Source of the DNA: Idiomarina seosinensis
GTDB lineage: Bacteria > Pseudomonadota > Gammaproteobacteria > Enterobacterales > Alteromonadaceae
Assembly: GCF_003987275.1 (NCBI RefSeq)
Contig: NZ_PIQF01000003.1
Location: forward strand, 109,315-173,314
Reading direction: 5' to 3'
Length of the DNA: 64,000 bases
The position numbers and the translations under genes are program-made. This document shows positions 1-64,000 of this stretch, piece after piece. The notes under the pieces are model-generated. The model saw only the letters and a program-made list of their open reading frames with translations. It did no database searches and was not told where the DNA came from. The first letter of the stretch is position 1. Each line of letters begins with the position of its first letter.

Positions 1-627
1 GCCTCATTTGCTCAGGGAGCGGTAGTAGGTGCTTACATTCAGGGGTTCGAAACGGAAAATATGCGCTATGTCGGTGGTGCGCTTGACTGGCTAACGCCAT
101 TTACCGTACTAACTGGCCTGGGCCTGGTCGCTGGTTATGCGTTGCTTGGCGCAACCTGGCTGATCATGAAGTCCGAGGGCTCGACTCAAGAATGGGCTTA
201 CCGATTGGTTAAGCCACTGCTTGCGGTAGTACTGCTAATTTTCGCCATTATTAGCGTGTGGACACCGTTTGTTGACCCGTTTGTTGCGGAGCGCTGGTTT
301 AGTGGCATTTCACTGATCTGGTTGTTGCCGGTGCTGGGACTAGTCTGTGCTTACTGGATTTATAAATCGGTGAATAACAAGCGCGAAGGCAGCCCATTTG
401 TGGCTACCATGGGCCTGTTCATTTTCACCTACTTAGGCTTGTTAGCCAGCAAATGGCCGTACGTGGTTCCACCTAATTACACGCTGGCGGATGCAGCCTC
501 GGCTCATGAGTCACAACTATTCCTGTTGCTGGGTCTGTTGTTTGTTATCCCTATTGTGCTGGTATATACCGCTTGGACTTACTGGGTATTCCGCGGTAAG
601 GTCAAAGCGGATCAGGGTTATCATTAA
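1..627 (+). CDS. cydB: Cytochrome bd-type quinol oxidase subunit II, 5'-truncated
   Basis: This is the C-terminal 208 residues of CydB, the subunit that pairs with CydA in the membrane-bound quinol oxidase that reduces O2 to water. The frame is open from base 1, so the start lies outside the window; CydB is usually about 335-380 residues. The visible part opens with a QGAVVGAYIQGF-type segment and continues with four to five hydrophobic helices ending in a short charged tail, as in CydB/CioB proteins. The WLTPFTVLTGLGLV and YALLGATWLIMK segments are characteristic of the family. cydD follows 11 bases after the stop, so this is the usual cydB-cydDC arrangement. I cannot tell from this fragment whether it is the classical or the cyanide-insensitive type. 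Confidence 0.9.
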   Translation, partial: ASFAQGAVVGAYIQGFETENMRYVGGALDWLTPFTVLTGLGLVAGYALLGATWLIMKSEGSTQEWAYRLVKPLLAVVLLIFAIISVWTPFVDPFVAERWFSGISLIWLLPVLGLVCAYWIYKSVNNKREGSPFVATMGLFIFTYLGLLASKWPYVVPPNYTLADAASAHESQLFLLLGLLFVIPIVLVYTAWTYWVFRGKVKADQGYH

Positions 628-638
628 GGCGCAATAAA

Positions 639-2288
639 ATGGCTGCTGAATTTAAATCAGCGACGCGTTATTTAAGGCAACTCGCGGACCAAGTAAAACG
701 CCCCATCAAGAGGGCGTTTTTGTTTGGAATGGTAAAAACCGGTGCGGTTATTACGCAGCTGGGTTGCCTTGCCTATATTGCCGAAGCTGCGCTGGTTGAT
801 GGTGAAGGTGTTGGCTCACTTATCTTGCCCTGGACGATATTGAGTATTACGAGCCTCCTGCGGGTTAGCTCTCCGTATTGGCAACAGAAGTATCTGCAGC
901 AAGCAACGTTGCAAGCCACAGAGCATGCACGCCGACAATTACTGGCGCACTGGCATCAGCAAACTATATATGGCAGGCCACCTTCGGCCGCGGATGGGGC
1001 GTTGCAGTTAGAACCCATCGAAGCGTTGAAAGGGTACTTCGGTCGCTATCTGGTGCAGCAATACTTAGTTATTTTCTCTCCTTTAATGATATTAATGACC
1101 TGTTTTTATATTAATCCGGTTGTGGGTGTATTGTTGTTGTTTAGTGGGCCTATTATCCCGGTTTTCATGGCGCTGGTTGGCATGGGGGCCGAGAAATTAA
1201 GCCAAAAGCACGCTGAACAAACTCACGGTTTGAGCAGGGTGTTCACTGACAAGTTGCGTAACTTATCTACGATTCGTTTGTTTGATGCCGGTGATGCCGC
1301 CCTACAAGATGTTGCTGTTGCTGGTGAAGATTACCGAACTGCGACGATGTCTACGTTAAAGATCGCGTTCCTGTCTTCCGCGGTTCTGGAGTTTTTTGCC
1401 AGTGTCGCCATTGCAGGTGTGGCGCTTTACGTTGGCTTTGGTTTGCTGGGCTACATCGACTGGCTCGGAGCCGATCAGCTCACGTTGTTTAGCGGACTAT
1501 TTGTATTATTACTGGCGCCGGAATATTTTGCGCCTTTGCGGCAGTTTGCGCAAAGTTACCACGATCGCGCCGCTGCGGTAGGTGCAGCAACGCTGCTGGC
1601 AAGCCCCGATAAAGAGCCGCTGGCTAGGCGGGAACAAGCGGTCGGACAGACACAGAATGGATTGATTAGCTGGCAAAATCTCTCCGTTAATATAGCGCCA
1701 ATGCTAACCATAAAATATCCCGATGTGGCCATTCAGAAAAGCTCCTTAACGGTTATTGGCGGCGCCTCAGGAAGTGGCAAAACAACTCTGCTGAAAGTAT
1801 TGCTGGGGCAGCAGCCGTATGATGGTGCTTTGCATCGACCAGAACAGACTTCTGCGGTAGCAAAGGTAGCTTATTTTCCTCAACAGCCGTTTTTAACAGC
1901 GGCCTCAATTAGAAGCAACGTAAACCAATACCAGCAGCATAATGATGCCGATATTACCCAAGTGTTTGAACGGCTTAACCTGGACACATTATTAAACCAG
2001 TTGCCAGAGGGGCTTGATACCAAGCTGGGAGAGCGTGGACTGGGACTGTCGGGGGGCGAACGACGTCGGGTTGCTTTGGCGCGATGTATATTATCGAACC
2101 GGCCTTTTATTATTGCGGATGAGCCGACAGAGAACCTGGACGATGAGTCTGCGGCGGCTATCCGAAATAACTTAAAGTGGCTGGCAGAGCAAGGCATTAC
2201 TGTTATCGTAGCCAGTCATGACCAGGCTCTGAACCAGCTTGCGGACCAAACGGTGAGTCTGGAACAAACGGAGGTGGCTGGTGACTAG
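639..2288 (+). CDS. cydD: CydD, ABC transporter subunit for cytochrome bd assembly
   Basis: CydD is half of the heterodimeric inner-membrane ABC exporter CydDC. It is needed to assemble bd oxidase and has been linked to cysteine/glutathione export and to heme handling. The 549 residues hold about six N-terminal transmembrane helices and a C-terminal nucleotide-binding domain. The Walker A is GGASGSGKTT near residue 373, the signature LSGGE near 470 and Walker B FIIADEP near 490. The start at 639 has a modest AAGG Shine-Dalgarno overlapping the cydB stop, and the first 30 residues resemble the N-terminus of known CydD, so I keep it rather than Met31 at 729. A terminator-like hairpin lies inside codons 19-28. 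The gene overlaps cydC by 8 bases, which suggests coupled translation. Confidence 0.93.
   Translation: MAAEFKSATRYLRQLADQVKRPIKRAFLFGMVKTGAVITQLGCLAYIAEAALVDGEGVGSLILPWTILSITSLLRVSSPYWQQKYLQQATLQATEHARRQLLAHWHQQTIYGRPPSAADGALQLEPIEALKGYFGRYLVQQYLVIFSPLMILMTCFYINPVVGVLLLFSGPIIPVFMALVGMGAEKLSQKHAEQTHGLSRVFTDKLRNLSTIRLFDAGDAALQDVAVAGEDYRTATMSTLKIAFLSSAVLEFFASVAIAGVALYVGFGLLGYIDWLGADQLTLFSGLFVLLLAPEYFAPLRQFAQSYHDRAAAVGAATLLASPDKEPLARREQAVGQTQNGLISWQNLSVNIAPMLTIKYPDVAIQKSSLTVIGGASGSGKTTLLKVLLGQQPYDGALHRPEQTSAVAKVAYFPQQPFLTAASIRSNVNQYQQHNDADITQVFERLNLDTLLNQLPEGLDTKLGERGLGLSGGERRRVALARCILSNRPFIIADEPTENLDDESAAAIRNNLKWLAEQGITVIVASHDQALNQLADQTVSLEQTEVAGD
695..725 (+). terminator. Intrinsic-terminator-like hairpin inside the cydD start region
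   Basis: A perfect 9-bp stem (AAAACGCCC at 695-703 pairing with GGGCGTTTT at 712-720) with an 8-base loop runs into a T-rich tract (TTTTTGTTT). This is a textbook Rho-independent terminator shape, but it lies 56 bases inside cydD. It could lower cydDC expression relative to cydAB, with translating ribosomes masking the hairpin. The structure is seen; the role is inferred. Confidence 0.6.
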
Positions 2289-3915
2289 AACCGACTGGCG
2301 TTTGCTCAAACCCTGGTTGAAGCAGCTCAATAACTATCGCCTACAATTACTGCTTGGTGTTACGTTAGCGCTGGTTACCGCATTGTTTGGTATTGGCTTG
2401 CTTTCGTTATCGGGCTGGTTCATTACTGCGGCTGCACTCTATGTTGGGTTTGATATTTATACGCCAGGAGCCGGCATTCGCTTTTTCGCGATTGGTCGCA
2501 CGCTCAGCCGCTATCTTGAACGCCTGTTAAATCACGACTTAGTGCTGAAATTACAAGCACGCTGGCGTGTTGCGCTGTATCGGCTGTTGCAAACAACACC
2601 TCTTGAGAAGAACTTAAATTTCCGTGTTTCTGACACAGTGCAGCAATTAACGCGCAATCTTGATGCGATGGATAACCTACTGATTCGGCTGTTGATGCCG
2701 GTTATCGTTTTTACGTTAGCAAGCGCGTTATTATTAGTACTTTGGTCGCTATACAGCCCCTGGCTAAGTTTGCTACTGCTGCTGGGAGCTTTATTGATTG
2801 CTGGCAGTTGCGCATGGCTGGCCTTTAAAAGTCGCTCGTTGGCGGTTAAGTCGCTGGTGACACAACAGCGACTTCGCAGTGGTGCGATGAATCTTGCAGA
2901 CTCGGCTGCTGAACTTATTGCCTGGAGTGGCTTTAATCAGCAATCTGCCTCGCTATTAAATAACGCGCGATCGCTGGAAAATTTAGAAGTGAAAGGTTGG
3001 CGATATCAGCAACTGGCGCAATGGGTGACTGAGCTGATTACTCAGTTGGTGTTACTGTTGGTGTTTTTTGTGACATTAACTCAAATAGAGCAGCAGCATA
3101 TCGGCGCTGCCGAGGTCATTATGCTGGTGTTATCGGTGCTCGCCTGGCAGGAGCTTGCTGCTGAATTACCGGGCCAGTGGCTTAATTACGGCAAAACTCT
3201 GGCAGCAGCACGGCAGTTATTAAATCCGGCGGTAACAGGAACAGCGCCATCACATCATGCAAAGCAGCAACAGCAATTATCCATACCGATTATGGTTGAA
3301 TTGAAGGATATCAGCATTTGGCGCGAACAGCGGCTGCTGTTGCAACACCTTCACGTGACTTTTGAAGCGGGCAGAGTGCACTGGATTGAGGGAGCCTCTG
3401 GTAAGGGCAAAAGCACGTTGGCTGAAGTTTTAATGGGGATGTTACCAGCACAGCAATGGCGCGGGCAGGTAATCACACAGCCGCGAGTTAACTTGCCGGA
3501 GGTGACAGCATACCTAACGCAGGAGACAGAAATTCTGGATGGCTCGATTAAAGAAAATTTAAACCCAGGACGACAGCCGATCGCTGACCAGCGTTATTGG
3601 CAGGTATTACGTTGCGTTAATTTATCGGAGAAAGTGCGGGCATTGCCTGCAGGTTTATCGACCTTAATTGGTCCCCGCGGCATTCAATTGTCGGGCGGCC
3701 AGCTTCGTCGACTGGCGCTAGCCAGAGTGTTGCTGCAGGATAAGCCGGTTATGATTTTAGATGAGCCGTTTGCCGGTATTGAGCGTAGTTTGGTGGAAAA
3801 GATATTAGAGCGGATGGTGTCTGAATTTTCAGATAAAACCTGGATTATTATCAGTCATTTAAGCGTACAAGCGATCCAGCCAGAGATTCCGATTGGGGTG
3901 CATCTTAAGTTGTAA
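2281..3915 (+). CDS. cydC: CydC, ABC transporter subunit for cytochrome bd assembly
   Basis: This is the partner of CydD in the CydDC exporter at the inner membrane. It starts at a GTG that overlaps the end of cydD by 8 bases. The 544 residues contain six predicted helices and a nucleotide-binding domain. Walker A is EGASGKGKST near residue 368, the signature LSGGQLRRLALAR near 469 and Walker B VMILDEP near 489. The length fits CydC (about 570 in E. coli). The glutamate after the Walker B aspartate is present, so ATPase activity is expected. Transcription probably comes from the cydAB promoter outside the window. It converges on the next gene, with 57 bases between the stop codons. Confidence 0.93.
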   Translation: MTRTDWRLLKPWLKQLNNYRLQLLLGVTLALVTALFGIGLLSLSGWFITAAALYVGFDIYTPGAGIRFFAIGRTLSRYLERLLNHDLVLKLQARWRVALYRLLQTTPLEKNLNFRVSDTVQQLTRNLDAMDNLLIRLLMPVIVFTLASALLLVLWSLYSPWLSLLLLLGALLIAGSCAWLAFKSRSLAVKSLVTQQRLRSGAMNLADSAAELIAWSGFNQQSASLLNNARSLENLEVKGWRYQQLAQWVTELITQLVLLLVFFVTLTQIEQQHIGAAEVIMLVLSVLAWQELAAELPGQWLNYGKTLAAARQLLNPAVTGTAPSHHAKQQQQLSIPIMVELKDISIWREQRLLLQHLHVTFEAGRVHWIEGASGKGKSTLAEVLMGMLPAQQWRGQVITQPRVNLPEVTAYLTQETEILDGSIKENLNPGRQPIADQRYWQVLRCVNLSEKVRALPAGLSTLIGPRGIQLSGGQLRRLALARVLLQDKPVMILDEPFAGIERSLVEKILERMVSEFSDKTWIIISHLSVQAIQPEIPIGVHLKL

Positions 3916-3921
3916 TAGAAA

Positions 3922-3955
3922 GTGGCGACTGCCAGAGAAGTTGAGCAGTCACCAC
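3922..3955 (-). terminator. Hairpin between convergent cydC and the SQR fusion gene
   Basis: Eleven-base arms (3922-3932 and 3945-3955) pair with one mismatch around a 12-base loop. On the minus strand the stem is followed by TTTCTATT, a weak U-tract, so it may end transcription of the minus-strand sulfide operon. There is no U-tract on the plus side. Confidence 0.4.
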
Positions 3956-3972
3956 CGGTTGGGAACAAATGA

Positions 3973-5601
3973 CTATTTTTGTTTCTCTTCAAAGTTACAT
4001 GCGTCTTCCACGGATGCAGGTTTAGACTTAGTAACTGAATGGCTCGGAGCTGCTAACCATTCTTTGCCTTTTAGCATGACGTCCCAATAGAGCCAGGGCA
4101 GCATTTTCTCTTTAAGCAACCATGAAAGACGAGAAGGTTTGGTACCATTAACAAGCCAGGTGGGGAATGTTGGTAATAATTTACCACCGTAGCCAAATTC
4201 CGCTAACACAATTTTGCCGCGCTCGACTGTCAGTGGGCAGGAGCCATAACCGTCATAGACCGCAATGGCGGGCTTGCCGGAAAGCATAGACAGGACGTTT
4301 TCAGCTACGACTGGCGCCTGTTTACGTACTGCAGCAGCCGTCTTGGCATTAGGTGCGTTGGCAATATCCCCAAGCGCAAAAATATTGTGGTACTGAGTAT
4401 GTTGCAAACTCTCCGGACTTACATCAACCCAGCCCGCCTCGTCTGCGATAGGGCTTGTGGCAATAACCTCGGGGGCTTTTTGTGGGGGACAAACATGCAG
4501 CATGTCAAAGGGTTTGACTTCGGTCGTGGTGTTACCTTCAGCGTCGGTAACTGCAAAAGTGGCTCGTTGATTAGGACCATCGACAGCAGTCAGTTTGTTC
4601 TGGAGCTGCAGTTTAATGCCGTATTTATCGATGTATTTCTGCAGTGCAGGGACGTAAGCCTGCACGCCAAATAATGCGGCCCCGGCTGTACAAAAACTGA
4701 CGGAAATATTATCTAACAGGCCGTTTCTATGCCATTCGTCGCAGGATAGGTACATTGCCTTTTGCGGAGCTCCTGCGCATTTAATCGGCATCGGTGGCTG
4801 AGTAAATATAGCGTTGCCGGATTTTAACGACTGCACCAGCTCCCAGGTATAGGGGGCTAGATCAAACCGGTAGTTTGAAGTAACACCGTTTTTACCCAGT
4901 GTTTCGTTCAAGCCGGGTATTGCTTCCCAGTCGAGTTTCAAGCCGGTAGCCACAATAAGAGCTTTGTAGCTAAGCCGCTCGCCATTTTCCAGGGTGATTT
5001 GTTGTCGCTCAGGCTCAAATTTATTGGCTGCAGTTTGATACCAAGTGACTTGCTTTGGCATGACTGATGTCATTGTGCGTTTGGTCTGTGCCTGCGAGAA
5101 CACGCCGCCGCCAACCAAGGTCCACCCCGGCTGATAGTAATGAGCCTGTTGTGGTTCAATGATGGCGATGTCCTGATCGGGCTGGCGCTTAAGAATACTG
5201 GCCGCCACCGCTTGCCCACCAGCACCGCCACCGATAATAACAATATTGTGACTGGCAGCCGGAGTTTCTATGGACGACTCCGCTAATGTCCAGAGGTTAC
5301 GCGAGCGAGTGCCAGAGCGACAGTAGGCAAGTACAGGTCCGTCTAACTTATCTATGGCGGCCTTAAATTGTTGCACGTCGGCGTCGGTTATTTTACCTGA
5401 AATTACCGGCAAGTGGATAAAGTTGAGTCCGTTACTTTCAGCTGCTTGCTGAATAGCATCCGAGTTAACCTGATCGTCGCTTTCATTATCCGGACGATTA
5501 CAGATAATGGTAGTAAACCCCATGGAGGCGGCAACACTGACATCGTCGACGCTAATCTGCGGCGAGACGCTGAACTCTGGCGTTAATTTTTGAATGTCCA
5601 T
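3973..5601 (-). CDS. DUF442 phosphatase-like domain fused to sulfide:quinone oxidoreductase
   Basis: This is a 542-residue fusion. Residues 1-110 are a DUF442/beta-lactamase-hydrolase-like domain of the tyrosine-phosphatase fold. Its catalytic loop CRSGTRS starts at about Cys93 and looks like a rhodanese CxxGxR loop. Residues 118-540 are an FAD flavoprotein of the sulfide:quinone oxidoreductase type, with dinucleotide motif VIIGGGAGGQA near 121. It carries the conserved redox cysteines in PIKCAGAPQK and LHVCPPQK, and the late FALGDIANAPNAKT FAD motif. SQR oxidises sulfide to persulfide or polysulfide at the membrane and passes electrons to quinone; the fused loop could accept the sulfane sulfur, which is an inference. 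It lies 12 bases after the persulfide-dioxygenase-like gene, and its start has GGAG 8 bases upstream. Confidence 0.88.
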   Translation of the reverse strand: MDIQKLTPEFSVSPQISVDDVSVAASMGFTTIICNRPDNESDDQVNSDAIQQAAESNGLNFIHLPVISGKITDADVQQFKAAIDKLDGPVLAYCRSGTRSRNLWTLAESSIETPAASHNIVIIGGGAGGQAVAASILKRQPDQDIAIIEPQQAHYYQPGWTLVGGGVFSQAQTKRTMTSVMPKQVTWYQTAANKFEPERQQITLENGERLSYKALIVATGLKLDWEAIPGLNETLGKNGVTSNYRFDLAPYTWELVQSLKSGNAIFTQPPMPIKCAGAPQKAMYLSCDEWHRNGLLDNISVSFCTAGAALFGVQAYVPALQKYIDKYGIKLQLQNKLTAVDGPNQRATFAVTDAEGNTTTEVKPFDMLHVCPPQKAPEVIATSPIADEAGWVDVSPESLQHTQYHNIFALGDIANAPNAKTAAAVRKQAPVVAENVLSMLSGKPAIAVYDGYGSCPLTVERGKIVLAEFGYGGKLLPTFPTWLVNGTKPSRLSWLLKEKMLPWLYWDVMLKGKEWLAAPSHSVTKSKPASVEDACNFEEKQK

Positions 5602-5613
5602 TGACGGCTCCGG

Positions 5614-6492
5614 TTAAAAAAGATTGAGAGGAATTTTAAGATAACGTTGCTGATTATCCTCTTCCGGAGGAAACTGCCCCGCACGCATATTAATTTGCAC
5701 CGACGGCAGGATTAAGCGCGGCATATCAAGCGTAGCGTCCCGCTCAGCGCGCATTTTCACAAATTCGTCCTCAGTTGTATCTTTGCCCACGTGAATATTG
5801 TGCTGTTTTTCCTCGGCTACCGTAGTTTCGAAGGCATAATGGTCGCGATTTGGTGCTTTGTAGTCATGACACATAAATAAGCGAGTGTCGTCAGGGAGCT
5901 CGAAGACTTTTTGAATCGACCGGTACAGTGTGCGTGCATCGCCACCTGGGAAGTCGCAGCGGGCGGTGCCAAAATCGGGCATAAATAATGTGTCACCAAC
6001 AAATGCTGCATCACCGATAACATAAGTTAGGCAAGCGGGAGTGTGACCGGGGGTATGCAGTACTGTGGCCTGTAACTCGCCGATTTTAAATTGGTCACCG
6101 TCCGCGAATAGACGATCGAACTGACTACCATCACGGGCAAACTCAGTACCGGCGTTAAAGGCTTTGCCAAAAGTCTCTTGCACGGTTTTGATGTGTTCGC
6201 CAATACCCAGTTTAGCTTTTGTTTTGTCTTGTAGGTAAGGAGCCGCTGATAAATGGTCGGCATGAACATGAGTTTCTAAAATCCAGTCCACTGTTAATTT
6301 ATGCTGTTCAATAAAATCAATGATCGCCTGCGCTGACTGGTTAGCTGTGCGGCCGGCTGCGTAGTCGAAATCCAGAACCGAATCTATAATCGCGCAATGA
6401 CTAGATTCAGGATCCTGCACGACGTAACTGTATGTATTGGTTGGCTCATCAAAAAAGTGGTTAACCAACGGTTGTTGTTTAGTGTGCGACAT
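5614..6492 (-). CDS. MBL-fold hydrolase, persulfide dioxygenase-like (Blh/ETHE1 type)
   Basis: This metallo-beta-lactamase-fold protein has the motif HVHADH at residues 75-80. Downstream metal ligands are HTPGH and the segment GTARCDFPGG, which is typical of the Blh/ETHE1-like group that oxidises glutathione persulfide to sulfite. I place the start at 6492 (MSHTKQQP, 292 residues): GAGG lies 8 bases upstream, whereas the longer frame reaching 6588 adds an unlike, AT-rich-encoded extension. An alternative ATG at 6507 is possible. It is co-transcribed with the SQR fusion gene 12 bases downstream, so together they would take sulfide to persulfide to sulfite. The AT-rich promoter region upstream holds several palindromes. 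Confidence 0.85.
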   Translation of the reverse strand: MSHTKQQPLVNHFFDEPTNTYSYVVQDPESSHCAIIDSVLDFDYAAGRTANQSAQAIIDFIEQHKLTVDWILETHVHADHLSAAPYLQDKTKAKLGIGEHIKTVQETFGKAFNAGTEFARDGSQFDRLFADGDQFKIGELQATVLHTPGHTPACLTYVIGDAAFVGDTLFMPDFGTARCDFPGGDARTLYRSIQKVFELPDDTRLFMCHDYKAPNRDHYAFETTVAEEKQHNIHVGKDTTEDEFVKMRAERDATLDMPRLILPSVQINMRAGQFPPEEDNQQRYLKIPLNLF

Positions 6493-6521
6493 ATTCTCGA
6501 ACCTCATATTATGCAATTCTT

Positions 6522-6550
6522 TTATATATCTAAAAGAAATAAGTATATAA
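6522..6550. promoter_or_regulatory. AT-rich inverted repeat upstream of the sulfide operon
   Basis: TTATATA (6522-6528) and TATATAA (6544-6550) form an inverted repeat with a 15-base spacer, 30 bases upstream of the MBL gene start. AT-rich inverted repeats of this kind are used by ArsR-type repressors, and a persulfide-sensor-like ArsR protein is encoded at 12686-12982. The link is an inference. Confidence 0.3.
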
Positions 6551-6645
6551 CTGAGGTTTAAGATACGCTGATCAAAAGCAATGTTCAAATAGTAATACGG
6601 TATAACTAATCGCTCTATTAGAACAAAACATATTATCGATAAAGT

Positions 6646-6660
6646 CGATTACAGTAATCG
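6646..6660. promoter_or_regulatory. Perfect palindrome in the divergent sulfide/peroxiredoxin promoter region
   Basis: CGATTAC-A-GTAATCG is a perfect 7-bp inverted repeat with one central base. It overlaps one of two direct copies of TAATCGCT (6608-6615 and 6656-6663); the first copy sits beside a CTAAT/ATTAG inverted repeat at 6606-6621. These are candidate operators between the divergent MBL-SQR operon and the peroxiredoxin operon. Confidence 0.35.
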
Positions 6661-6738
6661 CTAGTAAATAGGACGACTTTACTTGTTAATCTAACATTCT
6701 GTTATATGCTTATAACCAAGTTGATTTTGGAGGTGTAT

Positions 6739-6879
6739 ATGACAAATATTATTCGTAAAAGCCCATCGACAGGCAATCAATCGCCCGACGTTTGGGGAGT
6801 TTATGAACCGGGCAATTACCACCCGCTGAGGATGACGGAGAACATTACTTCAAAATTCCAGCGAATAAATTTTAAATAA
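6739..6879 (+). CDS. Small hypothetical protein (46 residues) upstream of the peroxiredoxin gene
   Basis: A 46-codon frame starts at an ATG with a very good Shine-Dalgarno (GGAGG at 6729-6733, spacing 5) and stops 31 bases before the peroxiredoxin gene. The product is basic and polar with no membrane segment, and has the aromatic/proline stretch VWGVYEPGNYHPL in its middle. I do not recognise a family. The strong ribosome site and operon position are the evidence that it is real. It may be a leader peptide or a small accessory protein of the peroxiredoxin. Confidence 0.5.
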   Translation: MTNIIRKSPSTGNQSPDVWGVYEPGNYHPLRMTENITSKFQRINFK

Positions 6880-6910
6880 AATTTTAGCTAAAACGAAAGA
6901 GGAAACGATT

Positions 6911-7543
6911 ATGAGTTTACGCATTGGTACTATCGCACCAAATTTTAAAATTGAAACCACTAACGGCACTATCGACTTTCATGAGTGGGCAAAGGGTTCG
7001 TGGACATTTTTCTTCAGCCATCCTGCTGACTACACGCCCGTTTGCACGACTGAAATGGGGCGTACGGCTCAGTTAGCGCCAGAATTTGCAAAGCGTAACG
7101 TTAAGCCTTTAGGCCTATCGACAGACACTGTCGAAGAGCATATGGGCTGGATCAAAGACGTTAACGAAACGCAGAATACGGTACTTGAGTTTCCGATTGT
7201 TGCGGACAAAGAGAAGAAAGTCTCTGAACTGTACGACATGATCCATCCTGATGAAGATAGTAACGCAGCCATTCGTTCGGTCTATATCATCGACCCGGAC
7301 ATGAAAATTCGTTTGACCATGACCTATCCAATGACCGTAGGCCGTAACTTCTCTGAAATTTTACGGGTTATCGATGCGCTTCAGACCACCGATAAAGATG
7401 AAGTGGCTTGTCCTGCCGATTGGCAGCCAGGCCAGTCAGTGATTATTCGCCCAAGCGTATCCGACGAAGATGCGAAGGTAAAATTCCCGCAAGGCTGGGA
7501 AACTCTTCGCCCATACCTGCGATTAACCGATCTGGATAAGTAA
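6911..7543 (+). CDS. Peroxiredoxin, 1-Cys (Prx6-type)
   Basis: This 210-residue thiol peroxidase reduces H2O2, organic hydroperoxides and possibly peroxynitrite in the cytoplasm. The peroxidatic site HPADYTPVCTTE has its cysteine at residue 45, and the C-terminal arm with PADWQPGQ is typical of the Prx6 group. A second cysteine near residue 167 (VACPADW) sits where many bacterial members have one. Its role as a resolving cysteine is uncertain. The start has GAGGAAA a few bases upstream. It is preceded by the 46-codon gene and followed by a clear terminator, and it diverges from the sulfide-oxidation operon. Confidence 0.93.
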   Translation: MSLRIGTIAPNFKIETTNGTIDFHEWAKGSWTFFFSHPADYTPVCTTEMGRTAQLAPEFAKRNVKPLGLSTDTVEEHMGWIKDVNETQNTVLEFPIVADKEKKVSELYDMIHPDEDSNAAIRSVYIIDPDMKIRLTMTYPMTVGRNFSEILRVIDALQTTDKDEVACPADWQPGQSVIIRPSVSDEDAKVKFPQGWETLRPYLRLTDLDK

Positions 7544-7567
7544 CTCCTGACGTTACATTGTGAATAA

Positions 7568-7597
7568 GAGGCCGTGCATCTAGCGCGGCCTTTTTTT
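7568..7597 (+). terminator. Rho-independent terminator after the peroxiredoxin gene
   Basis: AGGCCG (7569-7574) pairs with CGGCCT (7586-7591) within a GC-rich stem-loop, followed by a run of seven T. It lies 25 bases after the peroxiredoxin stop. Confidence 0.85.
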
Positions 7598-7648
7598 ATA
7601 GTGTAAAATAGAATAACTATATTCATTTAATGCATATGAGGTGGCAAC

Positions 7649-8401
7649 ATGCTGCTGGCAATAATTGGTGCTGTGATCATTGGCTTGAGTCTGGGGCTGT
7701 TTGGCTCAGGCGGTTCGATTTTAACAGTGCCAGTGTTGATGTACTTAGTGGACATGCCCGCAGCAGAGTCGATCGCATCGTCGTTGTTAATTGTTGCGGG
7801 TATCAGCTTATTTGGCTCGATAGCTTACATCAGACGCCAAACTGTCAGCTGGCGTCATTTCTGGGTGTTCGGTATTCCGGGAATGATCGGCACCTACGGT
7901 GGAGCTTGGTTCGGTACTTTAGTTGATAGTCGCTGGCAGCTCCTTACCTTTGCATTACTAATGATCGTTGCTGCATTTCTAATGTGGCGGAGCAAGCCGC
8001 AGCCACCTGCAAAAGTGCCTTCCATTAATTACGGAAAAGTCATGTTAGAGGGGCTCGTCGTCGGTATTATCACCGGTTTTGTTGGCGTTGGGGGCGGATT
8101 CTTAATTGTGCCCGCATTGGTATTGCTGGCAGGCTTATCCATGCCCGTTGCTATTGGCACTAGTTTGCTAATTATAGTGATAAAATCAATCGCTGGCTTC
8201 GCTAAATATTACGCGGTAATGTCGGCCGACGATGTGCAATTTAACTGGCTGGTCATCACCATCATGATTGCTGGTGGGGTGCTTGGTAGCGCGTTTGGCT
8301 CAAAGATTGGACGCAGCTTACCTAAAGAAAAACTGCAAAAAGGCTTTGCAGTTTTTCTGGTGCTAATGGGTGTTTTTGTGATTACCAAATCCGTTATTTA
8401 A
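7649..8401 (+). CDS. TauE/SafE-family sulfite/anion exporter
   Basis: This 250-residue integral membrane protein has about eight hydrophobic helices in two homologous halves. The glycine-rich LGLFGSGGSILTVPVL near residue 15 and TGFVGVGGGFLIVPAL near residue 140 are the paired motifs of the TauE/SafE (DUF81) family. Members export sulfite, sulfoacetate or related anions across the inner membrane. Lying next to sulfide- and persulfide-oxidising genes, it probably exports the sulfite they produce. GAGG precedes the chosen ATG. It has its own transcription unit after the peroxiredoxin terminator. Its last 4 bases overlap the convergent yghU. Confidence 0.87.
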   Translation: MLLAIIGAVIIGLSLGLFGSGGSILTVPVLMYLVDMPAAESIASSLLIVAGISLFGSIAYIRRQTVSWRHFWVFGIPGMIGTYGGAWFGTLVDSRWQLLTFALLMIVAAFLMWRSKPQPPAKVPSINYGKVMLEGLVVGIITGFVGVGGGFLIVPALVLLAGLSMPVAIGTSLLIIVIKSIAGFAKYYAVMSADDVQFNWLVITIMIAGGVLGSAFGSKIGRSLPKEKLQKGFAVFLVLMGVFVITKSVI

Positions 8402-9234
8402 AAGTCATCTTTACTGTGTCGCTCGCGCAACTGCAGACTCTCTTCACCCCAGGTTTTGTTGACTCGCTGACCGCGCTTTACTGCCGGTCGGTGAGATATC
8501 CGCTCGGCCCACGCCACCACGTTTTTATAGGTATGAGCCTGTAAAAACTCAGCGGCTTCATAGACTTCGTTTCTGACTAATGCACCGTACCAAGGGAAGA
8601 TAGCAATATCGGCAATGGTATATTGGTCACCGGCAATGTACGGATTCTCCGCAAGTTGCTTATCTAACACATCAAGCTGGCGCTTTATTTCCATGGTGTA
8701 GCGGTTAATAGGGTATTCATACTTTTCCGGTGCGTAAGCGTAGAAATGACCAAAGCCGCCACCGAGCATGGGGGCACTCCCCATTTGCCAGAATAACCAG
8801 TTAAGGCATTCAGTCCGGGCTGCTGGTTGTTGCGGTATGAACGCATCAAACTTCTCGGCCAGATAAAGTAGTATCGAGCCGGATTCAAAAACACGGGTAG
8901 CCGGATCGGTTGTGGTATCCAGCAGGGCTGGGATCTTAGAGTTTGGATTTACCTCAACAAAGCCACTGCTGAACTGATCGCCTTCCATAATATCGATGAA
9001 AAAAGCGTCATACTCAGCGTCATTGATACCCTTTTCCAGTAGCTCTTCGAGCAGAATAGTTGTCTTTTGTCCGTTGGGCGTTGCCACCGAGTAAAGCTGC
9101 AGCGGATGCTTTCCGATAGGTAATGCCTGGTCGTGAGTGGCGCCTGCTATTGGACGGTTGATATTTGCAAACTTACCGCCATTACCTGGCTCCCAGTGCC
9201 AAACCTTAGGTGGTTGGTAGCTATTCTCTGCCAT
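8398..9234 (-). CDS. yghU: YghU-like glutathione S-transferase / disulfide-bond oxidoreductase
   Basis: This 278-residue cytosolic protein has a GST N-terminal thioredoxin-like domain (about residues 45-130) and an all-helical C-terminal domain. The N-terminal arm with VWHWEPGNGGKFANINRP and the TPNGQKTTILLEELLEKG segment are signature stretches of YghU, which binds glutathione disulfide and has disulfide reductase activity. I chose the ATG at 9234, with AGGAG 9 bases upstream, over an in-frame TTG at 9240. Its place among sulfur and thiol genes fits a role in glutathione chemistry. E. coli YghU is 288 residues. Confidence 0.9.
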   Translation of the reverse strand: MAENSYQPPKVWHWEPGNGGKFANINRPIAGATHDQALPIGKHPLQLYSVATPNGQKTTILLEELLEKGINDAEYDAFFIDIMEGDQFSSGFVEVNPNSKIPALLDTTTDPATRVFESGSILLYLAEKFDAFIPQQPAARTECLNWLFWQMGSAPMLGGGFGHFYAYAPEKYEYPINRYTMEIKRQLDVLDKQLAENPYIAGDQYTIADIAIFPWYGALVRNEVYEAAEFLQAHTYKNVVAWAERISHRPAVKRGQRVNKTWGEESLQLRERHSKDDF

Positions 9235-9258
9235 AGTCAAACTCTCCTATTTTGGGTG

Positions 9259-10503
9259 CTAGGTTACTGATTGCCTGGTTTGCCATTCAATCGCCAGGTG
9301 CTCGCCGTTGTCGAGCACTTCGCATAGTGTATTTACTGCATCGTAAACATCCGTATGGCGATTGTATAAAGGTGCAAAACCGAACCGAATATAACTTGGC
9401 GCTCGAAAATCTGCGATAACGCCCCGCTTTATTAGAGCCTGGCATAAGCCATAAGCTTGCGGATGTTGATAACTGAGCTGACTGCCTCGTTGAGATGCGT
9501 CCGTCGGCGACAATAGCGTCAGTTGCTCAGTTAATTCATGCTGCTCTATCAGTTGGTGGAACAGCGTTGTTAGTTGTATTGATTTAGTACGCACATGTTG
9601 CAAATCCAGATCGGCAAACAGATCAAGCGCACTATCGACCGCGGCCATTGATATGATAGCGGGCGTTCCGGCAAGATATTGTTTAATACCAGAGTCAGGT
9701 GCGTAAGTCGGGTCGAAGTCAAATGGCGATTTATGCCCAAACCAACCGGCAATAGGTTGCTGTGCTTTATTATGCCAGCGCTTATTCACGTATATAAAGG
9801 CAGGTGCACCGGGACCGGCGTTTAGGTATTTATAGGTACAGCCAACGGCAAAGTCAACGTTCCACGTGTCTAGCTCAATGGGCATAACTCCCGCGCTGTG
9901 AGCTAAGTCAACAATAATCAGAGCACCGTGCTGATGGGCTTTTTCCGTCAATGCTTTGATGTCGAGCCGCTTACCACTGCGAAAATTAACTTCGGTGACC
10001 ATAACCACCGCGACCTCATCGTTAATAGCATCATATAATTGCTCTTCAGCGACATCTTTAAAACGACAAGTGGTTGAACCTATTTGTTGCTGTAGGCCTT
10101 GAGCAATATAAAGATCCGTCGGGAAGTTGTCGTGACTGGATAAAATATAGGGTCGTCGCTCGCTTCCGTTTAACTGAATGGCGACCGATAATAATTTAAA
10201 TAAATTAACCGAAATAGAGTCACAGCAAATCACCTGTTTTTTTGCGGCGCCGATAACTGGCGCAATTTTCTCGCCAACTATTTGTGGCAGGTTAACCCAC
10301 TGATGAGTATTCCAGCTACCAATTAGATCGTTGCCCCATTGCTGGTTTACGGTTTCTGAAACCCGCTGCTTAACCCGTTTGGGTAAAGCTCCTAGCGAGT
10401 TGCCGTCTAAATAGATGGTTTGTTCCGGTAGTGCAAACTGCTGCCGGTAGTTGGCTAGCGGGTCACGTTGGTCAAGTTGTTCGGCGTCAGTTCTGGTTAT
10501 CAT
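9259..10503 (-). CDS. kynU: Kynureninase
   Basis: This PLP-dependent cytosolic enzyme cleaves L-kynurenine to anthranilate and alanine in tryptophan catabolism. The 414 residues match the family length. The N-terminus has YLDGNSLGALPK, the PLP aspartate/histidine are in VDLAHSAG (near 199-202), and the PLP-binding lysine is in GCTYKYLNAGPGAP at residue 225. Its start overlaps the end of the upstream formamidase-like gene by 17 bases, indicating one operon. No tryptophan 2,3-dioxygenase gene is in the window. Confidence 0.95.
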   Translation of the reverse strand: MITRTDAEQLDQRDPLANYRQQFALPEQTIYLDGNSLGALPKRVKQRVSETVNQQWGNDLIGSWNTHQWVNLPQIVGEKIAPVIGAAKKQVICCDSISVNLFKLLSVAIQLNGSERRPYILSSHDNFPTDLYIAQGLQQQIGSTTCRFKDVAEEQLYDAINDEVAVVMVTEVNFRSGKRLDIKALTEKAHQHGALIIVDLAHSAGVMPIELDTWNVDFAVGCTYKYLNAGPGAPAFIYVNKRWHNKAQQPIAGWFGHKSPFDFDPTYAPDSGIKQYLAGTPAIISMAAVDSALDLFADLDLQHVRTKSIQLTTLFHQLIEQHELTEQLTLLSPTDASQRGSQLSYQHPQAYGLCQALIKRGVIADFRAPSYIRFGFAPLYNRHTDVYDAVNTLCEVLDNGEHLAIEWQTRQSVT

Positions 10504-11323
10504 GGCGGACTTCTTTTAACTCGCTTAATAAGACTTGATAGCCTTCGCTTTGTGGATGGATGAGATCAAAGTGGGTAGCTCCGGTGATCATTTTTACCGT
10601 TGCTGTCTCAATGAATTTGGTGTAGCCGGGGTCGACCAGCTTATCAGCGCTACCCTGTAGTAACGAAATAGCTGTGTGGTTATGCTGCTCAGCGGGGTTG
10701 GCTACGGTATATTGCTCCGGTTTTTCGGTGGGCATCCCACCCATAAATGCAGGAGTGGCCTGCTGACAACTATTCTCGCCCCGAGCATAGTGCTTGATGT
10801 CGGTGATAGCCGCCAGGCCAATTACCTTATCAATGGTGTTGCGGAACTCAGCATCGGCGGCAAGTAGCAAAGCCAGATGTCCGCCTGCAGAATGTCCGCT
10901 AACAACCACTGGCTTATCAGACTGCTCCGACTGTTGTTTTAAAAACAATCGAAATGCCTGTTTAATGTCGTTATAAGTCGTTGGCCAGCCGCCTCCGGAT
11001 TCTCCGGTGCGGCGGTACTCTGCTGAATAAACGGAGTAGCCTTCGTTATTCAGTGCGGTTGTCAGGGGATAGGTGTGCTTGATGTCGTAGGCAGACAGCC
11101 AACAACCGCCGTGAATAAAAAAGACAGCGGGTTGGGCGCTTTCCGCCTGCCAAAAATGCAACGTCTGATATTGGTTTTTTCCATAATGCAAAATATCAGT
11201 CGGGGCCCGTCGTGGTTGCTCAACGACCTGAGTGTATGAAAAGCCGCTTTGCGCGTTAGCTTGCGGCGAACCACCTGCGAGCATTACGGTGGCAACGACA
11301 AAAACAAATGTTAAGCCTCTCAT
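10487..11323 (-). CDS. Alpha/beta hydrolase, probable exported kynurenine formamidase-like
   Basis: This alpha/beta-hydrolase has the oxyanion motif HGGCW, nucleophile elbow GHSAGGH, an acid in GSADKLVDP and a late THFDLIHP histidine. This architecture fits kynurenine formamidase, which makes kynurenine for KynU, and it overlaps kynU by 17 bases. The N-terminus (MRGLTFVFVVATVMLAGG, then ANAQ) looks like a Sec signal peptide, which is odd for an enzyme of a cytosolic pathway. I chose the ATG at 11323 over an in-frame TTG at 11344. Neither has a convincing ribosome site. Function from context: moderate confidence; hydrolase fold: high. Confidence 0.75.
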   Translation of the reverse strand: MRGLTFVFVVATVMLAGGSPQANAQSGFSYTQVVEQPRRAPTDILHYGKNQYQTLHFWQAESAQPAVFFIHGGCWLSAYDIKHTYPLTTALNNEGYSVYSAEYRRTGESGGGWPTTYNDIKQAFRLFLKQQSEQSDKPVVVSGHSAGGHLALLLAADAEFRNTIDKVIGLAAITDIKHYARGENSCQQATPAFMGGMPTEKPEQYTVANPAEQHNHTAISLLQGSADKLVDPGYTKFIETATVKMITGATHFDLIHPQSEGYQVLLSELKEVRHDNQN

Positions 11324-11327
11324 CAGG

Positions 11328-11822
11328 TTACAACTTTTGCTCAATGGCGTGTTTTAAATCTTTGCGCAGTCCTAGCATAAATACCACTTCGGCAACAACG
11401 AACAGAGGTCCAATAGCAAGCCCCATAATATCGTCGACAAAGGCCGGTTTTTTGCCTTCAAAATAATGCCCAACAAACTGGAACAGCCAACCTACTACGA
11501 ATAACCCGATTCCCCAACTTAACCAGCCGATAGTGCTAAGCGCGGCGATGTTCTGACCTAAGCTTAAACACAGCCATAACAGCACGGTCATTAGCAAGCC
11601 GAGCCTTATATCCAACCGGATATAAAATATTACCGCCACGAACACAACTAAATTAGCGGGTGTTAGTAATAGATAGCCAAGCGAGAACTCAGGGCGGCTG
11701 AGCAGTGCCACCAAGGCAATAACAATCATCGGAATGCCAATTAAGTGGGTCATCACATTACGGCGATCGCGATGATAGTCAGCATACTGGGCTAAATGTT
11801 CGGTAATCGTTTTAAAGCGCAT
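11328..11822 (-). CDS. Mpo1-like (DUF962) membrane protein
   Basis: This 164-residue protein has four hydrophobic segments and conserved histidines in YHRDRRNVMTHLIGIP near the N-terminus and FVGHYFEGKKPA near residue 120. These mark the DUF962/YGL010w family. The yeast member Mpo1 is an iron-dependent dioxygenase in 2-hydroxy fatty acid breakdown; the activity of bacterial members is not settled. It is the first gene of a three-gene minus-strand group with the formamidase-like gene and kynU, only 4 bases before the former. Confidence 0.85.
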   Translation of the reverse strand: MRFKTITEHLAQYADYHRDRRNVMTHLIGIPMIVIALVALLSRPEFSLGYLLLTPANLVVFVAVIFYIRLDIRLGLLMTVLLWLCLSLGQNIAALSTIGWLSWGIGLFVVGWLFQFVGHYFEGKKPAFVDDIMGLAIGPLFVVAEVVFMLGLRKDLKHAIEQKL

Positions 11823-11897
11823 TAATTATTGCCATTAGTCTTATTTAATTTATCGAATAAGATTGCTATGCCGCTGGCCCGGTGTCAACGGTAAACA

Positions 11898-11925
11898 TTG
11901 AACGTATTTTAGGTTAGGCTAGTGT
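11898..11925 (+). promoter_or_regulatory. Candidate sigma-70 promoter of the chaC-like gene
   Basis: TTGAAC (11898-11903) and TAGTGT (11920-11925) are separated by 16 bases, about 30 bases before the GTG start of the cyclotransferase gene. It is a match by eye only. Confidence 0.35.
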
Positions 11926-11955
11926 TTTCTGCCGTAACGTAGGGGACTGCTAGCT

Positions 11956-12534
11956 GTGCCGCACGATACCACCGCAATCAATAAACAACGTCAGGACTTA
12001 AGTCAGCACGATTCTGTCTGGTTATTCGGTTATGGGTCATTAATTTATAAAGTCGATTTTCCGTATTTGCAGTGTCAACCCGCTTATATCGAGGGCTGGA
12101 GCCGGCGTTTTTGGCAGGGCTCACATGATCATCGTGGCACTCCGGAAAAGCCAGGGCGGGTACTCACTTTAATAGAAACGCCTGGTGAGATTTGTACCGG
12201 CATGGCATATCGAGTTAGTCCCGATGTATTCGAGCACTTGGATCATAGGGAAAAGAATGGCTACCTGCGCTTTTTTACGCCAATGACATTTAGTGATGGT
12301 GATAAACAACAAGGATTGGTCTATATCGCGACCGAAGATAATGCGGCTTTTATGGGGCCAGCGACAGATGCCGAGATAGCAAAACACATTGCCCAGTCGG
12401 AAGGGCCTAGTGGCAAAAACTCAGAGTACCTTTTAAAACTAGCCGAGGGGTTAGAGCAGTTGGGTGTTACTGATCCTCACGTGGAGGGTATTCGTCAGCA
12501 TTTGCTGACTTTGCTTCCGGAGAGTCGGCAATAG
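11956..12534 (+). CDS. ChaC-like gamma-glutamylcyclotransferase
   Basis: This 192-residue cytosolic enzyme belongs to the family that splits glutathione into 5-oxoproline and Cys-Gly. The substrate loop WLFGYGSLIYK near residue 23 and RRFWQGSHDHRGTPEKPGR are diagnostic. The likely catalytic glutamate is in HLDHREKNGYL. It starts with GTG, with AGGGGA 9 bases upstream. Its position among YghU, sulfide and persulfide genes points to glutathione turnover. A minus-strand small frame overlaps its last 68 bases. Confidence 0.9.
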   Translation: MPHDTTAINKQRQDLSQHDSVWLFGYGSLIYKVDFPYLQCQPAYIEGWSRRFWQGSHDHRGTPEKPGRVLTLIETPGEICTGMAYRVSPDVFEHLDHREKNGYLRFFTPMTFSDGDKQQGLVYIATEDNAAFMGPATDAEIAKHIAQSEGPSGKNSEYLLKLAEGLEQLGVTDPHVEGIRQHLLTLLPESRQ

Positions 12535-12673
12535 AGCCAACACATAAGCGACAATCATCAGCGGCCGGGGCAGATGCCTCGACGTATCTCAGTTTATGGC
12601 GAGAGTGACCGCGGTTGCTTGATATTTGATATACCGTCTGGCGCGATTCGTTGTTGCTGTTGTTGTCGGTCAT
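12467..12673 (-). CDS. Possible small protein (68 residues) downstream of the ArsR gene
   Basis: The frame starts 12 bases after the ArsR-family gene with a good Shine-Dalgarno (GGAG, spacing about 5) that sits next to the upstream stop, as in coupled genes. The product is polar, rich in Ser, Asn, Arg and Ala, with a CRLC pair near its middle and no membrane segment. It overlaps the 3' end of the chaC-like gene on the other strand, so it could be a chance frame. I recognise no family. Confidence 0.35.
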   Translation of the reverse strand: MTDNNSNNESRQTVYQISSNRGHSRHKLRYVEASAPAADDCRLCVGSIADSPEAKSANADEYPPREDQ

Positions 12674-12685
12674 AGCACTCCGTTA

Positions 12686-12982
12686 TTATTGCTTACAGTA
12701 GAGCGAATACAGAAGCTTTAGAATTTCTTCTGTCTTAGCGTCTGCTAGTTGATAGTGAATGTACTTGCCGGCGCGCCGGGTTGTAACAAGCTGCTGCTGG
12801 CGCAATCGGTTTAAATGTTGCGATAGCATCGGTTGATGTAAATCCAGCCGCTGCTCAATCTCGCCCACAGAAAACTCGCCTTGACTCAGTAAACACAATA
12901 TCAGCAGTCGGTCAGGGTGTGAAAGTAGCTGCATCACGCGGGCTGCTTGAGCTGAAGAGGCCCTCATTACTTCAGGGTTCAT
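12686..12982 (-). CDS. ArsR-family repressor resembling persulfide sensors BigR/SqrR
   Basis: This is a 98-residue winged-helix repressor: HPDRLLILCLLSQGE (helix 2), then GEIEQRLDLHQPMLSQHLNRLRQQQLV (recognition helix) and GKYIHYQLAD (wing). It lacks the metal-site ELCVC motif of arsenic sensors. It has exactly two cysteines, Cys30 in helix 2 and Cys96 near the C-terminus. Their 66-residue spacing equals that of Cys41/Cys107 in SqrR and the pair in BigR, which form a tetrasulfide with persulfides. It probably represses the sulfide-oxidation genes at 3973-6492 and perhaps its own operon. It is transcribed from the gap at 12983-13040. Confidence 0.85.
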   Translation of the reverse strand: MNPEVMRASSAQAARVMQLLSHPDRLLILCLLSQGEFSVGEIEQRLDLHQPMLSQHLNRLRQQQLVTTRRAGKYIHYQLADAKTEEILKLLYSLYCKQ

Positions 12983-13040
12983 ACTATTGTCTTCTCTTTA
13001 TTGGAATAATAATCGTTAATGATAACAAAATAGATACTAG

Positions 13041-15254
13041 CTAGAATAGCTCATTAACTGGTTTTGCTGGATGAATCAGGTTTCCCTGCCAACTGTGACA
13101 GCCGGTTTCGGCTAATAGTTCAAACTGAGCTTCTGTCTCAATTCCCTCAGCTTGTACTTCAACGCCGATTTCTGCTGCCAGTTTAACGATCGATTCCACC
13201 ATGCGTCTGGTTTTGTTGTTGAGCGTTATTTCGTCGACAAAACTGCGGTCAATTTTTATTTTGTGAATAGGGTAGTCGTTTAAAAAACTGAGGCTCGCAA
13301 AACCGGTACCAAAGTCATCAATAGTAATTTTAACACCGAGTGCTGCTATGCGTTCAAGGATTCCGACCACACTAGATTCAGGCTCATTTAATACCGATTC
13401 GGTAATTTCAATTTCCAGGATGTCATTCAGCGACGGGTCCTCCTCGCATAGCTGATCGAGCTTTTCGATAAAGCTATAGGTGAGCTGTGAGGTCGATGCA
13501 TTAATACAGACACATTTAACGTCGTGGTCATTAGCACGCCAGCGTTTTACTTGTTGGGCAACACTTTCTAGTGCCCAAACACCAATAGTGTCTAATTGAC
13601 CTGCCTTGTCAGCATCCTGCAAAAACTGATGTGGACTCAATAAACCGTGTTCTGGATGATTCCAGCGCAACAGCGCTTCGGCACCGATGATCTCTTTATT
13701 AAAGTTAAGAATAGGCTGATAAAATAATTCGAGCTGGCGTTTGTTCATTGCCTCTGGAATATCCGCCTCAAGTTGTAGATGTTGAATGGAGGCTTGTGCT
13801 ATATCCTGCTGAAACAGTACCAGTTCTTTTGCGTGGGTATATTTCGCGTTATTCATCGCTGAGTTGGCCTGCGCAAGTAAGCGTTCACCGTCGTAGCCGT
13901 CTAATGGGTAAATACTGGCACCGGCGCTGCAGGATAAGCTGAACTGAGCGTGGGCATCGATAATAAATTTGTGTTTAAAAACATCGAGTATATTTTCAGT
14001 AATGGTTTGTACGTCAATATACTCGGTAATGTTGTTGATCAGAATGACAAACTCATCGCCGCCGGCCGCGTACAGTTTATTACCGAACGGTAAAGCTTCT
14101 TTCAAACGCTTGGCAATACGTTGAATGGTTTTGTCACCCACATGATAACCGAAAGAGTCATTAATCCGATGGAAGTCGTCAACATTCAATGATAATACGG
14201 CTGCCAGACGGTCGTCGGGTAGTTGGTCGAGTAGAGAGTGAAAGTCTTTACGCAGACTGTTCAGGTTAGGCAGCCCGGTCAGCTCATCAAAGAACGCGAC
14301 TTTGTATAAAGACTGTCTTTGCTGATTTAGTTCTGTTAAATCAGTCAAACAGGCAATCAACTGATCTTGAGCGTCGTGAGAGCGCTTTAAACTAAGGTAA
14401 GCTACAAACCGTGACTGATCCGGCCGACGGCCAACGACTTTAATACTGGTGTCGAGAGGGAACTTGGTCTGTTGCGGGGAGTGGTCAGTTCGGGTTAACA
14501 AGTCTTCCAGCTGCAATCCAGTGGCTTGCTCAGTAGCTAGCCCGACGATTTTGGCAAACGTGCTATCGAGGGTAACGATTTTGTGGGCTTTATCAATATC
14601 TGCCAGACCGATAGTGACAGCGGCGCCTTTGACGTCGAGCCCATTATCCTGAGCAAAATTAAAATCGCTGGAGATGTTGACCCAGGAGCCTTTAAGCCGG
14701 TTTCCCGAGGAGTCGACCTGGCGGATCTCGTCGCGCACCCAGATGTAATGCCCCTGTTTATGGCGAAATCGATACTCTTGCACAAATTCGGGTTCATCCA
14801 CTGCCCGCAGTGCCTTTTTGACCACCGAAGAACGGTCTTCCGGGTGTAAGTTATCAAACCACCAGTTCGTCGCTGTAATTTCGTCTAAGCTATAACCTAA
14901 AATTTGTTCTGCGTTTCGGCTGGCCCAATGAACTTGATAATTTTTACCGTCTTTGCGCAGTTCGTAGTGAATGGTTGGGCTGCTTTCCAGGTAGTCGTTC
15001 AGCAGATCCGTGGGCTTTTTGTATTGCTTTATCCAAAAGCGAGAGTAAAAGAATAAGAAGATCCCGGACGCAGCAATGACGATCCAGGGTTGAACCGTTT
15101 CCAGTACTCGCCTAGTGTCTTCGGACAGTTGAAAAAAGCCTGTAGAAATAAGTAAGACTATTTCCATTAACACTAACAACAGGACATACAAAGCAACGCT
15201 GCGAACATCGGCTTTTTGATACCAGCGTTTGCGACCTTTAGTGTTTGTACTCAT
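13041..15254 (-). CDS. PAS-GGDEF-EAL c-di-GMP turnover protein
   Basis: This is a 737-residue membrane protein. Two N-terminal helices (about residues 20-85) are followed by a PAS_3 domain (about 95-205), a second PAS-like segment (about 210-310), a GGDEF cyclase domain and an EAL phosphodiesterase domain. GGDEF is intact near residue 396, while the upstream RxxD inhibitory site is absent. The EAL domain keeps EALLRW, EIEITES, IDDFGTGFASL, KIDRSF and QAEGIE, so it should hydrolyse c-di-GMP. The ATG at 15254 overlaps the stop of the upstream gene as ATGA, so the two are translationally coupled; this start is better than Met at 15269. Confidence 0.88.
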   Translation of the reverse strand: MSTNTKGRKRWYQKADVRSVALYVLLLVLMEIVLLISTGFFQLSEDTRRVLETVQPWIVIAASGIFLFFYSRFWIKQYKKPTDLLNDYLESSPTIHYELRKDGKNYQVHWASRNAEQILGYSLDEITATNWWFDNLHPEDRSSVVKKALRAVDEPEFVQEYRFRHKQGHYIWVRDEIRQVDSSGNRLKGSWVNISSDFNFAQDNGLDVKGAAVTIGLADIDKAHKIVTLDSTFAKIVGLATEQATGLQLEDLLTRTDHSPQQTKFPLDTSIKVVGRRPDQSRFVAYLSLKRSHDAQDQLIACLTDLTELNQQRQSLYKVAFFDELTGLPNLNSLRKDFHSLLDQLPDDRLAAVLSLNVDDFHRINDSFGYHVGDKTIQRIAKRLKEALPFGNKLYAAGGDEFVILINNITEYIDVQTITENILDVFKHKFIIDAHAQFSLSCSAGASIYPLDGYDGERLLAQANSAMNNAKYTHAKELVLFQQDIAQASIQHLQLEADIPEAMNKRQLELFYQPILNFNKEIIGAEALLRWNHPEHGLLSPHQFLQDADKAGQLDTIGVWALESVAQQVKRWRANDHDVKCVCINASTSQLTYSFIEKLDQLCEEDPSLNDILEIEITESVLNEPESSVVGILERIAALGVKITIDDFGTGFASLSFLNDYPIHKIKIDRSFVDEITLNNKTRRMVESIVKLAAEIGVEVQAEGIETEAQFELLAETGCHSWQGNLIHPAKPVNELF

Positions 15255-16939
15255 CGTATTCTTGCCCATGGAATATCATCTTTAGGTTGTGGCTTACTTA
15301 AAATTGATCCCTGCAGCTCTTCGCAACCAATCTGTTTCAACAGTAAGAGTTTGCTGCGATCATCTATTCCGGTAGCAATGGTCTTGAGGCCACGGGAGCG
15401 TGCCATTTTAACCATAGAGGTCAAAGCCCGTTTTTTGTCACTGTTGGAAGTTGCTTTTTTCACCAGCTCCTCAGATAATTTAACGGCATCAACGGGCAGT
15501 ACAAACAACGACTGTATAGTTGCAGCACCGTCACCAAAATGGTCGGCAATTATGTTTACACCAATACTACGTAATTTTTCCAGATAACGTTTTGCTTTAT
15601 CCGATATCCGCATCAATGATCTTTCGGAAACTTCCAAACTAAAGTTGCGGGGTGGGAATTTACTCTCATGTAGCTCGTGCGCAACTGCATTCAATACGCT
15701 AGGTTCAATAACGTCATTTAAAGTGATGTGAAGCGATACTCTTACGACAAAGTTATTTTGGTGCCAGTTTTTAATATCCTCAAAGGCTTTTTTAACCATC
15801 CACGAAGTAAACTGCTTGGTTAAGTCGGCCTCTTCGATTAGCGGTCTGAACTCATCCGGATCCATATCTCCCCGTTTGGGGTCCGTCCATTTGACGATGC
15901 CTTCTAGAACGGAAAAATAGCCACTGTTTGCATTTAACCTTGGTTGATAATAAAGCTTTATATCGTTGCGTTCGAGCGCTTCGGTTAACTGTCGTGAAAA
16001 GCTGGCTTCTGCAAGATTAGCGATTGCATCGTCAGGTTCCAGGAAGGCGAAGTTTTGTTTCTTCTCGCGAGCTTCAAAGGCATGTTGTTGAGCCTGTTCG
16101 ACGATTTGATCTTCCTGTTCTTTTAGTGCGCCTTTCTTAACTCGTAGCACTCCCGTTGCACTATCAAGCTGATAAGGAACCCCATCTATAACGATTGGGC
16201 GCTCTAATAAGCTGCTGATTTTTTTCTCTAATTCTTTATGCGATTGCTTTGCGTCGGTACTAACCCCGACTAATTCATTCTGTGATGTCTGGCCGATGTG
16301 AGCTGAGTCACCGATGGCTTTGCGTAATTTTTCAGCCAACTGCCGCATTAATTTTTCGGTTCGTTCGGTACCTATTTGGTGTTGAATACGCTCCAGGTTC
16401 TGCAGTTTAAAGTTAAATATATCGACCAGATCGTCGGTACTACTGTCTTCTTCCTCGCCAATAGTGCGTAACTGCTCTTTTAAGGCTTCAATATTAGGTA
16501 ACTCGGTACCGTGATAGGTGTGTTTTGCTTTTTTCTCAAGCGCGACTAACTCGCGAACGGAGTTAGTAATCAGTCCGGCAATCGTCGGCACCAAAATTAG
16601 TATCAACAACCTGATTAACCAGCCAACGGCTATCTCGTTTTCAGCAATTAACTGGCTGGAGAAAGATAGCGGGCTGAGCGCCAAACCGCAGACAAAGCCG
16701 CCTAAAGCACCAATACGTGGTCCAAGAAGTAGACCAGAAAAGAATAGCGGTAGATAAATCAGGTGCTCATAAACACTTGGGATTCCGCCGGTAACTTCTA
16801 TAACCCTAACCATAGCGGCGATGAAAATCGCCAACAAAAAGCCAATAAACACCTGCTTTTCGGCGTTTAGCTTGGTAAAGTCAACTAGACTTTCACGGCA
16901 CCATGCCGCAAAACTGTATGGATCATCGGGCGCTGCCAT
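15251..16939 (-). CDS. Membrane protein with degenerate GGDEF and EAL domains
   Basis: Residues 35-125 form about four to five helices of a MASE-like sensor. A GGDEF-like region (about 150-260) has lost the motif (QNELVG in its place). The EAL-like region has EGI in place of EAL, DHFGDG in place of DDFGTG, and ATGID in place of AEGIE, so several metal ligands are gone. It is unlikely to make or break c-di-GMP and more likely binds it or a partner. It overlaps the start of the active GGDEF-EAL gene by 4 bases, which suggests the two proteins work together. Length 562 residues. Confidence 0.82.
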   Translation of the reverse strand: MAAPDDPYSFAAWCRESLVDFTKLNAEKQVFIGFLLAIFIAAMVRVIEVTGGIPSVYEHLIYLPLFFSGLLLGPRIGALGGFVCGLALSPLSFSSQLIAENEIAVGWLIRLLILILVPTIAGLITNSVRELVALEKKAKHTYHGTELPNIEALKEQLRTIGEEEDSSTDDLVDIFNFKLQNLERIQHQIGTERTEKLMRQLAEKLRKAIGDSAHIGQTSQNELVGVSTDAKQSHKELEKKISSLLERPIVIDGVPYQLDSATGVLRVKKGALKEQEDQIVEQAQQHAFEAREKKQNFAFLEPDDAIANLAEASFSRQLTEALERNDIKLYYQPRLNANSGYFSVLEGIVKWTDPKRGDMDPDEFRPLIEEADLTKQFTSWMVKKAFEDIKNWHQNNFVVRVSLHITLNDVIEPSVLNAVAHELHESKFPPRNFSLEVSERSLMRISDKAKRYLEKLRSIGVNIIADHFGDGAATIQSLFVLPVDAVKLSEELVKKATSNSDKKRALTSMVKMARSRGLKTIATGIDDRSKLLLLKQIGCEELQGSILSKPQPKDDIPWARIR

Positions 16940-17048
16940 AGGCTCCGCTTGTATTGGTAAGTGTTGCTCTGTATTGTTTCAAGATTGTGAATAAAGTTGT
17001 CTGATGTCAAGCATTTAGCATAAAAAGATACCTTCTAAAGGAACATTA

Positions 17049-18092
17049 ATGAAAGATAAATTAGAAACGCGCTCCTTTATCGTCATGCTGCTGGCCGTAA
17101 GTGTCGCTTTTGCGTTGGTTTTAAAGCCCTTTTGGATGTCAATTTTTTGGGCCTGTGCGGTAGCCGTTATTTTTTATCCGTTGCAACGCAAACTGCAGAG
17201 TTTGTTAGGGGACAAGCCGAACCGAACGGCGTTGTTGACCCTGTTAATAGCAGTTGTCATTGTGGTTATTCCAGTACTTGGCATTGCTTATTCTTTTGTG
17301 CAGGAAGGGGTTTTGTTCTATCAAAGGGTCGATTCCGGTGAAATAAGGCCTGGACAATTTTTAGAGAGAATCGAAACGGCATTCCCATTTATTCCAGAGT
17401 TGCTGGAGCGCTTTGGCATTGAAACCGAAAATTTGCGCAGCAAACTGTCGGAATTTGCGGTAACGGCAAGCCGCACTTTGGCACAACAAGCTTTAGCCGT
17501 CGGTCAAAACACCTTTAGCTTTGTGATTAGTGTCGCGTTAATGATCTATCTGACATTTTTCTTGCTCAGAGACGGTCATTTGCTGGTCAATTTATTGGTG
17601 CGAGCATTACCTCTGGGCGACCAAAGAGAAAGAGAACTGTTTGGTAAATTTGCCGAGGTTACCCGGGCCACCGTTAAGGGCAATATCGTGGTGGCGATAG
17701 TGCAAGGTGCTTTGGGCGGTATTATATTTGCCATTTTGGGCATACCAGGTGCATTGCTGTGGGGTGTGGTAATGGCGTTTCTATCGCTGATTCCGGCTGT
17801 CGGCGCAGGTATTGTGTGGCTACCGGTAGCCGTCTACTTGTTGGCAACAGGAAGCTTATGGCAAGGAACCACATTAATTATCTATGGTGCGGTTGTTATT
17901 GGTTTGGCAGATAATATATTACGGCCGTTATTGGTAGGGCGAGACACCAAACTGCCGGACTATGTTGTGCTCTTTTCCACGCTTGGTGGATTGGCGTTAT
18001 TTGGGATTACGGGGTTTGTAATAGGGCCGCTGGTAGCGGCCCTGTTTATGGCGTTCTGGGCTATCTTTATGCGTGAATTTAACGTTGAGTAA
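17049..18092 (+). CDS. AI-2E family transporter (YdiK/PerM-like)
   Basis: This 347-residue inner-membrane protein has about eight helices. Features typical of the UPF0118/AI-2E exporter family are the N-terminal hairpin, a cytosolic/periplasmic loop with coiled character (about 85-145), and the C-terminal segments LSLIPAVGAGIVWLPVA and LADNILRPLLVGRD. Members have been tied to AI-2 export, sodium/proton exchange or other efflux, so the substrate is open. AAAGGA precedes the ATG. It converges on cfa with one base between the stops. Confidence 0.88.
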   Translation: MKDKLETRSFIVMLLAVSVAFALVLKPFWMSIFWACAVAVIFYPLQRKLQSLLGDKPNRTALLTLLIAVVIVVIPVLGIAYSFVQEGVLFYQRVDSGEIRPGQFLERIETAFPFIPELLERFGIETENLRSKLSEFAVTASRTLAQQALAVGQNTFSFVISVALMIYLTFFLLRDGHLLVNLLVRALPLGDQRERELFGKFAEVTRATVKGNIVVAIVQGALGGIIFAILGIPGALLWGVVMAFLSLIPAVGAGIVWLPVAVYLLATGSLWQGTTLIIYGAVVIGLADNILRPLLVGRDTKLPDYVVLFSTLGGLALFGITGFVIGPLVAALFMAFWAIFMREFNVE

Positions 18093-18093
18093 A

Positions 18094-19209
18094 TCACATA
18101 AAGGGGCGTTGGTAACCGCCTTCAATACCTTCGCGCGATAACACCCACTGCCAGAGTTGAATGTCGCGAGCGCGGAAAGCGCCTGCACAAGAGAGTAGGT
18201 AGTACTTCCACATACGATAAAACTGAGTGTCGAATTGCGACTTTAATTCTGGCCAGGCTTCGTCGAAATTGGCGAACCAGGCCATTAGTGTTTTATCGTA
18301 ATCGGCGCCGAAGTTATGCATATCTTCGCAGACAAAACGTTCCTCTAGAGATTGACCAATTTGCGGAATCGAGGGAACTTCGCCATTGGGGAAAATATAA
18401 CGACTGATCCACGGGTCGGCAGCTGTGTCTGTGACATTTTTGCCGATGGTATGTAACAGGAATAAACCATTGTCTTTCAGGCAACGACGGGCAACATCCA
18501 TATAGTCGTCGTAGTTTTTCTGACCGACATGCTCAAACATACCCAAGCTAATTATTCGATCAAACTTCTCATCGAGTTCTCGATAGTCTTGCAGCCGAAA
18601 TTCGACCGGAAGACCCTTACAACGCTCTTTGCCCATCGCCACTTGTTCTTTCGAGATAGTAACGCCGACACACTCGACATCGTAGTTCTCGGCGGCATAT
18701 TGCATAAAGCTGCCCCAGCCGCAGCCAATATCGAGTATTCGCATACCGGGCTTTAAACCGAGCTTTTGACAGCTCAGTTCTAGCTTGTCGCGTTGTGCTT
18801 GGTTTAAATCGTTAGCATCGCGCCAGTAGCCGCAGGTATATACCATACGTTCATCAAGCATGCGCTGGTATAATTCATTGCCAATATCATAATGGTGTTG
18901 ACCGACCTCCCAGGCGCGCTTGCTGTCCTGTAGGTTAAACATGCGGGCTTTGAGGGAATGAAAGATAAGCCGTGCCGGATTAACTTCGTTTTGTATACCA
19001 GAACGCAATAATCGGTGGAAAAATTGATCCAGAGCAGGCGAGTCCCAAAGACCTGCCATATAAGCCTCGCCAAGCCCTAAATTGCCTCGCGATAGTGCCT
19101 GATCAAATACACTGTCATCATGAACCTGCATGTCCCAGGCGCGATCACCATTAAGGCGGATATCGGCTCGGGACAGCAGCTCCTCTACATACGCTTTTGA
19201 CGTTGCCAT
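18094..19209 (-). CDS. cfa: Cyclopropane-fatty-acyl-phospholipid synthase
   Basis: This SAM-dependent methyltransferase adds a methylene bridge to unsaturated acyl chains of membrane phospholipids, usually at entry into stationary phase or in acid stress. The 371 residues fit the family. The SAM site is ILDIGCGWGSFMQYAAE near residue 167, preceded by YDIGNELYQRMLD, and the late substrate segment KSQFDTQFYRMWKYYLLSCAGAFR is characteristic. It lies downstream of glnK-amtB on the same strand but is separated by 86 bases with a hairpin, so it probably has its own promoter. Confidence 0.95.
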   Translation of the reverse strand: MATSKAYVEELLSRADIRLNGDRAWDMQVHDDSVFDQALSRGNLGLGEAYMAGLWDSPALDQFFHRLLRSGIQNEVNPARLIFHSLKARMFNLQDSKRAWEVGQHHYDIGNELYQRMLDERMVYTCGYWRDANDLNQAQRDKLELSCQKLGLKPGMRILDIGCGWGSFMQYAAENYDVECVGVTISKEQVAMGKERCKGLPVEFRLQDYRELDEKFDRIISLGMFEHVGQKNYDDYMDVARRCLKDNGLFLLHTIGKNVTDTAADPWISRYIFPNGEVPSIPQIGQSLEERFVCEDMHNFGADYDKTLMAWFANFDEAWPELKSQFDTQFYRMWKYYLLSCAGAFRARDIQLWQWVLSREGIEGGYQRPFM

Positions 19210-19222
19210 GAGTGCACCAATA

Positions 19223-19254
19223 GTTAGCAGTTATTATTATTCTAATAACCTAAC
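19223..19254. repeat. Inverted repeat between amtB and cfa
   Basis: A stem of GTTAG and GTTATTA (19223-19227, 19230-19236) pairs with TAATAAC and CTAAC (19243-19254) around a 6-base loop. There is no T-run, so it may be a cfa leader structure or an operator rather than a terminator. Confidence 0.35.
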
Positions 19255-19295
19255 AGGAAGCAGATTTCTAGGCAATGTGCGCAAACTATGTACTA

Positions 19296-20471
19296 TTAGC
19301 CAGCGCCGGATCCCCGGACAAATTCAGGGTAGGCCTCGACGCCGCAGTCGACCGCGTCTCCGCCCTGGTATTCTTGTTCTTTCGTGACGCGGATACCAAT
19401 GCTCACTTTGAGCAACCACCAGACGATAAAACTGGTGACGAACATCCAGCCAAAAATAACGGCAAGACTGGTTAACTGGGTTAATAGCGAGGCATCGGAA
19501 ACGCTCATTGGCACAACCAGTAAGCCAAAGCAACCGCAAACACCATGCACGGATAGGGCGCCGACAGGGTCATCAATTTTAATTCGGTCAATAGCTAGTA
19601 TCGACAATACCACCAATACGCCGGCGCACAGACCGATAGTGGTGGCTAATAAATGCGTTGGTGACGCTGGTTCAGCGGTAATAGCAACTAATCCGGCTAA
19701 TGCACCATTTAAAATCATGGTTAAATCTGCTTTTTTCGACAGTACTTTAGAAATGATTAGTGCGCCAATGGTGCCGGCTGCGGCGGCGATATTGGTATTA
19801 ACGAAAACGTTAGCAATAGCTTCTGCGTCCTCCACCGAGCTCAGTTTTAGCTGCGAGCCACCGTTAAATCCAAACCAGCCAAACCATAGGACAAAGGTGC
19901 CTAACGTCGCCAGTGGCATATTGGCGCCGGGAATTGCCTGTGCTTTGCCATTTTTATACTTTCCATGCCGTGGCCCAAGTAGCAAAACGCCTGCGAGTGC
20001 CGCGGCCGCACCGGCTAGATGAACAACCCCGGAACCTGCAAAGTCGATAAATCCCCAGTCACTGAGAAAACCACCACCCCAGCTCCATTGACCTTGAATT
20101 GGGTAAATAACGGCGGATAAAACCACGCTAAATAATAAAAAACTAATTAACTTCATGCGTTCTGCAACGGCACCGGACACAATGGATAACGCAGTGGCCA
20201 CAAAAACACTTTGAAAGAAAAAGTCAGCCGCATCGGCGTAGTGTTCAGCGCCGCCGCTGCCATACATCAGGTAATAGCCAATCAACAGATAACAAAGACA
20301 AGCAATCGCATACAAAGCGATATTTTTAGTCAAAATTTCGGTGGTGTTTTTACTGCGGACCAGGCCAGCTTCTAACATGGCAAATCCGGCAGCCATCCAC
20401 ATAACCAGCGCCCCGGAGATCAGTAAATAGAAGGTATCTAATGCATACGCTAAAATAGTTTCGTCAGACAT
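19296..20471 (-). CDS. amtB: Ammonium transporter
   Basis: This is an Amt/MEP/Rh channel of 391 residues with about eleven helices that conducts ammonium across the inner membrane. The family motif GAALAGVLLLGPRHGKY and the first helix with MWMAAGFAMLEAGLVR are clear; the pore histidines lie in GSGVVHLAG and LSVHGVCG. There is no obvious cleaved signal peptide, unlike E. coli AmtB. It is the second gene of the glnK-amtB operon, 13 bases after glnK, so GlnK can block the channel when nitrogen is plentiful. Confidence 0.94.
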   Translation of the reverse strand: MSDETILAYALDTFYLLISGALVMWMAAGFAMLEAGLVRSKNTTEILTKNIALYAIACLCYLLIGYYLMYGSGGAEHYADAADFFFQSVFVATALSIVSGAVAERMKLISFLLFSVVLSAVIYPIQGQWSWGGGFLSDWGFIDFAGSGVVHLAGAAAALAGVLLLGPRHGKYKNGKAQAIPGANMPLATLGTFVLWFGWFGFNGGSQLKLSSVEDAEAIANVFVNTNIAAAAGTIGALIISKVLSKKADLTMILNGALAGLVAITAEPASPTHLLATTIGLCAGVLVVLSILAIDRIKIDDPVGALSVHGVCGCFGLLVVPMSVSDASLLTQLTSLAVIFGWMFVTSFIVWWLLKVSIGIRVTKEQEYQGGDAVDCGVEAYPEFVRGSGAG

Positions 20472-20484
20472 GACATTTTACTCC

Positions 20485-20823
20485 TTAAAGGGCTTGTTGG
20501 TTGGTTTCTCCGGTACGGATACGAATGCAATGAGCGAGCTCCCAGACAAATACTTTGCCATCGCCGATATTGCCGGTGTGGGCGTTGTCGGTAATTGTTT
20601 CCAACACTCTTTCGAGCATGTCATCAGCAACTGCTAACTCAATTCTAATCTTGGGTAAAAAGTCGACTTTATACTCGGCACCTCGATACAGCTCGGTGTG
20701 ACCTTTTTGTCGACCAAAACCGCGTACTTCGGAAACGGTCATCCCGGCACAGCCGATTTCGGCTAAGGAACGCCGCACGTCATCAAGTTTGAAAGGTTTT
20801 ATCAGGGCTATCACCATTTTCAT
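20485..20823 (-). CDS. glnK: Nitrogen regulatory protein P-II (GlnK type)
   Basis: This 112-residue trimeric signalling protein senses 2-oxoglutarate and ATP/ADP and controls AmtB. The T-loop has the uridylylated tyrosine (Tyr51) in LYRGAEYKVDFLPK. The two PII signatures are present (T-loop and GNIGDGKVFVWELAHCIRIRTGE). Its position directly ahead of amtB identifies it as the GlnK type. A sigma-54 promoter and an NtrC site lie upstream, so it should be induced in nitrogen limitation. Confidence 0.95.
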   Translation of the reverse strand: MKMVIALIKPFKLDDVRRSLAEIGCAGMTVSEVRGFGRQKGHTELYRGAEYKVDFLPKIRIELAVADDMLERVLETITDNAHTGNIGDGKVFVWELAHCIRIRTGETNQQAL

Positions 20824-20859
20824 TATTGTTACTCCTGTGAAGATATTGGTAATAGCTAT

Positions 20860-20876
20860 AACAAGATGTGTGCCAA
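20860..20876 (-). promoter_or_regulatory. Sigma-54 promoter of glnK-amtB
   Basis: Read on the minus strand, TTGGCACACATCTTGTT matches the -24/-12 consensus TTGGCAC-N5-TTGC except for the last C. It lies 37 bases ahead of the glnK start, leaving a leader of about 25 bases. Confidence 0.8.
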
Positions 20877-20905
20877 TAAATAACTAACTGAAATAACGGT
20901 ATAAA

Positions 20906-20934
20906 TTTATTTTTACCTCGGTTTTTTGTATAAA
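20906..20934 (+). promoter_or_regulatory. Candidate sigma-70 promoter of the cysteine synthase-like gene
   Basis: TTTATT (20906-20911) and TATAAA (20929-20934) are 17 bases apart. The predicted start would give a leader of about 120 bases before the ATG at 21060, running across the NtrC site. Confidence 0.4.
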
Positions 20935-20956
20935 ATTTGTGCGCTTATGGTGCAGC

Positions 20957-20972
20957 TGCACCTAATCAGTGC
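20957..20972. promoter_or_regulatory. NtrC-binding site
   Basis: TGCACCTAATCAGTGC closely follows the NtrC consensus TGCAC-N7-GTGC seen upstream of glnA in enteric bacteria. It lies about 85 bases upstream of the -24 element of the glnK promoter, a normal distance for an NtrC enhancer. Confidence 0.7.
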
Positions 20973-21059
20973 TTATAACTTATGCCGCGAAGTCAGTTGC
21001 ACCTATTACAGAGTGACGAGATACTAGGGCGACCTAATTCAGTTAAACAGGGGAAGCCA

Positions 21060-22112
21060 ATGATTACTGGGCAAAGAATGAGTGATTTGATAGGTCAGAC
21101 CGATATGGTGCTTATTCCATCACTTTCGCGGTTAACCGGCTCAGAAATTTTTTTGAAGTGTGAGTTCCAAAATCCTGGCGGCTCCATTAAAGATCGCGCA
21201 GCGAAGCAACTGATCGAAGATGCTTTCGCGCGCGGTGAATTAGAACCTGGCATGACCGTAGTAGAAGGTACCGCAGGTAACACTGGCATCGGGCTTTCGT
21301 TAGTCGCAAAATCCTACGGGCTAAAAATGTTGGCGGTTATGCCCAACGATCAGGCGCCGGAAAAAGAACGGATGATTGCGTTGCATGGTGGCGAACTAAT
21401 GACCGTCGATCCGGTGCCTTTTAAAAACGAAAACCATTTTTACCATACCGCTCGTCGCTATGCTGAACAGCGCTCTGACTGCTGGTGGGCGAATCAGTTT
21501 GAAAACACCAGCAATGCCCGAGCTCATTATCTGCATACAGGACCGGAGATATGGCAGCAAATGGGCGGCAAAATTGATACTTTTGTTTCAGTTGCCGGCA
21601 CGGGTGGCACGATAGGTGGCGCCTCAAAGTACTTTAAAGAACAAGATCAAGCTATCGATGTCTGGCTAGCAGATCCTGACGGGTCAGGCATTTTTGAGTT
21701 TTTAAAAGCTGGCGAGTATGTGTCGCACGGTAGCTCTATGACTGAGGGCATTGGTATTATGCGTTTGGTCGACAATTTTAAACAGGCAAAAATTGATCAT
21801 GCGGTTAATTTACCCGATCAGGATTTAGTCACGTTATCCCGTTATGTGCGTGAACATGACGGTATTGTATTGGGTAGTAGCTCGGCTCTTAATGTAGCTG
21901 GCGCGGTCGCTGCCGCTGCGCAAAAAGGGCCCGGTCAACGGATTGTGACTTTTGCTTGTGACCTGGGGGAGCGTTCCGCCAGCAAGCTGTATAACGAGTC
22001 ATACTTGAAGGGTAAAGAGTTGTCGCCAGAACCTGAGCCGATTGATCAACTGCTTGAACGGTATCGTCAGTTGGGCGAAAAAGTGATAAAAACGTCCTGG
22101 CGAGGCGATTAA
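21060..22112 (+). CDS. PLP-dependent cysteine synthase-like enzyme
   Basis: This is a fold-type II PLP enzyme of the cysteine synthase/cystathionine beta-synthase family, 350 residues from the chosen start. The PLP lysine is in NPGGSIKDRAA, the substrate loop is EGTAGNTGIGLS, and the phosphate-binding glycine loop is AGTGGTIGG. It probably makes cysteine from O-acetylserine and sulfide, but the longer C-terminus (about 40 extra residues) leaves room for another beta-replacement. The ATG at 21060 has AGGGG 6 bases upstream; the longer frame from 20982 has no ribosome site. glpQ follows 13 bases later, so the two may be co-transcribed. Confidence 0.87.
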   Translation: MITGQRMSDLIGQTDMVLIPSLSRLTGSEIFLKCEFQNPGGSIKDRAAKQLIEDAFARGELEPGMTVVEGTAGNTGIGLSLVAKSYGLKMLAVMPNDQAPEKERMIALHGGELMTVDPVPFKNENHFYHTARRYAEQRSDCWWANQFENTSNARAHYLHTGPEIWQQMGGKIDTFVSVAGTGGTIGGASKYFKEQDQAIDVWLADPDGSGIFEFLKAGEYVSHGSSMTEGIGIMRLVDNFKQAKIDHAVNLPDQDLVTLSRYVREHDGIVLGSSSALNVAGAVAAAAQKGPGQRIVTFACDLGERSASKLYNESYLKGKELSPEPEPIDQLLERYRQLGEKVIKTSWRGD

Positions 22113-22125
22113 CGGAGACAACAGT

Positions 22126-23151
22126 ATGCGGGTGGTAAAGTGTACACTGATGGCAGCAGGGCTAATCTGTTCCGGGGCGGTGAGCGGGCAGAGTTCGACG
22201 GCGGTGGAGAACCTAAAAGCGATTGAAGTACCCACCTTTATTGATGTGGCTCACCGCGGTGCATCCGGCTATTTACCGGAACACACTCGTGCCAGCACAG
22301 TAATGGCTCATGCACTGGGAGCTGACTATATTGAGCAAGATATCCAGCTCAGTCGGGACGGGGTGCCGGTCGTATTGCACGACATCTATTTAGATAACAT
22401 TTCTAATGTCGCCGAGGTATTCCCGAAACGCCACAGGCCCGACGGCAAATACTATGTTGTTGACTTTACGCTTAATCATCTAAAACAGCTGACGCTAACA
22501 CCGCGGAAGAATAAAGAAGGCGAGTTGCGCTATCCAAAACGGTTCTCAGCGCAAGCGGTTCCGTTTAGAGTACAAACATTGGCAGAAACGTTAACTCTTA
22601 TTAAAGAGCTTAATCATGTGCGCAACACTGCAACGGGTGTTTATATCGAAGTAAAAGCCCCACGCTGGTACCAACACCAGGACTACGATCCAACGGCTGC
22701 GGTGGTTAAGGTTATCGAACAACATGGCTATCAGGACGGGGCATTACCTACACCTATCTATCTGCAGTCTTTTGATCCTGAGACCTTGCGCCGGTTAAAA
22801 CGTGAATTTCATATTGACTACCCGCTGGTGCAGTTGATCGCTGATAATAGCTGGAATGAGAGTGATGTCGATTATGATTCATTGCGCACGTACGCCGGAA
22901 TGGAGTCGCTGTCGTCATACGCGGATAGTGTCGGGCTATGGTTACAGCATGTGCTAGTCGGGGTAAAAGACGGAAAGCCACAGTGGGGAGAAGTGTTGGA
23001 TAATGCACAGCGTTGCAATATCGAAGTGTTTGTCTACACCCTGCGTGCTGATGACTTACCGGAGGGCGTAGAGTCTCATAAACAGTTACGCAGCTGGTTA
23101 AAGAGTGCTGGTGTGGCTGGCGCCTTCAGTGACTTCCCTGATAAAAAGTGA
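22126..23151 (+). CDS. glpQ: Exported glycerophosphodiester phosphodiesterase
   Basis: This 341-residue protein has a signal peptide (MRVVKCTLMAAGLICSGAVS, then GQSS) and a GDPD TIM-barrel. It should hydrolyse glycerophosphodiesters to glycerol-3-phosphate and an alcohol in the periplasm. The catalytic and metal residues are in AHRGASGYLPEHT and EQDIQLSRDGVPVVLHD, with EVKAP later. The length fits GlpQ (358 in E. coli). It follows the cysteine synthase-like gene by 13 bases. Its last 26 bases overlap the convergent GNAT gene. Confidence 0.92.
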   Translation: MRVVKCTLMAAGLICSGAVSGQSSTAVENLKAIEVPTFIDVAHRGASGYLPEHTRASTVMAHALGADYIEQDIQLSRDGVPVVLHDIYLDNISNVAEVFPKRHRPDGKYYVVDFTLNHLKQLTLTPRKNKEGELRYPKRFSAQAVPFRVQTLAETLTLIKELNHVRNTATGVYIEVKAPRWYQHQDYDPTAAVVKVIEQHGYQDGALPTPIYLQSFDPETLRRLKREFHIDYPLVQLIADNSWNESDVDYDSLRTYAGMESLSSYADSVGLWLQHVLVGVKDGKPQWGEVLDNAQRCNIEVFVYTLRADDLPEGVESHKQLRSWLKSAGVAGAFSDFPDKK

Positions 23152-23593
23152 GGCGCATTTTAAAGCCATCGGTACCGTCATCGTAATAGTTAGGTAAAAC
23201 GTCGATGGTTTCAAAATGATAAAGTTGATAGAGCTTTATCGCAGTAATATTGTCCGATTTAACCTCTAGTGTAAGGCCACTAAGGTGGCCTTTTTTCGCT
23301 TCTGTAATGATATGTTCGAGCAGTGCGCGAGCAATACCTCGGCCGCGGTGCTGAGCATCCACGGCAATCGAATAAATCCGCCAGTAGCGGCTATTTTTGC
23401 GAGTTAAGGCAATAGCATAAGCGATAACTTTGGTGCTTTCAGTAACTACCCAAAAATGTACCGAAGGAGACTGTATTAGCCGCAGGAAATTGCGGCGGCT
23501 GATGCGGCTGTAATCAAAAGTTCGCTGTTCTAATTCGGTTAAGTCCTCAAGATCCTGCCGTTCGGCCAAACGAACTTTTAAACTACTGCTCAT
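23126..23593 (-). CDS. GNAT acetyltransferase paired with the RimK-like ligase
   Basis: This is a single-domain GNAT protein of 155 residues. The acetyl-CoA loop is in VDAQHRGRGIARALLEHI, followed by LTLEVKSDNITAIKLYQLYHF, as in RimI-like N-acetyltransferases. In many proteobacteria a similar GNAT domain is fused to a C39-like peptidase beside a RimK-like gene; here the peptidase part is absent. The ATG at 23593 (MSSSLKVR) overlaps the end of the RimK-like gene by 11 bases, so they form an operon. Target unknown; likely a peptide or amino acid made or modified by the ligase. Confidence 0.8.
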   Translation of the reverse strand: MSSSLKVRLAERQDLEDLTELEQRTFDYSRISRRNFLRLIQSPSVHFWVVTESTKVIAYAIALTRKNSRYWRIYSIAVDAQHRGRGIARALLEHIITEAKKGHLSGLTLEVKSDNITAIKLYQLYHFETIDVLPNYYDDGTDGFKMRLTFYQGSH

Positions 23594-25043
23594 CCAATCG
23601 ACGTCCAAAGTCTGCCATAATTAGTCGGTAGAGCTCGTAACCCAGATGCAGATCTTCCACGCCCCACTCTATCGACGGGTTGTCATTAATTTCGATGATC
23701 ACTGGCCCCTGGTCGGTGACTTTCACGTCAACTCCGTATAGACCGTCACCGATCAGGCGGGTTGCCTGCAGTGCAATTTTGACCACGTCTTTTGGCGCCT
23801 GATGGACACCCAGTGTGGTAAATGAACCACTTTTGCCTTTAGCTGATGACTCTTTATGGTTGTATATCTGCCAATGGTTACGAGCCATAAAGTACTGGCA
23901 GGCATAAATCGGGCGATTATTGAGTACACCAATACGCCAGTCATAGTCTGTTTTTAAAAATTCTTGCGCGAGCAGTATGGTTGACTGTTTAAACAGCTGC
24001 TCAGCAACGGCTTTAAATTGCTCGGCATTATCGGCTTTTTCGACACCGATAGAAAAAGAACCATCAGGAATTTTCAACACCACCGGATAACCGAGTTGTT
24101 GGCCTAGTTGTTGATAGTCAGTCGTGTTGTCAGCGAATAACAACTCGCTTTTTGGCATGCCGACATTGTGTTTCTCAAGCAACTCTTTTAGAAATACTTT
24201 ATTCGCGCACTTAACAATGGATTCGGGGTGGTCAATAACGACTAAGCCGTTAGCCTCGGCCTTTTTTGCAAAATGATAGGTGTAGTGACTAATCCGCGTG
24301 GTTTCTCGAATAAACAGAGCATCGAACTCCAGCAATCGATTAAAATCGTCAGCAGTAATTAACTCGGCTTCGATATCAGCTTCTTTGGCGGCTTTGATAA
24401 ATTGTTGCAGCGCTTTCTTATCGCTAGTGGGAATAGCTTCGTTCGGATTATAAAGAATGGCTAAATCATAGCGATACTCCTTTTTAGTCCGCCCTTTTCG
24501 CCAAACTTTCTTATTAAACTGATCCAGCGCATTACCAAACACGGTTTGTTCATCGTCGGTTAATTGATTAAGCGAGCCAGCCGCTAACGAGTCAATATAC
24601 CAACGGCCGTCCCAACGCAGGCTGACCCGAATAATTGGACAGGGATAGCGCTCAAATAATTGGCGCGCAAACCCACTAAACTCATCGATGGAGCTTTGTC
24701 CAAAACAAATCACCAATTCTAGTGAAGAGTCGGTATAGTGATCTAGATACCGACTTGATGGCTTATCTAATACATTAGTAAGCAACTGATAATGCTTAAA
24801 GTTATTTAAATCATTAATGGTGGTAACCGATGGCAATACACGCTGACCGCGGGCTTCCGCCAACAGACTGACGTAGTAACCGGTGGAAAGATAACTTAAA
24901 TCGTGGCACAGATTAACAATGTGATGACGATCACCGTCGCTACCAGAGTTTAAATAATCATTAGCAGTAACCAGAGTCTGGCTGGGGTAGTAAGGCTGCC
25001 AGGCCGCCATGTCGTTTACGACAACGTGCACATGCTGTTGCAT
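23583..25043 (-). CDS. RimK-like ATP-grasp ligase with RLAN N-terminal domain
   Basis: Residues 1-190 match the RimK-like ATP-grasp N-terminal (RLAN) domain, with its hallmark WQPYYPSQTLVTANDYL near residue 15. Residues 200-486 are an ATP-grasp ligase domain: ILYNPNE, ESIVKCANKVFLKELLEKH, YPVVLKIPDGSFSIGVEKA, and the metal-binding end PVIIEINDNPSIEWGVED. Such enzymes join an amino group to a carboxylate using ATP, for example adding glutamate or amino acids to peptides. The product here is unknown. It is first in a two-gene operon with the GNAT gene. Confidence 0.87.
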   Translation of the reverse strand: MQQHVHVVVNDMAAWQPYYPSQTLVTANDYLNSGSDGDRHHIVNLCHDLSYLSTGYYVSLLAEARGQRVLPSVTTINDLNNFKHYQLLTNVLDKPSSRYLDHYTDSSLELVICFGQSSIDEFSGFARQLFERYPCPIIRVSLRWDGRWYIDSLAAGSLNQLTDDEQTVFGNALDQFNKKVWRKGRTKKEYRYDLAILYNPNEAIPTSDKKALQQFIKAAKEADIEAELITADDFNRLLEFDALFIRETTRISHYTYHFAKKAEANGLVVIDHPESIVKCANKVFLKELLEKHNVGMPKSELLFADNTTDYQQLGQQLGYPVVLKIPDGSFSIGVEKADNAEQFKAVAEQLFKQSTILLAQEFLKTDYDWRIGVLNNRPIYACQYFMARNHWQIYNHKESSAKGKSGSFTTLGVHQAPKDVVKIALQATRLIGDGLYGVDVKVTDQGPVIIEINDNPSIEWGVEDLHLGYELYRLIMADFGRRLDEQ

Positions 25044-25121
25044 AGAGAAAAAATGTCATTTGCGTGGAATACTTATCAGACACTATATTAGAAGTAGCAA
25101 GAAAGACAAGGAGCTTTATCT

Positions 25122-25628
25122 ATGTTGACGCTGTTGGCCAAGTTATTAAAGGCCCTGAATTCAGAAACCAGTCCCTGGGCTTTGGCCATGGCTATGGTAT
25201 TAGGAATGTTTTTAGGCTTAACGCCATTATGGCGTGTGCATAACCTAATTATATTATTTGCGGCATTGATTTTCCGCGTCAACCTAACACTTTTTCTATT
25301 GTCCTTTGCCATTTTCTCAGGCATTGCATACTTGCTGGATCCGATGTTCCATGAGCTTGGCTTGGCGATCTTACAGGCGCAGAGTTGGCAAGGTATTTAT
25401 GAAGCGATGTACGCAACTTCGGTGGGTCGAGTGTCGCAGTTTTACCATACCCTGACCATGGGTAGCTTCGTGTTTAGCCTGATCATCAGCCCAGTTATTG
25501 CGCTAGCGACCTACTTTATTGTGGTTAACTATCGAAAACGGATTCAGAAAGCGCTAATGAAGTTCAAAATTGTGCAAATGGTTAAAGGTAGCCGTTTCTG
25601 GCAGTTGTACATGGATTTACGGGGGTAG
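25122..25628 (+). CDS. TIGR03546-family membrane protein
   Basis: This 168-residue inner-membrane protein has about three to four helices and resembles DUF2062 proteins, with the glycine/proline segment GMFLGLTPLWRVHN near residue 32. I recognise it as the TIGR03546 family, which almost always sits next to a TIGR03545 gene; function unknown. AAGGAG precedes the ATG. The next gene starts 2 bases after its stop, so they form one transcript and probably one complex. Confidence 0.83.
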   Translation: MLTLLAKLLKALNSETSPWALAMAMVLGMFLGLTPLWRVHNLIILFAALIFRVNLTLFLLSFAIFSGIAYLLDPMFHELGLAILQAQSWQGIYEAMYATSVGRVSQFYHTLTMGSFVFSLIISPVIALATYFIVVNYRKRIQKALMKFKIVQMVKGSRFWQLYMDLRG

Positions 25629-25630
25629 TC

Positions 25631-27385
25631 ATGAAGCGAAGCATAATACGTTGGCCAGGACTGGCGGCTTTTGGAATCATTATTGGCTTACTGGTTATTA
25701 TTTCATGGCTGTTTTTAGATTCTATTTTAAAAATTTCTATGGAATATAGCCTCGGCCGCCTAAATGGTGCTGAAGTTAATATTGAAAAAGTTGAGCATAG
25801 ATGGTCACCGCTTACCTTGACGGCTCATGGGGTAGAAGCCACCGACCCGGCAAAACCAACTCATAATCAAGTGCAACTTGCGCGCTTAAGTGCCGATGTT
25901 TCAGTTGCCCAGTTATTGCTTGGACGCATTCATATCGATCAGCTTGATGTGGTCGGTGTACGGGTAGACCAGGAGCGTAGCAGCGGCGAGGGCGATGTCT
26001 ATGTAATGCCTGATAAGGATGATGTTAAAAACTGGGCGTCAACTAATTGGGAGAAGTTAAAAGTCTCCTTACCCGAAAAAGATGAAATTATAGCTCAGGT
26101 TGGTTTGCAAACTGACCAGGTTCTGGACCAGGCAGAAACAAAAATTGAGCAGCAGCGGCAGCAGTTTGAACAGGCTAAAGATGGTCTGCCAGACAAGCAA
26201 AAGATAGCAGAGTACCAACAACGGATAAAAGAGCTTACCGAGAGCGACATAAAAGGGCTTGGTGATGTCGCTGCGCGGAAGGAAAAACTGGATCAGCTAA
26301 AGCAGTCAATTCGCGAGGATAAGCAAGCCATCAAGCAGTTCCGCGAGCAATTGAGTGAATCTGCTGAGGTTGTTAAACAACAGATAGAGCAGGTAAAACA
26401 AGCACCGGGCAATGACATTGACCGGATCCGTGACTTTTTTCAGTTAAATCAGTCGGGACTGCAGAATATAACCGGGCTGTTATTAGGAGAAAAGGCAAAG
26501 CAATGGAGTGAGTATTTACTACTTGCCTATGAGCAGTTAGCGCCTATGCTAGCTCGTTCTTCTGATACGGAAACAGTGAAGAAAGTCCGTGGAGCGGGCG
26601 AGAGTCTGTCGTTTGCTGAAGAAGATGCACCGCCAGAATTCTGGATTAAAAATGCGCGAACAGAGGTGATAGTCGCCGACAGTCAAGTTGATATTAACTG
26701 GCAGAATATAACCCACCAGCATAATTTGCTGGGTCAACCAACCACTTATCAGGCACGGCTCGATAATAGCAAACTATGGCAGGCATTTAACCTTAACGGC
26801 GAGCTTTCATTATTGGCATCGGGTATTGATGCCAAACAACAATGGCAGTTAAAAGGCGCTAACTTAAATAGTTTAGGGTTAAGTAACAGCGAGCAATTAA
26901 CTGCTTCTATCGCTTCGGCCCTGCTTGATAGCGATGGTACGGTTCTGGTGCGGGAGAACCAGCTAGACGGTGACGCGGTTATTCGTATGCTCGATTTAAC
27001 AATGGATGCGACTGGTAGTAGTAAAATTACCGACGCAGTTGCAACTGCGTTAAAACAGCTGAACCGGTTAGACATCAATACTAACTTCTCTGGCAGTATT
27101 CTGAACCCGAAACTTGGTCTTAACTCAGACCTTGATCAGCAGCTCGGTAAGCTCTTAAGTCAAACGGCTATGGCGGAAGCTGAAGGTAAGCTAGGCGAGA
27201 TAAAAGCTGATTTAATGAGCAAAGTAGAAGGACAGCTTGGTTCGAAAACAGCGTTACTTGAAAATATCAGCTCGCTCAATAGCGATGCTCAGTCGTTCGA
27301 TAACCAGCTTGAAGATTTATTGAAGGCGAAAATCGAGGACAACCTGAAAGATAAATTGAAAGGCCGCTTATTCGGCGGCCTTTAA
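25631..27385 (+). CDS. TIGR03545-family membrane-anchored protein
   Basis: This 584-residue protein has one N-terminal helix (about residues 10-32) and a large, probably periplasmic part. Residues 150-270 are strongly coiled-coil (many Q, K, E). The flanking regions resemble AsmA-like beta-rich repeats, with VNIEKVEHRWSPLTLTAHGVEATDP near residue 45. It is the TIGR03545 partner of the preceding gene. The AsmA resemblance and a small membrane partner suggest a role in envelope or lipid handling, which is an inference. Confidence 0.82.
   Translation: MKRSIIRWPGLAAFGIIIGLLVIISWLFLDSILKISMEYSLGRLNGAEVNIEKVEHRWSPLTLTAHGVEATDPAKPTHNQVQLARLSADVSVAQLLLGRIHIDQLDVVGVRVDQERSSGEGDVYVMPDKDDVKNWASTNWEKLKVSLPEKDEIIAQVGLQTDQVLDQAETKIEQQRQQFEQAKDGLPDKQKIAEYQQRIKELTESDIKGLGDVAARKEKLDQLKQSIREDKQAIKQFREQLSESAEVVKQQIEQVKQAPGNDIDRIRDFFQLNQSGLQNITGLLLGEKAKQWSEYLLLAYEQLAPMLARSSDTETVKKVRGAGESLSFAEEDAPPEFWIKNARTEVIVADSQVDINWQNITHQHNLLGQPTTYQARLDNSKLWQAFNLNGELSLLASGIDAKQQWQLKGANLNSLGLSNSEQLTASIASALLDSDGTVLVRENQLDGDAVIRMLDLTMDATGSSKITDAVATALKQLNRLDINTNFSGSILNPKLGLNSDLDQQLGKLLSQTAMAEAEGKLGEIKADLMSKVEGQLGSKTALLENISSLNSDAQSFDNQLEDLLKAKIEDNLKDKLKGRLFGGL
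27359..27383 (+). terminator. Hairpin at the end of the TIGR03545 gene
   Basis: AAAGGCCGC (27359-27367) and GCGGCCTTT (27375-27383) form a 9-bp stem overlapping the stop codon. It lies between convergent genes. Only a short T-run follows on either strand. Confidence 0.55.
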
Positions 27386-27395
27386 CAGGGCTTAG

Positions 27396-28580
27396 TTAGT
27401 GCTGAGATAAAAACTGGCTAATTCGCTCAGCTTTTTGCTGAATTGAATAGATACCGTCGAGGTGTCCCCACGGGCCGTCGATGGTTTCCAGTTGCACGTC
27501 TTTGCCCATAGATTCTAAATGCGCTGCTGCGTTGTCTGCCAGATAGGGCATTAGCAGTAAATCGTTACTGGCGGGTAAGAAAAGGCTTTTTGCCGATATA
27601 TTGTTCAGTCCCTCTTTAAGCGTTTCCTGATGACCAGCAACAAACAGTTGGTTGGCGCGAACTAAATACAGTATGTGATTAGCGTCTGCTAATGGAGCGC
27701 GCTCGCGACTGCTACTGTACAGCCATTCTGCCGCCGGTAGCTGGTTATCGACGGATTTAAGACCTTCCGCGGGGAGGGTTTCTTGAGACGGCGCTAACTG
27801 GTTAAAGATGCTTGGATGCATCGCGCCATGAGTAATCAACGCCTGTGCCATAGTAACGCCATCCAGTGGTGCTTGAGCGCCATAGTAATTGCCCTTGTTC
27901 CAGTTAGGGTCCAGCTTTATGGCTTGCGCCCAGGCTTCGAGCCCGGCAATTGTCCAGGCGTCCAATGAGGCCGCACCGATGACGGAAACCATTCGTTCTA
28001 CCCAGTCAGGATAAGTAGCAGCCCACTCGATTGCTTGCAAAGAGCCCATTGAGGCACCAATTACCGCATGTAATTTTGAGACCCCGAGGGATTCTAATAC
28101 GGCTTTTTGAACATTGACGAAATCGCGAATGGTAACAACCGGAAAATCTAACCCGTACGGTTCGCCGGTGGCCGGGTTAATGCTGGCCGGGCCGGTGGTG
28201 ATCACTGAAGGCAGGTTAGGATAGGCATTAACTAAAGAGTCCACGCTCACTACGTAGTATTTATTAGTATCGATGGCTTTACCAGGACCGATAATGGCAT
28301 CCCAGTATCCCGCTTGAGGATCGTTCTCGGTATACTTACCAGCTGCGTGGCTGTTACCTGAAAAGAAATGAGTCACCAAAATAACGTTGTCTTTGGCTTC
28401 ATTGAGTTCTCCGTAGGCTTCCCAGCCAACGGTGACTTCCTCGATAGCTTCACCGCCATGGGTGGTGTAGTTTTCCAGCGTAAACGATTGCTTCTCGACA
28501 ATCATTGGCTGCTGAGCGAGCGCGATAGAGCTGGCAAAGGCCAGCACCAGGCCGCTAAGGTTTTTCCATAACCGTGTCAT
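27396..28580 (-). CDS. Exported MetX-like (E22) esterase
   Basis: This alpha/beta-hydrolase of the homoserine O-acetyltransferase fold has a signal peptide (LSGLVLAFASSIALA, then QQP), which excludes methionine biosynthesis. The nucleophile elbow is IGASMGSLQA, and the late ETIDGPWGHLDG holds the catalytic histidine. NCBI names this group E22 MetX-like putative esterases. The ATG at 28580 has AGGAG 7 bases upstream and follows the acyl-CoA ligase stop directly; 394 residues. The operon with ligase and permease suggests that it frees an acid from an ester before uptake and activation. Confidence 0.82.
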   Translation of the reverse strand: MTRLWKNLSGLVLAFASSIALAQQPMIVEKQSFTLENYTTHGGEAIEEVTVGWEAYGELNEAKDNVILVTHFFSGNSHAAGKYTENDPQAGYWDAIIGPGKAIDTNKYYVVSVDSLVNAYPNLPSVITTGPASINPATGEPYGLDFPVVTIRDFVNVQKAVLESLGVSKLHAVIGASMGSLQAIEWAATYPDWVERMVSVIGAASLDAWTIAGLEAWAQAIKLDPNWNKGNYYGAQAPLDGVTMAQALITHGAMHPSIFNQLAPSQETLPAEGLKSVDNQLPAAEWLYSSSRERAPLADANHILYLVRANQLFVAGHQETLKEGLNNISAKSLFLPASNDLLLMPYLADNAAAHLESMGKDVQLETIDGPWGHLDGIYSIQQKAERISQFLSQH

Positions 28581-28581
28581 T

Positions 28582-30219
28582 TTACTTCTCCTGTAGGTAA
28601 TTTTGATACTTGTCCCGCAACTGGTTTTTAACCAGTTTGCCAGTGCCTGTGTGTGGTAATTCATCAACAAAGAGAATGTCGTCGGGCATCCACCAACGGG
28701 CGATCTTGCCGGTTAAAAACTGCTTAATACCTTCTTTATCAACTTGTTGGCTTTTATTCAAAACCACAAATAATAGTGGTCTTTCGTCCCATTTAGGATG
28801 CTTTACGCCTATAACGCAAGATTCATTGACCGCTGGGTGTTGGCTGGTGATGTTTTCGATGTCTAGCGAGCTGATCCATTCGCCGCCACTTTTGATGACA
28901 TCTTTTTTACGATCGACCACCTTCATAAAGCCTTCGGCGTCGATTACCGCGATATCGCCGGTTGCTAACCAGCCGTCCGGGAAACTACTTAAATCATCAT
29001 TTCTAAAGTACTGGCTGGCGATCCAGTGGCCTCTGACCTGCAGTTCGCCACTGGTTTCTCCATCATGCGGCAGCGGACTGTTATCGGCGTCGACAATACG
29101 GGCCTCAACCCCAAATACTGGTCGCCCAGCGGTGGTTTGTATACGGTACTGTTGCTCTTTGGGCCGCTGTAAAATATCGGGCTGAGGGGGAGCTGAATGA
29201 ACCAGTGGACCCGTTTCAGTCATTCCCCAAATCGGCTGCCAATATATGTTGTAGGTCTCATCGTAAGTTTTGACCAATCCCAGCGGCGAGGCTGCGCCAC
29301 CAACACAAACACGTTTAAGGCTCGGAATATCAAGGCTTTCTTCGGTTAAGTAATTGTGCAGGGTTAGCCAGATAGTGGGTACCCCTAAACCAACCGTTAC
29401 CTTTTCGCTACGTATCATTTCGGCCATTGCTTCACCGGAAGTGCCATCGCCGGTAAAGACTAACTTGCAGCCGGAAATAGGTCCTGCGTAGGGCGCTCCC
29501 CAGGCGGCTACATGGTACATGGTAACCATTGGCATTAGTACGGTGTCGCTGCGTAGGTCTAACATGTCGGCACCAATAGTGGCCTGTGCGTGTAACACCA
29601 TCGCTCGATGAGACGCTAGTACGCCTTTCGGGTTGCCGGTGGTGCCGGAGGTATAACACAGTAAAGCGGCACTGTTTTCATCAACATCCGGCCATTGATA
29701 GTCAGTAGACTCAGTCGCCAATAATTCGTCATAGCAGTACACGTTTTTTAATGAGGTTGCCGGCATGTGTTGACCGTCAGTCATGATCACAAACCCTTTA
29801 ACATTGGGCAGCTGCTCCTGAATTTCCTCGAGCAAACTGACAAAGCTTAAATCAACAAACACCCAACCGCTTTCTGCATGGTTAATGATATAGCTGACCT
29901 GGTCTGCGAATAGTCGGGGGTTTACCGTATGCATGACAGCACCAATACCACTGACCGCATAATATAATTCCATATGCCGGTAGGTGTTCCAGGCTAAACT
30001 GGCAACGCGATCGCCTGGCTCGACCCCGAGTTTGTTCAAGGCATGGGCTAATTGTGCCGAACGTTGGTAACATTCGGCGTAGGTGTAACGGTGAATATCG
30101 CCTTCTAGTCGACGAGTGACAATTTCTTGTTTGGCATGACGCTGCGCAGCAAACTTTAGCAAATCAATGATTTGCAAAGGTCGCTGCATCATGTTGCCGG
30201 AAATGGGAGAAATTAGCAT
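28582..30219 (-). CDS. AMP-forming fatty-acyl-CoA ligase
   Basis: This 545-residue cytosolic ligase activates a carboxylic acid to its CoA thioester through an acyl-AMP. The AMP motif is LCYTSGTTGNPKGV near residue 178, IWGMTETGP and WLATGDIA follow, and the catalytic C-terminal lysine is in TGTGKLVKNQL. It resembles medium/long-chain ligases of the FadD/AlkK group; the chain length cannot be read off. AAGGA precedes the ATG. It sits between the GntP permease (11 bases upstream) and the MetX-like esterase. Confidence 0.88.
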   Translation of the reverse strand: MLISPISGNMMQRPLQIIDLLKFAAQRHAKQEIVTRRLEGDIHRYTYAECYQRSAQLAHALNKLGVEPGDRVASLAWNTYRHMELYYAVSGIGAVMHTVNPRLFADQVSYIINHAESGWVFVDLSFVSLLEEIQEQLPNVKGFVIMTDGQHMPATSLKNVYCYDELLATESTDYQWPDVDENSAALLCYTSGTTGNPKGVLASHRAMVLHAQATIGADMLDLRSDTVLMPMVTMYHVAAWGAPYAGPISGCKLVFTGDGTSGEAMAEMIRSEKVTVGLGVPTIWLTLHNYLTEESLDIPSLKRVCVGGAASPLGLVKTYDETYNIYWQPIWGMTETGPLVHSAPPQPDILQRPKEQQYRIQTTAGRPVFGVEARIVDADNSPLPHDGETSGELQVRGHWIASQYFRNDDLSSFPDGWLATGDIAVIDAEGFMKVVDRKKDVIKSGGEWISSLDIENITSQHPAVNESCVIGVKHPKWDERPLLFVVLNKSQQVDKEGIKQFLTGKIARWWMPDDILFVDELPHTGTGKLVKNQLRDKYQNYLQEK

Positions 30220-30230
30220 GTCGTTATTCC

Positions 30231-31523
30231 TTACAGCATGAATAAACCAATGGCTACGGCAAGTCCCATCAGCGGAACTACGACCGTTACTGCAGCAACG
30301 GCCCAGTAAGCAGCACTATGAGTTTCGTTACAGATAGCCCGAATAGTGGTAACCACATAACCGTTGTGTGGCAGCGAGTCGAGCGCGCCCGAAGAAATGG
30401 AAACGATCCGGTGCAGTTGATCGGGGTTAACACCCGCTTGCAGGTAATGCGGACCGACTTCGGGTAGTGCGATAGCCTGACCACCGGAGGCAGAACCGGT
30501 AAGTCCGGCAATGACACTGACTGCAACGGCAGCGCCTACTAACGGGTTGCCCGGCAGGCTGGTCATAGCGGTAACGGCGGTGTCAAAGGCTGGCGTAATT
30601 TTGGCGATACTACCAAAACCGACGACTGCCGAGGTATTGCCAATGGCCACTAAAGCACCGGTAGTTGCCTCTGAGATGGCCTGCTGAGGCCGGTGGAAAT
30701 GTTTAAAGTTAATAATTGCAATGGAGAGCACGCCGCCGAGCAGCGCGATAATCAGGGCGTTTTGTGCATAACTGCTGTGAAAACTAAACGACAGTCCAAG
30801 TACCACCAATAGCGGAATCAAACTTGCCACAGGGTGGGGGAGCTTTCTATCGAGCAACACCGGGTCGCCTTCACGAGCCTCGAAGCACTCACCGTTGGCC
30901 AACGCGCGGTTGATTATTTTTCTTAACCACCAGTAGCCAAAGGTAGCCATCAATACCGCGACCACTAGGCTAACTTCCCAAGCTGCATAAGGTGAAGTGC
31001 CTAAGTATTTTATTGGGATCCAGTTTTGAATTTCTGGTGAGCCGGCCGAGGTCATGGTAAAAGTCACCGAACCAAACGCCAGAGCAGCTGGAATAAAGCG
31101 CCGCGGCAGGTTAGCGTCTTTAAATAATGATAGCGCCATTGGATAAACTGAGAAGGCCACAACAAATACGCTAACGCCACCGTAAGTTAAAATAGCACAG
31201 GCAAGCACGACCGCCAAAACAGCCTGTTTACGCCCTAACTTGTTGATAATCCATCGTGCAACACTGTCAGCGGCTCCGGTATCTTCCATAAACTTACCGA
31301 ACATAGAGCCGAGCAAGAACATAAAAAACCAGGCTGCAACAAAGCTGGCAAAGCCATCCATGTAGGCACTGACAAAATTAACGTCGCCAGAAAACAGCGG
31401 TATACCGCTACATAGAGCAACGACGACGGCACACAAAGGCGCGCTAATAAATAAATTCATACCCCTTAGGGTGAGAATGATCAGCAGAACCAGGCCGCCG
31501 ATAAGTCCAATCATACTTAACAT
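30231..31523 (-). CDS. GntP-family carboxylate permease
   Basis: This is a 430-residue inner-membrane symporter with about twelve helices of the gluconate:H+ symporter (GntP) family. Characteristic pieces are FLLGSMFGKFMEDTGAADSVA and the late GLTGSASGGQAIALPEVG and HNGYVVTTI. GntP members carry gluconate, fructuronate or hydroxybutyrate. Next to an acyl-CoA ligase, a short hydroxy- or other organic acid is more likely than a sugar acid. GAGGT precedes the ATG. It heads the operon and diverges from a TonB-dependent receptor. Confidence 0.88.
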   Translation of the reverse strand: MLSMIGLIGGLVLLIILTLRGMNLFISAPLCAVVVALCSGIPLFSGDVNFVSAYMDGFASFVAAWFFMFLLGSMFGKFMEDTGAADSVARWIINKLGRKQAVLAVVLACAILTYGGVSVFVVAFSVYPMALSLFKDANLPRRFIPAALAFGSVTFTMTSAGSPEIQNWIPIKYLGTSPYAAWEVSLVVAVLMATFGYWWLRKIINRALANGECFEAREGDPVLLDRKLPHPVASLIPLLVVLGLSFSFHSSYAQNALIIALLGGVLSIAIINFKHFHRPQQAISEATTGALVAIGNTSAVVGFGSIAKITPAFDTAVTAMTSLPGNPLVGAAVAVSVIAGLTGSASGGQAIALPEVGPHYLQAGVNPDQLHRIVSISSGALDSLPHNGYVVTTIRAICNETHSAAYWAVAAVTVVVPLMGLAVAIGLFML

Positions 31524-31608
31524 GAGTTACCTCGCAACGAGTCAATAGAAACAGCCATGCCCCGGTTCGTTGCATCAACTGTATTGTGCGCTATCCGGTA
31601 AAGTTGCC

Positions 31609-31622
31609 CCATAGTACTATGG
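31609..31622. promoter_or_regulatory. Perfect 14-bp palindrome in a divergent promoter region
   Basis: CCATAGTACTATGG is a perfect palindrome. It lies 86 bases ahead of the GntP gene and about 124 bases ahead of the TonB receptor gene. It is a good candidate operator for both directions; the regulator is not identified. Confidence 0.5.
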
Positions 31623-31745
31623 TACAGATCACTTTTTTAACATTTTGCGCTAGTTTAGTATTCAGCCATGACTCTGGACCGTTCAGAAGTGAAAACGGAA
31701 CCGATAAAAAAGAATGACAACGACTTAATCGTCAGGGGAATAATA

Positions 31746-33959
31746 ATGAATACACCCAATTTTAAACAATCGTTAGTTGCAGTGGCGGTCAGCACCATGT
31801 TGGCGAGTCCACTTGCGTTAGCTCAAGAGCAAGAACAATCCACGGAAGCTGAAGATGCGAAGCTGGAACGTATTGAAGTAACGGCCCGCCGCACTAGTGA
31901 AAGCTTGCAAGAAGTTCCGGTCGCAGTTTCTGCGTTTGGCGAGATGGAATTAGAGCGCGACGGTATTGAGGATATTACCGAACTGCAGTACAAAATGCCG
32001 AATACCACCTTTCAGGTCAGCCGTGGTACCAACTCTACTCTAACCGCTTATATTCGGGGAGTGGGCCAGCAAGATCCGCTATGGGGCTTTGAACCGGGCG
32101 TTGGTATCTATATCGATGACGTTTACGTTGCTCGGCCACAAGGTGCCGTACTCGAGGTGCTGGATGTACAGCGGGTGGAAGTACTGCGTGGTCCGCAGGG
32201 CACACTCTATGGTAAAAACACCATTGGCGGTGCAATGAAGTACGTAACTCGCGACCTGACAGGCTACGACGAATTTGAAATAAAAGGCACGGTCGGTTCT
32301 TACAACCAAGCAGATTTGAAAGTCTCTGGACAGACCGCACTGGCGGATAACTTTTATGTTGGTGGCGCGTTTGCCACGCTAAACCGTGATGGTTTTGGTG
32401 AGTTCGCTAATACCGGTGACGAGAACTACAACAAAGAACTGATGACAGGACGTCTAAATGCTAAGTGGATTGTAAACCGCGACATTAACGTCAAGTTTGC
32501 CGCCGACTGGACCCAGGACGACTCCAATGCTCGTGGTGGTCATCGTTTGCTACCGTCATTGTTGAGTGATGAACCGCGTCAAGAAGATGTGTACGACGCT
32601 TACACTGCAATGCCCACCTGGAATGAAGTTGAGAACGAAGGTTACTCGATGACCGTTGACTGGGCGATTAACAACGAGTGGATGTTTAAGTCAGTAACCG
32701 CTTATCGTGAAGGCTCTACCAACACCAATATCGATTTTGATTCGACCGTTAACCCGGTTTTACTGGTTCCAGCTATTTACGAAGACGACCAGACCACGCA
32801 AGAGTTCCAGTTTATGTATCGCGACGATCGACTGGACTTTGTCGGTGGCTTGTATCTTTATGAAGGTCAGGCTTGCGGTGAATTTGGTACCGTGTTGGGT
32901 CTGTTATCGCTGTCAATTGATACTGGCGGCTGCGTTGACACCTCCAGTGAAGCGCTATTCGGTCAGGCAACTTATCAGTTAGATGACAAATGGTCGGTCA
33001 CATTAGGCGGTCGTTATACGCGCGATGATAAAGAAGCCGATGTATTCCGCTATACCTATGCGGGCGTTAAGTTCCTGGATCGGGGCGACTACGATCAGGA
33101 CCCCATTGTGATTAATTCAGACTTTAATCAACAAGCCGACTGGAGCAAGTTCTCTCCACATGCAAGTGTTAGCTACCAGGTTGCTCCTGAACTGATGATG
33201 TACGGTAGCTACAGTAATGGCTTTAAGTCGGGCGGTGTGGATATGCGTGCTGATGTATCATTAAACCCTGATGCGTCAAACCCGTACGATCCTGAGACTG
33301 TCGATACGTTCGAGTTTGGTGTTAAGAGTGAGATGTTAGACGGTCGTCTACGTCTGAACGCAGCGGCATTCTTCTCTGATTATCAGGATATGCAGGTTAC
33401 TGTTCAACGGGCGATTGAAGGTGGCGGTGTTGCCTCACAGGTTCTTAACGCAGCGGACTCAACCGTTCAGGGGCTTGAGTTTGAGTCAACGTTTTCAGCG
33501 ACTCAAAGCTTAAGCTTTACCGGGTCATTAGGTTATATCGATGCTGAATTTGACTCTGTTGAGTTCTTTAATCCAGAACTGCAAGAAATCGAAGACGTGT
33601 CAGACCTATGGTCGTTCCAGAACACGCCAAAATTAACTGCTAACTTAGGCTTTACTAAAGAGTTTGCATTAGAGAGTGGTTCGTTAGTGTGGTCGGGCAG
33701 TGTGGCCTATCGCGATGATATGCAAATGTTCGAGGTGCCTTCGCCATTAGACGAGGAAGCCTACAGCCTTACAAACACCAGCTTGGTATGGTACTCGAAC
33801 TCTGGTCAGTGGACGGTTGGCTTGCATGCCAAAAACATACTTGACGAAGAATATCGTGTATCAGGTTACAACTTTGGTTCAACCTTCGGTGAGAATATCG
33901 TGACCGGTTATTATGGCGACCCACGTACTGTCGCTCTGTCTGTCGGTTATCAATTCTAA
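31746..33959 (+). CDS. TonB-dependent outer-membrane receptor
   Basis: This 737-residue protein has a signal peptide ending at ALAQEQ, then a TonB-box-like segment (LERIEVTARR). A plug domain covers about 60-190 with YIRGVGQQDP and QRVEVLRGPQGTLYGKNTIGG. A 22-strand barrel follows, ending in an aromatic residue (SVGYQF). It imports a large or scarce ligand using TonB energy. It resembles FecA/pesticin-type receptors for non-siderophore substrates as much as iron receptors. The ATG at 31746 has AGGGGA upstream and gives a clean signal peptide, unlike the longer frame from 31668. It diverges from the permease/ligase/esterase operon, which may share its substrate. Confidence 0.92.
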   Translation: MNTPNFKQSLVAVAVSTMLASPLALAQEQEQSTEAEDAKLERIEVTARRTSESLQEVPVAVSAFGEMELERDGIEDITELQYKMPNTTFQVSRGTNSTLTAYIRGVGQQDPLWGFEPGVGIYIDDVYVARPQGAVLEVLDVQRVEVLRGPQGTLYGKNTIGGAMKYVTRDLTGYDEFEIKGTVGSYNQADLKVSGQTALADNFYVGGAFATLNRDGFGEFANTGDENYNKELMTGRLNAKWIVNRDINVKFAADWTQDDSNARGGHRLLPSLLSDEPRQEDVYDAYTAMPTWNEVENEGYSMTVDWAINNEWMFKSVTAYREGSTNTNIDFDSTVNPVLLVPAIYEDDQTTQEFQFMYRDDRLDFVGGLYLYEGQACGEFGTVLGLLSLSIDTGGCVDTSSEALFGQATYQLDDKWSVTLGGRYTRDDKEADVFRYTYAGVKFLDRGDYDQDPIVINSDFNQQADWSKFSPHASVSYQVAPELMMYGSYSNGFKSGGVDMRADVSLNPDASNPYDPETVDTFEFGVKSEMLDGRLRLNAAAFFSDYQDMQVTVQRAIEGGGVASQVLNAADSTVQGLEFESTFSATQSLSFTGSLGYIDAEFDSVEFFNPELQEIEDVSDLWSFQNTPKLTANLGFTKEFALESGSLVWSGSVAYRDDMQMFEVPSPLDEEAYSLTNTSLVWYSNSGQWTVGLHAKNILDEEYRVSGYNFGSTFGENIVTGYYGDPRTVALSVGYQF

Positions 33960-33979
33960 CTCCCTGTGATATCAGCGTC

Positions 33980-34008
33980 TAAGCTCTTTTTTAGTGGTAA
34001 AGGGCTTA
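33980..34008 (+). terminator. Hairpin after the TonB-dependent receptor gene
   Basis: TAAGCTCTTT (33980-33989) pairs with AAAGGGCTTA (33999-34008), including one G-T pair, around a 9-base loop. A run of seven T comes about ten bases later, so termination is likely but not canonical. Confidence 0.45.
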
Positions 34009-34075
34009 GGTGCTGGTAATTTTTTTAAAAGTAGCTAGCATGGTCATTATTCAAGCATCAACCGATACCCGCTGT

Positions 34076-34723
34076 ATGGCCAGAGCAATTATTGCTGACG
34101 ATCACCCCCTGTTTCGGGCGGCAATGAAACAAGCCCTTGCCGAGACATTAAAATCCGACATCGTAGAAGTCTCTAGCTTTCAACAGCTTGAAGAAGCTCT
34201 TATTGAGCAGCCCCAAATTGAGCTGGTATTTCTTGACCTTTCTATGCCCGGCAATCGAGGCTTAACCGGACTGTCCACGTTACGTAGCCAATACCCAGAT
34301 ATCTTAGTGGTGATTGTTTCTGCTACCGAAGATACTCGTGTGGTGCGACAGGCAATGGCGTTAGGGGCTAGCGGTTATATTCCTAAGTCGGTGCCTTTAC
34401 CAGAGTGGAATACCGCGGTGACTACCGTACTCGCCGGGGATAACTGGTTACCGGCATCAATGCAGAACCTTACTGAGGAAACTGATCCTGAGATGTCAGC
34501 CTTTGCTAATAAGCTGGAACAGTTAACACCGCAGCAATTTAAAGTTTTACAGTGCATTGCGGATGGCTTGTTAAATAAGCAGATAGCGTATGAACTCGGG
34601 GTTCAGGAAACAACCATTAAGCAACACGCGTCGGCGATCTTGCGTAAATTAAGTTGCGTTAACCGGACCCAGGCAGGAATCTTGTTCCGGCAAATGCTAG
34701 ATACTTCTGAGTCGCTTGATTAA
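34076..34723 (+). CDS. LuxR-type response regulator, CrbR/ErdR-like
   Basis: This is a two-domain regulator. The receiver (residues 1-120) has the acidic pair in IIADDHPLF, phosphorylated aspartate in LVFLDLSMPG, and the conserved VSAT and IPKS segments. The LuxR DNA-binding domain (about 150-210) has NKQIAYELGVQETTIKQHASAILRKL. Such regulators paired with SSS-domain kinases (CrbS/CrbR, MxtR/ErdR) switch on acetyl-CoA synthetase. I place the start at 34076 (MARAIIADD) because the family begins there. Starts at 34010 (GTG) and 34040 are possible, and none has a strong ribosome site. Its 3' end overlaps the convergent kinase gene by 27 bases. Confidence 0.85.
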   Translation: MARAIIADDHPLFRAAMKQALAETLKSDIVEVSSFQQLEEALIEQPQIELVFLDLSMPGNRGLTGLSTLRSQYPDILVVIVSATEDTRVVRQAMALGASGYIPKSVPLPEWNTAVTTVLAGDNWLPASMQNLTEETDPEMSAFANKLEQLTPQQFKVLQCIADGLLNKQIAYELGVQETTIKQHASAILRKLSCVNRTQAGILFRQMLDTSESLD

Positions 34724-37700
34724 TCGTTTTAGTGCGCCGCTTTTCAATGGTTTTGGTATAAAGTGAGCGTTAACTTCTAATGCTTGTTCGCGCAATATTT
34801 CATCGGGATCAGCCGAGTTAATAATCGCTGTTGTTTGGTGACCCCACTGTTGTCTAAGGGCCTTCACTACGTCAATACCGGTTACATGATTGTCCAGGTG
34901 ATAGTCGGCAAAGATAAGATCGCATCGAGCTATCTGCAGCGCTTCTGATAAATTACTAACCGGGGCGACGGATGCTCCCCATTGCTCTAACAGCGAGGCT
35001 GTAGCCGCTAATACTCGACTGTCGTTGTCTATGACCAGCACCGAACGTCCGGCTAATAGCTTTTCGAGCGTTTCAGGTTGTATATCATTATTTTTCACCA
35101 GCTCGACCTTTTGCCAGGATTTGACCGGTAATGTAATCCCAAAGGCGGTTCCCACGCCTTCTACTGATTTTAGCTGCAACGGAATATCCATTAATCGGCA
35201 AATCCGTTCAACAATCGATAAACCAAGACCAAGGCCAGGGTTGTCACCATCAGACTGCAACTGATGAAACTCTTTAAAAATCTCTTCTTGTTTATGGACC
35301 GGGATCCCCTGGCCACTATCGATAACCCATACCGTAACCTGTTGCCCGCTGCGCCGAGTGCCGAGTATTATTCGGCCCTGATGTGTATAACGGAGCGCAT
35401 TGGACAATAAGTTTTGGATGATACGGGTTAGTAGTTTTCTGTCACTGTTGATGACAGCTGATGATGGGATATAGTCAAATTGTAAGGCTTTCTCTGACGC
35501 CATCGCTTGATAGCGCTCAACCATTGGCTGCAACACGCTGTCTAATCGAAATGTTTGCCGATCCGGCTTGAGGTTACCGGCATCCAGCTTGGTCATGTCT
35601 AACAACATCGTCAATAGTTCTTCAGCGTGGTCTAGTGAGCGACGGATATTTAGGGCAAGAGGCAGTTGTGCCGTTTCAACTTTGGCCTGCAGCATTTCGC
35701 AAAATAGGCTGGCGGCATTAAAGGGCTGCATCAAATCATGACTGACGGCAGCGAAAAAGCGAGACTTGCTCAAATGTGCTTTTTCTTCCGCCTGCTTTGC
35801 TAACAGCAGCTGCTGGGTGCGTTCATCAACGCGCTTTTCCAGCTCCTGATTAATTTGTTGCAGTGCCTGCTGGGCTTTAACCCGTTCGGTGATGTCGCTG
35901 TAGGTGGTGACAAAGCCGCCACCGGGCATTGGATTTCCTTGTAACTCAATGATCAAGTCACCCTGAGCCCGTTGATACTTATAGGCGCTGCCTGCGCGTA
36001 AAAAATTTAATCGTTTCTCGATTTCGTCATCAACATTACTATTGCCTGAGTGGCTTAAGAGACCGCGGTCAGCGTTATACCTTAACAGCTCTTCAACTGG
36101 CATTCCGGCTCTGACCAGGCCATCGGGGTATTCAAAGACTTCCAGATAGCGACGATTCCAGGCAACCAACCGCAGATCTTGGTCGATGACACTAATACCT
36201 TGCGGAATGTTTTCTACCGACGACTGCAGCAATTCCCGATTAAACTGATATAGCTTCGATGCCTCGGTGGCCCAATCGACGACTTTCGCTACAGGCACCT
36301 CTTGTTGCTCCGAAACGGTGTCAAATAGTAGCCGGGTCGCAGAGGTACCAACAATACTCGATAACTCCCGCTCAATACGCATTAATGTTGGTGCAGGAAC
36401 CAGAGTTTGGGGGTCCTGAAAGAGCAAGTTAACCCCTAGCTTTTGTTGTAAGTCGGTCAGTTGCTGGTGGTTGTAAAAACGCTCGAGTAAAGCATGTAAC
36501 CGAGCCCAGCTAAGGCTAGGCTGACGGATAAAGTCGTCGCTACCAACCGTTAGCCGTTCGTTTCTTTTATGAGGAGACACCAGCGAGACGACAATAAAAA
36601 TTAACAGGTTAATTCCAAGACTAATCAGCACACCATCGGCGACTTGAGTGTCAGTCATTGGCTTCGAGGTGTTAAGAGCTGGAACCAGTAATAAAACGAA
36701 CCAGACTATGGTTCCGCTGACCAGTCCGGATAGTACTGCAAGTTGGTTACTGCGTTGCCATAACACGCTGCCAATAATTGATGGACCCAGCTGCGACAGT
36801 AGCGCTAACGAAATCAGTCCTGAATTAACCAACGGTAGGGTATCAATAGTTAGCTGGTAATAGATGTATGCCATTAGCATCACCAATACAATGGTCATGC
36901 GGCGAATCAATAGAATTCTGGCAGGAGTAAATTGCAATTGTCTTAAACGCTGACGGGTCAATCTAAGCCACAGTGGCATTACCACATCGTTAGAAATCAT
37001 GATGCTGAGTGCCAGCAAAGCGATGATAACCATGCTGGTTGCTGCTGCTAAACCACCGATAAAAGCCACCAATGCAATATCCGGTCGGTCGCTGGAAAGT
37101 GGAATAACCAGCATAAAAGTGTCGGTTGCCGCTTGGTCGGGAGCAATAAGCAGAGCTGCCAGAGCGATTGGTAGTATAAAAAAGTTGATAGCGAATAGGT
37201 ATAGCGGGAATGCCCAACGTGCTACTTTTAACTCATCGCTGTGAGTGTTTTCTACGTAGCTAACATGGAATTGCCGCGGCAGGCAGAACATCGATAATGC
37301 GCCAAGTAAAATATGCACCAGGTACACGTAGCTGCCATCAGCTGTACCACTTAGCACATCGCGGGTAACAGGAGCATTATAACTGGTTTCTAAGAGATCG
37401 CTGAACCCATCGAACAGACCGTAGGTAGCGAATAGACCAACGATAATAAAAGCGACTAGCTTGACTAACGACTCAAACGCGACGGCGTCCATTAAGCCGC
37501 TGTGTTGTTCAGCCAGACTCAACCGACGGGTACCAAATAGAAAACCAAAGCCAATCATCACCAATGCCACTAAAGCCGACAGATCGAATAACCAAAATGG
37601 GCTTTGAGCAAAGCCGGTGACGGCCGAAAAGCTCGCAGTCACGGCTCTTAGCTGTAAAGAGATATATGGAATGACGGCAATCAGTGCCGTAAATGCGACA

Positions 37701-38044
37701 ACCCCTGCCAGCAACGGCGATTTGCCATAGCGAGTTCCGATTAAGTCAGCTATGGAGGTAATGTTTTGTTGTTTGCAGTAATTGAGCAGCTTTAGCTGTA
37801 AAACGTGTAAAAACAAAAAAACCAGGATTGCACCAATATAAGTTGGTGCGAATGCCCAACCATAATAGGCCGATTGGGTTACTGTGCCGAAGAATGCCCA
37901 GGATGTGCAGTGAACCCCTTGAGCAAGGGCGTAGCGATATGGCTTTGCCGGTTGTTTTGATGCGCTGTCACCCCTGTAAGCAATAGCAAACAGGATCAAC
38001 AAATAAATGATGGCCGTTGCTAAGGTAAGGCTGACGGATAACAT
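34697..38044 (-). CDS. CrbS-like hybrid sensor kinase with Na+/solute symporter domain
   Basis: This 1115-residue protein has an N-terminal sodium:solute symporter (SSS) domain of about thirteen helices (residues 1-480). A linker, a PAS domain (about 620-730), a coiled segment and a HisKA box follow (VSHDLMQPFNAASLF near 775). The HATPase has NLLSNALRYT, DSGQGI and GLGLGLSIV. A receiver at the C-terminus has FADYHLD. This matches CrbS/MxtR kinases that sense acetate status in Vibrio and Pseudomonas. The convergent, overlapping response regulator is the likely partner. The TRIC-family gene lies 2 bases upstream on the same strand. Confidence 0.9.
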   Translation of the reverse strand: MLSVSLTLATAIIYLLILFAIAYRGDSASKQPAKPYRYALAQGVHCTSWAFFGTVTQSAYYGWAFAPTYIGAILVFLFLHVLQLKLLNYCKQQNITSIADLIGTRYGKSPLLAGVVAFTALIAVIPYISLQLRAVTASFSAVTGFAQSPFWLFDLSALVALVMIGFGFLFGTRRLSLAEQHSGLMDAVAFESLVKLVAFIIVGLFATYGLFDGFSDLLETSYNAPVTRDVLSGTADGSYVYLVHILLGALSMFCLPRQFHVSYVENTHSDELKVARWAFPLYLFAINFFILPIALAALLIAPDQAATDTFMLVIPLSSDRPDIALVAFIGGLAAATSMVIIALLALSIMISNDVVMPLWLRLTRQRLRQLQFTPARILLIRRMTIVLVMLMAYIYYQLTIDTLPLVNSGLISLALLSQLGPSIIGSVLWQRSNQLAVLSGLVSGTIVWFVLLLVPALNTSKPMTDTQVADGVLISLGINLLIFIVVSLVSPHKRNERLTVGSDDFIRQPSLSWARLHALLERFYNHQQLTDLQQKLGVNLLFQDPQTLVPAPTLMRIERELSSIVGTSATRLLFDTVSEQQEVPVAKVVDWATEASKLYQFNRELLQSSVENIPQGISVIDQDLRLVAWNRRYLEVFEYPDGLVRAGMPVEELLRYNADRGLLSHSGNSNVDDEIEKRLNFLRAGSAYKYQRAQGDLIIELQGNPMPGGGFVTTYSDITERVKAQQALQQINQELEKRVDERTQQLLLAKQAEEKAHLSKSRFFAAVSHDLMQPFNAASLFCEMLQAKVETAQLPLALNIRRSLDHAEELLTMLLDMTKLDAGNLKPDRQTFRLDSVLQPMVERYQAMASEKALQFDYIPSSAVINSDRKLLTRIIQNLLSNALRYTHQGRIILGTRRSGQQVTVWVIDSGQGIPVHKQEEIFKEFHQLQSDGDNPGLGLGLSIVERICRLMDIPLQLKSVEGVGTAFGITLPVKSWQKVELVKNNDIQPETLEKLLAGRSVLVIDNDSRVLAATASLLEQWGASVAPVSNLSEALQIARCDLIFADYHLDNHVTGIDVVKALRQQWGHQTTAIINSADPDEILREQALEVNAHFIPKPLKSGALKRLIKRLRSI

Positions 38045-38046
38045 GC

Positions 38047-38664
38047 TTAATAGTGCTCAGGGTTATCGCGGAAGACCGGTAGTGACCACTGGTAACGAAT
38101 AGCTCCCAGCCTGATAATTAGCGTCGATAACATGCCTGCTACTAATGCTACTATCGGATAAAACGGCACTAACAGGGTGTAAACAATAGCGCCGACGATG
38201 CAGGTAGTAGCGTAAAGCTCACTTTTAAGCACCATGGGGACGTCGCGCGCCAGAACATCGCGAATCATACCCCCGAAACACGCCGATATAGTTCCCATAA
38301 TAACGGCTATAAACGGTGAGAAACCAGCAGACAGAGCTTTCTCGGCACCCATGGTCGCAAAAAATGCTAATCCAATAGCATCTGCAACCTGCAATGTCGT
38401 CATTGGAATGTAGGCTTTGTAGCGCAACCAGATAATGGTCACCAGTGCCGAGCCAAGAATGGTATAGATGTAGGTTTGATCCTCGGTCCAGAAAACCGGC
38501 AACCCAAGAATAAGGTCACGGATCGTGCCGCCACCAATTGCAGTCGCAGAAGCCAACACGATAACTCCAAACCCATCCATGTGTTTACGAAACGCCAGTA
38601 AGGTTCCTGCAACAGCGAATACTGCAACACCTGCCTGGTCAGCCCAGTAAAACAACACCTCCAT
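38047..38664 (-). CDS. TRIC-family membrane channel (YicG-like)
   Basis: This 205-residue protein has seven hydrophobic helices in two repeated halves. It has the repeated glycine motifs GGGTIRDLILG near residue 50 and GGMIRDVLARDVP near residue 135 that define the UPF0126/TRIC family of trimeric cation channels. Bacterial members may carry small molecules such as glycine. It stands 2 bases ahead of the CrbS-like kinase gene and is probably co-transcribed. Confidence 0.88.
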   Translation of the reverse strand: MEVLFYWADQAGVAVFAVAGTLLAFRKHMDGFGVIVLASATAIGGGTIRDLILGLPVFWTEDQTYIYTILGSALVTIIWLRYKAYIPMTTLQVADAIGLAFFATMGAEKALSAGFSPFIAVIMGTISACFGGMIRDVLARDVPMVLKSELYATTCIVGAIVYTLLVPFYPIVALVAGMLSTLIIRLGAIRYQWSLPVFRDNPEHY

Positions 38665-38821
38665 AAGTAACTCGCCCTTTTGTGCGCCTGAATGCGGTTA
38701 GTTTGTCATTATAAAAGATAGAATGGTAGCTGATTGCTCGACTATTTTGACTGGTTACTTTATCATCAGAAACGCACTTTGAGTTTCAAGTTGATGTAGT
38801 TGTGCTAAGGACCAGCGTAAA

Positions 38822-40342
38822 ATGATGAATGTGGCCGACATGAAAACAAAACATGCTGGAGATGACATTGAAAGTCATATCCAGTATGTACCAACTTTGG
38901 TTGTTGCCTTACACCCAGATATCTCACGGATTGGAGAAACCGCGCCGCTGCTAAGCTTGTCGCAGGACGGCCGCGACTATCTCAGCCGCAATCGCCCTGA
39001 TTTTTCCAAAAATGGCCGCGCAGGTCGTTCTTTATGCGAGCCGCGAATTAGTCGTTCACCTATTATTATCCAACAAGATAGTCAGGATACCTTTCGGGTT
39101 CGGGCTCATACTACTAGCACAACCGTCGAAATAGCCGGTCGTGCGGAGCAAAGTGAGTATTTGCTAAGCCGCGCGGACATTGGTAGCGGCGTTGTGATGA
39201 CGCTCAACAAAACAGTTGTTCTGCTGCTTAAGCTATTGCCGCTACAAGACGTCCGAATTCATAAAGAAAGTTTACTTAAGGGCATTAGTCCGGATATTAG
39301 AGCTCTGAATAGCAAACTTGAAAATGTTGCGCGGATGGATATACCGGTAATGATTCGCGGTTTGGCTGGCTCAGGCAAAGAACAAGCGGCTTATAAAGTT
39401 CATTCCGACAGCCCACGTGCAGATAAGCCTTTTGTCAATGTTAATCTGGCTGCTATTCATGATGTTGTCGCCGCGGAAGAACTGTTCGGTAGCTTACATA
39501 AGCAAGCCCAAAATCCCGGCTACTTTAGTCAGGCAGATGGCGGCACGCTGGTGTTAGAAGACATAGAAGATGCGTCTGAACAGGTCATAGAACTGTTGTT
39601 TAGTGCCATTAAAAATGGTTATTACCTGCCCTTACAAAGTGATGTGCCAAAACCAATTAATTGCCGGCTAGTGCTGACTAGTGTTTATGATAGCTGTCCG
39701 TGCGCTGTGGACTCCCGTTTATGGCAGCTTACCAATGCTTTGTCAGCGTATCAGGTTTTCTTGCCGCCTTTGGCCGAGCGAGTCGAAGATTTAAGCTTGT
39801 TATTTATACATTTTGTCGAAGAACAGTGGCACCGATTGTATCCTGACCGAGCTTTTAACTTGAACATTCCAACCGACCTGATGGGGCAGCTGATGGCGTT
39901 TCACTGGCCCGGTAATGTTCGCCAATTACGCAATGTTGCCCGACAGGTTGTTATTGATAGCCGTGAGGCATCGACGCTACAGCTCGATCCGCAGTTGTTA
40001 TCTATTTTAAAACCGCAGTCGAGACAAAGAACCGAAAGAATAGGCGCCAACGGCAACGCTAGAAAACCGAACAGTATTAGCCGCGAGGAATTATCCGAAG
40101 CATTAGAAAACAATCGCTTTGAATTGCAAGCTACAGCACGTGAGTTAGCTATTTCACGTGCTTCGGTTTATCAGTTAATTCAACGCTTTGAGGGATTAAG
40201 TACTGCCCAGGATCTGGATGAGGCCGAGCTTCGTAATTGCTACCAAAAATATCGTGGCGATACTGAACAAATGATGTGGGAACTTCGGGTTTCGCAAGTG
40301 GGTATGCGCCGACGCTTAAAAGCCATGGGCTACGATATTTGA
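38822..40342 (+). CDS. FHA-AAA+-Fis regulator lacking the sigma-54 contact loop
   Basis: This is a 506-residue protein built like a bacterial enhancer-binding protein. An FHA-like domain (about 25-145; RIGETAPL, then RISRSP) precedes an AAA+ domain (about 165-395) with Walker A GLAGSGKEQAA and Walker B TLVLEDIED. A Fis-type helix-turn-helix lies at about 425-465 (ATARELAISRASVYQLIQRF). Between EELFG and GYFSQADGGTL, about a dozen residues including GAFTGA are missing, so it should not activate sigma-54 polymerase. A 50-residue tail follows the DNA-binding domain. AAGGA precedes the ATG. It probably acts as a non-sigma-54 regulator. Confidence 0.83.
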   Translation: MMNVADMKTKHAGDDIESHIQYVPTLVVALHPDISRIGETAPLLSLSQDGRDYLSRNRPDFSKNGRAGRSLCEPRISRSPIIIQQDSQDTFRVRAHTTSTTVEIAGRAEQSEYLLSRADIGSGVVMTLNKTVVLLLKLLPLQDVRIHKESLLKGISPDIRALNSKLENVARMDIPVMIRGLAGSGKEQAAYKVHSDSPRADKPFVNVNLAAIHDVVAAEELFGSLHKQAQNPGYFSQADGGTLVLEDIEDASEQVIELLFSAIKNGYYLPLQSDVPKPINCRLVLTSVYDSCPCAVDSRLWQLTNALSAYQVFLPPLAERVEDLSLLFIHFVEEQWHRLYPDRAFNLNIPTDLMGQLMAFHWPGNVRQLRNVARQVVIDSREASTLQLDPQLLSILKPQSRQRTERIGANGNARKPNSISREELSEALENNRFELQATARELAISRASVYQLIQRFEGLSTAQDLDEAELRNCYQKYRGDTEQMMWELRVSQVGMRRRLKAMGYDI

Positions 40343-40406
40343 ATCAGTATCTTTTATTGGTGAATTTTTGCTAGACTATCCCTCCTTAACGACTTGTAAT
40401 TCTTTT

Positions 40407-40431
40407 ACCTTGTCCTCATGTAGGACAAGGT
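40407..40431. repeat. Perfect hairpin in the yajC leader
   Basis: ACCTTGTCCT (40407-40416) and AGGACAAGGT (40422-40431) form a perfect 10-bp stem with a 5-base loop, 43 bases ahead of yajC. No T-run follows. It could end the upstream transcript with Rho, stabilise the yajC leader or bind a regulator. Confidence 0.55.
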
Positions 40432-40474
40432 GACATAAAACGTTCGAAAAACTTAAATATAACTGGGGAATGTT

Positions 40475-40807
40475 ATGAATTTCTTTATTAGTCCTGCGTA
40501 CGCTCAAGACGGTGCAGCCTCGGGTGGCGGCATGGAACTTATCTTCATGCTGGTCATGTTTGGCCTGATTTTTTACTTTCTGATTTATCGCCCACAAGCG
40601 AAACGTGTTAAGCAGCATAAAGAATTAGTTTCATCGCTAAGTAAAGGCGACGAAGTACTGACTCAAGGTGGTATGGTCGGTCGCATTACTAAAGTGAGTG
40701 ATGACAAAGACTTTATCGTTATTGCTTTATCAGAAGAGATCGAAGTTACTGTGCAGAAAGCAGCGGTAACCTCAGTTCTTCCAAAAGGCACTATGAAATC
40801 GCTGTAA
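40475..40807 (+). CDS. yajC: Preprotein translocase subunit YajC
   Basis: This 110-residue small membrane protein of the SecDF-YajC complex helps SecYEG move proteins across the inner membrane. It has one helix (about 22-42) with [12 protein letters not shown] at its cytosolic edge, then the basic [18 protein letters not shown] domain. These are diagnostic of YajC. GGGGAA precedes the ATG. It leads the secD-secF gene group; secD starts 28 bases later. Confidence 0.95.
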
Positions 40808-40835
40808 TAGCAGTAAAAACAAAGGTAGGCACGAC

Positions 40836-42680
40836 GTGTTAAATAAATACCCGTTGTGGAAAAACTTGCTGGTTGTTTTCGTTATATTATTGGCAGCGCT
40901 GTACGCGCTGCCAAATATTTATGGCGAAGACCCGGCAGTGCAAATTTCCGCAGACCGACAAGCAACGATTGATACCAGCACCCTTGACCGGGTTCGTAGC
41001 GTTTTGACGAGTGCTGACATCTCGCCAAAGTCCATTGCGTTAGAAGAGCAACAGATACTCGTTCGATTAACCTCTGATGACCAACAGCTGAAGGCTCGGG
41101 AAACGCTTGTCGACAGCCTTGGCGATAATTATATCGTAGCTTTAAACTTAGCCCCGGCGACACCTGAGTGGCTAAAAAGCATTGGTGCAGAACCAATGAA
41201 GCTTGGCCTGGACTTGCGTGGCGGTGTTCATTTCTTAATGGAAATCGATATGGACGAAGCGATTCGTAAAATTGTCGATGGCATGAAAGATACCGTGCGT
41301 AATGAGTTGCGCGAAGAAAGAATCCGTTACACGGCAGTCGATGCCGGCGATGACGGTGTCACTGTCGAGCTACGTAACGACGAAGCTTACCAGGCGGCGG
41401 AAAGCTATCTTTCGGATCGTTATCAAGGCTACCAGTTGGTTGAAGAACCAGAACAGCGCACGCTAGTTCTGCAAATGACCGAAGAGAAGCTGGCAGAGAC
41501 GCGTGATTATGCGGTGTCGCAAAACATTACCATTATGCGTAACCGGGTCAATGAGTTAGGTGTGGCTGAACCGCTGATTCAACGCCAGGGGTCAAACCGT
41601 ATAGTGGTTGAGCTGCCAGGCGTTCAGGACACTGCGCGAGCTAAAGAAATTCTAGGCGCTACGGCAACACTTGAGTTCCGTATGGTTGACACTGACAACG
41701 ATGTGCGTGATGCAATCAATGGTCGGGTTCCTTTTGGCAGCGAATTGTTGCCGATGCGAGATGGTCAGGATCAGCTACTTAAAGAAGACGTTATCTTAAC
41801 CGGTGATCATATTGTTAACGCCGGCGTTGGTTATGACGAGTACAATCGTCCACAGGTCAATATTACCCTGGATGGTGCTGGTGGTAATAAGATGTCGATG
41901 GCGACCAAAGATAATGTTGGCGATCCAATGGCTACCGTCTTTATCGAATATAAAGCAACCGATGAGCGGGATGATGAAGGCAATCTGCAGTTTACCAAGA
42001 GTGCCGAAGTTATTAACGTTGCTACCATTCAGTCGCGTTTAGGCAGCAGCTTCCGTATTACCGGTGTTGGTGCACAAGAAGCTAAAAACTTAGCGCTATT
42101 ATTACGCGCAGGTGCTTTGATCGCGCCGATTCAAATCGTTGAAGAGCGCACCGTTGGCCCAAGCCTTGGTCAACAAAATATTGATGCAGGTACTCAGGCA
42201 ATCTTTTGGGGCTTTGTGTTAGTGCTGGTCTTTATGGTCGCGTACTATCGAAAGTTTGGCTTGGTTGCAAACTGTGCATTGGCGGCAAACTTGGTTTTAA
42301 TCATTGGTGTTATGTCGATGATTCCAGGCGCAACTTTAACTTTGCCAGGAATGGCGGGTATCGTTTTAACGGTGGGTATGGCGGTTGACGCCAATGTGTT
42401 GATATTCGAACGAATACGCGAAGAGATAAAAGCCAAGCGTAGCCCACAGCAAGCGATTCACCATGGGTACGACAGCGCATTATCGACCATCGCCGATGCC
42501 AACGTAACAACATTGATTGCGGCATTAATTTTGTTCGCTATCGGTAACGGACCGATTAAAGGGTTCGCGATTACTCTGGCTATCGGGATTATTACTTCAA
42601 TGTTTACCGCGATCATTGGTACCCGTGCCCTTGTGAATTCAGTCTGGGGCGGAAAACGCCTTAGCAAGTTATCTATTTAG
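40836..42680 (+). CDS. secD: Protein translocase subunit SecD
   Basis: SecD is the larger RND-type accessory protein of the Sec translocon. It uses the proton- or sodium-motive force to pull exported proteins into the periplasm. The 614 residues include an N-terminal helix, the [16 protein letters not shown] motif near residue 125, the large periplasmic P1 head, and five C-terminal helices with [17 protein letters not shown]. It starts with GTG, with AAAGG upstream. secF follows 8 bases after the stop. Confidence 0.97.
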
Positions 42681-42688
42681 GCGAAGTT

Positions 42689-43633
42689 ATGCGTGAACTT
42701 ATAAATACAGACGAACGAATTCCTTTTATGCGCTTTCGCGGCGTGTTTGCGATAATTAGTGGTTTGCTGATTGTGGCATCTATTATTTCGCTGTCCGTCA
42801 ACAAGCTTAATTTAGGCTTGGACTTTACCGGCGGTACGCTCATTGAGGTAGGCTTTCAACAGCCTGCCGACTTACCGCAAGTGCGTAACGTCTTGAGCGA
42901 TACAGGTTTTGAGGATGCTGTGGTGCAAAACTACGGTACTCAGAAAGATCTATTAATCCGCTTAGAACCTCGTACAGACGTCAAAGCTGAACAGCTCGGG
43001 ACTACTATCCTGGAATCTCTGCGCAGTAATATTGATCAAAATATTGAAATGCGTCGGATTGAGTTTGTCGGCCCTAACGTAGGCGACGAATTTATCGAAC
43101 AGGGCGGTTTGGCGATGCTAACTGCACTCATCTGTATCCTTATATACGTTGCATTGCGATTCGAGTGGCGACTGGCTGTGGGCGCGGTTGCTGCGTTGGC
43201 GCACGATGTAATTATTACCCTGGGTCTATTTTCGATTTTAGGTCTGGAGTTTGATTTAACCGTGCTGGCTGCATTGCTGGCAGTTATCGGTTATTCAATA
43301 AACGATACCGTGGTGGTCTGTGACCGTATCAGGGAAACGTTCCGGAAGTTTGCTAAGTTGACACCGCTACAAACGGTAAACCGAGCACTAACCGATACAC
43401 TGAGCCGTACTATCGTTACTTCAGTAACAACTATTTTAGTGTTACTAACGCTGTTCTTCCTGGGTGGCCCGTTAATTCATGGCTTTTCTACGGCGCTATT
43501 GTTCGGTGTTATTATTGGTACGTACTCGTCTATATTTGTTGCTAGCTCGGTTGCGATTTCGTTCGGTGTTAGCCGTGACGACCTGATGCCAACAGAAGTG
43601 GAAAAAGAGGGTGCGGATCAAGATCCGCTTTAA
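42689..43633 (+). CDS. secF: Protein translocase subunit SecF
   Basis: This is the partner of SecD in the SecDF complex. The 314 residues have six helices, the GLDFTGGTLIEVGF motif near residue 48, and the C-terminal VIGYSINDTVVVCDRIRE segment of SecF. It lies 8 bases after secD, so the two are made together. The yaaA gene follows 37 bases later and may be read from the same transcript. Confidence 0.97.
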   Translation: MRELINTDERIPFMRFRGVFAIISGLLIVASIISLSVNKLNLGLDFTGGTLIEVGFQQPADLPQVRNVLSDTGFEDAVVQNYGTQKDLLIRLEPRTDVKAEQLGTTILESLRSNIDQNIEMRRIEFVGPNVGDEFIEQGGLAMLTALICILIYVALRFEWRLAVGAVAALAHDVIITLGLFSILGLEFDLTVLAALLAVIGYSINDTVVVCDRIRETFRKFAKLTPLQTVNRALTDTLSRTIVTSVTTILVLLTLFFLGGPLIHGFSTALLFGVIIGTYSSIFVASSVAISFGVSRDDLMPTEVEKEGADQDPL

Positions 43634-43670
43634 GCGTTAAAACGAACTACTTAAAGTTCTGGAGAAACTT

Positions 43671-44453
43671 ATGCTCGCTGTATTATCACCGGCTAAAAAC
43701 CTGGATTACGAAAGCGACATTCCGGCAGTAAAGCCGACCCAGCCGCGTTTACTGGATGACGCGGCTGAGTTGGTAGACGTGTGTCGTCAGCTAAGCCCGC
43801 AACAGTTAGGCTCACTAATGAAAATTAGTGACAAATTGGCGGGGCTTAATGCAGCGCGTTTTAGCGAATGGTCGCGGCCGTTTACCGAGCAGAATGCCCG
43901 GCCAGCAATGTACGCCTTTAATGGTGATGTTTATGCCGGGTTAGATGCTTATAACCTGTCTACTGCTCAGGTTGATTCAGCACAGCAGCAACTGCGTATT
44001 TTGTCGGGCCTTTACGGTTTACTAAAACCGTTGGATCTGATGCAGCCTTACCGTTTAGAAATGGGAACTAAGCTGGATAACCCGCGAGGCAAAAGTCTTT
44101 ATCACTTTTGGGGTGACACCATAACTGAGTTGCTTAATCAGGATTTGCAGGAACAAGGAAGTGATGTATTAGTTAATCTTGCATCAAACGAGTACTTCTC
44201 GTCGGTCAATACAAAAAAATTAGCAGCAAAAGTTGTTACTCCAATTTTTAAAGATGAAAAGAATGGTCAATATAAAGTAATTAGTTTTTATGCCAAAAAG
44301 GCTCGAGGGCTAATGGCTCGCTTTATGGTGAACCAAACGCCAGCTTCTGTGTCTGAGTTAAAACAGTTCGACTTAGCTGGTTATCAATTTAATGCAGCGG
44401 AATCTGATGAAAAGCAACTGGTTTTCCTTAGGTCCGAAGCCGCTCGTGGATAA
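43671..44453 (+). CDS. yaaA: Peroxide stress protein YaaA
   Basis: This 260-residue cytosolic DUF328 protein lowers free iron and so limits damage from hydrogen peroxide in E. coli, where OxyR induces it. Family motifs seen are the N-terminal [27 protein letters not shown] near residue 83, [25 protein letters not shown] and the late [11 protein letters not shown]. Length matches E. coli YaaA (258). GGAG precedes the ATG. Here it sits behind secDF rather than thr genes. Confidence 0.95.
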
Positions 44454-44492
44454 TTGATAACGCTCCCGTTTAAGTAACGCAGGAAGTGAATT

Positions 44493-45383
44493 ATGACTGA
44501 CGACAACATGAATCAACAAAGCGATCAGCAACCCAACAGTTCGGTAACCTGGATTGCCGTGGGTGTTATTGTACTGATAATTATTGCAGCGCTTGTTTGG
44601 TGGTGGATTTCTGCGGGAGCAAACGAACAGAGTAAAGTCCAAACAGAGCCAGCTCAGCCAGAGCCGGTAACTCAAACGGTTGAGTCTGAAAAGTCCGAAA
44701 AGGTAGAAGAGCCGGTACAACAAGAGCCTGAGTCTAAGGTTCAAGCTGAACCGGTTATCGAGCCAGAACGAGAGCCAGAACCCGAACCTACTCCTGCTCC
44801 TGAATTACCCGAGCTGGATGAAAGCACGCCTACGATTCTGCAAACTTTAGATACCAGTGGCCTATCCATTCAGCCCCTGAAAAGCTCGCAGTTGGTTCGT
44901 GATGCGGTGGTTATTATTGAAAACCTGCGAAATGGCACCTTGGTACGTGAGCGAACTGTCGTTCAACGTCCCGATGGGCGTTTTAGGGTGTTAGAAATCG
45001 ACGGCGAGTTGTATATCGATGAACAAACTTATAAGCGCTACGATGCTTTAGTGGACTGGTTTGTCAGTCTCGACGAACAAGCCTTAGTTGAAAACTATGA
45101 GCTATTTAAGCCACTGATGAATGAAGCTTTCGCCGATATTGGCTATCCGGACTCTGATATGACCAACGCCGTTTATGAGGCTATTGACGTATTGTTAGAC
45201 ACGCCAGTACCAGAGTCATTGGTGCAGGTTAAAGACGACGAAGTGATGTATACCTACGCAGATCCTGCCTACGAGTCTCTACCGCCGGCGCAAAAACAAC
45301 TGCTTAGAATGGGACCGGATAACATTAAACGTATAAAAAGTAAGTTACGAGAAATTAGGAAGGTCTTAAAAGCAAATCTATGA
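44493..45383 (+). CDS. DUF3014 membrane-anchored protein
   Basis: This is a 296-residue protein with one N-terminal helix (about 20-42). A long Pro/Glu-rich stretch (about 50-110) could span the periplasm, and a globular C-terminal half has QPLKSSQLVRDAVVIIENLRNGTLVRERTVV. I recognise DUF3014; function unknown. The N-terminal topology suggests the C-terminal domain is periplasmic. AGGAAG precedes the ATG. Its stop overlaps the start of the acyltransferase gene as ATGA. Confidence 0.85.
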   Translation: MTDDNMNQQSDQQPNSSVTWIAVGVIVLIIIAALVWWWISAGANEQSKVQTEPAQPEPVTQTVESEKSEKVEEPVQQEPESKVQAEPVIEPEREPEPEPTPAPELPELDESTPTILQTLDTSGLSIQPLKSSQLVRDAVVIIENLRNGTLVRERTVVQRPDGRFRVLEIDGELYIDEQTYKRYDALVDWFVSLDEQALVENYELFKPLMNEAFADIGYPDSDMTNAVYEAIDVLLDTPVPESLVQVKDDEVMYTYADPAYESLPPAQKQLLRMGPDNIKRIKSKLREIRKVLKANL

Positions 45384-45988
45384 GCAAAGAAACGGTAGAC
45401 ACTATTCCGACACACGTGCAAGGCGAATTTCCGACCCGTGACGGGCGTTTTTTAAGATGGCTAGGCCGCTTAGGTTTGCGTTTGTTCGGCGGCTGGAAAA
45501 TTAACGGTGAAATGCCTGACGTGAATAAGGCTATTTTGCCGGTAGCGCCACACACCTCCAACTGGGATTTTCCCGTGGGGGTTTTTGTGATGTTGGCGAT
45601 GGGGCTAAAATTAAACTATTTGGGTAAAGCCAGTTTATTTCGATTCCCGCTGAAAGGGTTAATGACAAAGCTAGGCGGTATTCCAATTGATCGAAGCGCC
45701 CCGAATGGCGTGGTCGGAAAAATGGTTTCCGAGTTCAGCGACAGCGATGAACTGATTCTGGTGATAACCCCTGAAGGAACCCGAAAGAAAGTAAAAGATT
45801 GGAAGAAAGGTTTTTTACATATGGCCAAGCAAGCCAATGTGCCGATTATTCCTGTTGCTTTTGATTACGCTCGTAAAGCTATTGATATAGGTCCGGCCTT
45901 AATGATTACCGGAGAAATAGAAAAAGAGTTGGAGCGTGTTAAGTCATTTTTTGCACACGCCCAGGGCAAACGGGCGGAGTTTAGTTAA
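45380..45988 (+). CDS. 1-acyl-glycerol-3-phosphate acyltransferase family protein
   Basis: This 202-residue PlsC-type acyltransferase has the HX4D motif in APHTSNWDFPVG near residue 54, the substrate motif GGIPIDRSAPNG and PEGTR near residue 133. It should transfer an acyl chain to a glycerophospholipid or related acceptor at the inner membrane. It is shorter than PlsC (245) and resembles the group often called glycerol acyltransferase/lysophospholipid acyltransferase. It overlaps the DUF3014 gene by 4 bases and the next gene by one base. Confidence 0.88.
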   Translation: MSKETVDTIPTHVQGEFPTRDGRFLRWLGRLGLRLFGGWKINGEMPDVNKAILPVAPHTSNWDFPVGVFVMLAMGLKLNYLGKASLFRFPLKGLMTKLGGIPIDRSAPNGVVGKMVSEFSDSDELILVITPEGTRKKVKDWKKGFLHMAKQANVPIIPVAFDYARKAIDIGPALMITGEIEKELERVKSFFAHAQGKRAEFS

Positions 45989-46635
45989 TGGTTAGTGCGC
46001 TGCGCGGGCTGCTTATTGTGCTCAGTTTACTGGCCGTTAAGTCAACTTTAGCGGCCGACTTTTGGCAAAATGACTGGGTAGTTCCTGAGCGCACTGAATC
46101 AAAAAGCTTACTCATAAGGCCGTTAAAAGCGGCAGATTCAGATCGGTTATTTCATAGTTATATGGGCTCGCAAGAGTGGCTTTTCGATCGCTTGGGCTGG
46201 AGCTGGCCATCAGAAAAAAGCTCGCTCGAACAAAATCACTCGATGGTACAGTTGCATTTGAAACAGCAGCAAAACAACGATGCTTACACCTATATCGTGA
46301 TTGATCGAGAGCGCGATATGGTTGTTGGTGTTGTTTATTTCGTGCCGGTTATACAGCAACGTGGCGAGTCAGGTATTATAACTTCGCAAAATTTTAACGC
46401 GGAAGTCACTTGGTGGTTAACACAACCTGCGGTTAACGCGAGTTTACATAACGATTTATTCGAGTTGCTGACCGGCTGGCTCAGAAATGGCTGGCCATGG
46501 TCGCAAGTGTTATTCCCGGTAGCTGAATCGAACGAGCCTGCACGGGCGCTGCTGGATAACAGCTCAGCGCGGTTAATTGGAAGAAACCGTGACACTGAAG
46601 AGCTGTTTTACTCCTATACTTTGGCACGCAAATAA
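45988..46635 (+). CDS. GNAT-like protein with an N-terminal hydrophobic segment
   Basis: This 215-residue protein begins with a hydrophobic segment (about residues 5-22, ending TLAADF) that reads as a signal peptide or anchor. A GNAT-like fold follows: [39 protein letters not shown], and [13 protein letters not shown]. The acetyl-CoA loop is poorly conserved. GNAT enzymes need cytosolic acetyl-CoA, so an exported form would be surprising. A start beyond the hydrophobic part would restore a normal GNAT, but no good ribosome site is seen. TAATG links it to the acyltransferase gene. Confidence 0.65.
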
Positions 46636-46714
46636 ACCGCAAACTATTCCGAATTATGCTATTATTCGCGCCAGATCAAGTAGCGCAGCCAGCGAATTGA
46701 AGAAAGGAAATCCT

Positions 46715-47179
46715 ATGCAAGTTATAGAAGGCGGTATCGCCGCAACAGGCAAGAAATTTGCCATCATTGTCGCCCGCTTTAATCATTTTGTTGTAGAAAG
46801 TTTGTTAGATGGCGCAGTCCAGACGTTGCAACAATACGGACAAGTGAATCAAGATGACATTACCGTGGTGAGAGTGCCAGGTGCTTACGAAATGCCGGTT
46901 ACGGCAAAAAAGTTGGCGGCCTCTGGTCAGTATGATGCGATTATTGCGGTCGGCGCTGTCATTCGCGGCGGTACGCCTCATTTTGAATTTGTAGCTGGTG
47001 AATGTAACAGTGGCCTCGGCCGCGTTGCCAGTGACTTTGGTTTACCGGTTGCGTTTGGTGTCATTACCACAGATAGCCTAGAGCAAGCCATTGAACGCAG
47101 CGGCTCTAAAGCCGGTAACAAAGGCTCCGAAGCAGCCTTAAGTGCGTTAGAGATGGTCAACGTATTAGATAAGCTGTAA
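46715..47179 (+). CDS. ribH: 6,7-dimethyl-8-ribityllumazine synthase
   Basis: This 154-residue cytosolic enzyme makes the riboflavin precursor lumazine from 5-amino-6-ribitylaminouracil and dihydroxybutanone phosphate. It assembles into large shells or pentamers. Key parts are [43 protein letters not shown] with the catalytic histidine, and [13 protein letters not shown]. The ATG at 46715 has AAAGGA upstream; the longer frame from 46577 overlaps the previous gene and adds nothing family-like. It leads ribH-nusB-thiL-pgpA. Confidence 0.96.
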
Positions 47180-47189
47180 GGAGTAAAAG

Positions 47190-47609
47190 ATGAAACCTGC
47201 AGCACGCAGAAAAGCAAGGAAACTTGCCGTTCAGGCGGTTTACTCCTGGCAGTTAACGCAAAACACATTTACCGATATCGAGGCGCAATACCTTACTGAT
47301 AGCGACACCAGTAAAGTAGATGTTGATTACTTTCTGGAGTTGTTAAGAGGTGTTGGCAGCTATTACAAAAGTCTTGATGAAGCTATTGCACCGTTTTTAG
47401 ACCGACCGATAAAAGAGCTGGACCCGGTAGAGTTAGCGGTACTAAGGATAGCTGCATTCGAACTGAAAGAGCGGTTAGATGTGCCTTATAAAGTAGCGAT
47501 TAATGAGGCTATTGAATTAGCTAAGTCGTTTGGTGCTGATGACAGCCACCGCTTCGTTAATGGCGTGCTTGATAAAGCCGTCGACACATTGCGCCCCGTT
47601 CGCCAATAA
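47190..47609 (+). CDS. nusB: Transcription antitermination protein NusB
   Basis: This 139-residue RNA-binding protein joins NusE (S10) on boxA RNA to prevent early termination in rRNA operons. It has the basic N-terminus [23 protein letters not shown] and the conserved [11 protein letters not shown] and [15 protein letters not shown] segments. It lies 10 bases after ribH with GGAG at the ATG, the usual ribH-nusB order. Confidence 0.96.
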
Positions 47610-47616
47610 ATATAAA

Positions 47617-47637
47617 GCCAACGGTTAAGCCGTTGGC
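47617..47637. terminator. Hairpin between nusB and thiL
   Basis: GCCAACGG (47617-47624) and CCGTTGGC (47630-47637) form a perfect 8-bp stem with a 5-base loop. There is no T-run, so it may only partly separate nusB from thiL. Confidence 0.45.
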
Positions 47638-47649
47638 CATTATAACCTC

Positions 47650-48645
47650 ATGCTTAACGAATTTAGCCTGATCGAACAATATTTCCTAAACAATAAAAAA
47701 CAGCGGCCCGATTCCATTGTTGGTATCGGCGATGATGGCGCTGTTACGCGAGTGCAGCCCAACCATGACTTGGTGACTGTTACCGATACTATGGTCAACG
47801 GCGTTCATTTTGATGAGAGTACCCCGCCACGTGCTATTGGACATAAGATAGTCGCAGTCAACTTAAGTGATCTCGCCGCAATGGGCGCGGAACCCTGTTG
47901 GATATCGCTGGCTTTAACGTTGCCCGATGCCGACGAAACATGGTTGAGTGAATTCGCCGCTGGGCTCCATGAAATTTGTCAGTACTACGATTGTACTTTA
48001 ATTGGTGGTGATACCACCCGTGGGCCGCTGACTGTGACCGTCACTGCTCAGGGGCAAGTACCCGCTGGCGAAGCCATTACCCGTTCTGGCGCTAAGCCAG
48101 GCGACTGGCTTTATGTTAGCGGTCCTTTGGGCGATGCAGGACTGGGTCTGGACATGACACAACAAGCTGATATGGCGACAGGACCGCATTTGCAAAGGTT
48201 GGTGGAACGTCTGTACTACCCGCATCCAAGAGTTGCTTTAGGGCAAACCTTACGCAACGTTGCCGGGGCATGTATCGATATTTCGGACGGTTTGCTAGCA
48301 GATCTGCAGCATTTGCTCTCCAGCTCAGGGGTCGCGGCAGATATCGAGTTGGACAAAATTCCTCTATCGCTGGCGATGACCGAAACCTTGTCCCAGGATG
48401 CGGCTTACAAAAAAGCGCTGACGGCGGGCGATGATTATGAGCTGTGCTTTACGGTCGAAGAGCATAATCGTGGTCGGCTGGAAACTCTTACCGCTCACTT
48501 AAAGAACAAACCGATATGTATTGGTCGAATTACCCAGCTGAGGGAGCCAGCGATTCAATTTAAATTGCACGGCGAAGTTTATGAGCTGCCGCTGGAATAC
48601 CAAGGTTATAACCACTTCAATAACTCCGTTACTGCTAAGGACTAG
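47650..48645 (+). CDS. thiL: Thiamine-monophosphate kinase
   Basis: This 331-residue enzyme phosphorylates thiamine monophosphate to thiamine diphosphate, the active cofactor, using ATP. It shows the family's GIGDDGAV start, the metal-binding DTMVNGVHF and AVNLSDLAAMGAEP, and the GGDTTRGPL and DISDGLLADLQH motifs. thiL is joined to pgpA (2 bases apart) and preceded by nusB, a common gammaproteobacterial order. Its product could serve Dxs, encoded nearby, which uses thiamine diphosphate. Confidence 0.96.
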   Translation: MLNEFSLIEQYFLNNKKQRPDSIVGIGDDGAVTRVQPNHDLVTVTDTMVNGVHFDESTPPRAIGHKIVAVNLSDLAAMGAEPCWISLALTLPDADETWLSEFAAGLHEICQYYDCTLIGGDTTRGPLTVTVTAQGQVPAGEAITRSGAKPGDWLYVSGPLGDAGLGLDMTQQADMATGPHLQRLVERLYYPHPRVALGQTLRNVAGACIDISDGLLADLQHLLSSSGVAADIELDKIPLSLAMTETLSQDAAYKKALTAGDDYELCFTVEEHNRGRLETLTAHLKNKPICIGRITQLREPAIQFKLHGEVYELPLEYQGYNHFNNSVTAKD

Positions 48646-48647
48646 AC

Positions 48648-49121
48648 ATGAAACGTTGGCCCGGCATTAACTTCTTTAACCCTCTACACTTTTTAGCATT
48701 TGGTTTTGGTAGCGGTTTAGTGCCGAAGGCTCCGGGTACCTTTGGAACCCTGGCAGCGATCCCTGTGGTGGGGTTATTAACATTAACGCCACTGTGGTTT
48801 TATCTGCTGTTTACCGTCTTAGGGACAGTATTTGGTATTTATTTATGCCGCCGTACGGCCGATAAAATTGGGGTGCATGATCATCCGGCGATTGTCTGGG
48901 ATGAGATCGTCGGCTATGCCATTGCTATGTTTGCATTGCCGTTTGAGTGGCCGTATATCATTGCAGCATTTCTGCTGTTTCGCTTATTTGATATTAGTAA
49001 ACCGGGCCCAATTGGTTGGCTTGATAAAAGACTCACTGGCGGTAGCGGGATTATGATGGATGACGTGCTGGCAGGGGTTGTCAGCAACGTCATCATTCTG
49101 GGCGTCTTACAGTTTATTTAA
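48648..49121 (+). CDS. pgpA: Phosphatidylglycerophosphatase A
   Basis: This 157-residue inner-membrane enzyme removes the phosphate from phosphatidylglycerophosphate to make phosphatidylglycerol. It has [22 protein letters not shown] near residue 23, the acidic [18 protein letters not shown] motif, and [15 protein letters not shown]. Three to four helices are visible. It lies 2 bases after thiL. Its last 15 bases overlap the end of the convergent dxs. Confidence 0.95.
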
Positions 49122-50957
49122 ACGGCGTTTGATACTTTGCAATAAACCGTTACTATCCAGCCCCAATTCCGCGCGTACTTCGGCTTGACTGCCATGCTTA
49201 ACAAACTGATCCGGTAGGCCAATGGTTAGCGTGTTTATATTAAGTTGACGTTCCGCTAAAACTTCGAGTACAGCGCTTCCTGCACCGCCTTGTACTGAGT
49301 TTTCTTCGACTGTTACTAGTAGTTCATGAGAACCAGCTGCTTTGACGATAGCGTCGATATCCAGTGGCTTTATAAAGCGCATGTCAATCAGGGTGGCATT
49401 AAGCTGTTCTGCAACTTGGCGGGACTCGGCTAATAATGTACCAAAGCTCAGTATTGCGACGCTTTCTCCAGTTTGGATCAAACGTGATTCGCCAATTGGG
49501 ATACACTGATCAGAATCTCTTAATTCAATTCCTGTCGCACTGCCTCGAGGGTAGCGTACCGCCGCCGGCCCTTGGTATTGATACCCGGTTTGTAGCAGGT
49601 CACGGCATTCCTGCTCGTCACTCGGTGCCATGACCACCATATTAGGAATACAGCGCAAGTAGCTAAGATCAAACGCTCCTTGGTGAGTCGGTCCATCGGC
49701 GCCAACAATACCCGCCCGGTCAATAGCAAACAGTACATCTAAATTCTGTAGCGCAACATCATGTATTAACTGATCGTATGCGCGTTGTAAGAACGTTGAG
49801 TATATAGCAACGACCGGCTTTAAACCGGCAATGGCTAAACCTGCGGCATAAGTAACACTGTGTTGTTCGGCAATGGCTACGTCAAAGTACTGCTTAGGAA
49901 AGCGCTTAGAAAACTCTACCATCCCCGAGCCTTCGCGCATTGCCGGTGTAATAGCCATTAGACTACTGTCCTGGCTGGCTTGATCGCACAACCATTGGCC
50001 AAAAATATCTGAATAGGCTGGTATCCCCGGTGCTTTCACCGGCAGTTGCGATAGCGTCGGGTCAAATTTAGGCACGCCATGGTAGCCGATCGGGTCTTTT
50101 TCTGCAGGCTGATAGCCTTTGCCTTTTTGGGTCGCAATGTGCAATAGTTGCGGACCTTTCAGGTCCCGCATGTTAGTTAAGGTTTCAACCAGCTCGTCAA
50201 TATCGTGGCCATCGATAGGACCGATATAATTAAACCCCAGCTCTTCGAAAATGGTACCTGGAGCCATCATGCCTTTCATGTGTTCTTCGGCGCGACTGGC
50301 AAGGTGTTGAATTTGTGGCAGCGGCTTAAGTAGTTTTTTCCCTTGCTCACGAATTGATGTGTAAACCTTACCGGATAACAGCCGGGCAAAGTGTCGATTA
50401 AGTGCACCGACATTCTCCGAAATAGACATATCATTGTCGTTAAGAATGACCAGCATATTGGGTTTTATGTCACCGGCGTGGTTCATCGCTTCAAATGCCA
50501 TACCTGCGGTCATCGCTCCGTCACCGATAATAGCGACCACTTTTTCCCGCAAGCCACGCCGCTCTGCTGCCACGGCCATGCCTAATGCCGCCGATATCGA
50601 GGTGCTCGAGTGGCCTACTGATAAAACATCGTAAGGACTTTCGTCGCGCCAGGGGAATGGGTGAAGGCCATCTTTTTGCCGTATGGAGTGCAGTTGGTTC
50701 TTACGGCCGGTTAAAATCTTATGAGGATATGCCTGATGACCAACATCCCATACTAACTTGTCTTCGGGAGTGTTGTAGACGTAATGCAATGCTACCGTTA
50801 ACTCGACAGTCCCCAGGCCTGATGCCAGGTGACCACTGCTTTTACTGACTGAACTTAATAAGAACTGTCGAACGTCATCGCATACTTGTTTTAACTGCTT
50901 TGCTGGTACGCGGCGCAGATCTTGTGGCAGATCAATGCTGTCGAGAAGTGTTTTCAT
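49107..50957 (-). CDS. dxs: 1-deoxy-D-xylulose-5-phosphate synthase
   Basis: This 616-residue thiamine-diphosphate enzyme condenses pyruvate with glyceraldehyde-3-phosphate, the first step of the MEP isoprenoid pathway. Motifs include [14 protein letters not shown], the cofactor motif [16 protein letters not shown] to [12 protein letters not shown], the catalytic [15 protein letters not shown] and the C-terminal [16 protein letters not shown]. It lies 13 bases after ispA in the classical xseB-ispA-dxs operon. The 15-base overlap with pgpA is at the 3' ends only. Confidence 0.97.
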
Positions 50958-50970
50958 AGTACTCTTTTTG

Positions 50971-51858
50971 TCAGTGGTCCCGCGTTAGCAGAACGGTCGA
51001 GAAGTTTTCTAGCGATTCGGTATTGTACGGTATATCGGCGAGCGACTGTAGTGCTTGTTGGTGCAATGACAGCAGTTTTTGCCGTGCTCCGTCAAGCCCT
51101 AAAAGTTGAACATAGGTTGATTTTTGGGCTTGCTGATCGGAGCCTTGGGGTTTACCAAGAACCTCGGTACTTGATGTGACATCAATAATATCATCTTGGA
51201 TTTGAAAGGCTAGCCCAAGATTTTCTGCAAAATCTCGAAATAGTGAGCGGTACTGCTGCGCTTGCTGAATGCCGCAAAGTACGCCTAAATCAGCGCTGGC
51301 GGTAATTAATGCACCGGTTTTGTGGCGATGTACCCGCTCCAGCTGAGCTTCGGTCAGCTGTTTTTCGGTGGCAGCCAGATCCAGTGATTGACCACCACAC
51401 ATGCCCATACCACCGCTGGCCTGAGCTAATACCGAAACCATCTGCAACTGGCGCTGTGACGGCACTGAGTCAGCGACTGGGGTGCTTAGCAGGCTAAAAG
51501 CAAGTGACTGCAAAGCGTCACCGGCAAGTATTGCCGTTGCCTCGTCAAATGCCCGGTGACAGGTTGGTTGACCGCGCCGCAGGTTGTCATCGTCCATGGC
51601 CGGCAAATCGTCGTGAATGAGTGAATAGGCATGTATACACTCAACGGCACAGGCGGCATTTAAAGCAAGGGAGACATTGGCTCCACATATATCCGCAATA
51701 GTCATGGTTAAATAAGGGCGTACCCGTTTGCCACCGAGTAACACGCCATAACGCATCGCGTCGGCTAGCCGCTGTTCTGCGCCAGCTTCGCTTAAATGTC
51801 GTTGTAAAGCTTGGTCGACTTGCTGCCGCACGCTCGCCGTTATTTGCTGAATGGTCAC
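50971..51858 (-). CDS. ispA: Farnesyl diphosphate synthase (geranyltranstransferase)
   Basis: This 295-residue cytosolic prenyltransferase builds farnesyl diphosphate from isopentenyl and dimethylallyl diphosphate. The first aspartate-rich motif is [14 protein letters not shown] near residue 83, and the second is DDIIDV near residue 228. GGKRVRPYL near the N-terminus binds the diphosphate. It overlaps xseB by 4 bases and precedes dxs, so precursor supply and chain building are expressed together. Confidence 0.96.
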
Positions 51859-52094
51859 TCATTGTCCTCTTGCGGTTCTAGTTTTTGCTCACCATTCTGT
51901 TCTATCAAAAGTTTGACCTTATGTTCTGCCTGTTGCAACTGGGTTTGACTGGTTCGCGACAGCGCTATTGCCTGCTCGAATTTTTTTAGTGATTGTTCTA
52001 GCGGCAGATCGCCTTGCTCTAATTCGTTAACGAGCTGTTCCAGTTGTTGCAACGCTTGCTCAAAAGACAGTTGCTGTTCGGGTTGTTCAGACAT
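51855..52094 (-). CDS. xseB: Exodeoxyribonuclease VII small subunit
   Basis: This small subunit of 79 residues forms exonuclease VII with XseA. The sequence is a short coiled-coil with SFEQALQQLEQLVNELEQGDLPLEQSLKKFEQAIAL, the conserved family pattern (shown here only by its ends: SFEQALQQLE and SLKKFEQAI). The ATG at 52094 has AGGTGA at a suitable distance, and the GTG of the longer frame at 52106 lies inside that site, so I prefer 52094. It heads xseB-ispA-dxs. Confidence 0.93.
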   Translation of the reverse strand: MSEQPEQQLSFEQALQQLEQLVNELEQGDLPLEQSLKKFEQAIALSRTSQTQLQQAEHKVKLLIEQNGEQKLEPQEDNE

Positions 52095-52135
52095 AAAGTT
52101 GCTCACCTAGGCTGTTAGTAACTGCCATTATCTAA

Positions 52136-52162
52136 TAAAGATTTACCAATGTCAGCCGATGA
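52136..52162 (+). promoter_or_regulatory. Sigma-28 (FliA) promoter of pomAB
   Basis: TAAAGATT (52136-52143), an 11-base spacer and GCCGATGA (52155-52162) match the flagellar consensus TAAAGTTT-N11-GCCGATAA at 14 of 16 positions. It lies about 125 bases ahead of pomA, so motor genes should be late flagellar genes. Confidence 0.8.
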
Positions 52163-52288
52163 TAACCTAACTAGCAGCTAGAGTTTTACTGAATCGCTTG
52201 TCAGCGACGCCGCGATGTTTGAAAATGAACTCTGCCGTATGTTCGGTTCGAGTCGAAATAAGACCATATTTATCCAGGGGGAAGCTGA

Positions 52289-53056
52289 GTGGATATCGCA
52301 ACACTGATAGGAATAATTGGCGCTATCGGCTTTGTCGTCGGGGCAATCATAATGAGTGGAGACGTAACTCTGTTCATTAACGTGCAGTCTTTATTCATTG
52401 TAGTTGGTGGCTCGCTGTTTATTACATTGGCTAATTTCCCACTGGGCCAATTTTTCGCCACTGGGCGGGTACTGGTAAAAGCGTTCTTTTTTAAAATAGA
52501 ACACCCACAAGAATTGATAGACACGTCAGTAGAAATGGCTGATTCAGCGCGTAAAGGTGGCTTTTTAGCGCTGGAAGAAGCAGAAATTTCGAATCGTTTT
52601 TTCCGTAAAGGCATCGATATGCTGGTCGACGGGCACGATGCCGAAGTGGTTAAGCAAACTTTGTCGAAAGATATCCAAATGAGCTTTTCCCGACATGAGG
52701 AAGGGGCTCGTTTTTTCACTGTGTTGGCAGATATCGCCCCGGCGATGGGTATGATCGGTACGCTCATCGGCTTGGTCGGCATGCTGGCTAACATGGATGA
52801 CCCTAAAGCAATTGGTCCGGCCATGGCTGTTGCGCTATTAACGACCCTTTACGGCGCTTTCTTAGCGAACGTCATCGCCATTCCGATTAAAAATAAACTG
52901 ATGTTGCGGGCTGAACAAGAAAAACTGAATCAGCAACTTGTGTTGGATGCCATTTTAGGTATCCAAGATGGTCAGAACCCACGTGTAATCGAAGGCATGT
53001 TGCGTAATTACCTGGCAGAATCTCAACGCGTAAGCGGGGATGAAGGGGAAGACTAA
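52289..53056 (+). CDS. pomA: Flagellar motor stator protein PomA (MotA family)
   Basis: This 255-residue inner-membrane stator subunit has four helices. Features of the sodium-type PomA are the N-terminal MDIATLIGIIGAIGFVVGAI, the cytosolic charged loop, and LADIAPAMGMIGTLIGLVGML near residue 150 with the conserved prolines. It turns ion flow into torque with PomB. It starts at a GTG with a GGGGGAAG ribosome site. pomB follows 5 bases after its stop. Confidence 0.94.
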   Translation: MDIATLIGIIGAIGFVVGAIIMSGDVTLFINVQSLFIVVGGSLFITLANFPLGQFFATGRVLVKAFFFKIEHPQELIDTSVEMADSARKGGFLALEEAEISNRFFRKGIDMLVDGHDAEVVKQTLSKDIQMSFSRHEEGARFFTVLADIAPAMGMIGTLIGLVGMLANMDDPKAIGPAMAVALLTTLYGAFLANVIAIPIKNKLMLRAEQEKLNQQLVLDAILGIQDGQNPRVIEGMLRNYLAESQRVSGDEGED

Positions 53057-53061
53057 AAGTC

Positions 53062-53994
53062 ATGGCGTCCACTACGGAAGAGAAACAGGATTGTAAATGT
53101 CCTCCCCCCGGGCTCCCCGGATGGATGGCAACATTCGCCGATCTGATGACATTGTTGATGGCGTTTTTCGTATTGCTGTTGTCGTTTTCCGAAATGGATG
53201 TGCTTAAATTTAAGCAAATTGCGGGCTCAATGAAATTTGCCTTAGGTGTGCAAAATAAAATTGAGGTAAAGGACATTCCTAAAGGAACCAGTGTCATTGC
53301 GCAAGAGTTCCGGCCGGGTCGCCCGGAACCAACCCCAATTGAAACAATCCAGCAGCAAACCGTTGAAATGACCCAGCAAATGCTTGAGTTCCAGGAAGGC
53401 GAATCTGACTTTGCCGGAGGTGAGCAAACGGAGCGGGGCGGTGAACAGGCGGAGAGTGAAGAAGATCAAAAAAGCGCCGATTCAGAATCCAATAGCGAAG
53501 CTCAAAGTGAAAAAACTAAAGAACTGCTTGAGCGTATTCAGCGTCAGCTGCAGGAGCAAATGCAATCGGGCTTATTGGAAGTTGAGCAGTTTGGACAGCA
53601 GATCTTAATCCGTATCCGCGAACGAGGCTCTTTTCCTGAAGGGTCTGCATTTATTCAGCCACAATTTAAACCGGTATTGCGCGAAGTGGCTGAGGCATTA
53701 AAGGATATTCCAGGTGAGATTACAGTTTCCGGGCACACGGATAACCAGAATCTGGTGTCTGAAATTTATACCTCGAAATGGGATCTGTCATCAAAACGAG
53801 CGGTCGCGGTTGCTGAAGAAATGGTAACGGTTGAGGGCTTCTCCGAAGATCGGTTAGTTACAATGGGATTTGCTGACACAAAACCCATTGTTCCGAATAA
53901 CTCGGCAGAAAATCGCGCACAAAATCGACGGGTCGATATTGCTATTATGCAAGGCAAGGCCAAAGAGTCAGATCCGGTTAACGTAGTCGACTAG
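53062..53994 (+). CDS. pomB: Flagellar motor stator protein PomB (MotB family)
   Basis: This 310-residue partner of PomA has one helix with the ion-binding aspartate in GWMATFADLMTLLMAFFVLL (Asp28). A Gln/Glu-rich plug and linker covers about 95-165, and a C-terminal OmpA-like peptidoglycan-binding domain has ITVSGHTDNQ and NRAQNRRVDIAI. The CPPPGLPGW opening is typical of sodium-type PomB. It is co-transcribed with pomA. Confidence 0.94.
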   Translation: MASTTEEKQDCKCPPPGLPGWMATFADLMTLLMAFFVLLLSFSEMDVLKFKQIAGSMKFALGVQNKIEVKDIPKGTSVIAQEFRPGRPEPTPIETIQQQTVEMTQQMLEFQEGESDFAGGEQTERGGEQAESEEDQKSADSESNSEAQSEKTKELLERIQRQLQEQMQSGLLEVEQFGQQILIRIRERGSFPEGSAFIQPQFKPVLREVAEALKDIPGEITVSGHTDNQNLVSEIYTSKWDLSSKRAVAVAEEMVTVEGFSEDRLVTMGFADTKPIVPNNSAENRAQNRRVDIAIMQGKAKESDPVNVVD

Positions 53995-53996
53995 GC

Positions 53997-54021
53997 ACCG
54001 GTCGCTGCTAGCAGGACCGGT
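53997..54021. terminator. Strong hairpin after pomB
   Basis: ACCGGTC and CTGC pair with GCAG and GACCGGT (53997-54021), with a single bulged G and a two-base centre; a hairpin would open this to a small loop. No T-run follows. A TATAAT box (54032-54037) directly after it may start thiI transcription. Confidence 0.45.
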
Positions 54022-54031
54022 TAAAACATCG

Positions 54032-54037
54032 TATAAT
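54032..54037 (+). promoter_or_regulatory. Candidate -10 box of thiI
   Basis: TATAAT is a perfect -10 hexamer, about 59 bases ahead of the thiI ATG. No good -35 is seen at the right distance. Confidence 0.35.
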
Positions 54038-54095
54038 GCTGCGTTTTGGCTGCCCGCCGGGTAGTGGTGTTGATGTTGTTACGATGGTTCCTCAT

Positions 54096-55562
54096 ATGAA
54101 GTTTGTTGTTCGCTTACACGCAGAAATCACAATTAAAAGTCGTTCGGTGCGTAAGCGCCACGGCAAAGTTCTGACCAATAATCTACGTAAAGTCTTGGCT
54201 CATCCGCAAGCAGACACTTTGGTCAAATGGCTGTGGGACCGTATCGAAGTAACTGCGGAACCGGTAACGGATGCAGATCGCGAACAGGTTCGTCGCCATA
54301 TAACCCAAGGTTTGCAAAATACCCCCGGCATTTCATGGTTTGCCGAAGTTGAAGAACGTCCGCTCAGTGATTTCGAAACATTAGCCCAATGGGTGGGTGA
54401 CCGCTGGCTACAAAGTATTGAGCAACGCAGCTTTGTAGTTCGGGTAAAACGTAAAGGCCACCATGATTTTAACTCGCAGCAACTCGAACGGTATATTGGT
54501 GGCTATTTGCTGGAGCATAGCGACAACGCGCGGGTTAAACTTAAGCACGCTGATGTTGAAATAAATCTGCAGATCATCGACAAGAACATTCAGCTAGTTG
54601 GCAGCCGCCAGGAAGGTCTGGGAGGGTTCCCGATTCCTACTCAGGAAACCGTCGTCAGCTTAATGAGTGGCGGTTTTGACTCAAGTGTTGCTAGTTATGA
54701 ATTTATTCGTCGTGGCGCTCGCACCCATTTTTGTTTTTTTAATCTTGGCGGCGATGCGCATGAAGTTGCGGTACGCCAGATTAGCCATTATTTATGGCAG
54801 CGCTTTAGTGCCTCTCATCCGATAAAATTTGTCAGCGTCGACTTTGCACCGGTGGTAGAGGATATACTGAAACATTGTGATAATGGCTTGATGGGGGTTG
54901 TGCTTAAGCGTCAAATGTTGCGAGCCGCGGCTCGTGTGGCGCGTTACTTAAAAGCGCAGGCATTGGTTACTGGCGAAGCGATTGGTCAGGTGTCTAGCCA
55001 AACGTTATCTAACTTGAAGGTGATTGACAGCGCTACTGATGCTTTAGTTTTAAGGCCATTAATAACTCGGGATAAACAAGAAATTGTGGATGTCGCGAAG
55101 AAAATTGGTACCGAGCCATTGGCTAAATCGATTCCAGAGTATTGCGGTGTTATCTCCAATAAACCAACTGTGCGTGCTATTCCAGATGAGGTAGAGGCTG
55201 AGGAAAGCAAGTTGGATATGGAGCTTCTCAAGCAAGTAGTGAACGATGCACAAGTACTGACTATGACGGAGATCGGTGCTGCCGCCGAGCAGCAAGCCAG
55301 GCTTGAACCAGAAGTTACGTCTGCTGATTTAGACCGGGTCGTGATTGATATCCGCAATAGTGACGAAATTGAAGAAAAACCGCTGCAAACTGATCTGCAT
55401 GTGCTGGAAATACCGTTTTTTAAATTACAGTCAGAATTTGTAAATTTAGATGCGGATAAACACTACCTGCTGTATTGTGCTCAAGGCGTTATGAGCAAGA
55501 TGCAGGCATTGCTGCTGCAAGAAGCAGGCTATAATAATGTATCGGTGTATAGTGACCAGTAA
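54096..55562 (+). CDS. thiI: tRNA 4-thiouridine synthase / thiamine sulfurtransferase ThiI
   Basis: This 488-residue enzyme has an N-terminal ferredoxin-like region, THUMP domain (about 60-165), PP-loop ATP pyrophosphatase (SGGFDSSVASYEF near 190) and C-terminal rhodanese domain (CAQGVMS, persulfide-carrying cysteine near 466). It puts sulfur into U8 of tRNA and into the thiazole of thiamine. EYCGVISNKPT carries the second conserved cysteine. The ATG at 54096 (MKFVVRLHAE) begins where the family does; the extra 20 residues of the longer frame are not family-like. Confidence 0.95.
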   Translation: MKFVVRLHAEITIKSRSVRKRHGKVLTNNLRKVLAHPQADTLVKWLWDRIEVTAEPVTDADREQVRRHITQGLQNTPGISWFAEVEERPLSDFETLAQWVGDRWLQSIEQRSFVVRVKRKGHHDFNSQQLERYIGGYLLEHSDNARVKLKHADVEINLQIIDKNIQLVGSRQEGLGGFPIPTQETVVSLMSGGFDSSVASYEFIRRGARTHFCFFNLGGDAHEVAVRQISHYLWQRFSASHPIKFVSVDFAPVVEDILKHCDNGLMGVVLKRQMLRAAARVARYLKAQALVTGEAIGQVSSQTLSNLKVIDSATDALVLRPLITRDKQEIVDVAKKIGTEPLAKSIPEYCGVISNKPTVRAIPDEVEAEESKLDMELLKQVVNDAQVLTMTEIGAAAEQQARLEPEVTSADLDRVVIDIRNSDEIEEKPLQTDLHVLEIPFFKLQSEFVNLDADKHYLLYCAQGVMSKMQALLLQEAGYNNVSVYSDQ

Positions 55563-55573
55563 GGGAATACCGC

Positions 55574-55936
55574 TTGAAACAATCAAAGTTGTCAGTCGTC
55601 GTTGCGCGAATCGTTTTTGTTAGTTTACTGATTGCAGTAACCTTGGCGTTTGTTTGGCAAGTTCCCGCCTCAAAGGCAAGCAGCATTCCGTACGCTGATA
55701 AATGGGTCCATTTTGCGATATTCTTTTTATTAAGTTTAACACTTCATAAAGCGTTCGCCTTGAGTGGCCGCATTTCCTTTTTATTATTAGCGATGTACGG
55801 TCTTCTGATTGAAGTGGTGCAAAACTATATCCCTGGTCGCGGTTCAGATTTATACGACTGGATGGCAGACAGCCTTGGCGTCCTCGCCTATTTCGGACTC
55901 GTGTATTTATTGCAGCAACGCAAAAAAAAACGCTGA
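55574..55936 (+). CDS. VanZ-family membrane protein
   Basis: This 120-residue membrane protein has four helices and the VanZ-like segment YADKWVHFAIFFLLSLTLHKAF, then IEVVQNYIPGRGSDLYDWMADSLG near residue 80. The function of such small VanZ proteins is unknown. It starts at a TTG 11 bases after thiI. It ends inside the shared terminator with srmB. Confidence 0.83.
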   Translation: MKQSKLSVVVARIVFVSLLIAVTLAFVWQVPASKASSIPYADKWVHFAIFFLLSLTLHKAFALSGRISFLLLAMYGLLIEVVQNYIPGRGSDLYDWMADSLGVLAYFGLVYLLQQRKKKR

Positions 55937-55953
55937 ATTAATCAGCGCTTTTT
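55922..55953. terminator. Bidirectional Rho-independent terminator between VanZ and srmB genes
   Basis: CGCTGA (55931-55936) pairs with TCAGCG (55942-55947) around a 5-base loop. A-run before and T-run after give U-tracts on both strands. The stop codons of both convergent genes lie in the stem. Confidence 0.85.
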
Positions 55954-57162
55954 GTTCTTCTTAGACTTCTTTTTGGCTGTCTTTTTCGGCCGTTTCTTCT
56001 CGGTTGACGGGAACTTATACTGCGGTCGCAAGTCTTCGAAAACGCGACGCTCTAAACGTTCCCCGGTATAGCGTTCAATGCGACCCAACAGCAGCGCATC
56101 GTGAGCCTCCACTAAAGAAACTGCAGTGCCTTTGGCTCCGGCCCTTGCGGTACGACCAATGCGGTGCACATAAGTATCTGCCTGGCGCGGTAAATCGTAG
56201 TTCACGACCACACTGACAGTATCAATATCGAGTCCGCGTGCAGCGACGTCGGTCGCGACCAAGACCGAGCTTTTGGACTGTTTAAATTGTTCAATGATTC
56301 GTTGACGCTCGGATTGTGGCAGGTCGCCGCGCAAATGCATCACTTGCTGGTCAAAATTAGCCTGTAAATAGCCAGTTAGCTGATCCACGCGCTCGCGGGT
56401 TTTAACGAATACAATTTGTCGGCCAGGGTATTCTGCCAGAACTTTTAATAACAACTTTTGTTTATGCTCTGCCGTATCCGCCTGATAAGCGTATTGCAGA
56501 ATTTTACCGCGTTCACGCTTAGGTGGCTTAACTTCAATCAGCTCAGGCTCGTTAAGCAAGCGTTTGGAAAAGGTAACCACGCCGGCGCTTTCTAAAGTCG
56601 CTGACGATAAAATGCTCTGTTGGCGGTGACGCGCATGGCGGGCTATCTCTTCAACGGTTTTGGTAAAGCCCATATCCAGCATGCGATCAGCTTCGTCAAT
56701 AATTAACCACTCTACGCTTTCTAACTGATACTGCTCTGCTTCGATTAAATCCATTAAGCGACCGGGGGTAGCGACTAACAAGTCATGTGATTTTTCTAGC
56801 TGACTAAGTTGAGTACCATAATTAATACCGCCGGTGACGACCACGGAGCTGAGTTCTGTCAGCGGGCTAAACATTTGTGCTTGTTGGTGTATTTGCTCGG
56901 CTAGCTCACGCGTTGGAGCCAATACCAAAATGCGTGCAGGACCAGGACTTTGCCGTGGAAAATCCAGCAAATGTTGCAGTGCTGGCAACAGAAACGCCAA
57001 AGTCTTGCCGGTTCCGGTTGGTGCACTCAGCAATAGATCCTTGCCGTCCAGAGCGACCGGAATCGCCTGCTGTTGTACTTTTGCGGGTTTGTTTAACTGC
57101 TGCTCTTTAAGAGTGAATATTAAACTGTCGTCGAGTTCTAGCTGTTGCCAGTCAAGTGCCAT
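55942..57162 (-). CDS. srmB: DEAD-box RNA helicase SrmB
   Basis: This 406-residue ATP-dependent RNA helicase acts in early assembly of the large ribosomal subunit. Motifs in order are the Q motif (LNKPAKVQQQAIP), Walker A APTGTGKT near residue 51, PTRELAEQ, TPGRLMD, DEAD in LIIDEADRMLDMGF, SATLE, and HRIGRTARAG. The SAPTGTGKTLAFLLPALQHLLDFPR stretch (quoted by its ends SAPTGTGKT and QHLLDFPR) and a lysine-rich tail match E. coli SrmB. It converges on the VanZ-family gene. Confidence 0.93.
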   Translation of the reverse strand: MALDWQQLELDDSLIFTLKEQQLNKPAKVQQQAIPVALDGKDLLLSAPTGTGKTLAFLLPALQHLLDFPRQSPGPARILVLAPTRELAEQIHQQAQMFSPLTELSSVVVTGGINYGTQLSQLEKSHDLLVATPGRLMDLIEAEQYQLESVEWLIIDEADRMLDMGFTKTVEEIARHARHRQQSILSSATLESAGVVTFSKRLLNEPELIEVKPPKRERGKILQYAYQADTAEHKQKLLLKVLAEYPGRQIVFVKTRERVDQLTGYLQANFDQQVMHLRGDLPQSERQRIIEQFKQSKSSVLVATDVAARGLDIDTVSVVVNYDLPRQADTYVHRIGRTARAGAKGTAVSLVEAHDALLLGRIERYTGERLERRVFEDLRPQYKFPSTEKKRPKKTAKKKSKKNKKR

Positions 57163-57184
57163 AGGTATGCCTATTGTGAGAATT

Positions 57185-58033
57185 TTATCTGAGCAGTAAT
57201 AAAGGGGTCTGCGTATTTTGTAGCATTTTTGTCGTGGTGCTGCCGATTAAAAAGCGTCGTATGCGTGAGTGGCCATAAGCTCCCATAACCACTAAATCGA
57301 TGTTTTTTTCTTGCTGATAGGTATGCAACGTCGGTTCAATCTCGCCCGGGCGAATTTCAAACCGGACATTATGACGGAACTCGCGCAGGTGGTTGGCTGC
57401 CGCTTCTATCGATGCCTGAGCTTCGGGTGTATCGTTACCAATCATCACCAGGTCAATCGGCATACCTTTAAAAATAGGGCTTTCAGCAAGCAATTTAACC
57501 CCTTTTCTGGAAGTGTCGCTGCCATCAAACGCCAGCATTACGCTTTTTGGCCGTTGAAACTGAGGGGGTGTTACAAGAATCGGTCGTTGCACGGTACGAA
57601 TAACCGTTTCTAACTGACTACCGATGTGTTTTGTGTCATTACTATCAACACCATGCAAGCCCATCACCAACAAGCGCATGTCACTTTCGATATCCAGCAA
57701 TGAGGTGGCCAGATCGCCATGGCGTTGGCGCAATAACACCTCACTTAAACCTTGTTGTTTGGCACGACGTTTTGCCGCTTCCAACATATTTTGCCCATGC
57801 TTCAGGGCGAGTTTATTACGTTCTTCGTCGAGCTTAGCAAGCTGCGACAACAGAGTTTCCTGACTACCAAGCCCAATATTGCCGGTCATATCCGGTTGGG
57901 TGGGGTAGCGACTTTCATCCAGAACATGGAACAATGTTAGCGGCGTTTCTAACCGCAAAGCCGCCCAACTTGCGTAATCACAAACGGCGGTGGTCGACTT
58001 CGAACCATCGATGCAGGCTAATACGTGCTTCAT
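57185..58033 (-). CDS. Tandem universal stress protein
   Basis: This 282-residue cytosolic protein consists of two UspA domains (about 1-150 and 160-282). The second carries the ATP-binding type motif MGAYGHSRIRRFLIGSTT. The first has MGLHGV in the equivalent place but lacks the following glycine-serine pattern, so only the second is likely to bind ATP. E. coli UspE is a similar tandem protein of 316 residues; function is in stress survival and motility. It is read on the same strand as srmB, 22 bases upstream. Confidence 0.88.
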   Translation of the reverse strand: MKHVLACIDGSKSTTAVCDYASWAALRLETPLTLFHVLDESRYPTQPDMTGNIGLGSQETLLSQLAKLDEERNKLALKHGQNMLEAAKRRAKQQGLSEVLLRQRHGDLATSLLDIESDMRLLVMGLHGVDSNDTKHIGSQLETVIRTVQRPILVTPPQFQRPKSVMLAFDGSDTSRKGVKLLAESPIFKGMPIDLVMIGNDTPEAQASIEAAANHLREFRHNVRFEIRPGEIEPTLHTYQQEKNIDLVVMGAYGHSRIRRFLIGSTTTKMLQNTQTPLLLLR

Positions 58034-58050
58034 TTTTGTCTATCCTCTGT

Positions 58051-58079
58051 TGCCGAGCCGAGTTTATCACGGCCCGGCA
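58051..58079 (-). terminator. Strong GC-rich hairpin between the M49-like and Usp genes
   Basis: TGCCGGGCCG and CGGCTCGGCA on the minus strand form a 10-bp stem with one G-U pair and a 9-base loop. It sits 18 bases upstream of the Usp start and 11 bases after the peptidase stop. No U-tract follows, so it may be a leader structure. Confidence 0.4.
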
Positions 58080-58089
58080 GTCAGAGCTA

Positions 58090-59778
58090 TTAAAGACCTA
58101 AAACCTTTTTTCCTTGAATAAAGTCGACGTCAACCGGTATTCCTTTGTCACTGAGTCGATCCAGGTCGGCTTGCAACTGTTCATTTACCACGCCTAAACG
58201 AGCAACTAACTCGTTAACTGCCTGGTAGTCGCCGTCGCCCTGCAAGGTTAAAATTTGTTCAGAGAGACTGTTCATCGCCTGCCGCATTCTGCCCATGCTG
58301 ATGGCATATTGTCCCTCGGCGTTGCGGGTAAACGCGCCCTGGTTGGCAAAATAATTGAAACGGATCATGTTAGCTTTGCCATGGGCGCTGGAGGCACCAA
58401 ACCGTACGGAACGAAAAATACTTGCCATAAAGGTCGTGTAATAGTCTTCTAGCTCACCTCTATTAATTTGTTGTTTTTCGAACAACTGCGTGATCATGTA
58501 CAGGCCGAGAATGTCAGCCTTGCCTTCTTCCAGCGCTGAAGCGTGTTCTTTTAGCGCCGAGCGCACGGTTCCCTTATCGTTGATGGTATTTTTTATACCC
58601 AGCCCGTGAGCAACTTCATGAAACATGGTATTGGCAAAGAATGCATCAAAGGTAATATTATCTCGTTGCTCCGGCACAATCAGCTCTTCGGCGATAGGGC
58701 GCAGAATTTTGTCAAACTTTGCCCGCATCGCATTTTTTAACTGTAACCGGCGGGTGCCTTTTTCCAGTTGCACTTGCTCATCATTGGGCAGGTTAATCGC
58801 AATTGTTTTACTGCCGGCATTAGAGTGTCCAGCGTAATATATTGCATCGTACGCGTTTAGTTGCGCGTTGGACCCAGGTATTTCCGCTTTATACTTATCC
58901 TCGACCGGTAATCCGCGTTGTAACTCGGGTAAAAATTGCGCGTATTTGGCTAACCGTTCGCTCCACGCTTTATCCTTAATAAGTACGTAAGACTCGAACG
59001 CCGTTTTGTAGCCAAATAGCTGATCTTCGTAGTTTTCTATTGGCCCAATCACGACATCAATGTCGTTATCGGTCATGTCCATCCAGGCAAGGTCTGAAGG
59101 TTGGTACTCATTACTTAAAAATGCGTCGGCGCGCAGTCTTAGGTAGTTAGCAAAAGACTGACTCTCAGCCAGATCAGCTGCCTGCCGCAGAATATCAGCA
59201 GCTTCAGTAAGTTGTTGCTGGTAGGCATCCGAGTAATTTACTGTTATCAGCTGGCCATTGTTGTCACGGCGCAACAAAGTATAAAGACTGGTTTTATCCG
59301 CATTATCGAAGCGTTCGAATTCTTGTTTACTCATATCCGCTGGATAGAAGTTGGCGCCCGCCGGTTTTTCGCTAAACTCCTGCACAAAGGGTTTGTTGCC
59401 ATCTAACCTGTCCCAGGGGCCATAGTTAATATTACCAAAGTTAACTGCTTGGCTCGGTAGGGCCGCTAAAAACTCTTGGCGGTCGCGAGGGAACGCTTGT
59501 TGCCAAAACAACTCGTCCATAATTTTGGAGGCATCAATCAGTAATCCAATCATTTGTTTTTGATCGGCGGATAAGTGGCTAAGGTCGCTGGTGAGCTCAT
59601 AGTCCGTGTAGATATCAAAACGACTTTCCGCGCCATCAACTAACTGGTAGTTTATGGAATGTTCAGACGTATCGGCCTGAGTTGAAGATGAGCTATCGGC
59701 AGTGGTGTCACCGTTATTATCACTGCAGGCAGCGATAGCAAAAATCAGTGGGGTCAAAGTGAATAATTGTTTTAACAT
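58090..59778 (-). CDS. M49-like zinc peptidase lipoprotein
   Basis: This 562-residue protein has a lipoprotein signal (FAIAACSDN; lipid-carrying Cys18) and Ser/Thr-rich linker, so it is anchored in the envelope. The zinc site is FHEVAHGLG near residue 388 (HExxH) with EEGKADILGLY near residue 419 holding the third ligand. This is the layout of M49 dipeptidyl peptidase III, whose classic motif is HELLGH, so here the site is HExxH without the extra residue. It probably removes peptides or acts on a related substrate outside the cytoplasm. Confidence 0.82.
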   Translation of the reverse strand: MLKQLFTLTPLIFAIAACSDNNGDTTADSSSSTQADTSEHSINYQLVDGAESRFDIYTDYELTSDLSHLSADQKQMIGLLIDASKIMDELFWQQAFPRDRQEFLAALPSQAVNFGNINYGPWDRLDGNKPFVQEFSEKPAGANFYPADMSKQEFERFDNADKTSLYTLLRRDNNGQLITVNYSDAYQQQLTEAADILRQAADLAESQSFANYLRLRADAFLSNEYQPSDLAWMDMTDNDIDVVIGPIENYEDQLFGYKTAFESYVLIKDKAWSERLAKYAQFLPELQRGLPVEDKYKAEIPGSNAQLNAYDAIYYAGHSNAGSKTIAINLPNDEQVQLEKGTRRLQLKNAMRAKFDKILRPIAEELIVPEQRDNITFDAFFANTMFHEVAHGLGIKNTINDKGTVRSALKEHASALEEGKADILGLYMITQLFEKQQINRGELEDYYTTFMASIFRSVRFGASSAHGKANMIRFNYFANQGAFTRNAEGQYAISMGRMRQAMNSLSEQILTLQGDGDYQAVNELVARLGVVNEQLQADLDRLSDKGIPVDVDFIQGKKVLGL

Positions 59779-59792
59779 AAGGGTGCTTTTTT

Positions 59793-59817
59793 GGTTATAG
59801 TAGCGAATATAATAACC
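59793..59817. promoter_or_regulatory. Inverted repeat between the divergent M49-like and HDOD genes
   Basis: GGTTAT (59793-59798) and ATAACC (59812-59817) form an inverted repeat 13 bases apart, in an AT-rich region that holds -10-like sequences on both strands. Candidate operator. Confidence 0.3.
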
Positions 59818-59878
59818 TATAAAATACTGCTAACCATAAGCAGGCGCAAGAGATAGTGACTAATAAAAGGATGCTTGC

Positions 59879-60730
59879 ATGACCGCGCCGAACGCGCTTT
59901 ACCTGTTAATTGACGACCGTTTAAAACGGGATGAGTTACAACTGCCGGGATTGCCAGAGACGGCGGAGCGAGTGCGCGATGCAACGCTAAACCCCAACTG
60001 TAACTTACAAGAATTAGCGCGCATTATTCAGCACGATGCGGCGTTATCTGCGCGACTTGTTCGGCTAGCCAACAGCGCCTACTTAGGCAGCCGCAGTAAA
60101 GCCGAAAGCTTGATGCAGGCATTGACCCGAATTGGCTTAAGACGAATAAGAACATTGGCTCTGGCAATGGCAGTCGAGCAGGTATTTTGGCCAAAAAACG
60201 ATATTGTTAAGCAATTTGCCGAAAGCTATATTAAAGAAACTCGTGAAATAGCCGCCGCTGCGGTCGTTATTACACGGCACCTGCAAAATAGAGGTCTGGG
60301 GAATCGATTGCATCAAGACGTGGCATTGCTTGCCGGCATGATCTCACAAATTGGTTTGGCCCCAATTCTAAAAATGGCCGATGAACATGACGATAGTTTT
60401 GCTAACCCCTCTTTTATTAAAGGGACAATGTCTCAGTTTGGTGGTCAGCTTGGTGTCAACGTACTCAAGCATTGGGAATTTACCCCAAACTTAATTCGGG
60501 TACCGTATTATTTTGGCTGTGGTCGTGTAAAACTGCTGGATGACGCAATAGTAGTTAACTATTGCGACATTGTGCATTTAGCTAGTTTGTTAACAAGTAA
60601 TGCGCAACCCAACAAAAATGCGATGACGATTGCCGAATATGAGCAACGTGAAATCATCCCGGCCAGTGGTTTCTGGCAGGACGAATCCACGCAGCAAGCT
60701 TATCGCGAAATGCTGGAATTACTTAGTTAG
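59879..60730 (+). CDS. HDOD-domain protein
   Basis: This is a 283-residue cytosolic HDOD protein. Residues 15-215 contain the family's LPGLPETAERVRDA, IIQHDAALSARLVRLANSAYLG, LMQALTRIGLRRIRTLALAMAVEQ and LLAGMISQIGLAPIL. HDOD domains lack the HD catalytic pair and are used in signalling, often around c-di-GMP, motility or biofilm genes. It has no fused output domain. AAGGA precedes the ATG. It overlaps rdgC at the 3' ends by 8 bases. Confidence 0.88.
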   Translation: MTAPNALYLLIDDRLKRDELQLPGLPETAERVRDATLNPNCNLQELARIIQHDAALSARLVRLANSAYLGSRSKAESLMQALTRIGLRRIRTLALAMAVEQVFWPKNDIVKQFAESYIKETREIAAAAVVITRHLQNRGLGNRLHQDVALLAGMISQIGLAPILKMADEHDDSFANPSFIKGTMSQFGGQLGVNVLKHWEFTPNLIRVPYYFGCGRVKLLDDAIVVNYCDIVHLASLLTSNAQPNKNAMTIAEYEQREIIPASGFWQDESTQQAYREMLELLS

Positions 60731-61628
60731 AAGAGTCGCTGCTAAAAGCCCGAATTAAGTCGTCGTACAACTCACCGACTTGAGCCGAGATGAGCATAAA
60801 ATCTGCGTCGAGCTTCTGGTCAGGAGTCGGGTCGACTAAGTCGTCTTGTTGTTCCATCAACATGTCTGTTGCTTTAACGCGCTTTAACGCCAGGTCAGTT
60901 TCCAACACAAACTCAATTTGTTCTTGCCAAATTAATCCTAACCGGGTGACCTGCTTGCCGCCATCCACGTGGGCTTGAATATCGTCGCGGGTAAGGTCTT
61001 CATTTTTACAACGTAAAATGCCACCGTCCTGTTGTGGTGAGCGCAGCTCTGCCTCATCACCGAGCTCAAAGGCACCGGGTAACGAATTGCCAATTAACCA
61101 GTCGGTCATAAAGACCTCAGCCGCTTCTGCGGTGCCAACCGGTTGTACCGGTAATGAACCTAATGTAGAACGTAACAACCCTAAAAAGTCCTCTGCTTTA
61201 TTAGATGCCGATTCATTAACCACAATTAACTGCCGCTTTAAGTCGAGATAACCCCAGCTTAAACGAAAGCGACTGAATGCCTGAGGCAATAATTGATGGA
61301 CTAAATCTTCTTTCAGCGTTTGTTTTTCTTTGCGGTTAACCGGACGGCCTTCAGCATCCTGGATTTGCCGTACCTTTTCATCCAGTTCGGCATTTATAAC
61401 TGCAGCAGGCAGTACTTTTTCTTCGCGGCGGGCACAGATCAGGTAGCATTCGTTTAAGCGATGGCTAAGTACCTCGCTGTCTGCCCCAAAAGGAGAGTAC
61501 CAGCCAAAGGTTGATTGCTCCTGTCGACCACAGGCGCGAAATAAATGTTCATTTAATTTGGCTTCAAAGTCTTCAGGCAAAGTAAATTCATCGCTAAAGC
61601 GATAGAAGCGCAGGTTTCTAAACCACAT
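60723..61628 (-). CDS. rdgC: Recombination-associated protein RdgC
   Basis: This 301-residue ring-forming DNA-binding protein wraps double-stranded DNA and limits RecA activity. The N-terminus MWFRNLRFYRFSD, FGWYSPFG near residue 42, and QVGELYDDLIRAF at the C-terminus are the family hallmarks; E. coli RdgC is 303. It lies 30 bases downstream of the sensor kinase gene on the same strand. Confidence 0.96.
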   Translation of the reverse strand: MWFRNLRFYRFSDEFTLPEDFEAKLNEHLFRACGRQEQSTFGWYSPFGADSEVLSHRLNECYLICARREEKVLPAAVINAELDEKVRQIQDAEGRPVNRKEKQTLKEDLVHQLLPQAFSRFRLSWGYLDLKRQLIVVNESASNKAEDFLGLLRSTLGSLPVQPVGTAEAAEVFMTDWLIGNSLPGAFELGDEAELRSPQQDGGILRCKNEDLTRDDIQAHVDGGKQVTRLGLIWQEQIEFVLETDLALKRVKATDMLMEQQDDLVDPTPDQKLDADFMLISAQVGELYDDLIRAFSSDSSN

Positions 61629-61658
61629 AATTAGGGGTCTCTCTTGTTATTCGGAATA

Positions 61659-63404
61659 CTAGGTTAGGATAATAACCGGGAATGAAAACTCGTAGGTTAA
61701 ACCTTCTCCGGGTTCACTGCGAGCGTCAATGTCGCCTTGTAATGTCTGAGTGACGAGGTTTCGTACAATATGGGTACCTAAACCGCTACCGCCCTCATCT
61801 CGTTTGGTGGTGAAGAAGGGGTCGAATAAGCGATCTAACTGTTGCTGGCTGATGCCAACGCCATCGTCGCGGTAAGTGATATGTAGCCGGTCCGACTCGC
61901 CATCGTGACTGACTGATACTCTAATCCACATATTACCAGCAGTTATGCCCTCGAAACCGTGCAATAAAGAATTAAGTATCAGATTCGTAAAAATTTGTGA
62001 AATAGCACCGGCCGGACAGCGAATATAAAGATCCTGTGGGCAGTCAACATGAACCTGGTGCTGCGTCTTTTTAAGTTGCGGTTGAAGCGATTGAACCAGA
62101 TCTTCAATGTAACGCTTGAGATTAATATCGCGGATCGCATCAGAGGCCTGATCGACAGCAACCTGCTTAAAGCTACTAATTAATTCCGAAGCGCGTTGCA
62201 GATTACTGTCTAATAATGTCAGGCTTTCTCGGCCTTCGCTGATGAATTTTTTGAGTTGTGCCTGCGTCAGCTGTTTATTCTCTAGCGCGTTATCCAGCTC
62301 ATCAAGCTTTTCGATAAGAAAAGAACTGGCAGTAACACTAATGCCGATCGGTGTATTAACGTCATGAGTAATACCCGCAACCAATCCCCCTAACGAAGCC
62401 ATTTTCTCCGACTCAACCAGTTGCTGTTGAGTTTCTTTCAGGTGCTGCAGCGATGCCTCTAAGCGCTGATTGGATTGCCGCAGAGTGCTTTCCATAGTAC
62501 GGCGCTGACTTATTTCACGCTCCAGTTTCTCCTGTCTTAACTCCAGTTCGTTCTTGCGCTGCTCGAGATCCAGCATGACCTGACTTAAGCGTGATGTTTT
62601 ACGGGCTACTTCCTGTTCAAGGATGGCGTTTTGTTCATCCAGCTGGCGGTTAGCCAGTTTCAACTTGTGTTGGGTACGTTGCAGGTCGTCTTGATATTCT
62701 TCGATGTTATCAATGAGCTGATTGTACGCCTGCTCAATGAGTACCAGCTCGTTATTGTGCTGATCATGCAGGCGTACCCGCGAAGCGTCTAAATTATCCA
62801 GTCGGAAACTGCGAATCTGACGTGTTAAATCGTTAAGTGGCCGATTAAGCATGCGACTAAACGCCAGAGAAAACAGAATCAGTAAAAAGGTGCTTTTTAT
62901 GAAGGCGTTACCGACAATAAAGGCCAGGCTCAGTTTGATCCGGTCGATCGCTATATCCCGGGTCGAAAATAACGTCACATCGCCAACGCGGGTCGAATGC
63001 CCTGAAAATTCGAAAATCAGTGTGTCAAAGTAGCCAAATATACCATTCTGCTCGGGCAGCATATAACCATCGGCGGCTTGTTCAGGCAGGTCTTCTACCG
63101 ACAGTGTTTCGCCTAACTGCACGACAATGTTACCGCTGTCGTCGCGAATTAATACACCGGCGATAGCGGGAATACTGATTAAGCCATCGGCAATAGTATC
63201 TATCTGTGGATTATTGAACTCCCACAGCGAACGAGTTAATGACCCGCTAAAAGTACTTTGTTGGTTTTGTAGCTCGGAGATGAGCGCGCGCTTGGTGTCG
63301 AAATATTCAGCGCCTATCTGGATCGCGGTCACCATTAACGTCAACAAAAAGTAGACGGAAAGCACGCGGGTTAACAGCGATGTGGAAATACTTTTATTGG
63401 CCAT
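61659..63404 (-). CDS. Membrane sensor histidine kinase
   Basis: This 581-residue kinase has two helices (about 10-30 and 150-175) around a periplasmic sensor with SLWEFNNPQIDTIADGLISIP, possibly CHASE5-like. A HAMP-like segment (about 180-230) and a long coiled-coil (230-340) follow. The H-box is GITHDVNTPIG near residue 350, and the ATPase has FTNLILNSLLHGF, DDGVGI and GGSGLGTHIV. No receiver or response regulator lies nearby, so its partner is elsewhere. It diverges from the Pho-box-controlled DUF3450 gene. Confidence 0.88.
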   Translation of the reverse strand: MANKSISTSLLTRVLSVYFLLTLMVTAIQIGAEYFDTKRALISELQNQQSTFSGSLTRSLWEFNNPQIDTIADGLISIPAIAGVLIRDDSGNIVVQLGETLSVEDLPEQAADGYMLPEQNGIFGYFDTLIFEFSGHSTRVGDVTLFSTRDIAIDRIKLSLAFIVGNAFIKSTFLLILFSLAFSRMLNRPLNDLTRQIRSFRLDNLDASRVRLHDQHNNELVLIEQAYNQLIDNIEEYQDDLQRTQHKLKLANRQLDEQNAILEQEVARKTSRLSQVMLDLEQRKNELELRQEKLEREISQRRTMESTLRQSNQRLEASLQHLKETQQQLVESEKMASLGGLVAGITHDVNTPIGISVTASSFLIEKLDELDNALENKQLTQAQLKKFISEGRESLTLLDSNLQRASELISSFKQVAVDQASDAIRDINLKRYIEDLVQSLQPQLKKTQHQVHVDCPQDLYIRCPAGAISQIFTNLILNSLLHGFEGITAGNMWIRVSVSHDGESDRLHITYRDDGVGISQQQLDRLFDPFFTTKRDEGGSGLGTHIVRNLVTQTLQGDIDARSEPGEGLTYEFSFPVIILT

Positions 63405-63488
63405 AAGTGCGCAGTAATTGCCAGCTAAGGTGCGTTAAAACGATAGCTCTAAGCTAATTCATTCTGTGTCACAACGCAATAATAACCC

Positions 63489-63544
63489 GTGTCACAAAGC
63501 TGACATAAAGCCGTCATTAAGCTGTCATGAAAAATCACTAAAGT
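63489..63544 (+). promoter_or_regulatory. PhoB box (four units) with -10, upstream of the DUF3450 gene
   Basis: Four 7-mers spaced exactly 11 bases apart resemble the PhoB unit CTGTCAT: GTGTCAC (63489-63495), CTGACAT (63500-63506), CCGTCAT (63511-63517) and CTGTCAT (63522-63528). The linkers are AAAG, AAAG and TAAG. TAAAGT (63539-63544) follows 10 bases after the last unit, the spacing of PhoB-activated promoters, where the box replaces the -35. Confidence 0.85.
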
Positions 63545-63552
63545 TGCAGCAT

Positions 63553-63565
63553 CTCTAATTTAGAG
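63553..63565. repeat. Short inverted repeat in the DUF3450 leader
   Basis: CTCTAA-T-TTAGAG is a perfect 6-bp inverted repeat between the predicted transcription start and the gene. It may be a small operator or RNA structure. Confidence 0.35.
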
Positions 63566-63602
63566 GACGTTAATTGTCCCTCCCAGACCAGAAGGTTACG
63601 TC

Positions 63603-64000
63603 ATGAGGTTGTTAGCAACAGGTACCGCATTAGCACTAGCGTCGTGTTTATCATGGCCGGCTCAGGCACAAGATAAAAGCCTGGATCCGGTTGTCGAAAA
63701 CGCGGCTGAGATTAACCAATCGGCTCGCCAGTCGCAACTCACTATTGATTCTATTTCTGAATCAATGCAACAGCGATTGCAGCAATACAAACAAATTACG
63801 AAAGAGATCGACGGGCTGCAAGTCTACACACAGCAACTGCAGCAGCAAGTCGCGAATCAACAACAGGAAATGACCGATCTTAATGATTCTATCGATCAGG
63901 TTAGCTTTGTTGAGCGACAGGTTACGCCGCTAATGATGCGTATGATCGACTCGCTGGATACCTTTACTGAGCTCGATGTTCCGTTTTTACAGCAAGAGCG
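63603..64000 (+). CDS. DUF3450 protein of a probable TonB/ExbB system, 3'-truncated by the window
   Basis: The first 132 codons are open to the window end. A signal peptide (MRLLATGTALALAS, cleaved near AQAQ) leads into a long coiled-coil (about 40-100) rich in Gln. The segment VERQVTPLMMRMIDSLDTF and DVPFLQQER match the DUF3450 family. In relatives, DUF3450 is first in an operon with ExbB, ExbD and TonB genes that energise outer-membrane receptors. Those would lie beyond base 64000. It has a PhoB box in front, so it is probably induced by low phosphate. Confidence 0.85.
   Translation, partial: MRLLATGTALALASCLSWPAQAQDKSLDPVVENAAEINQSARQSQLTIDSISESMQQRLQQYKQITKEIDGLQVYTQQLQQQVANQQQEMTDLNDSIDQVSFVERQVTPLMMRMIDSLDTFTELDVPFLQQE

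Follow-up and report, generated by a model that had tools for sequence, protein, structure and literature searches.

A putative PhoB-controlled TtpC-type TonB operon and its probable lipoprotein-receptor partner in Idiomarina seosinensis and its relatives

The stretch of DNA analysed here (the window; 64,000 nucleotides, bases 109315-173314 of contig C3 in a genome of 2.69 Mb) ends in the first gene of a TonB operon that is preceded by a four-unit Pho box. We consider it likely that this operon encodes a TtpC-type TonB energiser under PhoB control, serving a lipoprotein-receptor pair that would import a phosphorus source. Iron and B12 are the main cargoes for which TonB motors are known, whereas porins are generally assumed to be the route of phosphorus across the outer membrane. 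The TtpC-type TonB system is itself of a known kind; its phosphate-controlled, receptor-linked clade appears to be new as far as the searched literature shows. If this reading is true, phosphate-starved cells would drive phosphorus compounds actively across the outer membrane instead of depending on porins alone. Their phosphorus motor would be separate from the iron motor and, in some genera, would form one cluster with phoBR-pstS.

The Pho box and the operon behind it

Direct reading showed the units TGTCACAAAGC (63490), TGACATAAAGC (63501), CGTCATTAAGC (63512) and TGTCATGAAAA (63523) to follow one another with an exact 11-base period. Together they form a box of the TGTCAY type, TGTCAC / TGACAT / CGTCAT / TGTCAT (63490..63528, + strand), whose final 7-mer, CTGTCAT, ends at 63528. 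Ten bases past the last repeat lies a putative -10 element, TAAAGT (63539..63544, +), and the ATG of a DUF3450 gene is found downstream of both at 63603. In a Pho box the 7-mer CTGTCAT recurs every 11 bases and the -10 element stands about ten bases later. The site has the features of a PhoB promoter, with 7-mer direct repeats every 11 bases and a -10 about ten bases after the last unit without a good -35, and a scan with the sigma-70 consensus found no promoter on the + strand at TAAAGT. A four-unit pattern of 24 fixed positions, with up to 3 mismatches tolerated, matched the 64 kb only once, at the ttpB box and with 2 mismatches; 100 dinucleotide shuffles of the window gave a mean of 0.00 matches. 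The earlier note had claimed four CTGTCAT-like 7-mers at exact 11-base spacing and a TAAAGT ten bases after them, and direct reading, joined for the repeats by this chance test, bears it out. Two units with 1 mismatch gave 2 matches in the window, both within the ttpB box, where 0.6 were expected, which alone would not be remarkable. With 2 mismatches the two-unit pattern occurred genome-wide 560 and 573 times, where the control gave 521 and 540, and is therefore too frequent for use alone.

The gene behind the box (63603..64000, +) is ttpB-like, stands first in the TonB operon and runs off the window. Its assignment to DUF3450, made earlier from the letters, was confirmed by family search (PF11932, E = 3.2e-86), and the complete TtpB protein has 256 aa (L001:318-1088). 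Past 64000 we found the TtpC gene, exbB, exbD, tonB and the TPR gene in order, so that the exbB/exbD/tonB operon inferred in the earlier note exists. All genes lie on one strand, DUF3450(TtpB)-TtpC-ExbB-ExbD-TonB-TPR(TtpD), and from ttpB to the TPR gene the intervals between neighbours are 1 to 12 bases long; the products measure 463 aa (TtpC-like), 176 (ExbB), 135 (ExbD), 200 (TonB) and 421 (TPR protein). The TtpC protein carries a C-terminal MotA/ExbB domain (PF01618 at 342-448 of 463 aa) behind a long N-terminal part; this layout and the six-gene order are those of a TtpC-type TonB system.

Downstream of the TPR gene follow genes for a Porin_4 protein, an AEC-type permease (PF03547), PhoB, PhoR, PstS, PstC, PstA, PstB and PhoU. 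PhoB (TIGR02154), PhoR (TIGR02966) and the PstS-family protein (TIGR02136) all scored above the family cut-off; PstC, PstA, PstB and PhoU were named by reading, without family search. Pho-like repeats precede the porin gene (TGTCACAAAGTTGTCATAAAACAGACAT), pstS (TGTCATCAAAGTGTCATATAGCCGTC) and pstC (TGTAACAATACTGTCAT), and upstream of phoB there are scattered units only. The permease gene (L001:6547-7470) sits between the Pho-boxed porin gene and phoB. The adjacency of the TonB operon to phoBR-pst was seen in all four loci examined from the window's genus, and adjacency to phoBR outside the genus is partial (e.g. L124, L135).

A further complete TtpB-TtpC-ExbB-ExbD-TonB-TtpD operon lies elsewhere in the same genome (about C1:1281400-1286551); gene by gene it is 25-56% identical to the Pho TonB operon. 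A clear Pho box was not found there (best three-unit score 12/18, best two-unit score 8/12). ExbD occurs in three copies, in the two TonB operons and in the Tol-Pal cluster, where by reading the ExbD-type gene is TolR.

On the other side of the box a sensor histidine kinase gene is transcribed divergently (61659..63404, -; HATPase_c by family search, with HAMP and CHASE5 below cut-off). The kinase is not PhoR; a homologue (47-51% identity) lies divergently beside phoB in loci of Alteromonas, Salinimonas and Aliiglaciecola, making this gene a recurrent neighbour of the Pho cluster.

Conservation of the box and the clade of its operon

Of the 147 genomes of the family that were searched, our own included, 116 had a Pho-kind DUF3450 match (identity 48-100%, E <= 1e-72); by a count read off the table, 38 of the 49 genera are represented among them. 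The other 31 genomes gave a weaker match only (E >= 1e-57), with a clear gap to the Pho kind. Regions were fetched for 40 of the other 115 orthologs, a single one from each of 37 other genera and three from the window's own genus, and the six TonB genes were consecutive in every one of them.

Each upstream of 400 bases was scored for three TGTCAY units spaced 11 bases apart, 18 being the maximum. Among 41 ortholog upstreams, our own included, 23 scored 15 or more and all reached 13; ten of them reached 13 at most, and a score of 13 taken alone is weak evidence. Upstreams of the paralogous, housekeeping ttpB served as one control, in which none of 20 reached 15 and a single one reached 13. The gene start was poorly placed in some of these rows, so whole 1001-base pieces were scanned as well, and their maximum was 13, reached once. 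Reversed upstreams gave 0/41 at 15 and 10/41 at 13, the opposite strand 3/41 and 23/41, and random windows from the same loci 2/410 and 15/410; each of six other spacings gave 0/41 at 15. Two units of at least 11/12 were found in 24/41 orthologs as compared with 0/20 paralogs, 1/41 reversed upstreams, 2/41 opposite strands and 4/410 random windows. When the upstreams were shuffled (60 tries), the real score was never equalled in 26 of 41 and was equalled in up to 15% in the others. Judged against these controls the site is clearly enriched, with the spacing that PhoB needs; in the weaker half no single locus amounts to proof. The repeats thus recur in relatives above the controls (23/41 at 15/18 or more), and the doubt that they might be poorly conserved falls away. 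We rejected the idea that the box is a general feature of DUF3450-TonB operons, as the 20 paralog upstreams scored at most 13 and 16 other loci, described below, at most 12. Fourteen further orthologs from named genomes had three-unit scores of 13-16 of 18, one of them (L237) with a two-unit score of only 9/12.

In a tree of 80 TtpC rows, the 59 rows labelled as orthologs (the 41, four from outside the family and the 14 named, all of them box-scored) fell on one side of one branch with a support of 100/99. The rows partly repeat the same or nearly the same species (L224 and L135, for example, are identical), and several of the other rows have long branches and an unsure placement. TtpC rows of families f21 and f25 form a clade separate from the Pho TtpC. 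Among 295 genomes of the order, DUF3450 matches of at least 50% identity outside the family were seen in four genomes, all of family f7. These four orthologs have box scores of 14-15 and carry a lipoprotein-TBDR pair upstream of ttpB. The other 16 DUF3450-TtpC loci among the 20 regions fetched scored 12 or less, and the lipoprotein and receptor were not found in them; in one (L329), only about 560 bases upstream were scanned.

A lipoprotein-receptor pair as probable client

Searching the window's genome with the box revealed an exact two-unit copy at C3:250849, in front of a gene for a 916-aa lipoprotein that is followed by a TonB-dependent receptor gene. This operon (C3:250.9-256.4 kb), 78 kb from the TonB operon, supplies with its Pho-like box a candidate for the phosphate-regulated receptor that the earlier note had proposed to look for. 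In 18 of 37 regions from other genera, each covered to 1 kb upstream of ttpB, a receptor 45-75% identical to ours ends within that 1 kb, directly before ttpB, and the lipoprotein gene precedes it in all 18 of these regions, which were extended further upstream. Two more regions were extended (20 in all): L163 had no match, and L164, an added relative, showed the same order. In L120 the lipoprotein and receptor matches come after ttpD, and in L149, L150, L154 and L155 phoR and pstS stand just before the lipoprotein gene.

A lipoprotein match was present in 49/49 genomes with a Pho ttpB ortholog versus 10/31 without one (Fisher p 4e-12, uncorrected for kinship); these 80 genomes comprise all 31 without Pho TonB and 49 of the 116 with it. 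For the 30 best matches the 400 bases upstream of the lipoprotein gene contained a two-unit site of at least 10/12 in every case and of at least 11 in 23. In the extended ttpB regions, 17 of 19 lipoprotein upstreams scored 10/12 or more; L153 and L154 scored 8/12, the matched stretch having begun inside the gene, so that the promoter lay outside the scored stretch. A strong lipoprotein homologue also occurs in 8 of the 31 genomes without Pho TonB. The six of these loci that were read (L209-L214) showed the receptor in 6/6 cases, phoB or phoR matches alongside in 5/6, and an upstream two-unit site of at least 10/12. The receptor can therefore evidently live with another TonB.

In a survey of named genomes, limited to the best 80 of at least 534 relatives, a receptor match was within reach in 69/80 loci and, when only the 56 loci with a length of at least 18 kb are counted, in 54. 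Among the same 80, TonB or ExbD matches were found in 20, Pho/Pst matches in 20 and both in 11. Seven named loci, from Alteromonas marina, A. abrolhosensis, A. hispanica, Alteromonas sp. IB21, Salinimonas profundi, Ningiella ruwaisensis and Glaciecola pallidula, hold phoB-phoR-pstS-lipoprotein-receptor-ttpB-ttpC-exbB-exbD-tonB-ttpD as one cluster. Two distant loci, in a Myxococcota MAG (L289) and a Methylomonas MAG (L291), likewise bring lipoprotein and receptor together with TonB/ExbD and a PhoB-like regulator, a combination that is suggestive only, because the regulator matches are 39-40% identical. On these grounds the Pho TonB probably energises the linked receptor. The latter need not be its sole client, since Pho-like two-unit sites scoring 11/12 also stand upstream of two other large TBDR genes in the window's genome (L366:8237 and 11865, -, on C2), whose products measure 1051 and 1072 aa. 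One of these sites is near-palindromic and lies between one receptor gene and a divergent gene for a secreted protein of 416 aa.

The lipoprotein bears, by reading, a LAGC lipobox; with this signal and the TBDR gene in tandem it has the marks of the ElpS/FI family. Family search returned a Beta_helix match only, below cut-off, and comparison with the sequences of solved structures gave nothing useful (best E 0.05). We also considered a SusCD-like phosphate system (PusCD) and discarded it, as the SusD-type families PF07980/PF14322 were not found in the lipoprotein. The closest named relative among the best 80 of at least 534, from Idiomarina aquatica, is 94% identical, and its model (918 aa, mean pLDDT 88.9, pTM 0.57) is rich in strands and consists of two similar halves; the halves of our own lipoprotein are 62.6% identical over 409 positions. 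Foldseek placed right-handed beta-helix lyases as the best matches of the model at TM-scores of 0.1-0.2 of the query, so low that only the fold class was taken for the lipoprotein. Relatives are about 540, 920 or 1360 aa long, with other lengths further away; the longest class comprises L234, L235, L236, L237 and L285 (Aliikangiella, Alteromonas, Pseudoalteromonas). The length classes seem to reflect one to three copies of the beta-helix unit. The receptor model (pLDDT 85.2, pTM 0.83) is that of an ordinary TonB-dependent receptor. Among solved structures, haem and siderophore receptors make up most of its closest matches, with identities of 9-15%, a result that carries no information on the ligand.

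Known systems, alternative explanations and type II secretion

The accessible part of a Vibrio report describes the TonB2 operon TtpB2-TtpC2-ExbB2-ExbD2-TonB2-TtpD2 with a putative Fur box and low-iron induction (PMC6957404). It has in common with the Pho TonB operon the six gene kinds, the DUF3450 gene coming first and the TPR gene last (PMC6957404), but the latter differs by its Pho box, by its phoBR-pst or lipoprotein-receptor neighbours and by its own clade among the TtpC rows compared. In V. vulnificus TonB3, likewise of the six-gene TtpC type, a receptor gene heads the operon, and TtpB3 and TtpD3 are described in the same part as inactive in iron transport there (PMC6957404). Possible members of the TonB3 type are the loci of family f21, which fall in another clade and have neither Pho box nor linked receptor.

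For the lipoprotein and receptor, one close likeness is Caulobacter ElpS (CC0170), a phosphate-starvation lipoprotein with the gene of the TBDR CC0171 and type II secretion genes alongside; according to the excerpted report, this receptor gene, cc0171, is expressed in rich and poor media alike (PMC2996285). The likeness to ElpS/CC0171, a lipoprotein gene beside a TBDR gene, is one of gene layout and description. As described for elpS, gspC, gspD and gspE follow the lipoprotein-receptor pair in Maricaulis salignorans and Kordiimonas sediminis; gsp genes lay 3' of the pair in two of the three alphaproteobacterial loci scanned (L244, L288), and the two genes scanned in L250 were others. Unlike the Pho TonB clusters, Caulobacter ElpS has no adjacent TonB energiser named in the accessible text (PMC2996285). 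In Flavobacterium johnsoniae, the parts of the report at hand put the identity of FI, FII and FIII to the Caulobacter protein at 31-36% across 50-54%. Under Pi depletion the FI lipoprotein accounts for 18.7% of the exoproteome; its gene is clustered with that of an induced TBDT, FII lies in the phoBR cluster, and three TBDTs are induced under Pi depletion only, one of them tabulated in the FI cluster (PMC8115612). The FI/TBDT cluster, PUSIII, resembles our pair in joining a lipoprotein (polygalacturonase-like by the authors' modelling) with a TBDT, strongly induced there by Pi depletion; it differs in coming from Bacteroidetes and in that no ExbB/ExbD/TonB set is named in those parts (PMC8115612). 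The PhoB regulon of Caulobacter, as excerpted, includes various TonB receptors (PMC11208175). A dedicated TonB motor is not named for these phosphate-starvation systems in the accessible parts of the three reports (PMC2996285, PMC8115612, PMC11208175). No PhoB-controlled ExbB/ExbD/TonB operon was found in the titles and abstract openings of the literature searched, whose scope excluded subscription papers and preprints.

From the sequence, gene order, conservation, clade and co-occurrence observed we infer the following course of events. Under phosphate starvation PhoB~P would bind the direct repeats, replace the -35 element and activate the six-gene TtpC-type operon, and pst, the porin gene and the lipoprotein-receptor pair, with its own Pho-like box, would be switched on together with it. 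The beta-helix lipoprotein of the ElpS/FI type, presumably located at the cell surface, would capture a phosphorus-bearing ligand there. The TonB-dependent receptor would import this ligand with energy from the Pho TonB complex, physically paired with it, and the paralogous TonB operon would serve other receptors.

Regulation of the TonB operon by PhoB is, judged from sequence, very likely. It would be quite improbable that a different regulator of the OmpR family binds the repeats or that PhoB no longer controls the operon. Relatives do have many degenerate copies of the box, and PhoB binding is deduced from sequence, but pstS, pstC and the porin gene of the same cluster are preceded by this kind of repeat too, near phoB itself, and the 11-base spacing is specific. 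The box might instead serve the divergently transcribed kinase, either alone or jointly with ttpB, and the TonB operon would then be a bystander: the kinase gene starts 86 bases left of the box, and in several genera phoB has a homologue of it as neighbour. Both the repeats and the -10, however, are oriented towards ttpB, and box-like sites still precede ttpB in relatives where a receptor gene comes before it. For the latter reason a box belonging to the kinase alone was rejected, and the bystander explanation as a whole appears very improbable.

The ligand is a more delicate matter, and we favour import of a phosphorus compound through the linked receptor with some reserve. Sequence cannot separate a phosphorus ligand from, for example, iron taken up during phosphate stress, and PhoB could control the TonB operon for uptake of iron or another metal under phosphate starvation. 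The studied TtpC-type TonB2 of Vibrio vulnificus serves siderophore-iron uptake according to the accessible part of its report (PMC6957404), and the receptor model is nearest to haem/siderophore receptor structures, though this is expected of any TBDR. Yet the linked receptor is paired with an ElpS/FI-type lipoprotein, near phoB, phoR or pstS in many loci, and the Flavobacterium TBDTs, one of them in the FI cluster, were induced by Pi depletion only, as far as the report could be consulted (PMC8115612). Uptake of metal instead of phosphorus is thus unlikely in our judgement. With import of a phosphorus source as the preferred reading, we are slightly inclined to think that many marine gammaproteobacteria possess a complete, dedicated, pmf-driven outer-membrane phosphorus importer that has a receptor, a beta-helix capture lipoprotein and a TonB motor under PhoB control to itself. 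The function of phosphate-starvation receptors and ElpS/FI lipoproteins in Caulobacter and Flavobacterium is unsettled in the reports; the conserved unit seen in Alteromonas and its kin, in which lipoprotein, receptor and TonB motor are joined to phoBR-pstS, would make active phosphorus pumping directly testable.

A further observation concerned type II secretion. The window's genome carries a Pho-like box of 17/18 at C2:52653-52680 (-) (L071), about 95-122 bases before gspC. A gspC box of at least 14 was found in 3/30 loci (fetched out of those of 45 genomes), all of the window's genus; it is not family-wide, and type II secretion is therefore not claimed as part of the system. In part of the window's genus type II secretion may be phosphate-linked, which is suggested because release of ElpS depends on type II secretion in Caulobacter.
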